NCBI GenBank assembly: GCA_012727895.1
Contig: JAAYGG010000083.1
Location: forward strand, 1 to 49,992
Source of the DNA: Bacillota bacterium
Lineage (GTDB): Bacteria > Bacillota > UBA4882 > UBA10575
DNA: 49,992 nt
Reading direction: 5' to 3'
Below, piece after piece: positions 1 through 49,992 of the stretch (the stretch's first letter is position 1; every line of letters begins with the position of its first letter). A program made the position numbers and the translations under genes. The notes beneath the pieces are model-generated. The model worked only from the letters and a program-made list of their open reading frames with translations. It had not been told where the DNA came from and did no database searches.

Positions 1-15
1 TTCTTTTTTACTCGG

Positions 16-44
16 TTGCAATAATTTACGGTATAAAGTAATAT
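16..44 (+). promoter_or_regulatory. candidate sigma-A promoter for the lipoprotein gene
   Basis: TTGCAA at 16-21 and TAATAT at 39-44 are separated by 17 bp, in an AT-rich stretch that contrasts with the GC-rich coding DNA. It lies about 57 nt before the GTG start at 101. The -10 differs from consensus at two positions and the stretch contains other AT-rich hexamers, so the exact site is uncertain. Confidence 0.33.
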
Positions 45-100
45 ATAAGTAGCGCGTACCGGGGAAAGCAGCGAAGAAATGGCAGAACGGTGGTGAGAAG

Positions 101-1033
101 GTGAAGAGGATTACCAGAGTGGTTATGTTGGCGGTAATTCTCCTTTTGCCCGTTATTCTCTTTGGCTGCCACAAAGAGGAGGAAACGGAAGTAGCCGCCT
201 TTACATACCGGGGAATTCTCTTTGAAGGCTTTAACCCGGAGAAACACAAACCCACTCCGGAACTGGCCCGGGGCGTTGAAATGGAGCGGGTCATGATTAC
301 CCCTGCCGAAATGAAGGCTTTGATGGGTATCGTTGATATGCTGGAAAAGAAGGACCTGCTTTACCTTATGGAAATCCCCGTACGGTTTGTCCTGGTGAGC
401 GGCCCGTATTCCTTCGCCGACAAACCCCAAATGACAGTTTATATTGACCGGGAGAAGATTAAGATGGATTACACCGTAGCCGATGACTGGCGGTATAAAT
501 TATCCAAGTTTACTCCCGGTTTGGACCTTTCGGAAGAGCGCGTTTATTTCCAGGGTCTCCCCAAACTCCCCAACTTGTTGCGGATTATCATTCATGAAGT
601 GGGGCATCTGGTCGAGTACAAGGTTTTGGGGTTCAGTTGGCAAGGGCAATTTATCGCCAACAACTTGAACCGGGATTTTGTCGCGATCTCCTGGGATGAG
701 TGGAACAACTGGCGGGACCGGGAAAAGATCCTCTCGCGGCTCCAGGCAATCAAGAAAGGTGAAGAGTTGGCGGAGTTTTTAACCTGGTTTAGCCAGAACT
801 CGTCTTTTTTCAGTGTCTACAGCAGCACGGGAATGACCGAGGATTTTGCGGAAAGTTTTGTTTTTTACTATTTGAGAAACCATTTTGATTATACCTTGCA
901 GTTTTTTTACGGCGGCCACCTGCGCCTTGCCGATCTGACCGCGCCAACCAAGGGAAGAAAGAAGAAGATCGCTTTTATCGACGGCGTGATGCAGGATCCG
1001 GAGTTCTTCGATCTGATAAAAAAGGGGAGATGA
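101..1033 (+). CDS. putative zinc-metallopeptidase lipoprotein
   Basis: The 310-residue product starts with a basic, hydrophobic signal sequence and a lipobox (LFGC, Cys23), so a membrane-anchored lipoprotein is expected outside the cell. An HEVGH motif at residues 165-169 gives the two His and one Glu of an HExxH zinc site. A later TEDFAESF segment (around residue 245) could supply the third ligand, as in gluzincin-like peptidases. I do not recognise a named family, and the substrate is unknown. The GTG start at 101 puts the signal peptide at the N-terminus; the Shine-Dalgarno is weak. The TRAP-type binding protein gene follows after 4 nt, so the two are very likely co-transcribed and may act together at the cell surface (inference). 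Confidence 0.75.
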   Translation: MKRITRVVMLAVILLLPVILFGCHKEEETEVAAFTYRGILFEGFNPEKHKPTPELARGVEMERVMITPAEMKALMGIVDMLEKKDLLYLMEIPVRFVLVSGPYSFADKPQMTVYIDREKIKMDYTVADDWRYKLSKFTPGLDLSEERVYFQGLPKLPNLLRIIIHEVGHLVEYKVLGFSWQGQFIANNLNRDFVAISWDEWNNWRDREKILSRLQAIKKGEELAEFLTWFSQNSSFFSVYSSTGMTEDFAESFVFYYLRNHFDYTLQFFYGGHLRLADLTAPTKGRKKKIAFIDGVMQDPEFFDLIKKGR

Positions 1034-1037
1034 TATA

Positions 1038-2078
1038 GTGCGTTTTAAATTTCTCCCGGTTATTCTTGTGATTTTTCTCCTGGCCAATTTTATGGTATCT
1101 GCCCGCGACCCCTTAACCCTGCGGGTGGCCACTGCGGAGAACCAGGGGTCGCCGGCAGTGGAGGGACTCTACAGGTTTAAAGAGTTTGTGGAGAGAAGGA
1201 CCAGCGGGAGGATAAAGGTCCAGTTGTATATAGCCGGTACCCGCGGGCAGGAGGAGGAGTTGCTTGAAGGGTTACGCCGCGGGGCGGTGGATGCGGTTTT
1301 GGTCTCTTCCTCCAAGTACAAGGTGTTGGTACCGGAGATGGAGTTGTTAAGCCTGCCATTGCTCTTTGCCACCGAGGAACACTGGCAGGAGGCGCTAAAC
1401 GGCCGCCCCGGCCAACGGTTGGGGGATTTCGCCTTCCAGCGCCGGCGGGAAATGGTCATGGGTTATATGACCACCGGATCCCAGAATATTTTTACCCGGC
1501 GGGACCTGGTTAGCCTCGGCGGGTTGCGCGGGATGAAGATCAGCGCCGGGTCGTCTTCGTTGACCCTGGAAGCCTGGCGGGCCCTGGGTCTGGAGCCGGT
1601 GGTGGTTGCCGATTCGGAACTCACGGTCGCCCTGCAAAGCGGCTGGGTGGATGCGGTGGGGAGTGATTTCTTCGATTACAACCGGCTGAAACTATATGAG
1701 GCCGCCAAATGCATGGTCCGGACTTGTCACATAATCAGGACCTACCCGTTTATTTTAAGCGGGAGGGCCTGGGACCAGATCCCGCAAAATCTCCGGCGGG
1801 TGGTGATCTCCTGCGGGCAAGAGGCCTGCCTGTGGCAGGCGCGGCATGCCTTTACCAGGAACAAGCAGATAAATGAGGAATTGTCGCGGAAGTACTGGGT
1901 GCGCCCGTTGAACCCGACACCGGAAGAGAGGGCGGCCTGGGAAAAGCAGATCCTTCCCCTGCAAGACCGGGTGGCCGCGCAATTGGGAGTGGAAGATATT
2001 CTCCGGGAGATCCGGGCATTGGCGCCGGAACCCGAGATAACAAAAGAGAAAGGGAGAGGGAAGGAAGAAAGGGAGTAA
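1038..2078 (+). CDS. TRAP transporter DctP-family substrate-binding protein
   Basis: The 346-residue protein has an N-terminal signal sequence followed by the DctP-like pattern: LRVATAENQGSP, then KFVERRTSGRIKVQLY-type and EELLEGLRRGAVDAVLVSS segments, and a LPLLF motif near residue 110. DctP proteins bind organic acids outside the cell for Na+-coupled TRAP transporters. No DctQ or DctM membrane subunit gene is beside it, so it is an orphan binding protein or a sensor/scavenger (inference). The GTG start has a GGGGAG ribosome binding site and lies 4 nt after the lipoprotein gene. The C-terminus becomes a charged Lys/Glu/Arg tail where a 20-bp tandem repeat runs into the stop codon. Family assignment is good; substrate unknown. 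Confidence 0.82.
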   Translation: MRFKFLPVILVIFLLANFMVSARDPLTLRVATAENQGSPAVEGLYRFKEFVERRTSGRIKVQLYIAGTRGQEEELLEGLRRGAVDAVLVSSSKYKVLVPEMELLSLPLLFATEEHWQEALNGRPGQRLGDFAFQRRREMVMGYMTTGSQNIFTRRDLVSLGGLRGMKISAGSSSLTLEAWRALGLEPVVVADSELTVALQSGWVDAVGSDFFDYNRLKLYEAAKCMVRTCHIIRTYPFILSGRAWDQIPQNLRRVVISCGQEACLWQARHAFTRNKQINEELSRKYWVRPLNPTPEERAAWEKQILPLQDRVAAQLGVEDILREIRALAPEPEITKEKGRGKEERE

Positions 2079-2120
2079 AAAAGGAAGAAAGGAAATAAAA
2101 ATAGAAGAAAGGAAATAAAA
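2061..2120. repeat. 20-bp tandem repeat x3 spanning a stop codon
   Basis: Three consecutive 20-bp units at 2061-2080, 2081-2100 and 2101-2120 share the pattern AAGGAAGAAAGG(G/A)A(G/A)TAAAA. The TAA stop of the TRAP binding protein gene (2076-2078) lies inside the first unit. Units differ from one another by only a few bases. The repeat sits between the gene end and its terminator. Confidence 0.85.
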
Positions 2121-2153
2121 ACGGGCATGCGCCCTGCATAACTGCAAAACCAC

Positions 2154-2181
2154 AAAGCCGGGGTTGCCCCCGGCTTTTTTT
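2154..2181 (+). terminator. intrinsic terminator after the TRAP binding protein gene
   Basis: AAAGCCGGGG (2154-2163) pairs with CCCCGGCTTT (2167-2176) around a 3-nt loop, and the T run continues to 2181. It ends the lipoprotein-TRAP operon. Read on the other strand the hairpin also lies just after the rqcH stop (2186), but with only a short T run, so it may be weakly bidirectional. Confidence 0.85.
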
Positions 2182-2185
2182 GTGT

Positions 2186-3979
2186 CTATTCGTCCCCGTC
2201 CACCGCTATTCCCAGGCGTTTCAGGATTGCCGGGTCGGGGGTAATGGTTAAGGTCTGGAAGTTCTTGTAAAGGACAAAACCGGGCCGGGCGCCGGCGGGT
2301 TTCCGCACATGACGCCTTTCGGTATAGTCCACCGGCACCTTGGTGGAATGACGGGCTTTACTGAAATAGACGGCCAGGTTGGCCGCTTCCAAGAGGGCCT
2401 CCTCGCCGGCTTCCTTTCCCCCGCAGCGGATGAGTACATGGCTGCCGGGGATTTTTTGTGTATGGAACCAGAGATCGCGGGGGGAAGAGAGCTTGAAAGT
2501 CAACTCATCGTTCTGCCGGTTGTTCTTCCCCACCAGGATCTCCCACCCTTCGCTGGAGCGGAAGAGGGCCGGGCGCCCGCCGGGTGACCGCCGGGAACGG
2601 CCCGGGTCACGGCGGCCTTTGGCCAAGCCGGCCTCTTGCATCTCTTCTTCCACAGCCAGTAGTTCCTCAAGGTCCAAATCATTCTGGATGCTGCTTTCCA
2701 GAGATTCCAGGTAGGCCAGTTCCTCTCTGGTCTTTTCCAGTTCCGCGGCGATCCGGGTCTGCCCTTTCTTGGCCTTGGCATATTTTTTAAAGTAATTCTG
2801 CGCGTTCTGATTCGCCGGGAGCGCCGGGTCCAGGGGGATGGTTACCGTCTTCCCCTCCGGGTCATAGTAATTGACCAGTTCCACCTGGCTTGCGCCCCGG
2901 GGAACCTGGCGCCCGTAGGCGGTGAGGAGTTCCCCGTAGATCCGCCAGAGGCCGGCATCTTCCGCTTGCGCCAGTTCTTCCCGTTGCTTTTCCGCTTTTT
3001 TCTCCGCCTTTTTCTTCGCCCGGGTGATGATCTTGAGAAGCTTGCGCCGGTGTGAGGCCAACTCCTCCTGGTGCTCCTGGCGGTCGAGGGTCATTGCCAC
3101 CGCCTGGCTCATACCGGCGGCAGGGGTCAGCGCGGACTCGGGCAGGGAAAGAGGGCGAAAGGGAAAGAAATCTGCCGGTTGGCCGTTTTTTTCGTAGCAA
3201 TAGGGATGGATCTGTCCCGCCTGGATCTGCCGGTGGAGCTCGTCCAGGATGGAGTGGATTTTTCCCGCATGGGCCGGCGTCTCTTCCGGGGAAATAGCGC
3301 CCGCCGTGGTTTTGGGATCGAGGCCGGCCCGGTGCAAGACTTCTGCAGCCAGGAACGGGGAGACGCCCAGGATCTCTTCGACCAGGATTTGGCGGAGGGG
3401 CCGTTCGGAGGGAGAACGGTCGATGACCAACTGGAGATCCTGGACGGAGAGGGTCTCCAGGTGGCGCCCGGCCGGAGACGGCGGCGGGGTGTAGGCAGCC
3501 CCCGGCAGGACCGGCCGGGACTGGCCATCCCTTTCCGGGAGGCGTTTTAAAGCATCGAGGATCCGGCCTTCCCCGTCGACCAGCACCAGATTGGCAAAGC
3601 GGCCGGTGGCTTCAAAGATCAGGGTAAAGACGGTCAAGCCTTCTTCAGCGTTGTAATTTTCAATTTTGAAATGGAGAATCCGTTCGGAGGGCGGCTGGCT
3701 TACTTCTAAAAACCTCCCTCCCTGCAGGTATTTACGGAGTAGCATGCAAAAGGCCGGCGGTTCCTGAGGGGAAGCCGGCTTCTTCTCGATCAGGTGGCTC
3801 CGGTAAAAGCGGGGATGAACAGAAAAAAGCAACCAGAGATCCCGCCGGGGAAAAGGATGAAAGACCGAGAGGACCACTTTTTCCCGGCCGGGCTGGAAGA
3901 TCCGGTCGATTCTGCCGTTGACCAAAATTTGCTGGTATTCTTGACACAGAGCAGCGACAGCCAAAGCATCAAAAGGCAT
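2186..3979 (-). CDS. rqcH: RqcH / NFACT-family ribosome quality control protein
   Basis: The 597-residue product matches the NEMF/Rqc2/RqcH (FbpA) family. It has an NFACT-N domain starting MPFDALAVAA, a helical coiled-coil middle (about 310-430, rich in Lys, Glu and Arg), and an NFACT-R domain with a segment of the type DLWFHTQKIPGSHV near residue 520. In Bacillus RqcH binds 50S subunits that carry stalled nascent chains and recruits tRNA-Ala to add a C-terminal alanine tail marking the chain for proteolysis. The conserved Asp-Arg pair of NFACT-N appears here as SER (Glu99-Arg100). It is divergent from the Ca2+-ATPase gene. Length is normal for the family. Confidence 0.93.
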   Translation of the reverse strand: MPFDALAVAALCQEYQQILVNGRIDRIFQPGREKVVLSVFHPFPRRDLWLLFSVHPRFYRSHLIEKKPASPQEPPAFCMLLRKYLQGGRFLEVSQPPSERILHFKIENYNAEEGLTVFTLIFEATGRFANLVLVDGEGRILDALKRLPERDGQSRPVLPGAAYTPPPSPAGRHLETLSVQDLQLVIDRSPSERPLRQILVEEILGVSPFLAAEVLHRAGLDPKTTAGAISPEETPAHAGKIHSILDELHRQIQAGQIHPYCYEKNGQPADFFPFRPLSLPESALTPAAGMSQAVAMTLDRQEHQEELASHRRKLLKIITRAKKKAEKKAEKQREELAQAEDAGLWRIYGELLTAYGRQVPRGASQVELVNYYDPEGKTVTIPLDPALPANQNAQNYFKKYAKAKKGQTRIAAELEKTREELAYLESLESSIQNDLDLEELLAVEEEMQEAGLAKGRRDPGRSRRSPGGRPALFRSSEGWEILVGKNNRQNDELTFKLSSPRDLWFHTQKIPGSHVLIRCGGKEAGEEALLEAANLAVYFSKARHSTKVPVDYTERRHVRKPAGARPGFVLYKNFQTLTITPDPAILKRLGIAVDGDE

Positions 3980-4137
3980 GGTTATCCCCCATTTCTTAAA
4001 CAGTATAACACTCCTGGAAGCGGTTTGGCAACCCTCACCAGGGAAGCATTTTTCACCGGGCCCGGCATAGAATTAGGACGAGATAACGAGGATAATCCGC
4101 ATGACCCGGCTGCGAGAGTAGAGGGGGGTTGACAGGC

Positions 4138-6978
4138 TTGTCGAAAAGCTGGTGGATGATATCGCCGGAAGAGACCGCAAAAGAGTTGGGAGTTCCTTTG
4201 GCCGGCCCCTACGCACGCGCTGCCGGCCTTACGCCCCGGGAAGCCGCCAGGAGACTCATGGTTTTCGGGGAGAACCGCCTGGAGAAAAAGGAGAGGCTTT
4301 CCCCACTGCGCCTGTTTTTCTCCGAGTTTACCGATTTTATGGTCCTGGTGCTGCTGGGAGCGGTAATCATCTCCGGCGCGCTGGGGGAATGGCATGACGC
4401 CATTACGATCCTGGCCATTGTTTTTCTCAACGCAATTCTCGGTTTTGTCCAGGAATACCGGGCGGAACGCTCGCTGCAGGCCTTGAAAGAACTGTCGGCC
4501 CCGCAGGCCCGCGTGCTCAGGGGGGGAGAGTTGCAAGTAATCCCCGCAGTGCAGGTGGTCCCCGGGGACTTGCTGGTCCTTGAGACCGGGGACCGGGTGC
4601 CCGCCGATGTGCGTTTGGTGGAAGCCGAGGGCCTGGAGGTGGATGAATCGCCGTTGACCGGCGAGTCTTTACCCGTGGCCAAGGAGACGGCGGCGATGAA
4701 AGAGAAGAACCCGGGGTTGGGGGAACGGCGGAATATGGTCCAGGCCGGGACGACGATCACACGCGGGCGGGCCAAGGGCCTGGTGGTGGCGACCGGGATG
4801 GAAACGGAATTGGGGAAGATCGCCGGGCTTTTGGAGGCTTCCGCCGGCGGCCCCACGCCGCTACAGAAACGCCTGGACCAACTGGGCAAAGTCCTGGTAG
4901 CCTTCTGTATTGTTGTCTGTGTCTGCGTTGGCCTGCTCGGCCTTTACCGGGGGGAGAGCTTCCGGAGTATGTTTCTTGCCGCCGTCAGCCTGGCGGTGGC
5001 CGCCATCCCCGAAGGGCTGCCGGCGATCGTCACTATCTCCCTGGCTTTAGGGGTCCAACGGATGATTAAGCGCCAGGTGATCATCAGGCAACTGCCGGCT
5101 GTGGAGACCTTGGGTTGCGCTTCAGTCATCTGCTCGGATAAGACCGGGACCCTCACCCGCAACCAGATGATGGTAACGGCGGTTTTTCTGAACGGGGAAG
5201 AACTTTCCGTCACCGGCAACGGTTTTGCCCCTTACGGGCGCTTGTACTGGCGGCGAAGACCCCTGGCCCCTTTGGAACCTCCGGCCCCCGGCGCGGCCCG
5301 GCCGGCGCTGGTGGCAGGGAAAACCGGGGAAGGGGGCGGCGGGGAAACAGTGAACTACCCGGACGGGGAAGGGCTGCGGCTTTTGCTCAAGGCCGGCCTG
5401 CTTTGTAATAACGCGGTCCTGACCGGCGGCGGGGACGGGGACGGCCCGGGCTGGAAGGTGACCGGCGATCCTACGGAGGGCGCATTGATCGCTTTGGCGC
5501 GCAAGGCGGGCCTCACCGGCGCAAAAGGCCGCCGGCGGCAGGAGATCCCCTTCACCCCGGAAAGGAAGAGAATGAGCGTGGTAGTGGAGGAGGACGGGAA
5601 AACCATCCTCTATACCAAAGGTGCGGCCGACCTGCTCTTGAACCTCTCGGACCGCATCCGCTGGCAGGGGCGGGAGGTACCGTTGCAGCGGATGCACCGG
5701 CGGTTGGTCCTGAGGGCAGTGGAGAGTATGGCCGCCCGGGCCCTGCGGGTGCTGGCCCTGGCCTACCGCCCGCTGCCGGCTATGGAAAAGGCGGGGGAGG
5801 ATGATGAGAAGGACCTGGTCTTTCTCGGGCTGGTGGGGATGATTGATCCGCCACGCCCGGAGGTGAAAGCGGCCATCCGCACCTGCAAGCAGGCGGGGAT
5901 CAGGACCGTGATGATTACCGGGGATTTCCCTGGAACCGCCCGGGCGATCGGCGAAGAACTGGGGTTATTGCGCCCGGACGGGCTGATCCTCACCGGGGCC
6001 CAGCTGGACCGTTTATCCGAAGATAAACTGGCCCGGGTGATTGACCGGGTCGACATTTTCGCCCGGGTCAACCCCTACCACAAGCTCCAGGTGGTACGGG
6101 CCTTTAAGAAACAGGGGAAAGTGGTGGCCATGACCGGCGACGGGGTCAATGACGCCCCGGCGGTGAAAGAGGCGCAAATCGGGGTGGCAATGGGGATCTC
6201 CGGTACGGATGTGACAAAAGAGGCCTCGGATATGGTGATCGCCGATGATAATTTTGCCACCATTGTGGCTGCGGTGGAAGAGGGTCGGGGGATCTACAGC
6301 AACATCAAGAAATTCCTCCGTTACCTCCTAGGCTGCAATACCGGGGAGATCATCACCATGTTCCTGGCGGGCGCGGCCGGGGTCCCCTTCCCACTGGTAC
6401 CCATCCAGATCCTCTGGATTAACCTGGTGACTGACGGCTTGCCGGCGGTAGCCCTCAGTATGGAACCGGCGGCAAAAGAGTTGATGCAGATACCCCCGCG
6501 GGCGCCGGAAGAGAGCATCTTCAGCCACGGCATGGGCTGGCAGATTCTCTGGCAAGGGGCGGTGATCGGCCTTTCCACAGTCTTACTCTTCCTTTTCACC
6601 TTGCTCCAAGGCGCCACCCTGGCCAAAGCGCGCACCGTCGCCTTTTCCGTCCTGGTCTTTTCCCAGTTGAGCTACGCCTTTGTCTGCCGCAGTGAGAGCG
6701 GGTCGCTCCGGACGGGTAAAGCACAGAAAACCCCCCCGCTGGTGGCGGCGGTGCTTTTTTCCGCCCTTATGCAATTGTCCGTGGTTTATCTCCCTTTTTT
6801 GCAGAAGATTTTCCGCACCGCCCCCCTGGGCCTGGGCGACTGGGTGCTGGTGGCGGGCGCCGCTGTCCTTTCCTTCCTGGCAACGCCTCTGGCAAAGGCC
6901 GCCTTCGCCCGTGCTCCCGGGAAAAGGCACCGGGCGACCGTACATCCGTCTTGCCTTGGCGCGGGCGGCGAGTGGTGA
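4138..6978 (+). CDS. P2A-type calcium-transporting ATPase
   Basis: This is a SERCA/YloB/PacL-like pump of about 946 residues that uses ATP to export Ca2+ across the membrane. Visible motifs are the A-domain TGES, PEGLP in M4 (near residue 289), the phosphorylation site DKTGTLT (Asp334), MITGD, TGDGVNDAP, and NLVTDGLP in M6; the M4 Glu and M6 Asn/Asp fit Ca2+ sites. About ten membrane segments are expected. A Gly/Pro/Ala-rich insert (about residues 375-410) lies in the nucleotide-binding domain. The TTG at 4138 lies 9 nt after GAGGGGGG; a TTG at 4129 is too close to it and an ATG at 4156 is also possible. The last residues (GAGGEW) overlap the start of the repeat region. Confidence 0.93.
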   Translation: MSKSWWMISPEETAKELGVPLAGPYARAAGLTPREAARRLMVFGENRLEKKERLSPLRLFFSEFTDFMVLVLLGAVIISGALGEWHDAITILAIVFLNAILGFVQEYRAERSLQALKELSAPQARVLRGGELQVIPAVQVVPGDLLVLETGDRVPADVRLVEAEGLEVDESPLTGESLPVAKETAAMKEKNPGLGERRNMVQAGTTITRGRAKGLVVATGMETELGKIAGLLEASAGGPTPLQKRLDQLGKVLVAFCIVVCVCVGLLGLYRGESFRSMFLAAVSLAVAAIPEGLPAIVTISLALGVQRMIKRQVIIRQLPAVETLGCASVICSDKTGTLTRNQMMVTAVFLNGEELSVTGNGFAPYGRLYWRRRPLAPLEPPAPGAARPALVAGKTGEGGGGETVNYPDGEGLRLLLKAGLLCNNAVLTGGGDGDGPGWKVTGDPTEGALIALARKAGLTGAKGRRRQEIPFTPERKRMSVVVEEDGKTILYTKGAADLLLNLSDRIRWQGREVPLQRMHRRLVLRAVESMAARALRVLALAYRPLPAMEKAGEDDEKDLVFLGLVGMIDPPRPEVKAAIRTCKQAGIRTVMITGDFPGTARAIGEELGLLRPDGLILTGAQLDRLSEDKLARVIDRVDIFARVNPYHKLQVVRAFKKQGKVVAMTGDGVNDAPAVKEAQIGVAMGISGTDVTKEASDMVIADDNFATIVAAVEEGRGIYSNIKKFLRYLLGCNTGEIITMFLAGAAGVPFPLVPIQILWINLVTDGLPAVALSMEPAAKELMQIPPRAPEESIFSHGMGWQILWQGAVIGLSTVLLFLFTLLQGATLAKARTVAFSVLVFSQLSYAFVCRSESGSLRTGKAQKTPPLVAAVLFSALMQLSVVYLPFLQKIFRTAPLGLGDWVLVAGAAVLSFLATPLAKAAFARAPGKRHRATVHPSCLGAGGEW

Positions 6979-7000
6979 GTGGGCGGATGACGATGGCTTT

Positions 7001-7177
7001 TTGCCGGATTGCCGGCAGACGCGGCGTTACTAGCGTCGCATGGCTGCGTTGCTCGGTGCGGGCGGTGCTCGATATACATCGAGTATTATCTGCGCTCCGT
7101 CCTCCCTCGCGCCTAGCCCTGCTTGCTGCTGACGCCGCTGGTGGGGACTGCGGGCTGGCCTGCCGGCAATCCGGCAA
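7001..7177. repeat. palindromic element A (MITE-like, 18-bp terminal inverted repeats)
   Basis: A perfect 18-bp inverted repeat, TTGCCGGATTGCCGGCAG at 7001-7018 and its complement at 7160-7177, bounds a 177-bp segment. The interior is itself imperfectly palindromic and centred on a CTCGAT-ATAC-ATCGAG hairpin near 7070-7085. The left end resembles the left end of element B, and the likeness starts upstream at the ATPase stop codon. There is no open frame of interest and no clear target-site duplication. Confidence 0.75.
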
Positions 7178-7359
7178 GGGCACACCCCGGCGCGCTGGGG
7201 TCGGGCGCCGGGCCCGGGTCTGGTTTTGGGTATGGGCGAGGGTTATGGCTCAAGTACCGGGGGACAGGTGGTAAACTGTTAACAACCAATAGTGAGCACG
7301 GATACTACTGAGCACGAGCAACGAGTGATGAGTGTGAGTGGGCGAGTGGTGATGGCTCT

Positions 7360-7710
7360 TTGCCGGATTGCCGGCAGACGCGGCGTAATTAGTCGCGCGC
7401 TGCGCGCGTGCACATGGCTGCGTTGCCCGGTCCGGGCGATACTCTAAACTGGCGGGGGCTCCAAAAAAACGGAGCCTGGGAAGACGGCCCTGGGCGTGCT
7501 TGGCGAGGGGGGAAGAAAAACCGGGGCAAGCCGCAGGAGGCGGCGCGGTGGCTTCGGGACATGGAGGTCCCCGTAAGCCACGTACCCGGTTTTCCTTCCC
7601 ACCGAGCCTTAGCAGCCCGGCCGGATTCCTTGGTTCCGGTTTTTTGGAGCCCCCGCCAGGCGGTAGAATTTAGGCGGGGACTGGGGGTTGGCCTGCCGGC
7701 AATCCGGCGA
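7360..7710. repeat. palindromic element B, related to element A
   Basis: The 18-bp end sequence of element A recurs at 7360-7377, with its complement at 7693-7710 (17 of 18 positions), bounding 351 bp. Element B shares with element A about 30 bp of left flank (GTGAGTGGGCG...GATGGCT) and an internal CATGGCTGCGTTG(C)(T/C)CGG segment, but it has a different, larger palindromic core. No transposase is present. A non-autonomous mobile element or a structured repeat of the genome is the likeliest reading. Confidence 0.72.
7451..7657. repeat. 207-nt imperfect long inverted repeat inside element B
   Basis: GGCGGGGGCTCCAAAAAA (7451-7468) pairs perfectly with 7640-7657. Inner segments also pair: a GAAGAAAAACCGGG-like arm near 7511-7526 with a CCCGGTTTTCCTTCCC arm near 7585-7600, and GTGGCTTCGGGAC (7548-7560) with GTCCCCGTAAGCCAC (7567-7581). 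The dyad is centred near 7563. As RNA this would form one long rod-like hairpin; as DNA, a cruciform. Whether it is transcribed is unknown. Confidence 0.7.
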
Positions 7711-7716
7711 TGGACA

Positions 7717-7749
7717 TAAGAAACGCCCGGATGTGCATACAACCGGGCG
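7717..7749 (-). terminator. possible terminator of the fapR-fabH operon
   Basis: Read on the minus strand, CGCCCGG (7749-7743) pairs with CCGGGCG (7730-7724) across a 12-nt loop and is followed by TTTCTTAT. It is about 150 nt after the fabH stop, beyond the 14-bp tandem repeat. The loop is long and the T run interrupted, so its strength is doubtful. Confidence 0.4.
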
Positions 7750-7794
7750 AAAAGTCTTGAACAATGAGTCCTGGGTATCGAAGGTTGAACACAG

Positions 7795-7893
7795 GTGACG
7801 AGCGACGAGTGACGAGCGACGAGTGACGAACGACGAGTGACGAACGACGAGTGACGAACGACGAGTGACGAACCGACGAGTAACGAACGGCGA
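7795..7893. repeat. 14-bp tandem repeat, 7 copies, next to the fabH stop
   Basis: Seven head-to-tail units of GTGACGARCGACGA lie at 7795, 7809, 7823, 7837, 7851, 7865 (15 bp) and 7880-7893. The first five are nearly identical and the two nearest fabH are diverged. The array ends 9 nt from the fabH stop at 7903. A degenerate relative (GAGCACGAGCAACGAGTGATGAG) is at about 7310-7333. Units are directly adjacent with no spacers, so this is not a CRISPR. Confidence 0.92.
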
Positions 7894-7902
7894 GTTCCAG
7901 GC

Positions 7903-8835
7903 CTACCACCGTATGGCTGCGCCGGCCCAGCTGAGGCCGCCGCCGAACCCGACGAGCAGGACCAGGTCGCCTTTTTTGAAGCGTCCTTCCTTTACTGCTT
8001 CGTCCAGGGCCAACCCGATGGAGGCGGAAGAGGTGTTGCCGTAACGTTCGATATTGTAGATAAAACGGTCCAACGGGATATTGATGTTGTTGGCGGCCGA
8101 TTCCAGGATCCTGTAGTTGGCCTGGTGGGGAATGACATAAAAGTCATCGTTTTTACTGGCCCCGCTTTCGCTGAGGAGGCGTTCAATCACTTCACCCATG
8201 ATCGTCACGGCGAATTTAAAAACCTTCCGGCCGTCCTGGCGGAAGTAATAGTCTTCGCGGCCGCCCATGATCACGTAGTCGCTGCCGCTGGCGTCAAGCC
8301 CCAATTCTGTGGCGAGGATCTCATGTTCCGGCTGTTCCGAGCTGAGCATGAGCGCGGCGGCGCCGTCGCCAAAAAGCACACAACTGGCCCGGTCGGTATA
8401 ATCGGTAAGCATGGACATTTTTTCACTGGCGGTAATCAGGACGTTCCGGTAGGGCCCGGCCTGGATCATGCTTTTCGCCACTGTCATGCTGTAGACCAGG
8501 CCGGAGCAGACCGCGTTCAGGTCGAAGGCGCCCAGGTTGGTCAGGTTAAGACGGTTCGCGACAATGCTGGCCTGGAAGGGACAGGCTCTCTCGGCAGTAG
8601 CCGTGGAGGAAATTAAGAGGTCGGGACGGAGATCGGTTTTTCCCAGGCAGTCCCGGGCGGCTGCGACCGCCATATCCGAGGCATGCTCATTGTCAGCGGC
8701 AATCCTCCGTTCTTTAATCCCTGTCCGTGTGGTAATCCATTCGTCGGTGGTGTCAACCATCTTTTCCAGGTCGCTGTTGGTCAGTCTCCTTTCCGGCGCA
8801 TAGCTTCCGGTGACCACTAAACCCACTTTTTTCAT
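7903..8835 (-). CDS. fabH: beta-ketoacyl-ACP synthase III (FabH)
   Basis: FabH condenses an acyl-CoA starter with malonyl-ACP to begin fatty acid synthesis. The 310-residue protein has the thiolase-fold Cys-His-Asn triad: Cys110 in NAVCSGLVYS, His237 in IPHQANYRI and Asn267 in YGNTSSAS. The C-terminal glycine-rich GFGGGLSWAG segment is also typical. Its ATG overlaps the fapR stop (ATGA at 8835-8832), so the two genes are translationally coupled. Unlike the Bacillus fapR-plsX-fabD-fabG operon, only fabH follows fapR here. The rest of the fab genes must be elsewhere. Regulation by FapR through the operator upstream of fapR is likely. Confidence 0.95.
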   Translation of the reverse strand: MKKVGLVVTGSYAPERRLTNSDLEKMVDTTDEWITTRTGIKERRIAADNEHASDMAVAAARDCLGKTDLRPDLLISSTATAERACPFQASIVANRLNLTNLGAFDLNAVCSGLVYSMTVAKSMIQAGPYRNVLITASEKMSMLTDYTDRASCVLFGDGAAALMLSSEQPEHEILATELGLDASGSDYVIMGGREDYYFRQDGRKVFKFAVTIMGEVIERLLSESGASKNDDFYVIPHQANYRILESAANNINIPLDRFIYNIERYGNTSSASIGLALDEAVKEGRFKKGDLVLLVGFGGGLSWAGAAIRW

Positions 8836-9458
8836 GCTTTTTCCCCCTCATTCTCTGATAACTCTCTTCTGTTGATCTTGAGACGTGAGGCGAACCTGGC
8901 GTCCAGGCAGAGGATGGTAAATTCGCCTCTGAAGACCACCTTTTCCCTGGTTTTCATGATAACTTCCACTTCTTTTCTCCGGCCTTTTGTCTTTGTCACC
9001 CGGGCTTTGGCCAGGACCCTTTCACCGGCGCGGACCGGGGCCAGGAATTTAATATGGCACTCCCTGGTTAAGGCCAGGTCCGCGTCGACAATAGCGTTGG
9101 CCAGGGTGTTTGCTTGGGCAAACAGGATATGCCCCCTGACAATCCCGGATTTGCGGATCGCCATTTGTTCGACGGTATCAAGTAAGGAAAGGCCTTCCCG
9201 GTTCAGTTCGACTTCCAGGAGGTCGCCGGTGATCTCTTGGGCGCTAAGCGTCTTGGTTTGGCCGAACAAGAAGCGGGCTACGTCCTTTGTTCTCTCCCGG
9301 ACCTCCGGGATGCCGGTTTTTTTCCGGTCGGCCCTGATCGTGTGGATACTGACGTTGCAAAGAGAAGCTAGTTCTTCGTCGGTAATAAAGGGATTCCGTT
9401 CGATCTCCGCGATTATACGGGCTTGTCTCTTGCGCATATCCATGGTTTTTTTACCCAC
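8832..9458 (-). CDS. fapR: FapR, malonyl-CoA-responsive fatty acid regulator
   Basis: The 208-residue protein has an N-terminal DeoR-like helix-turn-helix (TDEELASLCNVSIHTIRADR, about residues 26-45) and a C-terminal hot-dog domain (about 85-195). This is the FapR architecture, in which malonyl-CoA binding to the hot-dog domain releases DNA. It is slightly longer than the Bacillus protein (188 residues). The GTG at 9458 is the first start; in-frame ATG codons at residues 6 and 8 are alternatives because the spacing to the nearest strong Shine-Dalgarno (AGGAGG, 9484-9479) is long. An imperfect FapR-type operator overlaps its own promoter, indicating autoregulation. Confidence 0.93.
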   Translation of the reverse strand: MGKKTMDMRKRQARIIAEIERNPFITDEELASLCNVSIHTIRADRKKTGIPEVRERTKDVARFLFGQTKTLSAQEITGDLLEVELNREGLSLLDTVEQMAIRKSGIVRGHILFAQANTLANAIVDADLALTRECHIKFLAPVRAGERVLAKARVTKTKGRRKEVEVIMKTREKVVFRGEFTILCLDARFASRLKINRRELSENEGEKA

Positions 9459-9485
9459 GATCTCACCACCCGATATTACCTCCTG

Positions 9486-9502
9486 ATATTATCTGGTAGT
9501 AT
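9486..9502 (-). promoter_or_regulatory. candidate FapR operator
   Basis: Read on the minus strand, ATACTACCAGATAATAT is a 17-bp imperfect inverted repeat. As I remember the Bacillus FapR box (TTAGTACCTGATACTAA type), it matches at about 12 of 17 positions, including the TACC and GATA core. It overlaps the promoter -10 and the start of the transcript, so a bound repressor would block transcription. The family link is established for FapR; binding here is inferred. Confidence 0.65.
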
Positions 9503-9529
9503 TATACTTTATCTGTGGTGAAGGGTCAA
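9501..9529 (-). promoter_or_regulatory. sigma-A promoter of fapR-fabH
   Basis: On the minus strand TTGACC (9529-9524) and TATAAT (9506-9501) are separated by exactly 17 bp. This is close to the perfect sigma-A consensus. The -10 shares bases with the candidate FapR operator. Confidence 0.82.
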
Positions 9530-9724
9530 CCGTTATTTTTTCGTAAAGGGGAAATTGCTATTTCCCTTCCCGCCTCTTTCGTTTATAATTAATTGTATTG
9601 ATATAATAATTATCGGGATTCCATAATTATGCAGCGCCACTGCGCGGGAATGCCGGAAACCCCGGGCGGTGGGGGAAGAATAATATGCGCGTGCAGAACT
9701 CAAGTAAGGAAGTGGGGGTCAACA

Positions 9725-12700
9725 GTGCAAAAAAATAACGTCAGCCGTGTTTATGTGGAGAGGAAGCAGGAGTTTGCCGGCGAGGCCGCCCGGCTGTGCC
9801 AGGAACTCCGGGATAATTTAGGGTTGGAAGGGTTGACGGGGGTCAGGATTCTTACCCGTTACGATATTGAAGGCCTGCCGGAAAGCGTTTACCGGGAGGC
9901 GGGCCGGGTTGTGCTGGCCGAACCGGCGGTGGACCTGGTTTATGAGGAAGAGGATTTTGCGCGCGAGATCGCCCGCTCCGAAATGGCGGGTAGCGAAGAA
10001 CGGGTGCTGGCCATCGAGTACCAACCGGGCCAGTATGACCAGCGGGGCGATTACACCGCCCAGTGCCTGCAGGTCTTAACCGGGGGCGAAAGGCCAACGG
10101 TGCGTGTGGCCAAAGTGTTGGTTTTGACCGGAAAAATCAACGGGGAAGAGATGGAGAAGATCAAAAAATATCTGATTAACCCGTTGGAGTCGCGGGAAGC
10201 CCCCCTGGAAAAACCGGCGACCCTGGCGGAAGAGTTTCCGGCAGCAGAGGAGGTTGCGGTTGTCACCGGCTTTATTGACGCCGGTCCGGAAGACCTGGAA
10301 AGAATCAGGGGCGAGATGGATCTGGCGATGTCCCGGGAGAGCCTGGAATTTTGCCAGCAGTACTTCCGGGATACCGCCCGCCGGGACCCGACCCTTACTG
10401 AACTGCGGATTTTGGATACTTACTGGTCCGACCACTGCCGGCACCTGACGTTTTTAACCGGGATCAAAGAGGTGGAATTTGAAGAAGGGGAATATACCGG
10501 GTTTTTCCGCCGGGTTTACCAGCGGTTTCTGGAAAACCGCCGGGCTTCCGGCAAGGGCGACGGGGATCTCACCTTAATGGAACTGGCAACGGCCGTGGGG
10601 AAAGAGATGAAGGAAAAAGGGCTTTTGGAGGATTTGGAGGTTTCCGAGGAGATCAATGCCAGCAGCATTAAGGTGGATGTGACGGTGGATGGCAAGACCG
10701 AGGAATGGCTGGTGATGTTTAAAAACGAGACCCATAACCACCCCACGGAGATCGAACCCGACGGCGGCGCCGCCACTTGCCTGGGCGGAGGGATCCGGGA
10801 TCCCCTCTCCGGCCGGGCCTATGTTTACCAGGCGATGCGGGTTACCGGGAGCGGCGATCCGCGGCAGCCGGTGGAGAAGACTATCCCGGGCAAACTGCCG
10901 CAGCGAAAGATTACGACCACCGCGGCGGCGGGTTATAGTTCTTACGGTAACCAGATCGGGGTGGCTTCCGGGCTGGTGGCGGAGGTCTATGATGAAGGGT
11001 TTGTCGCCAAACGGATGGAGATGGGAGCGGTGATCGGTGCGGCGCCCCGGGCCCATGTGGTCAGGGAACGGCCGGTGCCGGGGGACGTCGTGATTTTGCT
11101 GGGCGGCCGGACCGGCCGCGACGGGTGCGGGGGGGCCACCGGTTCCTCGCGGGCCCATACGGAGGAATCCCTTTATACCTGCGGGGCTGAGGTGCAAAAG
11201 GGCGATCCCCTCCTGGAACGGAGGATCCAGCGGCTCTTCCGCCGGCCGGAAGTGACCCGCTTGATTAAAAGATGTAATGACTTTGGGGCCGGCGGGGTCT
11301 CGGTGGCCGTCGGCGAGTTGGCGGACGGGCTGGAGATCAACTTGGACGCCGTGCCTGCGAAATATGCGGGCCTGGACGGGACGGAACTTGCCATCTCCGA
11401 GTCCCAGGAGCGGATGGCGGTGGTGGTGGCAAAAGACCAGGCGGAGGCCTTTATCCGGGCGGCCCGGGAGGAAAACCTGGAAGCCACGGTGATCGCGGAG
11501 GTGACCGCCGGCCGGAGGATGCGGATGTCCTGGCGGGGAAAGACCATTGTCGATTTGGACCGGGACTTCCTGGACAGCGGCGGGGTACGCCCCACAACCC
11601 GGGTTGTGGTTAAGGCCCCGCAGCCGGAGAGTTACTTCCGGCAACTCCCGCCGGAAGTGGACGGCGCCGGCGACCTGGCTACTGCGTGGCTTCGCAACCT
11701 GCAGCGTCTTAATGTCTGCAGCCGGCGGGGGCTGGTGGAGATCTTCGACAGCACCATCGGGGCGGGAACGGTCCTGGTGCCGCTGGGCGGGGCTTACCAG
11801 TTGACCCCGGCGGAGAGCATGGCGGCGAAGATCCCGGTTTTAGGAGGGGAAACCACCACCGCTACGTTGATGAGTTACGGGTATAACCCGGCCATTGGGA
11901 GATGGAGCCCGTTCCATGGCGCCCTTTACGCCATTGTCGAGGCGGTGGCGCGGATCGCGGCTGCCGGCGGCGACTACCGGCGGATCCGCCTTTCCCTGCA
12001 GGAGTATTTTGAACGGCTGGGAGAAGACCCGGCTAAGTGGGGGAAACCCTTTGCCGCCCTTTTGGGGGCGTATTATGTCCAGACCGAACTGGGGATCCCG
12101 GCGGTTGGGGGAAAGGACAGCATGTCCGGGAGTTTTGAAGATCTGCATGTCCCGCCGACCGTGGTGGCAGTGGCCGTCTGCCCGGCGGACGCCCGGCGGA
12201 TCCTCTCCCCGGAATTCAAGGCCGCCGGCAGCCGGGTTATCTACCTCCCGTTGGGCCGGAAAGAAGGGGAGTTGCCGGATCTCCGGCAACTGGCCGCCAA
12301 TTACGGGCGCCTTTACGAACTGGCCGGCGCCGGCAAGGTCACTGCCGCGCAGACGGTCCGGGAGGGCGGGCTGGCTGCGGCCCTCAGCAAAATGGCCTTC
12401 GGGAACATGATTGGCCTGGAGTTTACAGGGGAAACCGGCCTTGAACAACTCTTTACCCCCGCATACGGCTCTTTGGTCCTGGAGATCCCCGCCGGGGAAG
12501 ACCCGGCGGCCCTCTTGGCGGGACTGGAGTATAAAGAGTTGGGGGTGACCATCGCCGAACCGGTGATCCGGGTGAACGGGACGGAGATCCCCCTGGCGGC
12601 GGCAGTGGAGAAGTGGGAGGAGCCCCTGGCCGGGGTCTTCCCGCCCCTCGGACCCGGCAAGGCCGGTGCGCCGGTGTTGGCGCCGCCGGTTCCGGCCGGC

Positions 12701-13534
12701 GGCGGGGAACAGGCCAAGGCCACGGTCCGCCTGGCAAAACCGCGGGTCTTCATCCCGGTATTTCCCGGGACCAACGGCGAATATGATGCCGCCGCCGCTT
12801 TTGAGAGGGCCGGCGGCCTCGTCGAGACCCTGGTCATAAAGAACCTTTCCTCCCAAGAGATCGACGAGAGCCTCCGTCAGGTGGCAAAGATGATCGGGCA
12901 GGCACAGATCCTGGTTTTACCCGGCGGTTTCAGCCCAGGAAACGGGACGGCCGGTTCCGCCCGGTTCATGGCGGCGTTTCTCCGGAATACCCTTGTCAAA
13001 GAGGCGTTGAATGAATTCCTGGATAAAGGGGACGGCCTGATCCTGGGGATCGGCGCCGGTTTTCAGGCCCTGCTCAAGCTGGGGCTCCTTCCCTACGGTG
13101 AGTTCCGGGAGGCCGGCGAGGATTCGCCCGCGCTCACCCTTAACGTATCCGGGCGCCATGTCTCCCGTTTTGTCCAAGTGAAAGTCGTGGCCAATAATTC
13201 GCCCTGGCTGCGCCGGGCAAACCCGGGGGAGGTTTATTCCCTTCCCGTTTCCCACAACGAAGGACGGTTCATTGCCCGCCCGGCTGATCTGGACCGGTTC
13301 TTTGCCAACGCCCAAATTGCCACGGTCTATGTGGATCCGGAGGGAAATCCCGCCCTGCATCCACCGTATAACCCCAACGGTTCGGCCGGGGCGGTGGAAG
13401 GGCTGACCAGCCCCGACGGGCGGATTTTTGGCCGGATGGCCCATGCGGAACGGGTCGGGCCCTATGTGGCCAAGAATATCCCCGGGGAAAAGGACGGGCG
13501 GATCTTCCTCGCCGGCGTGGAGTATTTCCTATAA
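9725..13534 (+). CDS. purL: phosphoribosylformylglycinamidine synthase, single-chain clostridial type, glutaminase Cys absent
   Basis: PurL (FGAM synthase) makes FGAM from FGAR, ATP and glutamine in purine synthesis. The 1269-residue protein starts VSRVYVERKQEFAGEA, the usual clostridial N-terminus. The GTG at 9725 has a GGAAGTGGGGG ribosome binding site; an upstream ATG at 9629 would add an unrelated tail. The synthetase halves look intact (NETHNHPTEIEPDGGAAT and GGKDSMSGSFED segments). The C-terminal class-I amidotransferase keeps the His-x-Glu pair (MAHAER) but reads GIGAGFQ where GICNGFQ is expected (Gly1110 for the nucleophilic Cys). PGTNCEYD also reads PGTNGEYD (Gly1018). No other pur gene is nearby. 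The 266 nt before it also holds the divergent fapR promoter; several TATAAT-like sites occur at 9584-9607 without a good -35. Confidence 0.93.
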   Translation: MQKNNVSRVYVERKQEFAGEAARLCQELRDNLGLEGLTGVRILTRYDIEGLPESVYREAGRVVLAEPAVDLVYEEEDFAREIARSEMAGSEERVLAIEYQPGQYDQRGDYTAQCLQVLTGGERPTVRVAKVLVLTGKINGEEMEKIKKYLINPLESREAPLEKPATLAEEFPAAEEVAVVTGFIDAGPEDLERIRGEMDLAMSRESLEFCQQYFRDTARRDPTLTELRILDTYWSDHCRHLTFLTGIKEVEFEEGEYTGFFRRVYQRFLENRRASGKGDGDLTLMELATAVGKEMKEKGLLEDLEVSEEINASSIKVDVTVDGKTEEWLVMFKNETHNHPTEIEPDGGAATCLGGGIRDPLSGRAYVYQAMRVTGSGDPRQPVEKTIPGKLPQRKITTTAAAGYSSYGNQIGVASGLVAEVYDEGFVAKRMEMGAVIGAAPRAHVVRERPVPGDVVILLGGRTGRDGCGGATGSSRAHTEESLYTCGAEVQKGDPLLERRIQRLFRRPEVTRLIKRCNDFGAGGVSVAVGELADGLEINLDAVPAKYAGLDGTELAISESQERMAVVVAKDQAEAFIRAAREENLEATVIAEVTAGRRMRMSWRGKTIVDLDRDFLDSGGVRPTTRVVVKAPQPESYFRQLPPEVDGAGDLATAWLRNLQRLNVCSRRGLVEIFDSTIGAGTVLVPLGGAYQLTPAESMAAKIPVLGGETTTATLMSYGYNPAIGRWSPFHGALYAIVEAVARIAAAGGDYRRIRLSLQEYFERLGEDPAKWGKPFAALLGAYYVQTELGIPAVGGKDSMSGSFEDLHVPPTVVAVAVCPADARRILSPEFKAAGSRVIYLPLGRKEGELPDLRQLAANYGRLYELAGAGKVTAAQTVREGGLAAALSKMAFGNMIGLEFTGETGLEQLFTPAYGSLVLEIPAGEDPAALLAGLEYKELGVTIAEPVIRVNGTEIPLAAAVEKWEEPLAGVFPPLGPGKAGAPVLAPPVPAGGGEQAKATVRLAKPRVFIPVFPGTNGEYDAAAAFERAGGLVETLVIKNLSSQEIDESLRQVAKMIGQAQILVLPGGFSPGNGTAGSARFMAAFLRNTLVKEALNEFLDKGDGLILGIGAGFQALLKLGLLPYGEFREAGEDSPALTLNVSGRHVSRFVQVKVVANNSPWLRRANPGEVYSLPVSHNEGRFIARPADLDRFFANAQIATVYVDPEGNPALHPPYNPNGSAGAVEGLTSPDGRIFGRMAHAERVGPYVAKNIPGEKDGRIFLAGVEYFL

Positions 13535-13558
13535 GGCAAACCTGGGCGCCGGTACGGC

Positions 13559-13587
13559 TTGCCGGGCCTTTGGCGATATGCTAGAAT
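13559..13587 (+). promoter_or_regulatory. candidate sigma-A promoter for the dehydrogenase gene
   Basis: TTGCCG (13559-13564) and TAGAAT (13582-13587) are 17 bp apart, with a TG one base before the -10 (extended -10). An AT-rich leader and a GGGAGGAG ribosome binding site lead to the ATG at 13635. Confidence 0.55.
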
Positions 13588-13634
13588 AACGGTTAATAAA
13601 GTAATATATTTTATTATGGATAGGGAGGAGAAAA

Positions 13635-14690
13635 ATGGCAAGGTATAATATTGCGGTCGTACCCGGGGACGGGACCGGGCCGGAAGTGGTGGCCGAAGGG
13701 GTTAAGGTTTTACAAACCGCAGCCAAGAAATTCGGCTTTGAACTGGATCTGGAATATTTTGATCTCGGCGGGGACCGGTACTTGAAAACCGGCGAGATCC
13801 TTTCCGACGACGAGGTTGAACGGTTAAAAGCAAAAGACGCGATTTATCTGGGGGCAATCGGCCATCCGGACGTAAAACCGGGAATCCTGGAAAAAGGGAT
13901 CCTTTTGCGGCTCCGCTTTGAACTGGATCAATACATCAACCTGCGCCCGGTAAAACTCTACCCGGGGGTGGAGACGCCGTTGAAGGATAAGGGGCCGGAA
14001 GACATTGACTTTGTCGTTGTCCGGGAAAACACTGAGGGGTTGTATACGGGCAGCGGCGGGTTTTTGAAGAAGGGGACCCCCGACGAGACCGCAATCCAGG
14101 TATCGATTAACACCCGGAAAGGGGTGGAGCGTTGCATACGCTTTGCCTTTGAATACTGCCGGAAGCGGAATAAAAAGAAACGCCTCACCCTTTGCGGGAA
14201 AACCAATGTTCTTACTTATGCTTTTGACCTTTGGGAGCGCACCTTCTACGAGGTGGCGAAGGAGTACCCGGATATCACCACCGATTATGCGCATGTGGAC
14301 GCCACCACCATGTGGATGGTGAAAAACCCGGAATATTTTGATGTTATTGTCACCGACAACATGTTTGGCGATATCATAACCGACCTGGGAGCGGTCCTCC
14401 AGGGCGGGATGGGGATTGCCGCCGGCGCGAACCTCAACCCGGAAGGGGTCTCCATGTTCGAGCCGATCGGCGGTTCCGCCCCCAAGTACACCGGGAAGAA
14501 TATGATTAACCCGCTGGCTGCGATTGCCGCCGGCCAGATGATGCTGGAGCAATTAGGGGAAGAAGAGGCGGCCGCGGCGGTGGAAGCCGCTATTATGAAG
14601 GTGGTGGCCAACGACTTGAAGTCGCTTTCCGCCGGGAAAATGGGTTACACCACCACTGAGGTGGGAGACCTGGTTGCCGGTTATATCTAA
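13635..14690 (+). CDS. isocitrate/isopropylmalate dehydrogenase family enzyme (LeuB-like)
   Basis: The family oxidatively decarboxylates 2-hydroxy dicarboxylic acids with NAD(P)+. The 351-residue protein has the N-terminal VVPGDGTGPEVV nucleotide-site motif, the LDQYINLRPVKLYPG substrate loop, VVRENTEGLYTG, and the metal/substrate segment TDNMFGDIITDLGAVLQGG, followed by FEPIGGSAPKYTGKN. Length fits 3-isopropylmalate dehydrogenase. The RENTEGLYTG loop and the lack of leuA, leuC or leuD beside it leave tartrate/malate-type or homoisocitrate-type substrates open. ATG at 13635 has a good GGGAGGAG ribosome binding site. I am sure of the family but not of the substrate. Confidence 0.85.
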   Translation: MARYNIAVVPGDGTGPEVVAEGVKVLQTAAKKFGFELDLEYFDLGGDRYLKTGEILSDDEVERLKAKDAIYLGAIGHPDVKPGILEKGILLRLRFELDQYINLRPVKLYPGVETPLKDKGPEDIDFVVVRENTEGLYTGSGGFLKKGTPDETAIQVSINTRKGVERCIRFAFEYCRKRNKKKRLTLCGKTNVLTYAFDLWERTFYEVAKEYPDITTDYAHVDATTMWMVKNPEYFDVIVTDNMFGDIITDLGAVLQGGMGIAAGANLNPEGVSMFEPIGGSAPKYTGKNMINPLAAIAAGQMMLEQLGEEEAAAAVEAAIMKVVANDLKSLSAGKMGYTTTEVGDLVAGYI

Positions 14691-14744
14691 GGTTTGCCCG
14701 GGCTTGCCTGCGCACGGGACGGGCGGCGCCGGCCTGGAGGTATA

Positions 14745-15905
14745 ATGAAGCGGACCGTCACCGCCTCTAAGGGGAAACTGCCGAGGGTGAAGGAAATGGG
14801 TATTTCACTGGAAGAACAAAAAGGCCGGTTGGAAAGGTTCCGGGAGTTACTGGCCGCAGAAGAACTGGACGGGTTTATTGTCGTCTCCCCGGAGAACCGC
14901 CGCTATCTGAGTGGTTTCACCGGGAGTTCCGGGGTTCTCCTGGTAGCGCAGGAATGGGCGGTTCTTTTGACCGATTTCCGCTACCTGGAACAGGCGGCGG
15001 CGGAAACAGCCGGGACCGGTATTGACCTGCAGAAACAGGGAAAGAAGCTCTGGGAGAGTGTTGCCCAGCTTTTGCTGGACCGGGGCGGCCCCCTGGCCCA
15101 CTGGGGCTTTGAATCCGACCACCTGGTGGAGAGGGATTACCGGTTCTTGGCCGGGCAGGTGGGGGCTGGGCGGCTGGTACCCAAGGAAGGCTTCCCCGGC
15201 CGCCTGCGGGCGGTGAAGTCCCCGGCGGAGGTTGAGTTGATCGCCAAGGCCGTCGCCATCACCGACCGGGCCTGGGAGCGTTTGTTGCCCGAGATTAAAC
15301 CCGGCCGCCGCGAGGAAGAACTCGCCGCCCTCTTCGAGTTTTTCCAGAGAGAGGAGGGGGCGTCCGCCGCTTCCTTCCCGACGCTGGTGGCCTCCGGGCC
15401 GCGGAGCGCCATGCCGCACGGGGCGGCCGGCAGCCGGGTCTTGTGCCCGGGGGATCTGGTGGTGGTGGACGGCGGTGCGGTTTATGCGGGGTACTGCAGT
15501 GATTTTACCCGCACGGTGGTGGTGGGGAAAAAGCCCGGCGCGGAGCAGGAGCGGGTTTACCGCCTGGTCCTGGAGGCCCAGGAACGGGCCTTGGCCGGGC
15601 TTAAACCGGGGATGACCGCAGCGGAGGCTGACGCTTTGGCCAGAGAAGTGCTGGAAAAGGCCGGTTATGGCCCGAATTTCGGCCACGGGCTCGGCCACGG
15701 CCTGGGCTTGGCTGTTCATGAAGCCCCCCGTTTATCTCCGGGTCAGGAGACGGTCCTGGAACCGGGGATGGTCGTCACCGTTGAACCCGGGATCTACCTG
15801 CCGGATTGGGGAGGGATCAGGATCGAGGATGTGGCGGTCATCACCGGAGAGGGTTGCCAGGTTTTGACCAGGAGTCCGAAGACCCCGTACCCGGATATCC
15901 CTTGA
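14745..15905 (+). CDS. pepP: Xaa-Pro aminopeptidase, M24 family
   Basis: This metallopeptidase removes an N-terminal residue preceding proline. The C-terminal M24 'pita-bread' domain shows the dinuclear metal ligands: Asp in VVDGGAVYAG, Asp in YCSDFTRT, His in GHGLGHGLGL, Glu in TVEPGIY and Glu in GIRIEDVAV. The N-terminal creatinase-like domain includes YLSGFTGSSGVLL. The ATG at 14745 follows GGAGG by 5 nt and gives 386 residues; an ATG at 14796 preceded by GAAGGA would give the family's usual ~350. It corresponds to Bacillus yqhT, which also lies just upstream of efp. A terminator overlaps its stop codon. Confidence 0.92.
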   Translation: MKRTVTASKGKLPRVKEMGISLEEQKGRLERFRELLAAEELDGFIVVSPENRRYLSGFTGSSGVLLVAQEWAVLLTDFRYLEQAAAETAGTGIDLQKQGKKLWESVAQLLLDRGGPLAHWGFESDHLVERDYRFLAGQVGAGRLVPKEGFPGRLRAVKSPAEVELIAKAVAITDRAWERLLPEIKPGRREEELAALFEFFQREEGASAASFPTLVASGPRSAMPHGAAGSRVLCPGDLVVVDGGAVYAGYCSDFTRTVVVGKKPGAEQERVYRLVLEAQERALAGLKPGMTAAEADALAREVLEKAGYGPNFGHGLGHGLGLAVHEAPRLSPGQETVLEPGMVVTVEPGIYLPDWGGIRIEDVAVITGEGCQVLTRSPKTPYPDIP

Positions 15906-15929
15906 CGCGGCCCGTACGCCGCGTTTTTT
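15905..15929 (+). terminator. intrinsic terminator at the pepP stop
   Basis: ACGCGGC (15905-15911) pairs with GCCGCGT (15918-15924) around a 6-nt loop, followed by a T run to 15929. The first base of the stem is the last base of the pepP stop codon. The UroD-family gene starts about 50 nt later, so it needs either read-through or a promoter I do not see. Confidence 0.75.
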
Positions 15930-15977
15930 CTGGTAGAGGTGGGAGAGGGTTACGTTCCGCGGGAGGAGTTTGCGAGG

Positions 15978-17051
15978 ATGTCCTTTGACTGGGAGAGGTT
16001 TTGGGAGATTAACCGGGAATGCCTGGATTTGCGCAGGGAGATCCCGCGGGTGCCGGTGAGTCTCCGCTTCGACGGGGACTGGATCTGCCACCTATTGCAA
16101 TTGGATCCCGCCCGCTATTACACGGACTTCACCTACCAGCAGGAGAGCAGGTTGCGGTGCAGCGAAATTACCCGGAAAGAGCTGGGCTATACCCTTGAAC
16201 CGGCGGTGGATTTCGGGGTGGTCCTGGATGCTTCCGTTTACGGTGGGGAAGTAAATTACCATAAAAGCTCCGCTCCTATTTTGGCGCCGGTGATCACCGA
16301 ACCGGGACAGATTAAGGGTTTCGTCGCCAAAATGGCAAAACAGGACCCCCTGACCGCGGGGCTGGTCCCCAAGTACCTGGAATGGCGGGAGAAGATCAAG
16401 GCAAGTTACGGGATGGAGCTTGCCGCCGGGGAAGGGATGAAGGGCTGCGCCGCGGTTCTGGGGCAGTTATGCGGGATTACCAACCTCTTGACCTGGCTCC
16501 ATACCAACCCGGAGGAGATCCGTGCCCTGGTTGAATGCTGGTTCGAAACTTCCGTCCGCTACCTCCGGGGGCTGCGGGAGGCCACGGGTGTCAAAGGCGG
16601 GCTTTCCCTGGCCAGCGACCTGACGGGAATGCTCTCCCCCCGGCTTTACCGGGAGTTTTTCTTTGCGGCGGAAAAGGACCTCTTTAGCCTTTTTGCCCCG
16701 GGGGAAGATGACCGCCGCTATTACCATGCGGATTACCACATGAGCCACCATTTTGACTCCCTGCGGGAGCTTGGGGTTAATCAGGTCAATATCGACCCGT
16801 ACATAACGGCCGCCGAGATCCTGGAGCACCTGCCCGGAGTGATTGTCCACGGGCAGATCCCCCCGGCTACCGTTCTTTTGCATGGGTCGCCGGCGGATGT
16901 CGAGGCCTGCGTGCGGCGGGATATTTCCCAGGCCGGGCCGGGCAAGAGGTTAATCCTGACCACCATCGGCGGGATCAACCCCGGGACATCCTTTGAGAAT
17001 TTACGGGCGCTCTGTTATGCTGTGGAGAAATACGGTTATATTTACGGGTAG
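15978..17051 (+). CDS. uroporphyrinogen decarboxylase (UroD/MtaA) family protein
   Basis: The 357-residue protein has a UroD-type TIM barrel. Support comes from the C-terminal pattern VIVHGQIPPATVLLHGSPADV, which resembles the G-N-(V/I)-D-P...G-(S/T)-P-E-x-V signature, and a GGINPGTSFENLRAL end resembling GGxxPxTPxENL. Relatives include haem-pathway HemE and corrinoid methyltransferases such as MtaA. The zinc motif His-x-Cys of MtaA is replaced by HADYHMSHH here, so Cys-based zinc binding is not evident and the reaction cannot be named. The ATG at 15978 has GGGAGGAG 9 nt upstream; a GTG at 15939 lacks spacing to a ribosome binding site. No haem or corrinoid genes are adjacent. Confidence 0.75.
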   Translation: MSFDWERFWEINRECLDLRREIPRVPVSLRFDGDWICHLLQLDPARYYTDFTYQQESRLRCSEITRKELGYTLEPAVDFGVVLDASVYGGEVNYHKSSAPILAPVITEPGQIKGFVAKMAKQDPLTAGLVPKYLEWREKIKASYGMELAAGEGMKGCAAVLGQLCGITNLLTWLHTNPEEIRALVECWFETSVRYLRGLREATGVKGGLSLASDLTGMLSPRLYREFFFAAEKDLFSLFAPGEDDRRYYHADYHMSHHFDSLRELGVNQVNIDPYITAAEILEHLPGVIVHGQIPPATVLLHGSPADVEACVRRDISQAGPGKRLILTTIGGINPGTSFENLRALCYAVEKYGYIYG

Positions 17052-17092
17052 GGGCCGGTATCCCCGGAACCCCCGGGCAACAGGAAAAATCC

Positions 17093-17122
17093 TCGACACC
17101 CCCGGCTGGATTGTGGTAAAAT
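17093..17122 (+). promoter_or_regulatory. candidate sigma-A promoter of efp
   Basis: TCGACA (17093-17098) and TAAAAT (17117-17122) are separated by 18 bp, about 46 nt before the efp ATG. One mismatch to consensus in each hexamer. Confidence 0.5.
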
Positions 17123-17167
17123 AATCAAGAAAGCGTTTTTGCGCTAAGACGCGGAGGAGGTTATGTC

Positions 17168-17731
17168 ATGATTTCAGTTAATGATTTCCGGACAGGCCTG
17201 ACCATCGAGTTGGACGGCGAACTCTACACAGTGGTGGATTTTCTCCACGTCAAACCGGGGAAAGGATCGGCTTTTGTCCGGAGCAAGCTGAAGAATATTC
17301 GCACCGGTTATGTAATAGAAAAAACATTCAACGCCGGGGAAAAGGTGAGTTTGGCCCGGATTGAAACCAGAGAGATGCAGTATCTCTATAAAAGCGATGC
17401 CGATTATGTCTTCATGGATATGGAGACCTATGAGCAGGTGAGCCTGAATGAAGAGTTGCTGGGGGACGGGATTAAATACCTCAAAGAGAATATGGAGGTA
17501 ATGGTCCAGTTCTACGAGGGGAACCCGATTGGCGTGACCCTCCCCAATACTGTCGAGCTTGAGGTGGTGGAGACCGCGCCGGGGTTCAAGGGCGACACCG
17601 CCGCCGGCGGTACCAAACCCGCAAAACTGGAGACGGGAGTCACCGTGAACGTCCCGTTCTTTATCAACGAGGGCGATATTATTCAAGTGGACACCCGGAC
17701 CGGCGAGTACTTACGGAGAAGCAGCAAGTAG
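17168..17731 (+). CDS. efp: translation elongation factor P
   Basis: EF-P relieves ribosome stalling at consecutive prolines. The 187-residue protein has the three beta-barrel domains: KOW-like N-terminus, the middle domain with [20 protein letters not shown], and the C-terminal domain with [19 protein letters not shown] and [22 protein letters not shown]. The loop tip Lys is Lys32 ([10 protein letters not shown]), the residue carrying 5-aminopentanol in Bacillus, so a non-YjeA type modification is likely. A GCGGAGGAGG ribosome binding site precedes the ATG. Its place downstream of pepP and upstream of spoIIIA and accBC is conserved in many spore formers. Confidence 0.97.
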
Positions 17732-17878
17732 CGGGGAGGGGTAAAAGAAATATTTCCGGGCAACGGTTAAACCGGTTAAAATGGGCGCGTACGTGTAAAA
17801 CCGCGGTTTTCCGGGCAGGATAAACCTGATAATACCCGGGTATTCTGGAAAAAAAGAGCAGAAGAGGCGGTGACGTAC

Positions 17879-20167
17879 GTGCCTGATCCCGGGAGAACAG
17901 GGCTAAGACCTTCAGGCCGGCAGGCGGGGATCTTCACCGCTTGCCTGGCCCTTTTTTTTGTTGCCCCCGTCTTTGCCGGGGTGGAGCCGGCCGCCGGGGA
18001 GCCTTCACGCCCGTGCGAAAAAGCGATCGTTCTTTTTTTGGGCGGTCTTTCCCTTGCCGACTGGCAGGCGGCGGAGACACCGCACTTTAGAGCCCTGGCG
18101 GAGCGGGGGGCGGTGGGGCTGATGAATGTCCGGACTGCCGGGTCTTTCAGCCCGGAGAACGCCTATGCCACCTTCAATGCAGGAGAACGGGCCCTGGGAT
18201 CCCCGGAGGCCGGGACGGTCCTGCAAACCGGGGAGACGTACGAAACTGGTACCGCCGGCGAGGTCTTTCTCCGGCGGACGGGGATTGCGCCCCCGTCCGG
18301 GGCTTTGCTGGTCATGGACTGGCCGCGTCTTCTCAAGAATAATGCCGCCCTCCCCATGGTTTTGGGCCTTGGCACCTTCGGCGAAACCATGGCGCAGGGC
18401 GGGGTAAGAGTGGCTGTCCTCGGCAATGCCAAGACACCGGCGGGCCCGGGGCGGGAGATAGCGCTGGCAGCGATGAACAGCGCCGGGATTATTCCCCGCG
18501 GGGAGGTGGGTCCCGGGCTCTCCCGCGCCAACCCCCTGCGGCCATGGGGGATGGAAACCGATTACCGGCGGCTCCATACGGCACTGCTGCGGTTATTGGC
18601 GGAGGCCGACTGCATTCTTGTGGAATTGGGGGATTCTTCCCGGGTAGAAAAGTACCGGGAATACCTCTTGCCCGGCTTGCGGCAAGCATACCGGCTCCAG
18701 GCCTTGGCAGCGGCGGACAGTTTTTTAGGGGCGCTTCTGGCCACGATTGATCTGGAGCGGACGGTGCTTTTTATCGTTACTCCCTATCCCTCCCGGGATG
18801 CGGTGGACCAGGGCGATACACTGACCCCGGTCCTGGCCGCCGGGCCGGGTTTTCAGCGGGGACTGCTTTATTCGCCCAGTACCCGGCAGCCCGGGATTAT
18901 TGCCTTTCCCGACCTGGCGGCGACTCTCTTTGCCGCCTTTGAGATCAAGCCCCCCTCCGGTTTCCCGGGCCGCCCCCTCTCCTGGGCGCCTGCGGATTTC
19001 CCCCTTCAAACCCTGGCGGAGAAGAATCACCGGGTGGTCCAGGTTAATAATGCCAGGGGACCGGTGCTGAAAGGTTTTGTCTTCATCCAGATCGCCCTTT
19101 TCCTCCTGGTTCTCCTCTTTATCCTGCACCCGCGCTTCCGCAGCCCCCGCTTTTTCTCTCTCTTGCAAGTTCTCCTCGCCGGAATTACCAGCATACCGCT
19201 GGGGCTTTTGGTTTTGCCATGGTTCGGGACCCCGGGCGTACCCGGGATTACCCTTTACCTCTTGGCTGTGGCCCTGGGCGCCGGTTGGGCCGGGACTGGG
19301 AGAATTTTTCGCAGGCAGGGGAGGCGCGCAGCTGTCCCCGCCTTCCTCGGCCTGGTGACCTCCCTAGCCATCCTCGGGGATATCTTCCGGGGTTCGCCGT
19401 TAATGAGCGGTTCCTTGCTGGGGTTCAGTCCTGTAGGCGGGGCGCGGTATTATGGGATCGGCAATGAATACCTGGGGGTTCTCCTCGGGGGATCAGTCAC
19501 AGGTATTACTTTTCTCTGGGACCAAGCCGGGGGCAGATCCGCGGTTGCCCGCCGTCCCTGGATAATGCCGGTTATCACCGGTCTCCTTTTTATTCTCTGG
19601 CTTTATGCGGTGGCCGCGCCGTGGCACGGCGCCAACCTGGGGGGAGCAATCGCCCTGGCCGTCGCCTATCTGGTCACCGGTTTTTCCTTTTCCGGGCGGC
19701 CTTTCTCCGCCAGGCAGAGGCTTCTCTTGGTTTTGGGCGGGGTGGCCGCGTTGCTTTTCCTTTTGGGCGTGACCGATCTCCTCCGGGCTCCTGGAGTCCA
19801 ATCCCACATGGGGCGGCTGGTCGTTTTGCTCCGGGCGGAGGGACCGGCCGCCGCTGTCCCGGTGATCTGGCGGAAGTTAAAGATGAACCTTACGCTGATT
19901 GAGTATACGGTTTGGAGCAGGATTTTCCTTACCTTCCTTATTGTCCTGGCAGTCCTTTTCTTGCGGCCCGGGAGAAAAACCGCCGGTCTTGACCGCCGGT
20001 TTCCGGCGTTGGCCAAAGGAGTCCGGGGCGCCCTGGCGGGAAGCATTACCGCGCTGGCGGTGAATGATTCGGGGATTGTTGCCGCCGCCACCGGCCTGCT
20101 TTTTCCCGTGGTCATACTGACAATGATTATTTTGGAAGACTATGCCTGTGGTCAAGATCATGCCTAA
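17879..20167 (+). CDS. polytopic membrane protein with an alkaline-phosphatase-fold-like N-terminal domain
   Basis: The roughly 762-residue protein has a signal or anchor segment (about 20-40), an extracytoplasmic domain (about 45-395), and around ten membrane segments in the C-terminal half. The outer domain has the outline of an alkaline phosphatase superfamily domain: GAVGLMNVRT, SPENAYATFNAGERA, a PVLAAGPGF segment and PDLAATLF. The usual first metal Asp is replaced (LFLGGL rather than a DG motif) and the late Asp-His pair (DHG) is not visible, so it may be catalytically dead. The membrane half has RYYGIGNEYLG and NDSGIVAAAT motifs. The GTG at 17879 lies 11 nt after GAAGAGG; a GTG at 17870 is too close. 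I do not know its function; its position between efp and spoIIIA suggests an envelope or sporulation role (inference). Confidence 0.7.
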   Translation: MPDPGRTGLRPSGRQAGIFTACLALFFVAPVFAGVEPAAGEPSRPCEKAIVLFLGGLSLADWQAAETPHFRALAERGAVGLMNVRTAGSFSPENAYATFNAGERALGSPEAGTVLQTGETYETGTAGEVFLRRTGIAPPSGALLVMDWPRLLKNNAALPMVLGLGTFGETMAQGGVRVAVLGNAKTPAGPGREIALAAMNSAGIIPRGEVGPGLSRANPLRPWGMETDYRRLHTALLRLLAEADCILVELGDSSRVEKYREYLLPGLRQAYRLQALAAADSFLGALLATIDLERTVLFIVTPYPSRDAVDQGDTLTPVLAAGPGFQRGLLYSPSTRQPGIIAFPDLAATLFAAFEIKPPSGFPGRPLSWAPADFPLQTLAEKNHRVVQVNNARGPVLKGFVFIQIALFLLVLLFILHPRFRSPRFFSLLQVLLAGITSIPLGLLVLPWFGTPGVPGITLYLLAVALGAGWAGTGRIFRRQGRRAAVPAFLGLVTSLAILGDIFRGSPLMSGSLLGFSPVGGARYYGIGNEYLGVLLGGSVTGITFLWDQAGGRSAVARRPWIMPVITGLLFILWLYAVAAPWHGANLGGAIALAVAYLVTGFSFSGRPFSARQRLLLVLGGVAALLFLLGVTDLLRAPGVQSHMGRLVVLLRAEGPAAAVPVIWRKLKMNLTLIEYTVWSRIFLTFLIVLAVLFLRPGRKTAGLDRRFPALAKGVRGALAGSITALAVNDSGIVAAATGLLFPVVILTMIILEDYACGQDHA

Positions 20168-20300
20168 AGTGGTTTTTTCATAAAGGCAGTCCACCGGGTC
20201 ACCCGGCGGGACGGCCGCCGGGGATAGATAATCTTTTTCCCGGGGAGCAATAATAAAGATCAGCCGCGCTTGTACAGAAAAACAAAGGGAGGTAAGGCTC

Positions 20301-20636
20301 TTGAAGGAGGATTTAACCGAGCAAGTTGCCTATCTACGGGGATTGGTCGAAGGACGCGATTTGACCACAGGCGAGAACACAAAGATCCTGTGGAAACAGG
20401 TGGTACAAACCCTTGATTTGGCCGCCGGTGAGATGAGGCGGCTCGGTAAAGAACAGGAACAGCTTAGAGAGTATATCGAAGCCATCGACGAGGACCTGGG
20501 TTATTTGGAGGACCAATATTATCCCGCGGAAGATCTGGGGGAGGAAGAAACGGAGTTGCAAATCAGCGGGACCCCGGTTGGTGATACCGGCGATACCCGG
20601 ACCACCGCCCCGGAGGGTGAAGAGACTCCCCACTGA
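20301..20636 (+). CDS. CD1247 N-terminal-domain-like small acidic protein
   Basis: The 111-residue protein starts LTEQVAYLRGLVEGRDL and continues with heptad-like helices (GEMRRLGKEQEQLREYIEAIDEDLGYLEDQYY), then a disordered acidic Thr/Glu-rich tail. This matches the small coiled-coil proteins annotated as 'CD1247 N-terminal domain-containing' in clostridia. No enzymatic motif is present and the function is unknown. The TTG start at 20301 has a GGGAGGTAAGG ribosome binding site. A strong terminator follows, so it is a separate unit from the spoIIIA operon. Confidence 0.8.
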   Translation: MKEDLTEQVAYLRGLVEGRDLTTGENTKILWKQVVQTLDLAAGEMRRLGKEQEQLREYIEAIDEDLGYLEDQYYPAEDLGEEETELQISGTPVGDTGDTRTTAPEGEETPH

Positions 20637-20666
20637 GAACGGGGGCGGGCAGGATCTTTCCTTTCC

Positions 20667-20706
20667 GGGCTGTAAGAGAAGACTTCTCTTACAGCCCGTT
20701 TTTTTG
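20667..20706 (+). terminator. strong intrinsic terminator
   Basis: GGGCTGTAAGAGAAG (20667-20681) pairs perfectly with CTTCTCTTACAGCCC (20683-20697), followed by GTTTTTTT. It isolates the upstream genes from the spoIIIA operon. Confidence 0.95.
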
Positions 20707-20735
20707 TAACCTGCAGTTTTCCCGGCCGCCGGGTT

Positions 20736-20762
20736 ATAATTTTGCCACTATGTCCATATTTA
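20736..20762 (+). promoter_or_regulatory. candidate sigma-E promoter of the spoIIIA operon
   Basis: ATAATT (20736-20741) and CATATTTA (20755-20762) are 13 bp apart and resemble the mother-cell sigma-E pattern (ATATT-like -35, CATA-type -10). Sigma-E control of spoIIIA is established in Bacillus. The match is partial; TATAAT at 20735-20740 could instead be a sigma-A -10 without a good -35. Confidence 0.35.
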
Positions 20763-20865
20763 TAACATGGTTATGAGATGTTCCGGGCGTGTTCCGGGCG
20801 GTTACGCCCTGCCATAGGCCGTGGTATGTTCTGCGGATACACACGGAAGGAGCGGAAGAACAACG

Positions 20866-21843
20866 GTGGCGGGTATCCGGGAGGTATTGACGTATTTGGC
20901 TCCCCGCCTCCGGCGGACGCTGGAAAAGATGGGCGGAGCATTACAAGAGCTGGAAGAGGTCCGGTTGCGCGCCGGCCGGCCCCTTCAGGTCGAGACCGGT
21001 TTGGTTTCCACGCTGGTGACACCGGAAGGGCTTTTTACCGACCGGAAGGAGCGGGCTTTCCGGGTCACGGAAGAAGATATCCTGCGCTCATTGCAACTAA
21101 TGGGGGAAAACTCCCTTTATACGTTGGAAGAAGAGTTAAAAGAGGGTTTTCTCACCCTCCCCGGCGGGCACCGGGTGGGCCTAGCCGGCGAATGCCTGGC
21201 GGAAAACGGCCGCCTGGTCCGGGTAAAAAGGGTTACCGCTTTAAACCTGCGGATCGCCAGGGAAACGATTGGCAGCAGCCGGCCGGTCCTCCCCTTTTTG
21301 GTTGCAGAAAAGCGTCCCTTAAGGATAATGATCATCTCACCGCCGCAGGCGGGAAAGACCACCCTCCTGCGGGATATTGTCCGCAGTTTCAGCAATGGGG
21401 AAGGGGTACCGGCCCCGGTTAAGGTCGGCCTGGTGGATGAGAGAGGGGAGATCGCCGGGTGTTTCCGGGGGGTACCCCAGTTGGATGTGGGGATCCGCAC
21501 CGATGTCCTCACCGGCTGCCCGAAACGGGACGGGATCTTTCTTCTCCTCCGTTCCATGAGCCCCCAGGTGATTGCCACCGACGAGATTGGCCGCCCTGCG
21601 GATCTGCAAGTCATTGAAGAGGTCCTCAATGCCGGCGTCGGTTTCATTGTCACCGCCCACGCCTGGGATACGCAGGATCTTGCCTTGCGCCCGGTTCTAC
21701 GGGAGATCTGGTTGCAAGGGCTGGTGGAAAAGGTGATTATCCTCAGCCGGCGTTACGGGTCGGGAACCCTGGAGGGGATCTGGGACGGCAAGACCAAAAA
21801 AGCCTTGCCGGTGAAACCGGTACGTCTGGGGGTGGGGAATTGA
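20866..21843 (+). CDS. spoIIIAA: stage III sporulation protein AA (AAA-type ATPase)
   Basis: SpoIIIAA is the secretion-type ATPase of the SpoIIIA-SpoIIQ channel between mother cell and forespore. The 325-residue form starts VAGIREVLTYLAPRLRRTL, the usual N-terminus. LTLPGGHRVGLAGEC and RIARE are family segments. Walker A reads SPPQAGKTT (first Gly is Ser) and Walker B is VIATDEIG. The GTG at 20866 lies 13 nt after GGAAGGAG; an upstream GTG at 20821 would add 15 unrelated residues. The stop overlaps the spoIIIAB start. It is the first gene of an eight-gene operon. Confidence 0.95.
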   Translation: MAGIREVLTYLAPRLRRTLEKMGGALQELEEVRLRAGRPLQVETGLVSTLVTPEGLFTDRKERAFRVTEEDILRSLQLMGENSLYTLEEELKEGFLTLPGGHRVGLAGECLAENGRLVRVKRVTALNLRIARETIGSSRPVLPFLVAEKRPLRIMIISPPQAGKTTLLRDIVRSFSNGEGVPAPVKVGLVDERGEIAGCFRGVPQLDVGIRTDVLTGCPKRDGIFLLLRSMSPQVIATDEIGRPADLQVIEEVLNAGVGFIVTAHAWDTQDLALRPVLREIWLQGLVEKVIILSRRYGSGTLEGIWDGKTKKALPVKPVRLGVGN

Positions 21844-22355
21844 AGCTGGCCGGTGCCTTGTTGATAATTTCGGCTTCGACCGCCGCCGGGTGGCTGTACG
21901 GGTCTATGCTGCGGAAACGCCGCAAGAACCTGGCAGACCTGCGCCGGCTTTTGCAATGGCTGGAGACGGAGATTGGTTATAACCTTATCCCTTTGCGGGA
22001 GGCCTTCTTCCGGATCAGCCAAAGGCTACAGGGGGAGGTTTCCCTCTTGGCCACGGTTTTTATCCGGTATCTGGATGACCCCGGGGGCCTGACCGCCGGT
22101 GAAGCCTGGCAAAAAACCATTCAGAACTGCCGTGAGAAACTGGTTTTGGCCGGTCCGGACTGGATGATCCTGGAGGATTTAGGGTGCAACCTGGGGACCA
22201 CCGACCGGGAGCACCAGCTAAAGGCGGTCCGGGAAGGGATTGAAAGGATAAAAATCCAGGAAACAGCCGTGGAAGAACAGGCGGTAAAGAATGAAAAACT
22301 CTACCGGTACCTGGGGATGGCCGCCGGTACCCTGGCCGTCTTATTATTCTACTGA
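21840..22355 (+). CDS. spoIIIAB: stage III sporulation protein AB
   Basis: The 171-residue protein has an N-terminal membrane segment, a helical T2SS-F-like cytosolic region (LRRLLQWLETEIGYNLIPLREAF) and a C-terminal membrane segment (LGMAAGTLAVLLFY). This is the GspF-like inner-membrane partner of SpoIIIAA. The TTG start overlaps the spoIIIAA stop by 4 nt, indicating translational coupling. Confidence 0.95.
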   Translation: MKLAGALLIISASTAAGWLYGSMLRKRRKNLADLRRLLQWLETEIGYNLIPLREAFFRISQRLQGEVSLLATVFIRYLDDPGGLTAGEAWQKTIQNCREKLVLAGPDWMILEDLGCNLGTTDREHQLKAVREGIERIKIQETAVEEQAVKNEKLYRYLGMAAGTLAVLLFY

Positions 22356-22412
22356 CCGCCGGATAGCAGCGGGCATGCCCGTGCAGGCAATGAAGAGAAG
22401 GAGGGCTTACCA

Positions 22413-22610
22413 GTGCCTGATATCAATCTCATCTTCAAAATCGCCGGGGTTGGGATTCTGATCTCCATCTTGAATATGGTTTTAAAACAGGCGGATAAGG
22501 AGGAACAGGCACAGATGTTAACACTGGTCGGGGTGGTGGTCGTTTTGTTACTGGTTATCCAGTTGATCCAACGTTTATTCCATGATGTACGGGCGGTTTT
22601 CGGGCTTTAA
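22413..22610 (+). CDS. spoIIIAC: stage III sporulation protein AC
   Basis: A 65-residue protein with two membrane helices; the segments FKIAGVGILISILNMVLKQA and VGVVVVLLLVIQLI are typical of SpoIIIAC. It is an integral component of the feeding-channel complex. The GTG start has GAAGGAGG upstream. It lies 57 nt after spoIIIAB. Confidence 0.95.
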   Translation: MPDINLIFKIAGVGILISILNMVLKQADKEEQAQMLTLVGVVVVLLLVIQLIQRLFHDVRAVFGL

Positions 22611-22631
22611 TGTTTTAAAGGGGAGAAAACC

Positions 22632-23015
22632 GTGGATTTCGGTGTTTTTTTTGGTATTGTCCTTTTGGCTGTAGCCTTCCTTTCTTTGTTACGGCAGACC
22701 CGCCCGGAACTGGCCGTCCTCCTTTCCGTGGCGGCGGGGGTAATTATCTTCCTGCGGCTCATCGGGCCTTTGCAGGAATTGGTCAGGACCTTTGAGTTCC
22801 TGGCGGCGCAGGCCCAGATCAACCTGGTTTACCTGCAGATCGTTTTCCGGGTCATGGGTGTGGCTTACCTGACCGGGTTTACCGCCCAAATCTGCAGGGA
22901 TGCCGGGGAAGGGGCCTTGGCGCTTAAATTGGAGATGGCGGGGAAAGTCATCATCCTTCTCCTGGCTGTCCCGGTACTCGTGGCCATCCTCGAAACGGTC
23001 CTGCGGATGCTCTGA
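22632..23015 (+). CDS. spoIIIAD: stage III sporulation protein AD
   Basis: The 127-residue membrane protein has about four hydrophobic segments and the family stretch VFRVMGVAYLTGFTAQICRD followed by GEGALALKLEMAGK. It is similar in design to SpoIIIAC and to export-apparatus subunits. GTG start with AAGGGGAG upstream; 21 nt after spoIIIAC. Confidence 0.95.
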   Translation: MDFGVFFGIVLLAVAFLSLLRQTRPELAVLLSVAAGVIIFLRLIGPLQELVRTFEFLAAQAQINLVYLQIVFRVMGVAYLTGFTAQICRDAGEGALALKLEMAGKVIILLLAVPVLVAILETVLRML

Positions 23016-23026
23016 AGGGGATAAAG

Positions 23027-24310
23027 ATGAAAGAACAGAAATGTCCGGTTTTGACAGGGGCTCTGTTGATAGTGATCTTCAGCGCCGGGGTGGCGGGGAC
23101 GGCTGGGGTGACGGGGGCAGCCTGGGCTGTACCGGAGGCAGCCGGGACGATAGGCGCCGCCTGGACGGTAGTGGAAGCGACAGGAGCGGCCGGGATGGCC
23201 GGGGCGGGCTGGGAGACAGGGACAGCCGGGATCGACGCCGTGGTGGAAGAGGAATTGAACCATCTGGATCTGGCGGGTCCCTATTCATTGCTCAGGGGGA
23301 TGGACCGGGAGATCCGGGAACTCCTTCCGGAATGGGACCCGGCGGCCTGGGCCAGAGAAGGGCTGCAGTTGGACCTTTCCGGTATGGCCGGGCGGTTGCT
23401 CCGGCTCCTCTGGGGGGAAGTGGTGGCCAGCTTCAACCTCCTGGGGAAGCTGCTTGTCCTGGCGGTGATTGCCGCGGTTTTATCCCGGTTCCAACAGGCC
23501 TGGAACCGGGAGAGCGTGGGCCGGCTGGCGGAGAACGTCATCTATCTGGTCCTGATGGGACTGGTCATCCAGAGCTTCCATTTCATCCTTAACCTGGCCC
23601 GCGGCAGCCTTGACCGGGCAACGGAGTTTGTTTATGCTTTGCTCCCGGGGTTCTTTACCCTGCTGACCGCGGCGGGCGGGTTGACCCTGACGAGTATCTG
23701 CCATCCGGTGGTTTGGACCGGGATCGGCCTGGTGGTCGGGGCAATTAAAGACCTGATCTTCCCTATGATTTATTTTGCCGGCATTACCGGGCTTGTCTCG
23801 CTGCTGGCGGAGGGCTTTACCTTGAGCAAACTGGCGGGACTCGCCCGGAAGCTGGCCATCGGGCTTCTGGGGCTCCTGGTCGCCCTTTTCCTGGGGGTCG
23901 TTACCGTCCAGGGGATTTCCGTGGCGGTGGCCGAGGGAGTGGGCTTACGGGCGGCCAAATTTGTCACCGGCACCTTTGTCCCCCTGGTCGGGAGCGCACT
24001 GGCGGACAGTATGGAATTGGCGGCCGGATGTTCGCTGTTGATCAAAAACGGGCTCGGTCTTTTTGGCGCAGTTGCCGCCGTCCTGATCTGCCTGCACCCG
24101 GCCTTAAAAGTTTTGGCGGTGGCCCTTATTTACTACCTGGCTTCCGCTTTGGTCCAGCCCGCGGGGGAGGAACGGCTGGCCGCGGCTTTGCATGAAGTAG
24201 GAAGTATTTTTCTCATGGTCTTTGCCGCCCTGGCCATCACCGGGCTCATGTTCTTCTTCTCCCTCGCCATCTTGACCGGGCTGGGGAATATGACGGCAAT
24301 GATCCGTTAA
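23027..24310 (+). CDS. spoIIIAE: stage III sporulation protein AE, with Gly/Ala-rich repeat insert
   Basis: The 427-residue polytopic protein of the SpoIIIA channel has a signal segment, an outer domain (with LRGMDREIRELLPEWDPAAW) and about eight membrane helices with the family segments FFTLLTAAGG and GLRAAKFVTGTFVPLVGSALAD. After the signal peptide, residues about 22-70 form an unusual Gly/Ala/Trp-rich run with three related ~13-residue units (GAAWAVPEAAG, GAAWTVVEATG, GAGWETGTAG), likely grown by DNA repeat expansion. The ATG has AGGGGATAAAG upstream. A 20-bp tandem repeat begins in its stop codon. Confidence 0.95.
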   Translation: MKEQKCPVLTGALLIVIFSAGVAGTAGVTGAAWAVPEAAGTIGAAWTVVEATGAAGMAGAGWETGTAGIDAVVEEELNHLDLAGPYSLLRGMDREIRELLPEWDPAAWAREGLQLDLSGMAGRLLRLLWGEVVASFNLLGKLLVLAVIAAVLSRFQQAWNRESVGRLAENVIYLVLMGLVIQSFHFILNLARGSLDRATEFVYALLPGFFTLLTAAGGLTLTSICHPVVWTGIGLVVGAIKDLIFPMIYFAGITGLVSLLAEGFTLSKLAGLARKLAIGLLGLLVALFLGVVTVQGISVAVAEGVGLRAAKFVTGTFVPLVGSALADSMELAAGCSLLIKNGLGLFGAVAAVLICLHPALKVLAVALIYYLASALVQPAGEERLAAALHEVGSIFLMVFAALAITGLMFFFSLAILTGLGNMTAMIR

Positions 24311-24360
24311 GAGACGATATAAACCGTTAGGGGATGTAATAAACGGTTAGGGGAGAGATT
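24301..24360. repeat. 20-bp tandem repeat x3 starting in the spoIIIAE stop region
   Basis: Units at 24301-24320, 24321-24340 and 24341-24360 align as (gat/aaa)CSGTTARGRGA... with period 20. The TAA stop of spoIIIAE (24308-24310) is in unit 1, and units 2 and 3 carry TAG at the same phase. Unit 3 provides the GGGGAGAG ribosome binding site for spoIIIAF. Confidence 0.78.
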
Positions 24361-24361
24361 G

Positions 24362-24898
24362 TTGAAGGACGCGCTCCGGTCTTTATTGGCGCTGGTGCTT
24401 TTGGGGGGTTTTTTGGAATTGCTGCTCCCAGCGGATGAGATGCGGAGGTATTCCCGGATGGTCGTAGGCCTCTTGGTCCTTTTCTCCCTGATGCGCCTGG
24501 TGATTACCGGCATTGACGACCTTGGTGCGGAAGGGATCTTCCGGGGTCTTGAGAGGGAAGGGCCGGCCCTCTCCAGCCGGTTTTTGCTGGAGGAGTTGGT
24601 GGAGGAGGGGGAACGGGTCCGCCGGGCCGGGGTGAAAAAGGCCGGCGAACTGATCACCCCTTTGCTGACGGAGAGGATAAAAAAGCTGCTGCAGGAGGCA
24701 ACCGGGGATGAAGGCCTCCAGTTGCAACTGGCGGTTACGGAAGGGGAGCGGATCACCGGGGCAAAAATTGTTTTGCAGAAGGACCCCGCCTGGCCCGACG
24801 GAACTTTAGAGCGTTTGGCCGGGGAGATTTTGGGGATTGATCCGGAGAGAGTGGAGGTGGAGAAGGCCTTTGCCCGGAAGTCAAGAGAGGAGATTTGA
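24362..24898 (+). CDS. spoIIIAF: stage III sporulation protein AF
   Basis: The 178-residue protein has two N-terminal membrane helices (LLALVLLGGFLELLLPADEMRRY and VVGLLVLFSLMRLV) and a soluble domain ending in a ring-building-motif-like fold (LQLAVTEGERITGAKI). The TTG at 24362 has better spacing to GGGGAGAG than the adjacent TTG at 24359. The 3' end overlaps the likely spoIIIAG start by about 29 nt. Confidence 0.93.
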   Translation: MKDALRSLLALVLLGGFLELLLPADEMRRYSRMVVGLLVLFSLMRLVITGIDDLGAEGIFRGLEREGPALSSRFLLEELVEEGERVRRAGVKKAGELITPLLTERIKKLLQEATGDEGLQLQLAVTEGERITGAKIVLQKDPAWPDGTLERLAGEILGIDPERVEVEKAFARKSREEI

Positions 24899-25484
24899 TC
24901 TGGCTGCCCTTCTCCGGGACTGGTTCGGCCGGCAGGGTATCCCGGCGGGGGAAAGGAGAAGAATACTCACCCTGGCTTTCCTCTTTTCCCTGGGGGTGCT
25001 GCTGATGCTTTGGGCGGGGAGACCCGGCCCGCCCGCAGAGCGGAGCCCCGCCGAGCCCGTCCTTGGTGGCCTGGTACGGGGAGAAGGGGAATTTATGGGA
25101 AGAGCCCAACTGGAGATGGAGTTGGCGGCGGTTTTATCCAGGATCCGGGGGGTGGGACGGGTGAAGGTGACGCTGATCCCGGCGGCAACCGCTAAAGAGC
25201 ACTGGCTGTATAAAGAGACTACGGAAGAACGGACGAACCGCCAGGAGAACGGGGCGGTGATCAGCAGGGAAATACGGACGCAGAAGGAACCGGTCTTCCA
25301 CCGGGGAAGCGGGGGTGTTGAGGAACCGGTAAGGATTTGGGCGGAAGCACCGGCGCTTGCCGGGGTCTTGGTGGTGGCCGAGGGGGCGGAGGAGGTGCTC
25401 ACCTGCCGGCGGTTATGGGAGGCCACCGCCACGGTTTTGGGGGTCCCGATGCACCGGGTAATGGTCTTACCCTGGGGAGAATAA
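24870..25484 (+). CDS. spoIIIAG: stage III sporulation protein AG
   Basis: SpoIIIAG forms the large ring of the feeding channel. The product of about 204 residues has a short cytoplasmic start (ALLRDWFGRQ), one membrane helix (ILTLAFLFSLGVLLMLW) and an outer ring-building-motif domain with LEMELAAVLSRIRGVGRVKV and VLVVAEGAEEVLTCRRLWEA. Three starts compete: TTG 24837, TTG 24870 (GGAGGTGGAG 7 nt upstream, preferred) and a CTG at 24900 after GAGAGGAGA. Confidence 0.92.
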   Translation: MPGSQERRFDLAALLRDWFGRQGIPAGERRRILTLAFLFSLGVLLMLWAGRPGPPAERSPAEPVLGGLVRGEGEFMGRAQLEMELAAVLSRIRGVGRVKVTLIPAATAKEHWLYKETTEERTNRQENGAVISREIRTQKEPVFHRGSGGVEEPVRIWAEAPALAGVLVVAEGAEEVLTCRRLWEATATVLGVPMHRVMVLPWGE

Positions 25485-25496
25485 GGAGGGTTGGCA

Positions 25497-25970
25497 ATGA
25501 AAGAAGGAACTCTTTCCCGGCCGGGGCTATTGGTGACGGCGGTGATCGCGGCGGGGTTTACCGCCGGGTTCTTGATCGCCGGTTACCAGGAAAACCGGGT
25601 TCCCGATGAACGCCCGGCCCTGGTCGTTACCGCACCCCCCGTTGAAATGGACCTGAGTTTGGAACGGGAAAGGGAAAGAAGCCGTTTAAAAGAGGAACTC
25701 GAGAGGATGCTGGTAACGGCCGGCGATGATCTGGGGGAAAAGATTAAGAATGAATTATGGGAATTGACACTCCGGGCGGCGATGGAGAAGGAGGTGGAAA
25801 CGCTCCTGGCCGCCAGGGGTTACCTGGGGAATACCGTGGTGATCCAGCCGCGGGCGGTCACGGTCGTCATAAAAGGGGCCAATTTGTCGCCGTCCGAGGC
25901 GGCGGCCATCGGGCAAATGACCGCGGAGATCACCGGCTTTCCCCTGGAGCAGATCCGGATCATTGAGTAG
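25497..25970 (+). CDS. spoIIIAH: stage III sporulation protein AH
   Basis: SpoIIIAH is the YscJ/FliF-like protein that pairs with SpoIIQ across the forespore membranes. The 157-residue protein has an N-terminal membrane helix (PGLLVTAVIAAGFTAGFLIA), a charged helical linker with many Arg and Glu, and a ring-building domain (VETLLAARGYLGNTVVIQP to TGFPLEQIRIIE). The ATG at 25497 lies 6 nt after AAGGAGGG. It is the last gene of the operon and is shorter than the Bacillus protein. Confidence 0.93.
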   Translation: MKEGTLSRPGLLVTAVIAAGFTAGFLIAGYQENRVPDERPALVVTAPPVEMDLSLERERERSRLKEELERMLVTAGDDLGEKIKNELWELTLRAAMEKEVETLLAARGYLGNTVVIQPRAVTVVIKGANLSPSEAAAIGQMTAEITGFPLEQIRIIE

Positions 25971-26136
25971 CCGGGGCAACCGGTCCGGCCTCCAAAAAGG
26001 TGGGGCAGAGCAGGAATTGGAATAGGAGGAAACAGAAAAGAAAGAATAAAAAGGAGGAAAAAAATACTTCCCGGTGAATCTATATTATTTGTACCAATCA
26101 ACTCTACTCTGTCTTATCCTTTGAAGGAGGCCTACG

Positions 26137-26607
26137 ATGAGTATCAAGTTCAATGAAATAAAGGAATTGATAGAGTTTGTAGAAAAAACCGGTATTACCG
26201 AGTTCAGGCTGGAAACCTCCGGGACAAAGGTGGTTATTAAGAAAGAAGGGCCGGTTATGGCCGCTTCGGCCGCCATGCCCGTTCCGGTTCAGGCTGCAGA
26301 AATCCAGGAAACGCCGGTGGCTGCGGAAGCCACAACCGCCCAGGAAGGGGATAAACTCCCGGAAAACCAGGTGACGATTAACTCGCCCATGGTCGGCACT
26401 TTTTACCGGGCGCCGAGCCCGGAGGCGGAGGCGTTTGTCCAGGAGGGGCAGATCGTTGAACCCGGGCAGGAATTGTGTATCATCGAAGCGATGAAGCTGA
26501 TGAACACGATAGAGAGCGACATCCGCGGGCGGATTTTAAAGATCATGGTTGAAAACGCACAACCGGTCGAGTACGGACAACCTTTGTTCTTAATAGAAAA
26601 GCTCTAA
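26137..26607 (+). CDS. accB: biotin carboxyl carrier protein of acetyl-CoA carboxylase
   Basis: AccB carries the biotin that shuttles CO2 in malonyl-CoA synthesis. The 156-residue protein has an N-terminal helix region, a Pro/Ala/Glu linker (about 42-82) and a C-terminal biotinyl domain with the EAMKLMN motif; Lys120 is the biotinylation site. A GAAGGAGG ribosome binding site precedes the ATG. It lies upstream of accC, 166 nt after spoIIIAH. No FapR-like box was seen in front of it. The carboxyltransferase genes accA and accD are not in the window. Confidence 0.97.
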   Translation: MSIKFNEIKELIEFVEKTGITEFRLETSGTKVVIKKEGPVMAASAAMPVPVQAAEIQETPVAAEATTAQEGDKLPENQVTINSPMVGTFYRAPSPEAEAFVQEGQIVEPGQELCIIEAMKLMNTIESDIRGRILKIMVENAQPVEYGQPLFLIEKL

Positions 26608-26637
26608 TGTTTTTCTAGCGGAGGTGCTGTAAAAAAA

Positions 26638-27993
26638 TTGTTCCGGAAGATATTAGTTGCCAATAGGGGCGAAATTGCCCTGCGGGTTATTCATGCTTGT
26701 AAAGAGATGGGCATTCAAACGGTAGCCGTTTACTCCGAAGCCGACCGGGATTCCCTCCATATCCGCTATGCCGATGAGGCCTATTGTGTGGGCCCGGCGC
26801 CTTCGGGCAAGAGCTACTTGAACATACCGAATATCATCAGTGCCGCCACCATTGCCGGGGTGGACGCCATTCATCCCGGGTACGGTTTTTTGGCGGAAAA
26901 TGCCCGTTTTGTTGAGATCTGTGAGACCCATAACATAAAATTTATCGGCCCGTCAGCGGAGGCCATCGCCAAGATGGGTGATAAAGCCCAGGCCAAAAGG
27001 ATGATGGAAAAGGCCGGGGTCCCGGTTATTCCCGGTTCGGAAGGACCGGTTTCCGACCAGACGGAAGCCTTAAAAATGGCGGCGGAGATCGGATATCCGG
27101 TGATGATTAAAGCCTCTGCCGGGGGCGGCGGGCGGGGGATGCGGATCGCCCATAACGAAAAGGATCTGATTAAGTCCTTCCAGACCGCGCAGGCGGAGGC
27201 GGAGGCCTCCTTTAATAACCCCGAGGTTTATCTGGAAAAATTCATCCCCAATCCCCGCCATATCGAAGTCCAGATCCTCTGCGACGAGCACGGGAACGGG
27301 GTATACCTGGGCGAGCGGGACTGCTCTTTGCAACGGCGGCACCAGAAGGTCCTGGAGGAAGCACCGTCACCCGCGGTCACCCCGGAGATGCGGAAGCTCT
27401 TGGGGGAAACGGCTTTGCGGGGCGCCCAGGCGGTCGGGTATACGAGCGCCGGGACGATCGAATTTTTAATGGACGAAAAGGGCAATTTTTATTTCATGGA
27501 GATGAACACCAGAATCCAGGTGGAACACCCGGTAACCGAGATGGTGACCGGGATCGATCTGGTGAAAAAGCAGATTGAGATTGCGGCCGGGGCGCCTCTG
27601 GGCTTGAAGCAAGAGGATGTGAAGATCGACGGCCATGCCATTGAATGCCGGATCAATGCGGAGGATCCCTATAAAAACTTCCTCCCCTCCCCGGGGGAGA
27701 TCCAGTTTTATCATGCGCCCGGCGGGCCGGGGGTACGGGTGGACAGTTGCGCCTATACGGGTTATACCATTCCCCCGTATTATGACTCACTCATTGCCAA
27801 ACTGGTGACCTGGGGAAAGGACCGGGAAGAAGCCATCAACAGGATGGCAAGGGCCCTTGATGAATTCGAGATTTACGGCATCGCCTCGACCATCCTCTTT
27901 CACCTTGAGGTCATCCACCACCCGCTTTTCCGGAGCGGCGATGTAACCACCAACTTTATCCGGGATTATATCCGGTTGGTACCAACAGAGTAA
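26638..27993 (+). CDS. accC: biotin carboxylase subunit of acetyl-CoA carboxylase
   Basis: AccC carboxylates the biotin of AccB using ATP and bicarbonate. The 451-residue ATP-grasp protein has the [14 protein letters not shown] start, the glycine-rich ATP loop [13 protein letters not shown] (near residue 160), and the catalytic [10 protein letters not shown] strand with Glu288, Asn290 and Arg292 at the same numbers as the E. coli enzyme. The TTG start follows a GCGGAGGTG ribosome binding site. A 17-bp tandem repeat runs through its stop codon. Confidence 0.97.
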
Positions 27994-28073
27994 AAATACC
28001 TCCAGAGTAAAAACACCGCCGGAGTAAAAACACCATCGGGCACCGGAGCAAAGAGGCCTCCGGAGTAAAGATC
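27987..28073. repeat. 17-bp tandem repeat, about 5 copies, through the accC stop
   Basis: Units at 27987-28003, 28004-28020, 28021-28037 (followed by a 7-nt extra piece to 28044), 28045-28061 and a partial at 28062-28073 follow the pattern (A/G)GAG(T/C)AAARAYRCCNCC. The TAA stop of accC (27991-27993) is in unit 1, and most later units repeat GAGTAA. This fills most of the gap before asp23. Confidence 0.82.
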
Positions 28074-28160
28074 TTGTTAAAATCCGGGCAAAAAGAGGAG
28101 TCTTGCCCTGAACAACAAATCTTATTAATTACTTTATTTTGATAAGACAGGAGGGGTAAA

Positions 28161-28568
28161 ATGGCGCATGGAATAGTCCAGCCCCAGTGGAGTGAGAAAA
28201 ACGGGACTGTACGTATAGCCAATGAAGTGGTGGGAATCATTGCCGGCCTGGCTGCCAGTGAAGTCAGGGGCGTAGCCGGGATGAGCGGCGGTGTTGTCGA
28301 CGGCATTTCCGAGCTGTTAAAGAAGAAAAGCCTTTCCAAAGGCGTCCGGGTTGAGGTCGGCGAGAAAGAGGCGGCCGTCGATCTTTATGTGGTAATAGAA
28401 TACGGGGCCCGTATTCCGGATGTGGCCATTGAAATACAGGAGAATGTAAAACGGGCGATTGAAGGAATGACCGGGTTAAAAGTGGTGGAAGTAAACGTGC
28501 ATATCCAGGGGGTCCAATTCGAGCAGGAAGAGGCTCCCCCTGAGGAAGAAGAAGGCAGAGTAACGTGA
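28161..28568 (+). CDS. Asp23/Gls24-family protein (YqhY type)
   Basis: The 135-residue protein shows the Asp23 pattern: GTVRIANEVVGIIAGLAASEVRGVAGM, KGVRVEVGEKEAAVDLYVVIEYG and IPDVAIEIQENVKRAIEGMTGL, with an acidic C-terminal tail. Bacillus yqhY also follows accB-accC and is linked to acetyl-CoA carboxylase homeostasis. Here it begins an Asp23-AmaP-DUF2273 module; in staphylococci AmaP anchors Asp23 to the membrane. The ATG has a CAGGAGGGG ribosome binding site. Confidence 0.93.
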   Translation: MAHGIVQPQWSEKNGTVRIANEVVGIIAGLAASEVRGVAGMSGGVVDGISELLKKKSLSKGVRVEVGEKEAAVDLYVVIEYGARIPDVAIEIQENVKRAIEGMTGLKVVEVNVHIQGVQFEQEEAPPEEEEGRVT

Positions 28569-28603
28569 TTTAACAGACGTATGCATGGGAAGGAGAGATC
28601 CTT

Positions 28604-29137
28604 ATGCGGACATCTTACCGGTTGGTGCTCATTATCGGTTCCCTGGTGATGCTGGCTTTGGCCATGTTTTTCCTGAGTTTGCTTATGGGCCGGGATCCTG
28701 TAGGCCTTACTGAAGTCATAACCGGCGGCGAAGAAATGAACCTTTATCGACTGATTGGATTTGGTCTTTTCGTACTCCTTTTCCTCTTATTGTTCCTGAC
28801 CGGTTTGAGCGGGGAAACAAGCCCCCGCACGGTTATTCATGAGACGGAAATGGGGGAAGTGCGGATCGCCTTTTCGGCAGTGGAAAGCCTGGCCTTGCGG
28901 GCAATCGATAAGATCCGCGGCGTGAAAGAGGCCACAGTGTCCGTGGAGGCCGAGAGCGACGGGCTCCGGTTTGCGGTGGAAATTGTCAGCAGCCCGGATC
29001 TGAACCTTCCCCAGTTGACCAGTGAAATCAGGAGCAAACTGGCGGATTATATCCATGAAACGGTGGGGATTCCCGTTACCGGTTCGACTGTTACCGTGAC
29101 AAGGGTCACCACCGAATCCCGGGCCAGAGTGGAGTAA
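28604..29137 (+). CDS. amaP: alkaline shock response membrane anchor protein AmaP
   Basis: The 177-residue protein has two N-terminal membrane helices (LVLIIGSLVMLALAMFFLSL and LIGFGLFVLLFLLLFLTGL) and a soluble Asp23-like domain (VRIAFSAVESLALRAIDKIRG). It is expected to hold the preceding Asp23-family protein at the membrane. An AAGGAGAG ribosome binding site precedes the ATG. Confidence 0.9.
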   Translation: MRTSYRLVLIIGSLVMLALAMFFLSLLMGRDPVGLTEVITGGEEMNLYRLIGFGLFVLLFLLLFLTGLSGETSPRTVIHETEMGEVRIAFSAVESLALRAIDKIRGVKEATVSVEAESDGLRFAVEIVSSPDLNLPQLTSEIRSKLADYIHETVGIPVTGSTVTVTRVTTESRARVE

Positions 29138-29173
29138 GCGCGCACGCGCGCCGAAAAAAAGGAGGTTCAGGTA

Positions 29174-29407
29174 ATGGAGGACCGTTGGGCCCGGCTTTAC
29201 GATGCGGTCTGGGCAAACAAGGGGAAGATCTTTGGTATTTTATTGGGAATGATCACCGGAGCGCTGGTAATTAAATACGGATGGCTAAAGGCCTTTTATT
29301 TCATACTCTGTGTTGGCGCCGGCTATTATCTGGGGAAACGGGTGGACAATAAAGAGAGCCTGGCTGAACTTGTGCAGAGAATATTTCCGGTGGCCAAGGA
29401 GAAGTGA
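29174..29407 (+). CDS. DUF2273 small integral membrane protein
   Basis: The 77-residue protein has two hydrophobic segments (GKIFGILLGMITGALVIKYG and AFYFILCVGAGYYLGKRVD). DUF2273 proteins typically accompany Asp23 and AmaP, as here. The function is unknown beyond membership of that envelope module. An AAAGGAGG ribosome binding site precedes the ATG. Confidence 0.9.
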   Translation: MEDRWARLYDAVWANKGKIFGILLGMITGALVIKYGWLKAFYFILCVGAGYYLGKRVDNKESLAELVQRIFPVAKEK

Positions 29408-29419
29408 GGACCAGCGGCC

Positions 29420-29911
29420 ATGAGCAGGCGGTTGGCAAGGGAATTAACTTTCAAAATTCTCTTTCAAATTGATCTTGGACGAATTCCCTGGCAGGAGGCG
29501 GTTGAATACATCCTCTCCGAATATGGGCAGGATTTACCGGCAAAAGAGCGCTCTTTTGTCAGCGGTTTGGTGCAGGGGGTGACCGGCTCCTGCCGCGAAC
29601 TGGATGACCTGCTTTCCCGGTTTTCCAGTGAGTGGACGCTTAACCGGATGGCGGCTACGGACAGGAGTATTTTACGGCTCGCCCTTTATGAACTCTTATA
29701 CCGGGAGGACATTCCGGTGGAAGTCTCGGTGAATGAAGCCGTGGAACTTGCCAAGAAATACGGCGAGGAGGATTCGGGCCGCTTTGTTAATGGTATTTTA
29801 GGCGCTGTCGTTAAAGAGCTTAAACATACAGGGGCGCTGAAAAAAGCGGACCACCCCGCGGGCGGAGAGGAACCGGTGGCCGGGGAAGGGACGAAGGGAC
29901 GGGATTGCTGA
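29420..29911 (+). CDS. nusB: transcription antitermination factor NusB
   Basis: NusB binds boxA RNA with S10 and supports rRNA transcription. The 163-residue all-helical protein has the ARELTFKILFQIDLG start, the LNRMAATDRSILRLALYELLY helix and the VSVNEAVELAKKYGEEDSGRFVNGILGAV signature, followed by a charged, likely disordered tail. In Bacillus folD follows nusB; here polA follows within about 15 nt. Confidence 0.95.
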   Translation: MSRRLARELTFKILFQIDLGRIPWQEAVEYILSEYGQDLPAKERSFVSGLVQGVTGSCRELDDLLSRFSSEWTLNRMAATDRSILRLALYELLYREDIPVEVSVNEAVELAKKYGEEDSGRFVNGILGAVVKELKHTGALKKADHPAGGEEPVAGEGTKGRDC

Positions 29912-29926
29912 AAGGTGGGGTCTGGG

Positions 29927-32719
29927 GTGCAAGAGAAAATAGTAATTGTTGACGGACACAGCCTGGCACACCGGGCTTTTTTTGCTTTGCCCCCCCTGAC
30001 CACCAGCCGGGGGGAACCGACCAACGCCATTTACGGCGTGGCCACGATGACCCTGCGGCTTTTGGAGGAAGAAGCCCCCGATTATTTTTTTGTCGCCATT
30101 GATGTCGGCCGGACCTTCCGGCACGATGCTTATGATGGATATAAAAAAACGCGGCGTCCCCCCGACCCGGATTTCTTGGCGCAACTCCCCGGGGTGAAAG
30201 AGTTCTTTAATGTCCTGGGCGCCCCGGTGGCGGGTGTTGAGGGCTACGAGGCCGATGATGTGATCGGCGCCATGAGCGCCGTTGCCCGCCAAGCCGGCCT
30301 GGAAGTGGTGGTCGTCAGCGGGGACAGGGACCTTTTTCAACTGCTGGACGAGGGGATCACCATCCTTTACACCAGGAAAGGCATTTCCGAGGTGGAAAGG
30401 GTGACAGTCGACTGGGTCCGGGAAAAATACGGCCTGGCGCCGGCACAACTGATTGATCTGAAAGCCCTCACCGGCGACCAGTCGGACAATGTGCCGGGGA
30501 TCCCCGGGATCGGCGAGAAGACCGCCCTCCGGTTGCTCCAGGAGTTCGGGGGGTTAGAGAACCTCCTGGCCCGTGTGGAAGAGGTGAAAAGCCCGCGCCA
30601 GCGGGAGCTTTTGGCAACCCATGCGGAACAGGCGCGGTTAAGCAAGAAACTCGTTACCATCGTGCGCGACTTGCCCCTCCCGGTTTCCCTTCAAGAGTGC
30701 CGGCGGCCGGAAATGGACCCGGAGGCCCTGGCCGGGTTTTTCCGGCGGATGGAATTCAGGAGCCTGTTAAAGAGGATGGCGGCCAAGGCCGCGACGGCCA
30801 AAACCGGTGAGACCGTTGAGGCCGGGGTTGTTTCTGCCGGGGCTATGCCGGCGGAAACGGATAAGGATGCGGCAGTTGGAGCCGGTGCGGTCATTTCCCG
30901 GTTGGCGGTCCCGGAATTCCAGCGCTTAACCCCGGAAGAGTTGCCGGAATTCCTGGACGGAGCTGGAGAGGAGCCGGTGGCCGTTCAATTTTTAGCTGCC
31001 GCAACCGGCCGCGAAGGGGACCGTGCGCCTGTAGCTTTAGGGGTGGCCCTGGCGGCCGGCGGCGGGGATTCCCGGAGGTATGCCTTTCTCCCCCTGGGTC
31101 CGGGGGATTTTCCCGGACCGCTCAAAGAATGGCTGGCCGGTGCGGAAACGCCGAAGATCGCCCATAACGCAAAATCCCAGATGACCCTGGCCTGGCATTA
31201 CGGGGCAGTTTGGGAAGGGTTGGTATTTGATACGGAGATCGCCGCCTACCTGCTGAACGGGGGGAGAGGTGAACCGGATCTGGAAGGGCTTTATGCCGAT
31301 CTCATCGACGGGCCGGAGCTGCCGGTCCTTATCGATAAAAAAGGGAAAGACCTGGATCTCCTGGCCCTGCCGGCAGAGTTTACCGCGGAGTCCGGCGAGG
31401 CCGCGGCGGTGGCGGTCACCAGGGCCATGGCCCTTAAGGAACTGGAGCCGGTCTGCAGGGAAAGGTTACGCCAGGATAATATGGAAAAGCTCTTTTTTGA
31501 AGTGGAGATGCCCTTGTTGCCGGTCCTCTTCCGGATGGAAAGGAAGGGGATCCGGATTTGCCCGCAGCGCCTCAAGGGCTATGGGGAGAAACTGGCGGAG
31601 AAGATCGGGCTTCTTGAGAAGAAAATCTACACCCTGGCCGGAGAGGAGTTTAATATCTCCTCCCCCAAGCAGTTGGGGGTAATCCTCTTTGAACGTTTGC
31701 AACTGCCGAAGGGGAGGAAGACCAAAACCGGTTATTCAACGGACGCCGAGGTCCTGGAGGAACTGGCCGTCAGGCACCCCGTGCCCCGGCTCGTCCTGGA
31801 ATACCGGGGGCTGGTCAAGCTGAAAAACACCTATGTGGAGGCATTGTTGGCTTTGGCCGACCCGGAGACCGGCCGGGTGCATACCACTTTCCACCAGACA
31901 CTGACTGCTACCGGCCGGTTGAGCAGCGCCGATCCGAACCTCCAGAATATCCCGGTCAGGACTGAGGAAGGCCGGGAGATCCGTTGTTCCTTCTTACCCG
32001 GTGCGGAGGGGGAGGTCTTTGTCTCCGCCGATTACTCCCAGATTGAGCTGAGAATCCTGGCCCACTTGGCCGGGGACGAGCGATTGGCCGCCATCTTTCA
32101 TGAGGGTGGTGATATCCACAGCCGTACGGCGGCGGAGATCTTTGGCCTTGCCCCGGAGGAAGTTACGCCCGTCTGGCGGGACCGGGCGAAAGCCGTTAAC
32201 TTCGGGATTATCTATGGGATCAGCCCCTTTGGCCTCGCCCGGCAGACCGGGGTTTCCCAGCGGGAGGCCGAGGAGTATATTACCGGGTATTTCCAGCGTT
32301 ACCAGGGGGTCAAGGCCTTTTTCGACAATTTGCTCGAGGAGGCCCGGGAGAAGGGTTATGTTACCACCCTCTTCCAACGCCGCAGGTATCTCCCGGAATT
32401 GCGGAGTAAAAATTTCCAACGGCGCTCTTTTGCCGAGCGGATGGCAAGAAATACGCCGATTCAAGGCTCGGCCGCCGACCTGATCAAAGTGGCCATGGTC
32501 CGGGTGGATGAACGGCTGCGCCGGGAGAAAATCCCCGCCGCCCTTTTGCTCCAGGTCCATGACGAGCTTCTGGTCGAGACGAAACGGGAGTACCAGGAAG
32601 CGGTGGCAGCGGTTCTCCGGGAAGAGATGGAATCCGTTTACCCGCTGAGCGTCCCGCTTCTGGTCGAAGTCAGCGCCGGGCCCAATTGGGGGGAGATGGC
32701 GCCGGTTCACCGCGGGTAA
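29927..32719 (+). CDS. polA: DNA polymerase I, proofreading domain apparently inactive
   Basis: PolA fills gaps and removes RNA primers. The 930-residue protein has the N-terminal 5'-3' exonuclease (IVDGHSLAHRAFFAL, YEADDVIG, TGDQSDNVPGIPGIG), a middle 3'-5' exonuclease-like domain (about 310-500) and the polymerase domain with motif A DYSQIELR (Asp702), motif B RAKAVNFGIIYG (Lys755) and motif C VHDE (Asp879). In the middle domain the DxE of Exo I is absent (AVQFLA) and the Exo II Asp is missing (HNAKSQ), so proofreading should be lost, as in Taq and Bst enzymes. The GTG at 29927 follows AGGTGGGG. It heads a polA-mutM-ytaF-coaE cluster, as in Bacillus. Confidence 0.95.
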   Translation: MQEKIVIVDGHSLAHRAFFALPPLTTSRGEPTNAIYGVATMTLRLLEEEAPDYFFVAIDVGRTFRHDAYDGYKKTRRPPDPDFLAQLPGVKEFFNVLGAPVAGVEGYEADDVIGAMSAVARQAGLEVVVVSGDRDLFQLLDEGITILYTRKGISEVERVTVDWVREKYGLAPAQLIDLKALTGDQSDNVPGIPGIGEKTALRLLQEFGGLENLLARVEEVKSPRQRELLATHAEQARLSKKLVTIVRDLPLPVSLQECRRPEMDPEALAGFFRRMEFRSLLKRMAAKAATAKTGETVEAGVVSAGAMPAETDKDAAVGAGAVISRLAVPEFQRLTPEELPEFLDGAGEEPVAVQFLAAATGREGDRAPVALGVALAAGGGDSRRYAFLPLGPGDFPGPLKEWLAGAETPKIAHNAKSQMTLAWHYGAVWEGLVFDTEIAAYLLNGGRGEPDLEGLYADLIDGPELPVLIDKKGKDLDLLALPAEFTAESGEAAAVAVTRAMALKELEPVCRERLRQDNMEKLFFEVEMPLLPVLFRMERKGIRICPQRLKGYGEKLAEKIGLLEKKIYTLAGEEFNISSPKQLGVILFERLQLPKGRKTKTGYSTDAEVLEELAVRHPVPRLVLEYRGLVKLKNTYVEALLALADPETGRVHTTFHQTLTATGRLSSADPNLQNIPVRTEEGREIRCSFLPGAEGEVFVSADYSQIELRILAHLAGDERLAAIFHEGGDIHSRTAAEIFGLAPEEVTPVWRDRAKAVNFGIIYGISPFGLARQTGVSQREAEEYITGYFQRYQGVKAFFDNLLEEAREKGYVTTLFQRRRYLPELRSKNFQRRSFAERMARNTPIQGSAADLIKVAMVRVDERLRREKIPAALLLQVHDELLVETKREYQEAVAAVLREEMESVYPLSVPLLVEVSAGPNWGEMAPVHRG

Positions 32720-32720
32720 A

Positions 32721-32748
32721 CAAGAGAGAATAAGCAAGAGAGAAAGTA
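32721..32748. repeat. 14-bp direct repeat x2 after the polA stop
   Basis: CAAGAGAGAATAAG (32721-32734) and CAAGAGAGAAAGTA (32735-32748) are adjacent and share 11 of 14 positions. They start one base after the polA TAA stop and fill most of the gap to mutM. Confidence 0.6.
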
Positions 32749-32760
32749 GTGAATCGAGCC

Positions 32761-33576
32761 ATGCCGGAACTGCCGGAAGTAGAAACGATCCGAAGGACCC
32801 TCGCACCGTACCTGCCGGGGAAAGTGATTACCAGGGTGGAACCGCGCCTGGCCAAGGCCTTCCGGCCGGACCCGGAGACCTTTCTCCGGGAAGTAACCGG
32901 GCGCAAGATCACAAGCCTGGCAAGGCGGGGGAAGTACCTCCTTCTTTCCCTTGACAACGGGAAAAAGATCGCAATCCACCTGCGGATGAGCGGGCGGTTG
33001 CTCTATTCCGAAAATCCTTCCCCTCCGCCCAAGCATACCACGTTAATCCTCCATTTTGAAGGCGGAGCGGAATTATTGATGGAGGACCCCCGTAAATTCG
33101 GGACGGTCCACCTTTTTGCCGGGAAGGACGCCCCGCCGGGCTTGACGGCCCTGGGGCCCGAGCCCGAAAAGAAAAAAGAGGTCCTGGCCAATTTGCGGGC
33201 GGCCGGGGAGAGACGGAAGGTATCAGTCAAGGCGGTCCTCCTCGACCAGAGGGTTCTCGCGGGTTTGGGGAATATCTATACTGATGAGGCCTTATTCCTG
33301 GCGGGAATTGACCCGTCCCGCCCGGTGAACCGGATTACCCCGGAAGAGTGGGAAAAGCTTTATACCGCCATTTGCCAGGTTTTGGAGGAGGGCTTATCCC
33401 ACCGGGGGACAAGCCGCCGCGATTATGTGGACGGCAAGGGGGAACCTGGAACCCACCAGGATTATTTGCGGGTTTACGGGCGGCGGGACCAGCCTTGCCC
33501 GGCCTGCGGGGAGCCGGTCGCATACAAACGGGTGGCCGGCCGCGGTACCCATTATTGCCGTATTTGCCAGCAGTAA
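32761..33576 (+). CDS. mutM: formamidopyrimidine-DNA glycosylase
   Basis: MutM (Fpg) excises 8-oxoguanine and cuts the strand. The start must be the ATG at 32761 because Pro2 is the catalytic nucleophile (MPELPEVETI), with Glu3 and Lys58 (ARRGKYLL) also in place. The 271-residue protein has the helix-two-turn-helix segment LDQRVLAGLGNIYTDEALF and a C-terminal zinc finger (CPACGEPV...THYCRICQ). An in-frame GTG at 32749 is rejected for this reason. It follows polA. Confidence 0.97.
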   Translation: MPELPEVETIRRTLAPYLPGKVITRVEPRLAKAFRPDPETFLREVTGRKITSLARRGKYLLLSLDNGKKIAIHLRMSGRLLYSENPSPPPKHTTLILHFEGGAELLMEDPRKFGTVHLFAGKDAPPGLTALGPEPEKKKEVLANLRAAGERRKVSVKAVLLDQRVLAGLGNIYTDEALFLAGIDPSRPVNRITPEEWEKLYTAICQVLEEGLSHRGTSRRDYVDGKGEPGTHQDYLRVYGRRDQPCPACGEPVAYKRVAGRGTHYCRICQQ

Positions 33577-33603
33577 TGGCGCCTCTTGAAGGGCAGATCC
33601 CTT

Positions 33604-33681
33604 CCGGAGTAGTCGCCTCCCGGGGTAGGCGCCACCGGGGGCAACAACTCCGGAGTAGTTGTAACCGGGTAGTCTCTGTCA
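33604..33681. repeat. 15-16-bp degenerate tandem repeat x5 after the mutM stop
   Basis: Units begin at 33604, 33620, 33635, 33650 and 33665, each starting CCGG and mostly reading CCGGRGTAGTNG. Period is 15-16 bp. The third and fourth units also form an inverted repeat (33642-33661, one mismatch), so an RNA hairpin is possible. It lies between mutM and ytaF and has no T run. Confidence 0.65.
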
Positions 33682-33739
33682 CCTCCTGAAACCGGCGGTA
33701 GTAATATAATCAAGTAGACCGGGGACAGGAGGGACATGG

Positions 33740-34375
33740 ATGAACTTCTTCTTTCTGCTGCTGCTGGCGACAGCGATCAGCCTGGACGGCCTGGGGGTCG
33801 GTGTGACCTACGGCCTTAAAGGAACAATCATCCCCTGGCAGGCCCGGCTCTTGGTGGCGCTGGTCTCCGCCATCACGGTGACACTGGCCTTTTTCTTCGG
33901 CGGCAGCCTGCACTGGCTTTTCCCGCCGGGGGTCGCCGTCGCCCTGGGCCGGATTATCCTGGTCCTTGCCGGGATCTGGCTCTTCTTCCAGGGCTGGCTG
34001 GCCGGGAAGAACAACGCCGATCCGGACGGTGAGAATCTCCAATTGGCCTCTTTACCCTTGAAAAGCCTGGGTATTGTCATTTTGATCATACGCCGGCCGG
34101 CTTCGGCCGATTTGGACCGTTCCGGGAGGATCAGCGCGGGGGAGGCATTACTGCTTGGCCTGGCCCTGGCCACCGATGCCTTTGGGGCGGGCGCCGGTGC
34201 GGGCGCCCTCAGGGAATGGCCCTTTTACACCCCCCTCCTGGTGGGGCTCGGTAAATTTCTCTTTCTCAGTGCCGGGTGGGCCCTGGGCCGGATCTGGGCA
34301 AAAAACCTCTTGTTGCCCTGGATAAACTACCTGCCCGGTTTATTATTGATTTTTTTGGGGTTGACCGGTTTTTAA
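33740..34375 (+). CDS. ytaF: sporulation membrane protein YtaF
   Basis: The 211-residue polytopic protein belongs to the YtaF/MntP-like family. Family marks are the ATAISLDGLGVGVTYGLKG start and the paired segment ALATDAFGAGAGAG. An EF-hand-like loop, ADLDRSGRISAGEALLLG (residues 123-140), sits between the two halves and is typical of YtaF. It lies between mutM and coaE exactly as in Bacillus. Its transport substrate is not established. GTG/TTG alternatives are not needed; the ATG has GGAGGGACATG-type spacing to a GGAGG ribosome binding site. Confidence 0.92.
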   Translation: MNFFFLLLLATAISLDGLGVGVTYGLKGTIIPWQARLLVALVSAITVTLAFFFGGSLHWLFPPGVAVALGRIILVLAGIWLFFQGWLAGKNNADPDGENLQLASLPLKSLGIVILIIRRPASADLDRSGRISAGEALLLGLALATDAFGAGAGAGALREWPFYTPLLVGLGKFLFLSAGWALGRIWAKNLLLPWINYLPGLLLIFLGLTGF

Positions 34376-34392
34376 CCGCGGAAAAGGAGGAG

Positions 34393-35004
34393 ATGGCCCT
34401 GGTTATCGGGGTGACTGGCGGCAGCGGCGCCGGAAAGACAACGGTGGTTTCGATCTTGAGCCAACTGGGGATGGAACGGCTGGATGTCGACCGGGTCGCC
34501 CATAAGTTCCTCCTCCCCGGCAGCCCGGTTTTTGAGAAAATTGTTGCCACTTTTGGCGAGGAATACCGGCAGGAGGAGGGGATTGACCGGAAACGCCTGG
34601 GCCGGCTGGTTTTTTCCTCCCCTGCCCACCGGCGGAAGCTGGAGGCGCTGGTCCACCCCTTGCTCAAAAAAGAGGTGGCCGCCCTTGTCCGGGCCGCGCG
34701 GAGAGCCGGCCGGGACCTGGTCCTTGACCATCCCTTGCTTTTTGAGATGGAAATGGAGGGGCTGGTGGACGAGGTGTGGGTCGTCACCGTCCCCAGGGAA
34801 CTGCAGGTGGCGCGGATTATGAACCGGGACAAGCTTACCCGGGAGGAGGCGGAGGGCAGGATAGCAGCCCAGTTGCCGCCGGAGGAAAAAGCCGCCCGGG
34901 CTGCGGTGGTGATTGAAAACACCGGCTCCCTGGCGGAACTGACGGCAACCGTCAAAAAGCTGTGGGAGGAAAGGATAAAAAAACCCAATACCGGCAGGGC
35001 GTGA
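34393..35004 (+). CDS. coaE: dephospho-CoA kinase
   Basis: CoaE phosphorylates dephospho-CoA in the last step of CoA synthesis. The 203-residue P-loop kinase has Walker A GVTGGSGAGKTT (Gly9-Thr16), DRVAHKFL, LEALVHPLL, and the lid-region VTVPRELQVARIMNRD. The ATG at 34393 gives the expected N-terminus; the AAGGAGG in front is unusually close (2 nt), so translation may couple to ytaF, whose stop is 15 nt upstream. A much longer in-frame extension back to 34276 would overlap ytaF and is not credible. Confidence 0.93.
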   Translation: MALVIGVTGGSGAGKTTVVSILSQLGMERLDVDRVAHKFLLPGSPVFEKIVATFGEEYRQEEGIDRKRLGRLVFSSPAHRRKLEALVHPLLKKEVAALVRAARRAGRDLVLDHPLLFEMEMEGLVDEVWVVTVPRELQVARIMNRDKLTREEAEGRIAAQLPPEEKAARAAVVIENTGSLAELTATVKKLWEERIKKPNTGRA

Positions 35005-35091
35005 CTTTCCGAATATTCCGCACGGGAAAGCATAAAATGATTCTTGGCATATGCGGTTTGTCCATAGAACCTGAGATATTGGGGGGCGAAG

Positions 35092-35697
35092 ATGTTCTGT
35101 TTATTGCTCAGCCGCCGGTTGGCAAGAAGAACCCTGATGATCCTGCTTTTGCTGGCCCTCTTTTTTACCTACAAAGATCTGGGGCGCTTTTTTTTCCCCT
35201 TCCCTTACCGGGAGATCATTGAGGAAAAAGCGGGAAATACCGGGGTTGATCCACGGCTGGTGGCGGCCTTGATTTATGTGGAAAGCAAATTCAACCACTT
35301 GGCGGTCTCGAGAAAAGGGGCGGCCGGGTTGATGCAGTTACTGCCGGAAACCGGGGAGTGGGTTGCCAGGCAGCAGGGGATGGATTTTTCCCGGGATCAT
35401 CTCTTTGAACCGAGGAAAAATTTGGAACTGGGCATCTGGTACCTGGCCTATCTCCACCAGATCTTTGAGGGCGAGACCGTTTTGGCGCTGGCCGCCTATA
35501 ACGCCGGCTGGCCCAAGGTCAAGCAATGGCTGGATTCCGGCAGGTGGCAGGGGAGTTATGGCGATCTGCACAATATCCCCTATCCGGAGACCCGGCAGTA
35601 CGTGACAAGGGTTCTTCGTATTTACTACTGCTACCGGCATCTTTACCCGCCCGCTTCCCCGCAGGAGCTTGCAGGTTTACCCATTAACCGGGATTAG
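35092..35697 (+). CDS. lytic transglycosylase (SLT domain), membrane-anchored
   Basis: The enzyme cleaves peptidoglycan glycan strands to give 1,6-anhydro ends. The 201-residue protein has an N-terminal membrane anchor (RTLMILLLLALFFTY) and an SLT domain with catalytic Glu64 (ALIYVESKFN), the AAGLMQLLPET motif and ALAAYNAGWPKV. It lies between coaE and rimO, an arrangement common in clostridia. It may work in cell wall remodelling during growth or engulfment (inference). Confidence 0.93.
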   Translation: MFCLLLSRRLARRTLMILLLLALFFTYKDLGRFFFPFPYREIIEEKAGNTGVDPRLVAALIYVESKFNHLAVSRKGAAGLMQLLPETGEWVARQQGMDFSRDHLFEPRKNLELGIWYLAYLHQIFEGETVLALAAYNAGWPKVKQWLDSGRWQGSYGDLHNIPYPETRQYVTRVLRIYYCYRHLYPPASPQELAGLPINRD

Positions 35698-35727
35698 GCG
35701 TACTAGAGGCCGCAGGAGGTGAAGACC

Positions 35728-37104
35728 ATGCTGAAAATTGGCTGGGTTGCGTTGGGCTGCCCTAAGAACCGGGTGGATACGGAGTTTTTAATCGGGCTGA
35801 TGAAAGCGGCGGGTTATGGGTATACAACCCGGCCGGAAGAAGCGGATATACTGGCTATTAATACTTGCTGTTTTATCCAGCCGGCCACCGAGGAATCCCT
35901 CGACCGGATCGTGGAGTATGCCCGCTATAAAAAGAAAAACTGCCGCCTCCTTGTGGTCCTGGGGTGCCTGCCCCAGCGGTACGGCGAGCAACTGCCAAGC
36001 CTCCTGCCGGAGGTGGATCTCTGGTTGGGGACCGGCGGTTATTCGCGCCTGCCGGAACTGGTCGCCGCCGCCCTTGACCGCGACCGGGAAGAGGGGAAAA
36101 ACCCCGGCTTTTTCCACCAGGAAGGCCCAGGGTGGCTGCCGGAACCCGGATTGGAACGGATCCTTTCCACCGCGCCCTACATGGCGTATGTGAAGATCGC
36201 CGAGGGCTGTGAGAACCGTTGCCGGTATTGCGTCATCCCCAGGATCCGCGGGCCTTACCGCAGCCGGCCGCCGGAGGAGATCGAAAGGGAAGTGCGGGAA
36301 CTTGTCGAGGGCGGGGTAAAAGAGGTGATCCTGGTGGCGCAAGATACCACCGCCTACGGTATTGACCGGGAGGGCCGGTCCACCCTCCCGCAACTCCTCT
36401 CCAGGCTGGACCGGATTGACGGCGATTTCTGGATCCGGGTTTTGTACGCCTATCCCGACCGGGTTTCCGATGAATTACTGGCCGTTTTTCGCGGGAGAGA
36501 ACACCTCTGTCCCTACCTGGATCTGCCGCTCCAGCATATAAGCGGGAAGGTCCTGAAGGCCATGGGCCGGCGTTCCACCCCCGAGGGCATCTTCCGTTTG
36601 CTTGAGCGGATCCGGGAGACTGTGCCAGAAATGGCCCTGCGCACCACTTTCATTTTGGGATACCCCGGGGAGACGGAAGAGGATTTTGCCGGGCTGCTCA
36701 GTTTTTTGGATGTGGCCCGCTTTGACTGGGTGGGGGCTTTTTCCTACTACCGGGAGGAGGGGACCCCGGCGGCCGCCATGAAACCCCAGGTGCCCACGGC
36801 AGTACGGGAAAGGCGCCGGCAGGAGCTCCTGGCGAAACAGGAAGCAATTTCGGCTGAAAAGAACCGGGCCCTCCTCGGAAAGCGCCTTAAGGTCCTGGTG
36901 GAAAAGGAGACGAGCGACGGGTGGGTGGGCCGTTCCTACCGGGAGGCGCCGGAGATTGACGGCCTGGTGCGTATAGCCCCGTCCGGTTTACTTGCGCGCG
37001 CACGTGCGATTAAACCCGGGGATTTTCTCACCGTTGAGGTGACCGGCGCGGAAGCCTACGAGGTATATGGGCGTGTACCGGCGGCGGAAAAAGCTGAGGA
37101 CTAA
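35728..37104 (+). CDS. rimO: ribosomal protein S12 methylthiotransferase RimO
   Basis: RimO adds a methylthio group to Asp89 (E. coli numbering) of ribosomal protein S12. The 458-residue radical-SAM enzyme has the N-terminal cluster-binding domain (Cys11 in ALGCPKNRVDTE, a Cys in NTCCF, VLGCLPQRYG) and the radical-SAM CxxxCxxC at Cys161, Cys165 and Cys168, plus a C-terminal TRAM domain. The LGCPKN start and YPDRVSDELL segment favour RimO over MiaB. The ATG at 35728 has GCAGGAGG 8 nt upstream, better than the GTG at 35719. Confidence 0.95.
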   Translation: MLKIGWVALGCPKNRVDTEFLIGLMKAAGYGYTTRPEEADILAINTCCFIQPATEESLDRIVEYARYKKKNCRLLVVLGCLPQRYGEQLPSLLPEVDLWLGTGGYSRLPELVAAALDRDREEGKNPGFFHQEGPGWLPEPGLERILSTAPYMAYVKIAEGCENRCRYCVIPRIRGPYRSRPPEEIEREVRELVEGGVKEVILVAQDTTAYGIDREGRSTLPQLLSRLDRIDGDFWIRVLYAYPDRVSDELLAVFRGREHLCPYLDLPLQHISGKVLKAMGRRSTPEGIFRLLERIRETVPEMALRTTFILGYPGETEEDFAGLLSFLDVARFDWVGAFSYYREEGTPAAAMKPQVPTAVRERRRQELLAKQEAISAEKNRALLGKRLKVLVEKETSDGWVGRSYREAPEIDGLVRIAPSGLLARARAIKPGDFLTVEVTGAEAYEVYGRVPAAEKAED

Positions 37105-37208
37105 AGGCGGAAAAGTGGCCGGAAAAGAAATTAAAAGGAAAGGAGAGGAGAACCCGGGCGGAGTGTCGAAGTAGTCCTGGGAGCAAATATCTTTAGCCGG
37201 GTGATGAA

Positions 37209-37757
37209 ATGAACTTAGCAAACTTCTTTACGTGGTTAAGGATTCTCTTAACACCGGTTACAGTCGGTTTTCTTTTTTTGTCAATCCCGTATAAGCAGTA
37301 CTTCGCCGCCGGCGTTTTTATCCTGGCCTGCCTCACCGACGGTCTGGACGGGTATTTTGCCCGCACACGCCGGGAGGTCACAACGTTCGGGAAATTCCTT
37401 GATCCCCTGGCGGACAAGATTTTAATTGGCGCCGCTTTAATCAGCCTTTGGCATTTGGATAAAGTCAGCGGCTGGGTGGTCTTGTTGATCCTGGGCCGCG
37501 AGGTCTTAATCACGATCTTGCGGGTTTTCGCCTCCAGGCGTGGAATCTCTGTGGCTGCCAGCATTTGGGGGAAGGTGAAAACAGTTACCCAGATCCCGGC
37601 GGTCCTCTGGCTCATCCTGGACTGGCCGGGGGCCACAATCCTTCTGGGGGCGGCGGTCTTCTTCACTATATACTCGGCCCTTGATTACATTATTAAATGG
37701 CGGCGGGTTTTGGCCGGGGAGAAACGGGCCCGGGTGCGGCAGGCCCCGCCCACCTGA
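37209..37757 (+). CDS. pgsA: CDP-diacylglycerol-glycerol-3-phosphate 3-phosphatidyltransferase
   Basis: PgsA makes phosphatidylglycerophosphate. The 182-residue membrane enzyme has the complete CDP-alcohol phosphotransferase motif D44-x2-D47-G48-x2-A51-R52-x8-G61-x3-D65-x3-D69. The N-terminus MNLANFFTWLRILLTP is typical of PgsA. It follows rimO, as in many Bacillota where cinA and recA come next; here the next gene is on the opposite strand. Confidence 0.95.
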   Translation: MNLANFFTWLRILLTPVTVGFLFLSIPYKQYFAAGVFILACLTDGLDGYFARTRREVTTFGKFLDPLADKILIGAALISLWHLDKVSGWVVLLILGREVLITILRVFASRRGISVAASIWGKVKTVTQIPAVLWLILDWPGATILLGAAVFFTIYSALDYIIKWRRVLAGEKRARVRQAPPT

Positions 37758-37773
37758 ACCCGCCCGCCTGCGC

Positions 37774-39171
37774 TTAGAGGAAAAAACTCTCCAGGTGCCG
37801 GTCAAGCCGGGCCTGGTAATCCCCGCCCGGAGGCAGGTATTCCCCGGTTACCGGATTTAAACGGTAACTCTTTTTGATCTTCCCCTCCTCTTCCCGGAGA
37901 AAGAACAAGGCGGCAACCAGCCGGTCCACTTCTTCCCTGGTATTGTAGAAACCAAAACTGACCCGGACCATACCTGGAAGATCCTCTTTCTTCCCGGCGG
38001 CGATCCGCTCCTCGTAGGCGGCGACCGCTCCCGGGGAGAGGCGCAACAGGTGGTGGACATAAGGCCGGGCGCAAAAACAGCCGTGACGGACGCCGACGCC
38101 CGCCTCATAGGCCAGGGCGGCGGCGACGAGGCCATGGGGTATTCCTTCCAAGTTAAAGGCGATCACCCCCACCCTGGGCGTGAGCGTGGGCGGGGGGCCG
38201 TAAAGGCGGATCCCCGGCACAGTGGCCAGGCGTTGATAAGCATATTTTGTCAACTCTTCTTCATAGGCGGCCAGGGCCGGGAAATCATGGTCGTCGAGCC
38301 ATTTTAAGGCCCTGGCCACGGCGAAAGCACCGATTAAATTGGGCGTCCCCGCCTCTTCCCGCTCTGGCGGCGGGGCAAAAAGAACCCGGGTTTTGGAGAC
38401 GGCCGTTACCGTCCCGCCACCGATCATCTCGGGAATACCCTTGCTGAAGGCTTCTACCGGACCCAGGAGGACACCGGCGCCGAAAGGGGCGTATAATTTA
38501 TGGCCGGAAAAGGCGAGAAAATCCGGGACCTCACCGGAACCCAAGTGCAGTGGCCGGTGGGGTACAAGCTGCGCCGCATCGACCAGGAAGGCGGCGCCGT
38601 AATAGTGGGCCATCTCCGCGATGGTCTGCAGGGGGTTAATGATCCCGGTGACATTGGAGGCGCCGCAGAGCGTGACCAGGGCCACCCGGTTCTTTTTTAA
38701 TTTCTCTTCCAGGTCGCCCAGGTCCAGCCGGCCATCGGGGGTCAATCCGGCAAAGAGGGTTTTTCGTTTCAGCCGCCAGGGAAGGTCGTTGGAATGGTGT
38801 TCCATGCGGGAGGCCAAAATTACCTGGTCCTCCCGGGTGCTTAAACGGTAGGAGAGCTTGTTCAGGGCCTCGGTGGCATTCTTAACAAAAATTGTTAAAT
38901 TCTTCCCTGGATCGGCCCCAAAAAAACGGGTAATATACTCACGGGCGCGGTTATAGACACCGGTGGAAAGTTGGGATTTGTAACCAAAACCCCGGTGAAC
39001 ACTGGAATACCAAGGAAGAAAAGAGTTGATCGCGGCAACGACCGCCTTTAGCGGTGGAGTAGTGGCGGCATTATCAAAATTTACATAGACCCGCCGGCGC
39101 CCGTCTTTAAGGGGGACTTCTTCATCAAGGCCTAAGAATTCAGAACGCAAGAGCCTGACGTTGGCCGGCAT
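37774..39171 (-). CDS. cysteine desulfurase-like class V aminotransferase (SufS/CsdB type)
   Basis: The 465-residue PLP enzyme has YVNFDNAATTPP near the N-terminus, the EHHSN segment, DAAQLVPHRPL, and the PLP-lysine motif SGHKLYAPFGAG (Lys225). The active-site loop reads GVRHGCFCARP, with Cys367 at the usual catalytic position and an extra Cys365. Cysteine desulfurases supply sulfur for Fe-S clusters or other thio-products. No suf or isc partners are adjacent, so its sulfur acceptor is unknown. The ATG at 39171 has GGGGAGG on the minus strand and is chosen over an upstream ATG at 39231. About 40 extra C-terminal residues follow the usual fold end. Confidence 0.88.
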   Translation of the reverse strand: MPANVRLLRSEFLGLDEEVPLKDGRRRVYVNFDNAATTPPLKAVVAAINSFLPWYSSVHRGFGYKSQLSTGVYNRAREYITRFFGADPGKNLTIFVKNATEALNKLSYRLSTREDQVILASRMEHHSNDLPWRLKRKTLFAGLTPDGRLDLGDLEEKLKKNRVALVTLCGASNVTGIINPLQTIAEMAHYYGAAFLVDAAQLVPHRPLHLGSGEVPDFLAFSGHKLYAPFGAGVLLGPVEAFSKGIPEMIGGGTVTAVSKTRVLFAPPPEREEAGTPNLIGAFAVARALKWLDDHDFPALAAYEEELTKYAYQRLATVPGIRLYGPPPTLTPRVGVIAFNLEGIPHGLVAAALAYEAGVGVRHGCFCARPYVHHLLRLSPGAVAAYEERIAAGKKEDLPGMVRVSFGFYNTREEVDRLVAALFFLREEEGKIKKSYRLNPVTGEYLPPGGDYQARLDRHLESFFL

Positions 39172-39359
39172 CTTTTCCTCCCCTGCCTGCGTGCGTTTTC
39201 CCGTAGGTATTATCTTATGCGGTTTTATCATTGGGGTTACCAGGAAGCCTCAATGGAACAAACGGTAGTCTGCTCCGGAGTTTCCAGGGATTCAACGGAT
39301 TATCCCCCCCTTTAGCTGGACAAATTAAGGGTAGACCACAGAGAAAGGGGGGTCAAATA

Positions 39360-39686
39360 ATGGCAGCCGGTCAGAAGAGGAATACCCTTGTCTATGCCCA
39401 GGCCAAAAAGGCTCTCGACCAGATGAAGTACGAGATCTCCAGGGAACTGAATATTGATACTTCGCCGATTCAAGGGGACTACTGGGGTTACATGACCGCC
39501 CGGGACTGCGGGGCCATCGGCGGGCATATGGTGAAAAGGATGATTGAAGCCGCCGAACGGACCTTGGCCCAGCAGACGGCCCAGAATGTACAGGCCGGGT
39601 TCCGGGCCGGGTTGGCCGGGCAGAACCAGCAGCAAACCCAGCCCAATCCGAACCTTAACCTATCCAATCTGGACCAGCAATACTAG
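39360..39686 (+). CDS. alpha/beta-type small acid-soluble spore protein with long Gln/Asn tail
   Basis: SASPs coat and protect spore DNA. Residues about 8-70 fit the family: NTLVYAQAKKALDQMKYEISREL and YMTARDCGAIGGHMVKRMIEAAE. The germination-protease site is divergent (YEISREL instead of YEIASEF/L). The 108-residue protein is longer than the usual 60-75 because of a Gln/Asn-rich C-terminal tail (QQQTQPNPNLNLSNLDQQY). The ATG at 39360 follows AAGGGGGG; an open frame extends upstream to 39231 without family similarity. A clear forespore (sigma-G) promoter was not found. A terminator follows. Confidence 0.88.
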   Translation: MAAGQKRNTLVYAQAKKALDQMKYEISRELNIDTSPIQGDYWGYMTARDCGAIGGHMVKRMIEAAERTLAQQTAQNVQAGFRAGLAGQNQQQTQPNPNLNLSNLDQQY

Positions 39687-39716
39687 GCCGTATCTTTAGT
39701 CCAACGGTAATTTGGA

Positions 39717-39750
39717 GGGCAGCCCCAAAGCGGGGTTGCCCTTTATTTTC
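39717..39750 (+). terminator. intrinsic terminator after the SASP gene
   Basis: GGGCAGCCCC (39717-39726) pairs with GGGGTTGCCC (39732-39741) with one G-U pair and a 5-nt loop, followed by TTTATTTTC. Confidence 0.88.
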
Positions 39751-39831
39751 TCCGTTGGTCCGCGGGTTGCCTTGCCAAGAGGGAAGGAAAGCTATAAAAT
39801 AGCTATAAAAAAGGGGACAAGAGGCAAGCGA

Positions 39832-41136
39832 CTAAATCAACCCGTATTTCCTGCCTACTCTCTCTAAAACAGCCAGGGTGTCGTCGAGGTCTTCCTGGGT
39901 GTGGGTGGCCATCAGCGAGAGTCGCAGGCGGCAGAGTTTCTTTGGAACCGCCGGGTAGTAAACGGAATTGACGAAGATCCCCGCTTCGTGGATCTCCTTG
40001 CTCATGAGTTTGAGGGTTTTTTCGTCCCCGATGATAATGGGGATGATGGCGGTCTGGGCGTTGCCCAAATTGAAACCCATTTTTTTCAGGTTGCCGATCA
40101 TATAATCGATATTCTGCCAGAGTTTCCGGCGGAGTTCCGGTTCGGTCTGGATCACGTCGAGGGCGGCGATTAGCCCGCCGGTAACCGCCGGGGGTAAAGC
40201 GGTGGAGAACATATAGGACCGGGCATAAAAACGCAGGTAATTTACGACTTCACGGGAAGAGGCAACAAAACCGCCCACCCCGGCCAGGGCTTTACTGAGC
40301 GTCCCGGCGACCACATCGATCTGGCCTTCCATCTGGAAATGCTCGGGGGTGCCGCGCCCGTTCTCGCCGATGACCCCCGTGGCATGGGCCTCGTCAATCA
40401 TGATTTTGGCGCCGTATTTATCCGCCAGTTTTTTGATTTCCGGGAGAGGCGAAATATCCCCGTCCATGCTGAAGACCCCGTCGACAATGATCAGCTTGCC
40501 CTGGAACTCCCGGTCACAACTGGCCAGGACTTTTTCCAGGCTTTCCATGTCGTTGTGGCAAAAGGCACGCAGGGTTCCCCCGGAAAGCCGGCAGCCGTCG
40601 ATGAGGCTGGCGTGGTTAAGCCGGTCGTTGATGGCCACATCGCCCTTGCGCACCAGGGCGGAGACGCACCCGACATTGGAGGAATAACCGGAGGTAAAGA
40701 TGATCGCGTCTTCGCACCCTTTCATCTCCGCCAGTTTCTGCTCCAACTCCCTGTGGAGATCGAGGGTACCGCCGAGCAAAGGGACGCTGCCTGCACCGAT
40801 GCCGAATTTCTCCAGCGCGCGGCGGGCCGCCTCCTTCACCCGCGGGTGGGTGGTCAGGCCGAGATAGTTGTTGGAGGCCATCATTACCATTTCCCGTTCG
40901 GTATTGGTGTAGCGGTCCAGAATCTTCACCCGGCGCTCCGAGGGGCTGGTGAGGATCCGGTGCCAGTGGTGAAATCCCTGGGAGAACAGGGTTTCTGTGA
41001 ATTCATAGAACGGGCGGGTCTTGGCCAGGATATCCCGGTCCGGAAGTTCAAGAAAGTCCGAGAGGTTTTTATCTCCTATGTTTGTTGTGCTTATGTTTAT
41101 TGTGCTCTCCCCCTTTTCCTTATTATTCTGGCCCAT
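39832..41136 (-). CDS. AONS/KBL-family alpha-oxoamine synthase (BioF or Kbl-like)
   Basis: The 434-residue PLP enzyme condenses an amino acid with an acyl-CoA. Marks are MASNNYLGLTTHPRV, SGYSSNVGCVSAL, DRLNHASLIDGCRLS, VDGVFSMDGDI, DEAHATGV and the PLP-lysine motif GTLSKALAGVGGF (Lys282). Possible products are 8-amino-7-oxononanoate (BioF), 2-amino-3-ketobutyrate (Kbl) or a longer-chain ketone as in sphingolipid-type synthases. No bio or tdh genes are adjacent to decide. The N-terminal ~40 residues extend beyond the usual start, and the ATG at 41136 has no clear ribosome binding site; the strongest one (AAGGGGGAG) lies inside the frame but is followed only by ATA codons. Confidence 0.88.
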   Translation of the reverse strand: MGQNNKEKGESTINISTTNIGDKNLSDFLELPDRDILAKTRPFYEFTETLFSQGFHHWHRILTSPSERRVKILDRYTNTEREMVMMASNNYLGLTTHPRVKEAARRALEKFGIGAGSVPLLGGTLDLHRELEQKLAEMKGCEDAIIFTSGYSSNVGCVSALVRKGDVAINDRLNHASLIDGCRLSGGTLRAFCHNDMESLEKVLASCDREFQGKLIIVDGVFSMDGDISPLPEIKKLADKYGAKIMIDEAHATGVIGENGRGTPEHFQMEGQIDVVAGTLSKALAGVGGFVASSREVVNYLRFYARSYMFSTALPPAVTGGLIAALDVIQTEPELRRKLWQNIDYMIGNLKKMGFNLGNAQTAIIPIIIGDEKTLKLMSKEIHEAGIFVNSVYYPAVPKKLCRLRLSLMATHTQEDLDDTLAVLERVGRKYGLI

Positions 41137-41276
41137 ATTTTTGATTGTAACCCATATTTTCCATTCCGGTCAAGGATCTCGTCATGGTTTTCGCAGCGAA
41201 TAGGTAAATTACCGGTAAAAGCTGAATCCAGCAGGAATCTTTTAAAGAAAAAAAGATTTATTTTTCCGGTGTCTTT

Positions 41277-41285
41277 TGGTATAAT
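41277..41285 (+). promoter_or_regulatory. candidate extended -10 promoter for the arginine decarboxylase gene
   Basis: TGGTATAAT at 41277-41285 is an extended -10 with a perfect TATAAT. The -35 region 17 bp upstream (TTTATT) is weak. It lies about 70 nt before the ATG at 41354 in an AT-rich leader. Confidence 0.55.
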
Positions 41286-41353
41286 CATCTGGATATGACA
41301 ACTTTATTATTAGCGCTCAGCGCGCGTGCGACTGAACAAGGAGGATGAAACGG

Positions 41354-41821
41354 ATGTTACCTTCGCTACCTACACCCCGAAAATTCACCCTGCTGGCAGG
41401 TGCCGCGGAAGGAGGTACAAAGCTCAACGCCTTTGACAATGCACTGCTGGCAGCCGGGATTGGCAACTTGAACTTGGTGAAAGTCAGCAGCATCCTTCCT
41501 CCTGAGGCGGAATACGTTGAAAAACTGGATATTCCCCCAGGTTCGTTGACACCCACAGCCTATGGTTCCTGCGCCAGCGACCGGCCGGGGGAAGTGATCG
41601 CCGCAGCGGTGGGGATCGGTTTTTCCACCAATTCTTTTGGCGTAATCATGGAGTATTCCGGATGTTGCGAACAGAAAGAGGCGGAAGAAAAGATCCAGTT
41701 TATGCTGGAGAACGCCTTCCGGCAACGGGGGATTAAGTTGGAAAAAACCATGATCAAGGGGATCCAGTGGAAAGTGGAGAAAATTGGCGCTGTCTTTGCC
41801 GGCGTTGCCCTTTGGTATTAA
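41354..41821 (+). CDS. pdaD: pyruvoyl-dependent arginine decarboxylase
   Basis: This enzyme converts arginine to agmatine with a self-made pyruvoyl group. The 155-residue proenzyme has the cleavage site VSSILPP; processing between Ser45 and Ser46 would leave pyruvoyl on the alpha chain. The conserved GVIMEYSG segment carries a family Glu, and FSTNSFG precedes it. The ATG at 41354 has AAGGAGG 9 nt upstream; the ATG at 41345 abuts the ribosome binding site. It begins the polyamine cluster and is followed by speE and speB, so agmatine is the first intermediate of the local route. Confidence 0.93.
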   Translation: MLPSLPTPRKFTLLAGAAEGGTKLNAFDNALLAAGIGNLNLVKVSSILPPEAEYVEKLDIPPGSLTPTAYGSCASDRPGEVIAAAVGIGFSTNSFGVIMEYSGCCEQKEAEEKIQFMLENAFRQRGIKLEKTMIKGIQWKVEKIGAVFAGVALWY

Positions 41822-41844
41822 GAAAATAAGAAGAGGTGATTGCA

Positions 41845-42672
41845 GTGGACTTATGGTTTACGGAGAAGCAAACGCCCGGCCTTGCCATTTCCTGCCTGGT
41901 CAGGAGCACCCTGCACCGGGAGAAAACCAAATACCAGGACCTGGCGGTCCTGGATACGGTGGAGTACGGGCGGATGCTAGTCCTGGACGGGATCATCATG
42001 ACCACCGAAAAGGATGAGTTCTTCTACCATGAGATGATCACCCATGTCCCCCTGCATGCCCATCCCCGCCCGGAACAGGTATTGGTGGTGGGAGGCGGTG
42101 ACGGCGGCACGGTCCGGGAGGTACTGAAACACCCGACTGTCTCCCGGGTGGTCCTGGCGGAGATTGACGAGGGCGTGGTTAACGCTGCCCGTAAATACTT
42201 CCCCGCTTTAGCGGTGGGCCTTTCCGACCCGCGGGTGGAGATTGAGATCACCGACGCCATCCTCTATGTCCGGAAACACCGGAACGAATTCGATGTGGTG
42301 ATTGTGGACTCCACGGATCCGATCGGGCCGGGAGTGGGCCTTTTCACCAAAGAGTTTTACCAGGACGTCTACAAAGCCTTGAAAGACGGGGGGTTAATGG
42401 TAGCCCAGACCGAATCGCCGGTGAATAATAAGGAATTGGTGCAAAAGATCCACCGTACCCTGCAGGAGGTCTTCCCCCTGGTCCGCTTGTATTTGGGTCC
42501 GGTTCCGACCTATCCCAGCGGCCTTTGGAGCTATACCCTGGCCTCGAAGGGTCCGGATCCGGTGGCCGTGCCCGACGAGCGGTTTTTGGCCCTGGAGACC
42601 AAATATTACACGCCGGAGGTTCACCGGGCGGCTCTTGCCCTGCCCCCGTTTATCCGGGAGTGGCTGGGCTGA
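41845..42672 (+). CDS. speE: spermidine synthase (polyamine aminopropyltransferase)
   Basis: SpeE transfers an aminopropyl group from decarboxylated AdoMet to putrescine. The 275-residue protein has LWFTEKQTPG at the start, the MTTEKDEFFYHEMITHVPL segment, the nucleotide motif VLVVGGGDGG, and the catalytic DSTDPIGPG loop. The GTG at 41845 gives the family N-terminus and has AGAGGTG upstream. It follows pdaD by 23 nt. AdoMet decarboxylase (speD) is not in the window. Confidence 0.96.
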   Translation: MDLWFTEKQTPGLAISCLVRSTLHREKTKYQDLAVLDTVEYGRMLVLDGIIMTTEKDEFFYHEMITHVPLHAHPRPEQVLVVGGGDGGTVREVLKHPTVSRVVLAEIDEGVVNAARKYFPALAVGLSDPRVEIEITDAILYVRKHRNEFDVVIVDSTDPIGPGVGLFTKEFYQDVYKALKDGGLMVAQTESPVNNKELVQKIHRTLQEVFPLVRLYLGPVPTYPSGLWSYTLASKGPDPVAVPDERFLALETKYYTPEVHRAALALPPFIREWLG

Positions 42673-42718
42673 ACCTTCTGACCATATGTGCCGCGGGTTG
42701 CCCCAGGTGGCCGTGGGT

Positions 42719-42742
42719 TAGCCTATGGCAAGCCATAGGCTA
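42719..42742. repeat. perfect 11-bp inverted repeat between convergent genes
   Basis: TAGCCTATGGC (42719-42729) is complementary to 42732-42742 with a 2-nt loop. It includes the stop codon of the DsrE-like gene. Neither strand has a following T run, so it is not a canonical terminator, but it may stabilise 3' ends. Confidence 0.7.
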
Positions 42743-43225
42743 GATGAAAAGCTGCAGGCGGGAGTTTTCCGCGGCGCTTAGAAAATCTTCGGCGTTCCCG
42801 GTTTGCAGGTGTTCGTAGGCGAGCAATTCTTCCGGCCGGAGCCCGAGGATTTTCAGGGAGGCCTCACAGGCGATGAAATTGACCCCCCGCTCCATGGCCA
42901 GCGCCATAAGGTCCTTGAGGGTCTGGGCCCGGCGCTGTGCCAGGAGGCGGCGGAAGAGGAGACTGCCTAGGCCGGCAAAGTTCATCCGGGAGAGGCGTGG
43001 TTTGGTCGGCCCTACCGGGAGCAGCGTTTTAAAGGCCCTTTCCAGCAGGCTGTTGCCACCGTTACGGCTGCGCCGGAGGAGGGCCGCACCCCAGAAAGTA
43101 AAGAACATATGGACCCGGTAACCCTGGCCGGCGGCAGCGCAGGCCAGGGTGAAGGCGGCCATCGCCTTGTCCATATCCCCGCTGAAAAGGATGATGCTGA
43201 ATTGTTTCTCTTCTAGAGCCGACAT
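42740..43225 (-). CDS. DsrE/DsrF/DrsH-like family protein
   Basis: The 161-residue protein has the DsrE-like fold pattern: KQFSIILFSGDMDKAMAAFTLACAAAGQGYRVHMFFTFWG-type start (shown in two parts in the family) and a C-terminal VNFIACEASLKILGL segment with one Cys. Relatives are often called peroxiredoxin-like or sulfur-relay proteins and associate with the membrane or with thiol transfer. It is transcribed against the polyamine genes, between speE and speB. The ATG has AAAGGA upstream. The substrate is unknown. Confidence 0.82.
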   Translation of the reverse strand: MSALEEKQFSIILFSGDMDKAMAAFTLACAAAGQGYRVHMFFTFWGAALLRRSRNGGNSLLERAFKTLLPVGPTKPRLSRMNFAGLGSLLFRRLLAQRRAQTLKDLMALAMERGVNFIACEASLKILGLRPEELLAYEHLQTGNAEDFLSAAENSRLQLFI

Positions 43226-43381
43226 GGGCGGGCAGTCCTTTCTTCAGGGGGGGTTCTTCTTTTATTTTATTCCCTTTGCTAGTTTAACCCGTTTCTCCCG
43301 GATTATTGTTTGTTGCGGCGGCTGGGGGAAGGAGAAACCCTTCCGGCTGCAGAAGGATAAAACAATTGGAGGAATAGGGAA

Positions 43382-44257
43382 TTGCTTACGGAGATTAAAA
43401 GGAGCAAAAAGACCCCGTTTTTAGCTGCGGGTGACGAGGACCGGGCCGAACTGGTCCTGCTTGGCGTGCCCCTGGATCATACCACCTCCTTCCGGCCTGG
43501 CACCCGTTTTGGCCCGGAGGCAGTACGTGCAGTCTCGGAGAGCCTGGAAGAGTATAGTTATTACCAGGATGCAGACCTCAGGGAGATGAGCTTTGCCGAC
43601 CTGGGCGACCTGCTGCTGCCGCCGGGGAATGTTTCCCGGGCTCTGGCAGTGATCGAAGAGGCGGCGCGGGTGATTTTCCGCGCCGGGAAGGTCCCTTTCT
43701 TCCTTGGCGGCGAACACCTGCTCAGCTACGTGACGGTCCGGGCGGCAACGGAGGTATTTCCCGATCTTGTCGTGGTTTGCCTGGACGCCCATACCGACCT
43801 GCGCCCGGCCTATTTGGGGGAAGAACTCTCCCATGCCTCCGCCTCTTACCTGATGAACCGCTGCTTGCAGCCGGGGTCCCTCTACCAGTTTGGCGTCCGT
43901 TCCGGGCCCCGGGAAGATTTTTTGTATGGCCGGGAGCACGCCAAAATCTTCCCGGAGCAGGTTTTGGAGCCCTTACACCGGGTTTTGCCGGAACTCAAAA
44001 GAAAACCCGTCTACTTCACCCTTGATATCGACGTCCTGGACCCGGCCTTTGCGCCGGGAACCGGGGCCCCGGAACCGGGCGGCCCGGACTTCCGGGAGGT
44101 CCTCTCCGCCGTACTGCTCCTTTCCGAATTACGGGTGGTCGGGCTGGACTTGGTGGAAGTGGCGCCCGCCTATGATCCGGCGGGCATTACCAGCCTGGCC
44201 GCAGCCAAGCTGATCCGGGAGGCAATCATTTCCACCTTGAAAGCCCGGCAATATTGA
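43382..44257 (+). CDS. speB: agmatinase
   Basis: SpeB hydrolyses agmatine to putrescine and urea. The 291-residue ureohydrolase has the Mn2+-binding segments GGEH, DAHTDLR and TLDIDVLDPAFAPGTGAPEPGG. The TTG start lies 9 nt after GGAGG. Together with pdaD and speE it completes arginine to putrescine to spermidine. Its TGA stop lies inside the -35 of the next gene's promoter. Confidence 0.94.
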   Translation: MLTEIKRSKKTPFLAAGDEDRAELVLLGVPLDHTTSFRPGTRFGPEAVRAVSESLEEYSYYQDADLREMSFADLGDLLLPPGNVSRALAVIEEAARVIFRAGKVPFFLGGEHLLSYVTVRAATEVFPDLVVVCLDAHTDLRPAYLGEELSHASASYLMNRCLQPGSLYQFGVRSGPREDFLYGREHAKIFPEQVLEPLHRVLPELKRKPVYFTLDIDVLDPAFAPGTGAPEPGGPDFREVLSAVLLLSELRVVGLDLVEVAPAYDPAGITSLAAAKLIREAIISTLKARQY

Positions 44258-44282
44258 CAGTTCGCTGATAAAGGTATATAAT
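44254..44282 (+). promoter_or_regulatory. perfect-consensus sigma-A promoter of the ABC exporter
   Basis: TTGACA (44254-44259) and TATAAT (44277-44282) match consensus at all twelve bases with a 17-bp spacer. The -35 overlaps the speB stop codon. A leader of about 105 nt with a possible CGGGT/ACCCG hairpin precedes the start codon. Confidence 0.88.
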
Positions 44283-44395
44283 TTTGGTCTGAACTTTGAC
44301 GGGTCTTCGGGTACGTCCACCCGGGTGTAATTGCGATTTAGCTCCCGAAAAACAGCCCGGTCCGGATTCCATTCCATAATGAAAGGTAATCTTTG

Positions 44396-46171
44396 ATGAA
44401 AAAAAGCACTAAAAAAGCATCCTCCGGAGTACGGCTTCTTGCTTATTTAAAACCCTACTGGAAACGGTTGGCCGTGGGCGTCGCGGCCATGCTTGCCGTC
44501 ACATTGATCAACCTCTCCTACCCCTATATTGTCGGGGTGGGCATCTTCGACCAGGTACTGACGATAAGGAAAAGCCAGGCCCTGTTGAACCTGGCGGTCC
44601 TGGTGGCCTTGGTTATTATTGTCAGTAAACAGTTTTTTACTTTTCTCCAGAACTACTCCCTCCAGTATGTCGGACAACGGATCGTGGCCGATCTCCGTTT
44701 CAAGCTTTTCCAGCACTTGCAGAACATGTCCATCGGCTTCCATGAAACGCGGCGGACCGGGGAGATGGTCTCCCGGGTGATCAATGATATCACCCTCATC
44801 CAAAGCAGCCTTTCGGTGGGTTTGTTTCAAACCGTCTTTTACAGTGCCGAGTTGGTCGGGATTGTGGTCATCACTTTTTACCTCCATTGGCGCCTGGCCT
44901 TCCTGGCTTTTATCGTTTTTCCCCTGGCGGTTCTGGTGGCGTCACGGGTCGGGAGGCTGATCAGAACAATGAGCCGCCTGGCCCAGGAAAAAACGGCAGA
45001 CTTGGCCGCCATTCTCCAGGAAACGCTTGCCGGGATCCGGATTATCAAGGCCTTTACCATGGAAGAACAGGAAGAAGACCGGTTCCGGCAGAAAAATGAA
45101 GCCAATTTCCAGGCCAATCTCCGCTCGGTCAAGGCCTCGGCCTTGCTCACCCCGCTGGTGGAGTTCTTTTTCCTCTTGGCCATTGTTGTGGTGCTCTGGT
45201 ACGGGGGAAGGGAAGTTATCCTGGGGAAGCTGACCGTAGGGGAGCTAATCGCCTTCTTTGGTTATATCGCCATGACCACTTCGCCAATCAACAGAATGAC
45301 GCAGCAATTCAGCCTTTTCCAGCAGTCTTTTGCCGCTGCCGACCGGGTCTTTGAGATCCTCGATCAGGAGCCGGAGATTAGAGAGGCCCCCGATGCTGTG
45401 GTACTCCCGAAAATCAGGGGCGAGGTGGTTTTTTCCGGGGTCTCCTTTGCTTATCCCAAGGGCGAGGTGGTTTTATCCGACATCAACTTGCATGTCCAGC
45501 CCGGTGAGATCGTCGCCTTAGTCGGGCCGAGCGGGGCGGGAAAGACGAGCCTGGTTAATCTGATCCCCCGTTTTTATGACCCGCTCGCCGGCTCAATCTT
45601 TATCGACGGCCATGATATCCGGAAAATCCGGCTCTCTTCGTTGCGCGAACAGATCGGCCTTGTCCCCCAGGACCCAATCCTCTTCGGGGTGAGTATCAAA
45701 GAGAATATCTCCTATGGGCGGGTCGGCGCCACCGACGAGGAGATTGTCGCCGCGGCGAAGGCGGCCAATGCCCATGAGTTCATCATGAAATTCCCCGACG
45801 GCTACGACACGGTCCTCGGCGAACGGGGGCTGACGGTCTCCGGCGGGGAGCGGCAGCGGATCGCCGTGGCCCGCGCCCTGTTACGGAACCCGTCCATTCT
45901 CATTCTTGATGAAGCAACCTCTGCTTTGGATGTGAAATCGGAACAACTGGTCCAGGAGGCCCTGGAACGGTTGATGAAGGGGCGGACCGCTTTTATCATC
46001 GCCCACCGGCTCTCCACCATCCAGTTTGCCGATAGGATTGTCGTTTTGGATCAGGGCCGGATCGTCGAAGAAGGCTCCCACAACGAGTTGCTGGCAGAAG
46101 ACGGGTTATACAGCAGGCTGTATAACCGCTGGTTGAAGGATACCAGGAAAAGAGGAGATATTGGTGGCTGA
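44396..46171 (+). CDS. MsbA-like ABC exporter (fused membrane and ATPase domains)
   Basis: A 591-residue half-transporter that should work as a homodimer. The N-terminal half has six membrane helices with the RIVADLRFKLFQHLQNMSIGF coupling segment. The C-terminal ATPase has Walker A GPSGAGKTS (from Gly377), Q-loop, signature VSGGERQR (near residue 482), Walker B ILILDEATSAL (Asp505, Glu506) and a switch His. Substrates in this family include lipids, peptides and drugs. It overlaps the LpxB-related gene by about 8 nt, suggesting a shared job in handling a glycolipid (inference). The ATG at 44396 has AAAGGT upstream. Confidence 0.92.
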   Translation: MKKSTKKASSGVRLLAYLKPYWKRLAVGVAAMLAVTLINLSYPYIVGVGIFDQVLTIRKSQALLNLAVLVALVIIVSKQFFTFLQNYSLQYVGQRIVADLRFKLFQHLQNMSIGFHETRRTGEMVSRVINDITLIQSSLSVGLFQTVFYSAELVGIVVITFYLHWRLAFLAFIVFPLAVLVASRVGRLIRTMSRLAQEKTADLAAILQETLAGIRIIKAFTMEEQEEDRFRQKNEANFQANLRSVKASALLTPLVEFFFLLAIVVVLWYGGREVILGKLTVGELIAFFGYIAMTTSPINRMTQQFSLFQQSFAAADRVFEILDQEPEIREAPDAVVLPKIRGEVVFSGVSFAYPKGEVVLSDINLHVQPGEIVALVGPSGAGKTSLVNLIPRFYDPLAGSIFIDGHDIRKIRLSSLREQIGLVPQDPILFGVSIKENISYGRVGATDEEIVAAAKAANAHEFIMKFPDGYDTVLGERGLTVSGGERQRIAVARALLRNPSILILDEATSALDVKSEQLVQEALERLMKGRTAFIIAHRLSTIQFADRIVVLDQGRIVEEGSHNELLAEDGLYSRLYNRWLKDTRKRGDIGG

Positions 46172-47405
46172 AGAGAGAACCGGGAAAAGGGTTTTATTAA
46201 TCAGTAACGGGCACGGCGAAGATCTGCTCGGGGCGACGCTGGCGGAAAGGCTCCGCGATATTCCCGGCCTTGAGCTGGCCGCCTTTCCTTTGGTCGGGAA
46301 AGGCAGGGCCTACACCGCCCTGGGAATACCCCTGGTCATGCCGGGGAGGGACTTCCCCAGCGGTGGTTTTCTTCGTAACAGCCTGAAAAACCTCTTCCTT
46401 GACCTGCGGAGCGGTATTCTCGGTTTTACCAGGAAACAGGTACGGGCGCTCCGGGCGAACCGGGACCGGTTCGATCTGGTGGTCTGTTTGGGGGATATGT
46501 ACCCCCTGGTCCTTGCCGGGACCTGCCTGCGGGCGCCGGTATTTTTTTTGCCGACTGCCAAGTCTGATTATATCAGGGCCCATAAACCGGTGGAAGTCCG
46601 GTTAATGCGGCGTTTCGCCGCAAAGGTTTTCCCCCGTGATGCCCTAACCGCAGCCGCCCTGGCCGGGCAGGGGTTGCCAGCGGAGTATGCCGGGAATTTG
46701 ATGATGGATGCCTTGCGTTTTACGGATCCTGGTTTTCCACCCCGGAAGGAAGGGGAATGGATTGTCGCCTTCCTCCCCGGAAGCCGGCAGGAAGCCTATA
46801 TAAACATGGAGGACCTGGCGGCGGTGGCCGTGGCCTTCCAGGAGCTGCTCGGCAGGAAAGGGGAGCGGCGGACCGCCGGTTTTTGGGTGGCCCTCTCCGG
46901 CGGGCTTGACTTTGCGGAAGTGGCGAAACACCTTGCACCCCTGGGCTGGTTGGCGCGGCTGCCGGCCGCCGGCGAAGCGGAGGCGGGTGTTTGCGGTTCC
47001 TTGCAGTATGAGGGCGGGCGCCCGGCAAGTGGGGGCCAAAGCGGCGGGCTGCGGATGACCGTTGTCAAAGGGCGGTTTGCCGATATTCTGGCCGCCTGCG
47101 ACGGGGTGGTCGGTCTGGCGGGAACAGCCAATGAGCAAGCTGCCGGCCTCGGGAAACCGGTGGTCACCTTCCCCGGGCGCGGGCCCCAGTTCACTACGGA
47201 TTTTGCCCGGATGCAAAAACGGCTGCTCGGGGAGGCGGTGGCGTTTACGGAAAGGGAGCCAAACCGGGTCGCGGCCGAGCTTTATGCGGTTTTAACCGAT
47301 GAAAAACGCCGGGAGGCAGTGGTCCGGGCCGGCCGGGAACGGATGGGAACCCCGGGCGGGGCGGAACGAATTGCCGGAATAATTAGGAAATACTTGAACC
47401 TGTAG
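46164..47405 (+). CDS. lipid-A-disaccharide synthase-related protein
   Basis: The 413-residue protein resembles the LpxB-related family rather than true LpxB. Marks are LLISNGHGEDLLGATLAERL, VCLGDMYPLVLAG, FLPTAKSDYIRAHKP, FLPGSRQEAYINM, and the donor-site-like GLAGTANEQAAGLGKPVVTFPGRGPQ. It probably is a GT-B-fold glycosyltransferase-like enzyme acting on a nucleotide-sugar or lipid-linked sugar; the substrate is unknown. A Gly/Ser-rich insert (about residues 275-295) interrupts the C-terminal domain. The GTG at 46164 has GAGGAG 6 nt upstream. No lpxA, lpxC or lpxD gene is present here. Confidence 0.85.
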   Translation: MAEERTGKRVLLISNGHGEDLLGATLAERLRDIPGLELAAFPLVGKGRAYTALGIPLVMPGRDFPSGGFLRNSLKNLFLDLRSGILGFTRKQVRALRANRDRFDLVVCLGDMYPLVLAGTCLRAPVFFLPTAKSDYIRAHKPVEVRLMRRFAAKVFPRDALTAAALAGQGLPAEYAGNLMMDALRFTDPGFPPRKEGEWIVAFLPGSRQEAYINMEDLAAVAVAFQELLGRKGERRTAGFWVALSGGLDFAEVAKHLAPLGWLARLPAAGEAEAGVCGSLQYEGGRPASGGQSGGLRMTVVKGRFADILAACDGVVGLAGTANEQAAGLGKPVVTFPGRGPQFTTDFARMQKRLLGEAVAFTEREPNRVAAELYAVLTDEKRREAVVRAGRERMGTPGGAERIAGIIRKYLNL

Positions 47406-47558
47406 TTTTGTTAATCCACCATACCCAAAGTCTGGGGAATCCAGAAAAAACCACCGGGCTTAATGGGAATAATTGCGCAGGGGTGATCATACCGGATAAA
47501 GGGGGAGATTGCCGGGAACGGGCAGGATACCAATAGTTGGCGGAAGAGGATGACCGGG

Positions 47559-48434
47559 GTGAAAATTTTGCTTACCGGCGCCGGGGGGCAACTGGGAAGG
47601 GCGCTTATGGCGCAGATTGGTCAAGGTGGTTCGTTGGCCGGGACCCATCTTTTGCTCCCGGTGGACCTGCCGGAATGGGATATTACCAACCGGGCGCAGG
47701 TCTTCGCCACTGTCCGGGAGTGGCAACCGGATGTGGTCATAAACTGTGCCGGCTACACCGATGTGGACCGGGCGGAAGCAGAGGAAAAAGAGGCCTTCCG
47801 CGTTAACGCCCTGGGAGCGAGGGACCTTTCCGCCGCCGCCTTTCAGGTGGGCGCCAAGATCCTCCAGATCTCCACGGATTATGTGTTTGACGGGGAAGAG
47901 ACCATACCCCGGCGGGAATACCACCCGGTCAACCCCGTCAATGCCTACGGCCGGAGTAAAGCCTGGGGGGAGCGGCTGGTCCGGGAGACCAACCCCCGCC
48001 ATTTTATTCTCCGCACCGCCTGGCTCTTTGGGGAGGGGCGGAATTTTGTCCGGAAGATAATTGCCTTGAGCCGGGAGAAAGAGGAGATTTCCGTGGTGGC
48101 CGACCAGTTCGGGACCCCCACCAGCGCGGCAGATTTGGCCCAGTGTATCCTGCGCCTGATCCAAACCGAGAGTTACGGGACCTACCACGCGACCAATGAA
48201 GGTGAGTCCAGTTGGTATAGTTTTGCCCGGAGAATTCTGGCCTTAACCGGCATAGAATGTAGGGTGAAACCGGTAACCAGCCGGGAACTGGCCCGGCCGG
48301 CCCCCCGTCCGCGCTATGCGGTGTTGGAAAACCACATGCTCGAAGTGAGCGGGCTCTTTAAATTCCGCCATTGGGAGGAAGCCCTCGCTGAGTACCTGCA
48401 AGTAGAGGAGACCGGAAAGCGCGTCTATCAATAG
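47559..48434 (+). CDS. rfbD: dTDP-4-dehydrorhamnose reductase
   Basis: RfbD (RmlD) reduces dTDP-4-keto-L-rhamnose to dTDP-L-rhamnose. The 291-residue short-chain dehydrogenase has KILLTGAGGQLGRAL, NCAGYTDVDRAE, QISTDYVFDG and the catalytic YGRSK. The GTG at 47559 lies 9 nt after GGAAGAGG; the ATG at 47550 abuts it. It opens an rfbD-rfbB-rfbC cluster. The 153-nt gap before it shows no clear terminator or promoter. Confidence 0.95.
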   Translation: MKILLTGAGGQLGRALMAQIGQGGSLAGTHLLLPVDLPEWDITNRAQVFATVREWQPDVVINCAGYTDVDRAEAEEKEAFRVNALGARDLSAAAFQVGAKILQISTDYVFDGEETIPRREYHPVNPVNAYGRSKAWGERLVRETNPRHFILRTAWLFGEGRNFVRKIIALSREKEEISVVADQFGTPTSAADLAQCILRLIQTESYGTYHATNEGESSWYSFARRILALTGIECRVKPVTSRELARPAPRPRYAVLENHMLEVSGLFKFRHWEEALAEYLQVEETGKRVYQ

Positions 48435-48471
48435 AAGAGCCGGGGCCGCCGGGGGAAATCGGGGTGGGAGG

Positions 48472-49518
48472 ATGAAAACGGTTCTGGTAACCGGCGGCGC
48501 AGGTTTTATTGGGAGCAATTTCCTTCTTTACCTGGCGGAGAAATACCCTTCCTACCGCCTGCTGAATTTGGATAAACTGACCTATGCGGGGAACCTTGAG
48601 AACCTAAAAGCCATTGAAAAACGGGAGAATTATCGCTTTATCCGTGGTGATATTGCCGACAGCGCCGTGGTGGGCAAGGTTTTTGCCGGGGAAGAGATTG
48701 ACTGGGTGGTAAATTTTGCCGCCGAGAGCCACGTCGACCGCAGTATCCTCATGCCTGCGCTTTTTGTCCGTACCAATATCGTGGGGACAGCGAACCTCTT
48801 AAACGCGGCTTTAACCCGCTGGGAAGGGGCCTGGGAAGAAAAGAGATTCCTGCAGATCTCCACCGATGAGGTCTATGGATCCCTGGGCGAAACCGGCTTT
48901 TTCACGGAGACAACACCCCTCGACCCGCATACTCCTTATGCCGCCAGCAAGGCAGGGGCGGATCTGCTCGTCAAAGCCTACCATGATACCTACGGGCTGC
49001 CGGTAATCATCTCCAGGTGCACCAATAACTACGGCCCATACCAATTCCCGGAGAAACTGATCCCCCTGGTGATCAATAATGCCTTGCACCGGAAGAAACT
49101 GCCGGTCTACGGGGATGGCCGGCAGATCCGGGACTGGCTCTATGTGGAAGACCACTGCAAAGCCCTGGATTTGATCCTGCATAAGGGGAAACCCGGTGAG
49201 GTATATAATATCGGCGGGCATAATGAACGGACCAACCTCGTGGTGGTAAAAACAATCATCGGCTATCTCCGGGAGCATGTGGATCCCGGGATCACCGAGG
49301 ACCTGATCGCTTTTGTCCCGGACCGGAAAGGCCATGATTTCCGCTACGGGATTGACCCGGCAAAAATCTGCAACGAGCTTGGCTGGCGGCCGGAGACCCC
49401 GTTTGCCGAAGGGATTGTCCGCACAATCCGCTGGTACCTGGAGAACAGGGACTGGCTGGCGCGGGTGACCGCCGGGGAATACCAGGAGTATTACCGCCGG
49501 GTCTATGAGGAGAGGTAG
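48472..49518 (+). CDS. rfbB: dTDP-glucose 4,6-dehydratase
   Basis: RfbB (RmlB) converts dTDP-glucose to dTDP-4-keto-6-deoxyglucose. The 348-residue protein has VLVTGGAGFIGSNF, NFAAESHVDRSI, ISTDEVYG, the catalytic YAASK and SRCTNNYGPYQFPEKLIP. The GTGGGAGG sequence directly abuts the ATG, an unusually short spacing. It lies 37 nt after rfbD and 4 nt before rfbC. Confidence 0.97.
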   Translation: MKTVLVTGGAGFIGSNFLLYLAEKYPSYRLLNLDKLTYAGNLENLKAIEKRENYRFIRGDIADSAVVGKVFAGEEIDWVVNFAAESHVDRSILMPALFVRTNIVGTANLLNAALTRWEGAWEEKRFLQISTDEVYGSLGETGFFTETTPLDPHTPYAASKAGADLLVKAYHDTYGLPVIISRCTNNYGPYQFPEKLIPLVINNALHRKKLPVYGDGRQIRDWLYVEDHCKALDLILHKGKPGEVYNIGGHNERTNLVVVKTIIGYLREHVDPGITEDLIAFVPDRKGHDFRYGIDPAKICNELGWRPETPFAEGIVRTIRWYLENRDWLARVTAGEYQEYYRRVYEER

Positions 49519-49522
49519 GGCC

Positions 49523-49992
49523 ATGGGTTTTTTCCGTTTTCGTACCTTGGCCATTCCCGGCCTTCTCCTGATCGAACCAAAGGTCTACAGCGACGAGCGG
49601 GGTTTTTTCTTTGAAGCCTATAATTACCGGGATTTTCAAGCCGCCGGGCTGGATGCCCCCTTTGTCCAGGATAACCATTCCCGGTCAAAAAAAGGCGTCC
49701 TCCGGGGGCTGCATTTTCAGGTGCAGCACCCCCAGGGGAAACTGGTGCGGGCCGTTGCCGGCGAAATCTTTGACGTCGCCGTGGATCTGCGCGCCGGTTC
49801 GCCTACCTACAAAAGATGGTATGGGGTCGTCCTTTCCAGTGAAAACAAGCGGCAGTTATATATCCCCGGAGGCTTTGCCCATGGTTTTCTTGTCCTCTCC
49901 GGGGTGGCGGAGGTTCTTTATAAATGTACGGAATACTACTATCCGGAAGATGAGGAAGGGATTATCTGGAACGATCCGGAAATAGGGATCAA
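49523..49992 (+). CDS. rfbC: dTDP-4-dehydrorhamnose 3,5-epimerase, cut by the window end
   Basis: RfbC (RmlC) epimerises the 4-keto sugar at C3 and C5. The 156 visible codons have DERGFFFEAYN, the VQDNHSRSKKGVLRGLHFQ catalytic-His segment, FDVAVDLRAGSPT, and IPGGFAHGFLVLS. The frame is open to the end; the family is about 180-190 residues, so roughly 25-30 are missing. The ATG at 49523 follows GAGAGGTAGGG, 4 nt after rfbB. The thymidylyltransferase gene rfbA is not in the window. Confidence 0.95.
   Translation, partial: MGFFRFRTLAIPGLLLIEPKVYSDERGFFFEAYNYRDFQAAGLDAPFVQDNHSRSKKGVLRGLHFQVQHPQGKLVRAVAGEIFDVAVDLRAGSPTYKRWYGVVLSSENKRQLYIPGGFAHGFLVLSGVAEVLYKCTEYYYPEDEEGIIWNDPEIGI

Follow-up and report, generated by a model that had tools for sequence, protein, structure and literature searches.

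The window, the whole stretch of 49,992 nucleotides that was analysed, carries a purL gene coding for a single-chain FGAM synthase of the TIGR01857 type (Table 1). The protein, from its residue 40, matches TIGR01857 at 1650.6 bits against a cut-off of 1057, over positions 2 to 1239 of 1239. It resembles clostridial single-chain PurL (TIGR01857) and Salmonella PurL in its full-length architecture, in its synthetase residues, and in the fold of its glutaminase domain; unlike these, it has neither the catalytic cysteine nor any other cysteine in that domain, and the same is true of each of the three genomes of the genus. Elsewhere in the window, a SpoIIIAE gene (22928-24304) indicates that the organism is probably a spore-former, and a 794-residue open frame at 17780-20161 has no Pfam match.

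Table 1. Features of the purL gene (window positions) and of the glmM-nagB locus
Feature	Position	Strand	Remarks
purL, single-chain FGAM synthase, TIGR01857 type	9725..13534	+	longest ORF from 9629; likely start is residue 33, about 9725
FGAM synthetase part	10697..12634	+	residues about 357-1002; homologous to solved PurL chains
GATase_5 (glutaminase) domain	12737..13531	+	residues 1037-1301; Cys-free, predicted fold intact
PGTNGE loop	12764..12781	+	near-invariant Cys replaced by Gly
Nucleophile elbow GIGAGFQ (vs GICNGFQ)	13046..13066	+	Gly codon 13052-13054, Ala codon 13055-13057
Ser-His-Asn-Glu-Gly	13250..13264	+	triad His and Glu kept
glmM-nagB locus	L346 1323-3766		own genome, contig 108

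The elbow codons, GGG ATC GGC GCC GGT TTT CAG, read GIGAGFQ in place of GICNGFQ, confirming the claim of the preliminary description that the glutaminase domain lacks its catalytic cysteine and that three base differences separate these codons from TGC AAC. The residue numbers given there, Gly1110 and Ala1111, fit a start at residue 33 and correspond to 1142 and 1143 of the longest ORF. As had also been described, the second cysteine, that of PGTNCE, is glycine too (codon GGC), and the His-x-Glu pair is kept, although it lies just beyond the interval (12770-13150) to which the feature had been assigned. The catalytic triad of a glutamine-dependent FGAM amidotransferase (EC 6.3.5.3) is thus incomplete, with glycine for cysteine next to a retained histidine and glutamate.

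A single read error had been judged unlikely at the outset. Read error can now be excluded, because both other genomes of the genus, which are independent of this one, have GIGTGFQ together with PGTNGE in PurL. The genome is a draft of 164 contigs, which would favor a mistake of sequencing or assembly in a single metagenome contig, but the same loss in two congeners and in other lineages already refutes that explanation, and we regard its likelihood as practically nil. The preliminary description had also proposed relatives that have the cysteine as evidence against the loss, and here the picture is divided. Besides the congeners, three genera of the same family are without it, with the elbow reading GIGDGFQ in G006 and G014 and GIDNGFQ in G007; in these dead PurLs the triad histidine is gone as well (SNAEG, SNGEG, and SSSEG). 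On the other side, G005 of the same family keeps GICNGFQ and SHGEG, and the cysteine is present in nearly all other relatives read. Losses elsewhere are seen in G035 (GIASGFK), L045 (GIGNGFQ), and L055 (GISNGFQ). A pattern scan for Cys-less PurL of the window's type matched 22 of 398 genomes of the phylum, of which only the three of the genus are matches in PurL and the remainder are due to chance; serine encoded by TCN and split PurQ fall outside the pattern, and the known case of G035 was missed. The scan therefore suggests that the Cys-less form is rare in the phylum.

Several lines of evidence describe the state of the domain that has lost its nucleophile. Pairwise dN/dS within the genus is 0.15 to 0.16 for the synthetase part and 0.20 to 0.24 for the glutaminase domain. 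The dead domain is under relaxed yet purifying selection, which argues that PurL is a working protein. Identity in PurLs with the cysteine is higher in the glutaminase domain than in the synthetase (difference of +7.1 points, sd 1.8). The relation is reversed in the dead PurLs of the window's family and in G035 (-1.4 to -3.2), and intermediate values are found for L045 and L055 (+4.8 and +4.4), whose losses are perhaps recent. The window's PurL differs at 13 of the 86 glutaminase-domain positions that show 97% or greater invariance among relatives with the cysteine, the catalytic cysteine being one of them, versus 12 of 234 such positions in the whole synthetase part, where the other 222 are kept; the change in the glutaminase domain exceeds chance. 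An AlphaFold model of the domain nevertheless has a confident fold (pLDDT 88.6, pTM 0.90), and its best PDB matches are Salmonella PurL chains, followed by human PurL and Thermotoga PurQ. The nucleophile has thus been lost while the fold and the gene are kept under selection, as expected of an amidotransferase with a dead domain like that of CPS1.

Could the domain still hydrolyze glutamine by means of another nucleophile? The retention of the triad histidine and glutamate in the genus is compatible with this, but an alternative cysteine does not exist in a Cys-free domain, further invariant positions have been lost, and in the dead PurLs of the same family the histidine has gone too, so that we consider such activity very unlikely. 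Nor does a separate subunit appear to rescue PurL. The preliminary description had offered dependence on a separate PurQ as an alternative to dependence on free ammonia; searches of the organism's own genome found no second PurL, no GATase_5 domain other than that of PurL, and no PurS, leaving a split PurL/PurQ/PurS system unsupported.

PurL is not the only glutamine amidotransferase of the genus to have been affected. The elbow of GuaA reads GIGAGM in the organism's own genome and GIGYGM in the congeners, versus GICYGMQ, and GuaA is full-length at a high score. The guaA gene of one congener (L129, G001) contains an in-frame TAG close to its 3' end, which may be an assembly error. CarB is likewise full-length with a high score, yet CarA was not found in searches of the genus; the gene beside the start of CarB is divergent and is not carA. 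An AsnB-like protein (L125 466-1887) begins Met-Ala-Gly-Ile instead of Met-Cys, so that Cys1 is replaced by alanine, and matches only a remnant of a shortened glutaminase domain. Neither AsnA nor GlmS was found by search in the genus. All three genomes have nagB immediately after glmM, at the position taken by glmS in G005 and G016; nagB and glmM were seen side by side only in the window's genus. PurF, in contrast, is complete, keeps its cysteine, and is followed by a purM-like frame; PyrG keeps GICLGMQ or GVCLGMQ; and glutamine synthetase is present. Glutamine is therefore still made and apparently used, and the losses are selective rather than a general decay.

Comparable states recur among the relatives. 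The nucleophile of PurQ is replaced by alanine in G003, G008, G010, and G015, by glycine in G009 and G059, and by serine in G040; PurQ was not found in G037, G038, and G044 with a PurL query, which can miss divergent PurQ. GuaA has glycine for cysteine in G008, G010, and G015, an eroded glutaminase domain in G006, G007, G014, G035, G044, and G059, and none at all in G037 and G038. Where CarA is present in the window's family, it always has glycine for cysteine, even in G004 and G005, in which PurQ/PurL, GuaA, and GlmS are intact despite the dead CarA. The same substitution in CarA is found in G059 and in the genome of L045, and the CarA of G040 is intact. PurF keeps its cysteine in all genomes read. 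PyrG does so in nearly all, the exceptions belonging to one sister genus (G009 and one of two copies in G004, with glycine; L314, L317, and L342). GlmS-like frames of about 370 residues, consisting of the isomerase part without a glutaminase, were observed in G043 (contig 1, 2416384-2417472) and G034 (contig 8, 90625-91716). From these states we infer an order of loss, read from sequence, in which CarA went first, GlmS followed together with PurQ/PurL, and GuaA came later; the cysteine of PurF is retained throughout and that of PyrG with few exceptions.

Loss of the PurQ/PurL nucleophile co-occurs with the GlmS and GuaA losses in several separate lineages. Forty-five genomes were scored, 15 with dead and 30 with intact PurQ/PurL; absences were determined by search, and many of the genomes are incomplete drafts, so that any single gene absence is weak evidence. 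GlmS is absent from 15/15 genomes with dead PurQ/PurL versus 2/30 with intact PurQ/PurL (Fisher, 4e-10), and the GuaA glutaminase is dead in 12/15 versus 0/30 (Fisher, 1.6e-8), although both tests ignore kinship, which inflates P. On the best tree of the GuaA synthetase domain, the PurQ/PurL state changes nine times, and at least five of these changes are forced by supported branches. A pairwise test over well-supported branches yielded five pairs for PurQ/PurL, of which three to five agree and none is opposed; with only five independent pairs, the test cannot reach 0.05. In the sister contrasts G004/G009 and G012/G003, the member with dead PurQ is also the one without GlmS. Two genomes chosen solely for a Cys-less PurL served as an out-of-sample test, with a Cys-bearing control (L034). 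In the genome of L055, GuaA is 438 residues long and has no working glutaminase domain, and neither GlmS nor CarA was found; in that of L045, CarA is dead, GlmS is missing, and GuaA was not found. The control has GuaA, GlmS, and CarA.

Two other explanations of the joint losses can be weighed. If purines, arginine or pyrimidines, and amino sugars were taken up from outside, the biosynthetic enzymes might be decaying under relaxed selection, with the glutaminase parts going first. The loss of GlmS in Akkermansia, which depends on GlcNAc (PMC5902328), sets a precedent for such salvage or auxotrophy, and the several genomes in which the glutaminase domain of GuaA is eroded or missing would fit it. 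However, decay is limited to the glutaminase parts: the PurL synthetase is under strong purifying selection (dN/dS about 0.16), GuaA and CarB are full-length at high scores, and PurF is complete with its cysteine and followed by the purM-like frame, all of which makes this explanation unlikely. Alternatively, a separate, unrelated glutaminase might act in trans, hydrolyzing glutamine and passing the ammonia on to PurL and to the other enzymes, an idea in keeping with the glutamine synthetase and the cysteines of PurF and PyrG, by which glutamine is still in use. We think this quite improbable, since no PurQ was found in the genome, the docking place is still occupied by the fused dead domain, and the losses extend to several unrelated enzymes and, for GlmS, to the whole gene.

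The reading best supported, given the Cys-free domain and the parallel losses of GuaA, AsnB, CarA, and GlmS in the genus, is that PurL is an ammonia-dependent FGAM synthetase and that its change is one step in a lineage-wide switch from glutamine to free ammonia; judging from sequence comparisons, we hold this to be probable. The part of the preliminary description that foresaw a PurL unable to hydrolyze glutamine and dependent on ammonia is thus supported, while its separate-PurQ alternative is not. The synthetase part would still make FGAM from FGAR and ATP, and the fused glutaminase domain, unable to hydrolyze glutamine, would be retained as a structural part. Mammalian CPS1 offers a model, for it keeps a fused class I glutaminase domain without the catalytic cysteine as a structural element and takes free ammonia as its donor. 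Free NH3 may similarly reach the synthetase site of PurL through or beside the dead domain. The likeness has a limit, as CPS1 is a single ammonia-detoxifying enzyme of animals, whereas the bacterial genus described here has lost the function from a number of biosynthetic enzymes together. The switch would have been stepwise and recurrent, the glutaminase function having also gone from GuaA, carbamoyl-phosphate synthetase (CarB without CarA), the AsnB-like protein, and GlcN6P synthesis, where NagB, encoded in the place of glmS behind glmM, would run in the aminating direction. The use of free ammonia as donor inside the cell and the aminating direction of NagB are inferences, as is an ammonia-rich habitat.

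Precedents exist for parts of this scheme. A change of cysteine to alanine in Plasmodium GMP synthetase abolished activity with glutamine and left that with ammonium (PMC9312489). Single-domain NadE has free ammonia as its in vivo donor, as we propose here, but that form is judged ancestral (PMC3376133), whereas in the present lineages a glutaminase function was once present and then lost. The same study tabulated several hundred genomes and never met GuaA, PyrG, AsnB, PurL, or CarAB without a glutaminase component, a count of domains and genes, not of catalytic residues. Ammonia dependence has been proposed, as a guess, for archaeal PurF-like proteins without the cysteine (PMC3261824); here, by contrast, PurF always keeps it. 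The role of NagB calls for caution. Akkermansia muciniphila resembles the window's genus in having NagB and no GlmS, and it needs GlcNAc because its NagB, with Km values of 41 mM for NH4 and 5.5 mM for F6P, aminates poorly (PMC5902328); by analogy, the NagB of the genus may not make GlcN6P. Nevertheless, the genus differs from Akkermansia in having nagB in the glmM locus and in the loss of other glutaminases, and the glmM-nagB neighborhood argues for, without proving, an anabolic NagB. No earlier description of PurL, GuaA, CarA, and GlmS losing the function together was found in the literature searched, the coverage of which leaves out most subscription journals.

In textbook biosynthesis, glutamine supplies most amide nitrogens, since cells contain little free ammonia. 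Our findings suggest that free ammonia instead provides the nitrogen for nucleotides, and perhaps for cell-wall sugars, in the genus and in several unrelated anaerobic relatives. More broadly, it seems somewhat likely that several separate anaerobic Firmicutes lineages have taken apart their glutamine-dependent nitrogen supply along a recurring path, with CarA first, GlmS and PurQ/PurL next, GuaA after them, and PurF and PyrG at the end if at all. Purines, carbamoyl phosphate, GMP, and, via an aminating NagB, the amino sugars of the cell wall would now receive nitrogen straight from free ammonia. If this is true, these lineages would serve as natural experiments on the purpose of glutaminase domains and ammonia tunnels, and they would show both which enzymes cannot do without a glutaminase (PurF and PyrG) and how a lasting supply of ammonia reshapes metabolism. 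The signature of Cys-less PurL/PurQ, GuaA, and CarA together with the absence of GlmS might then predict ammonia dependence from genomes alone.
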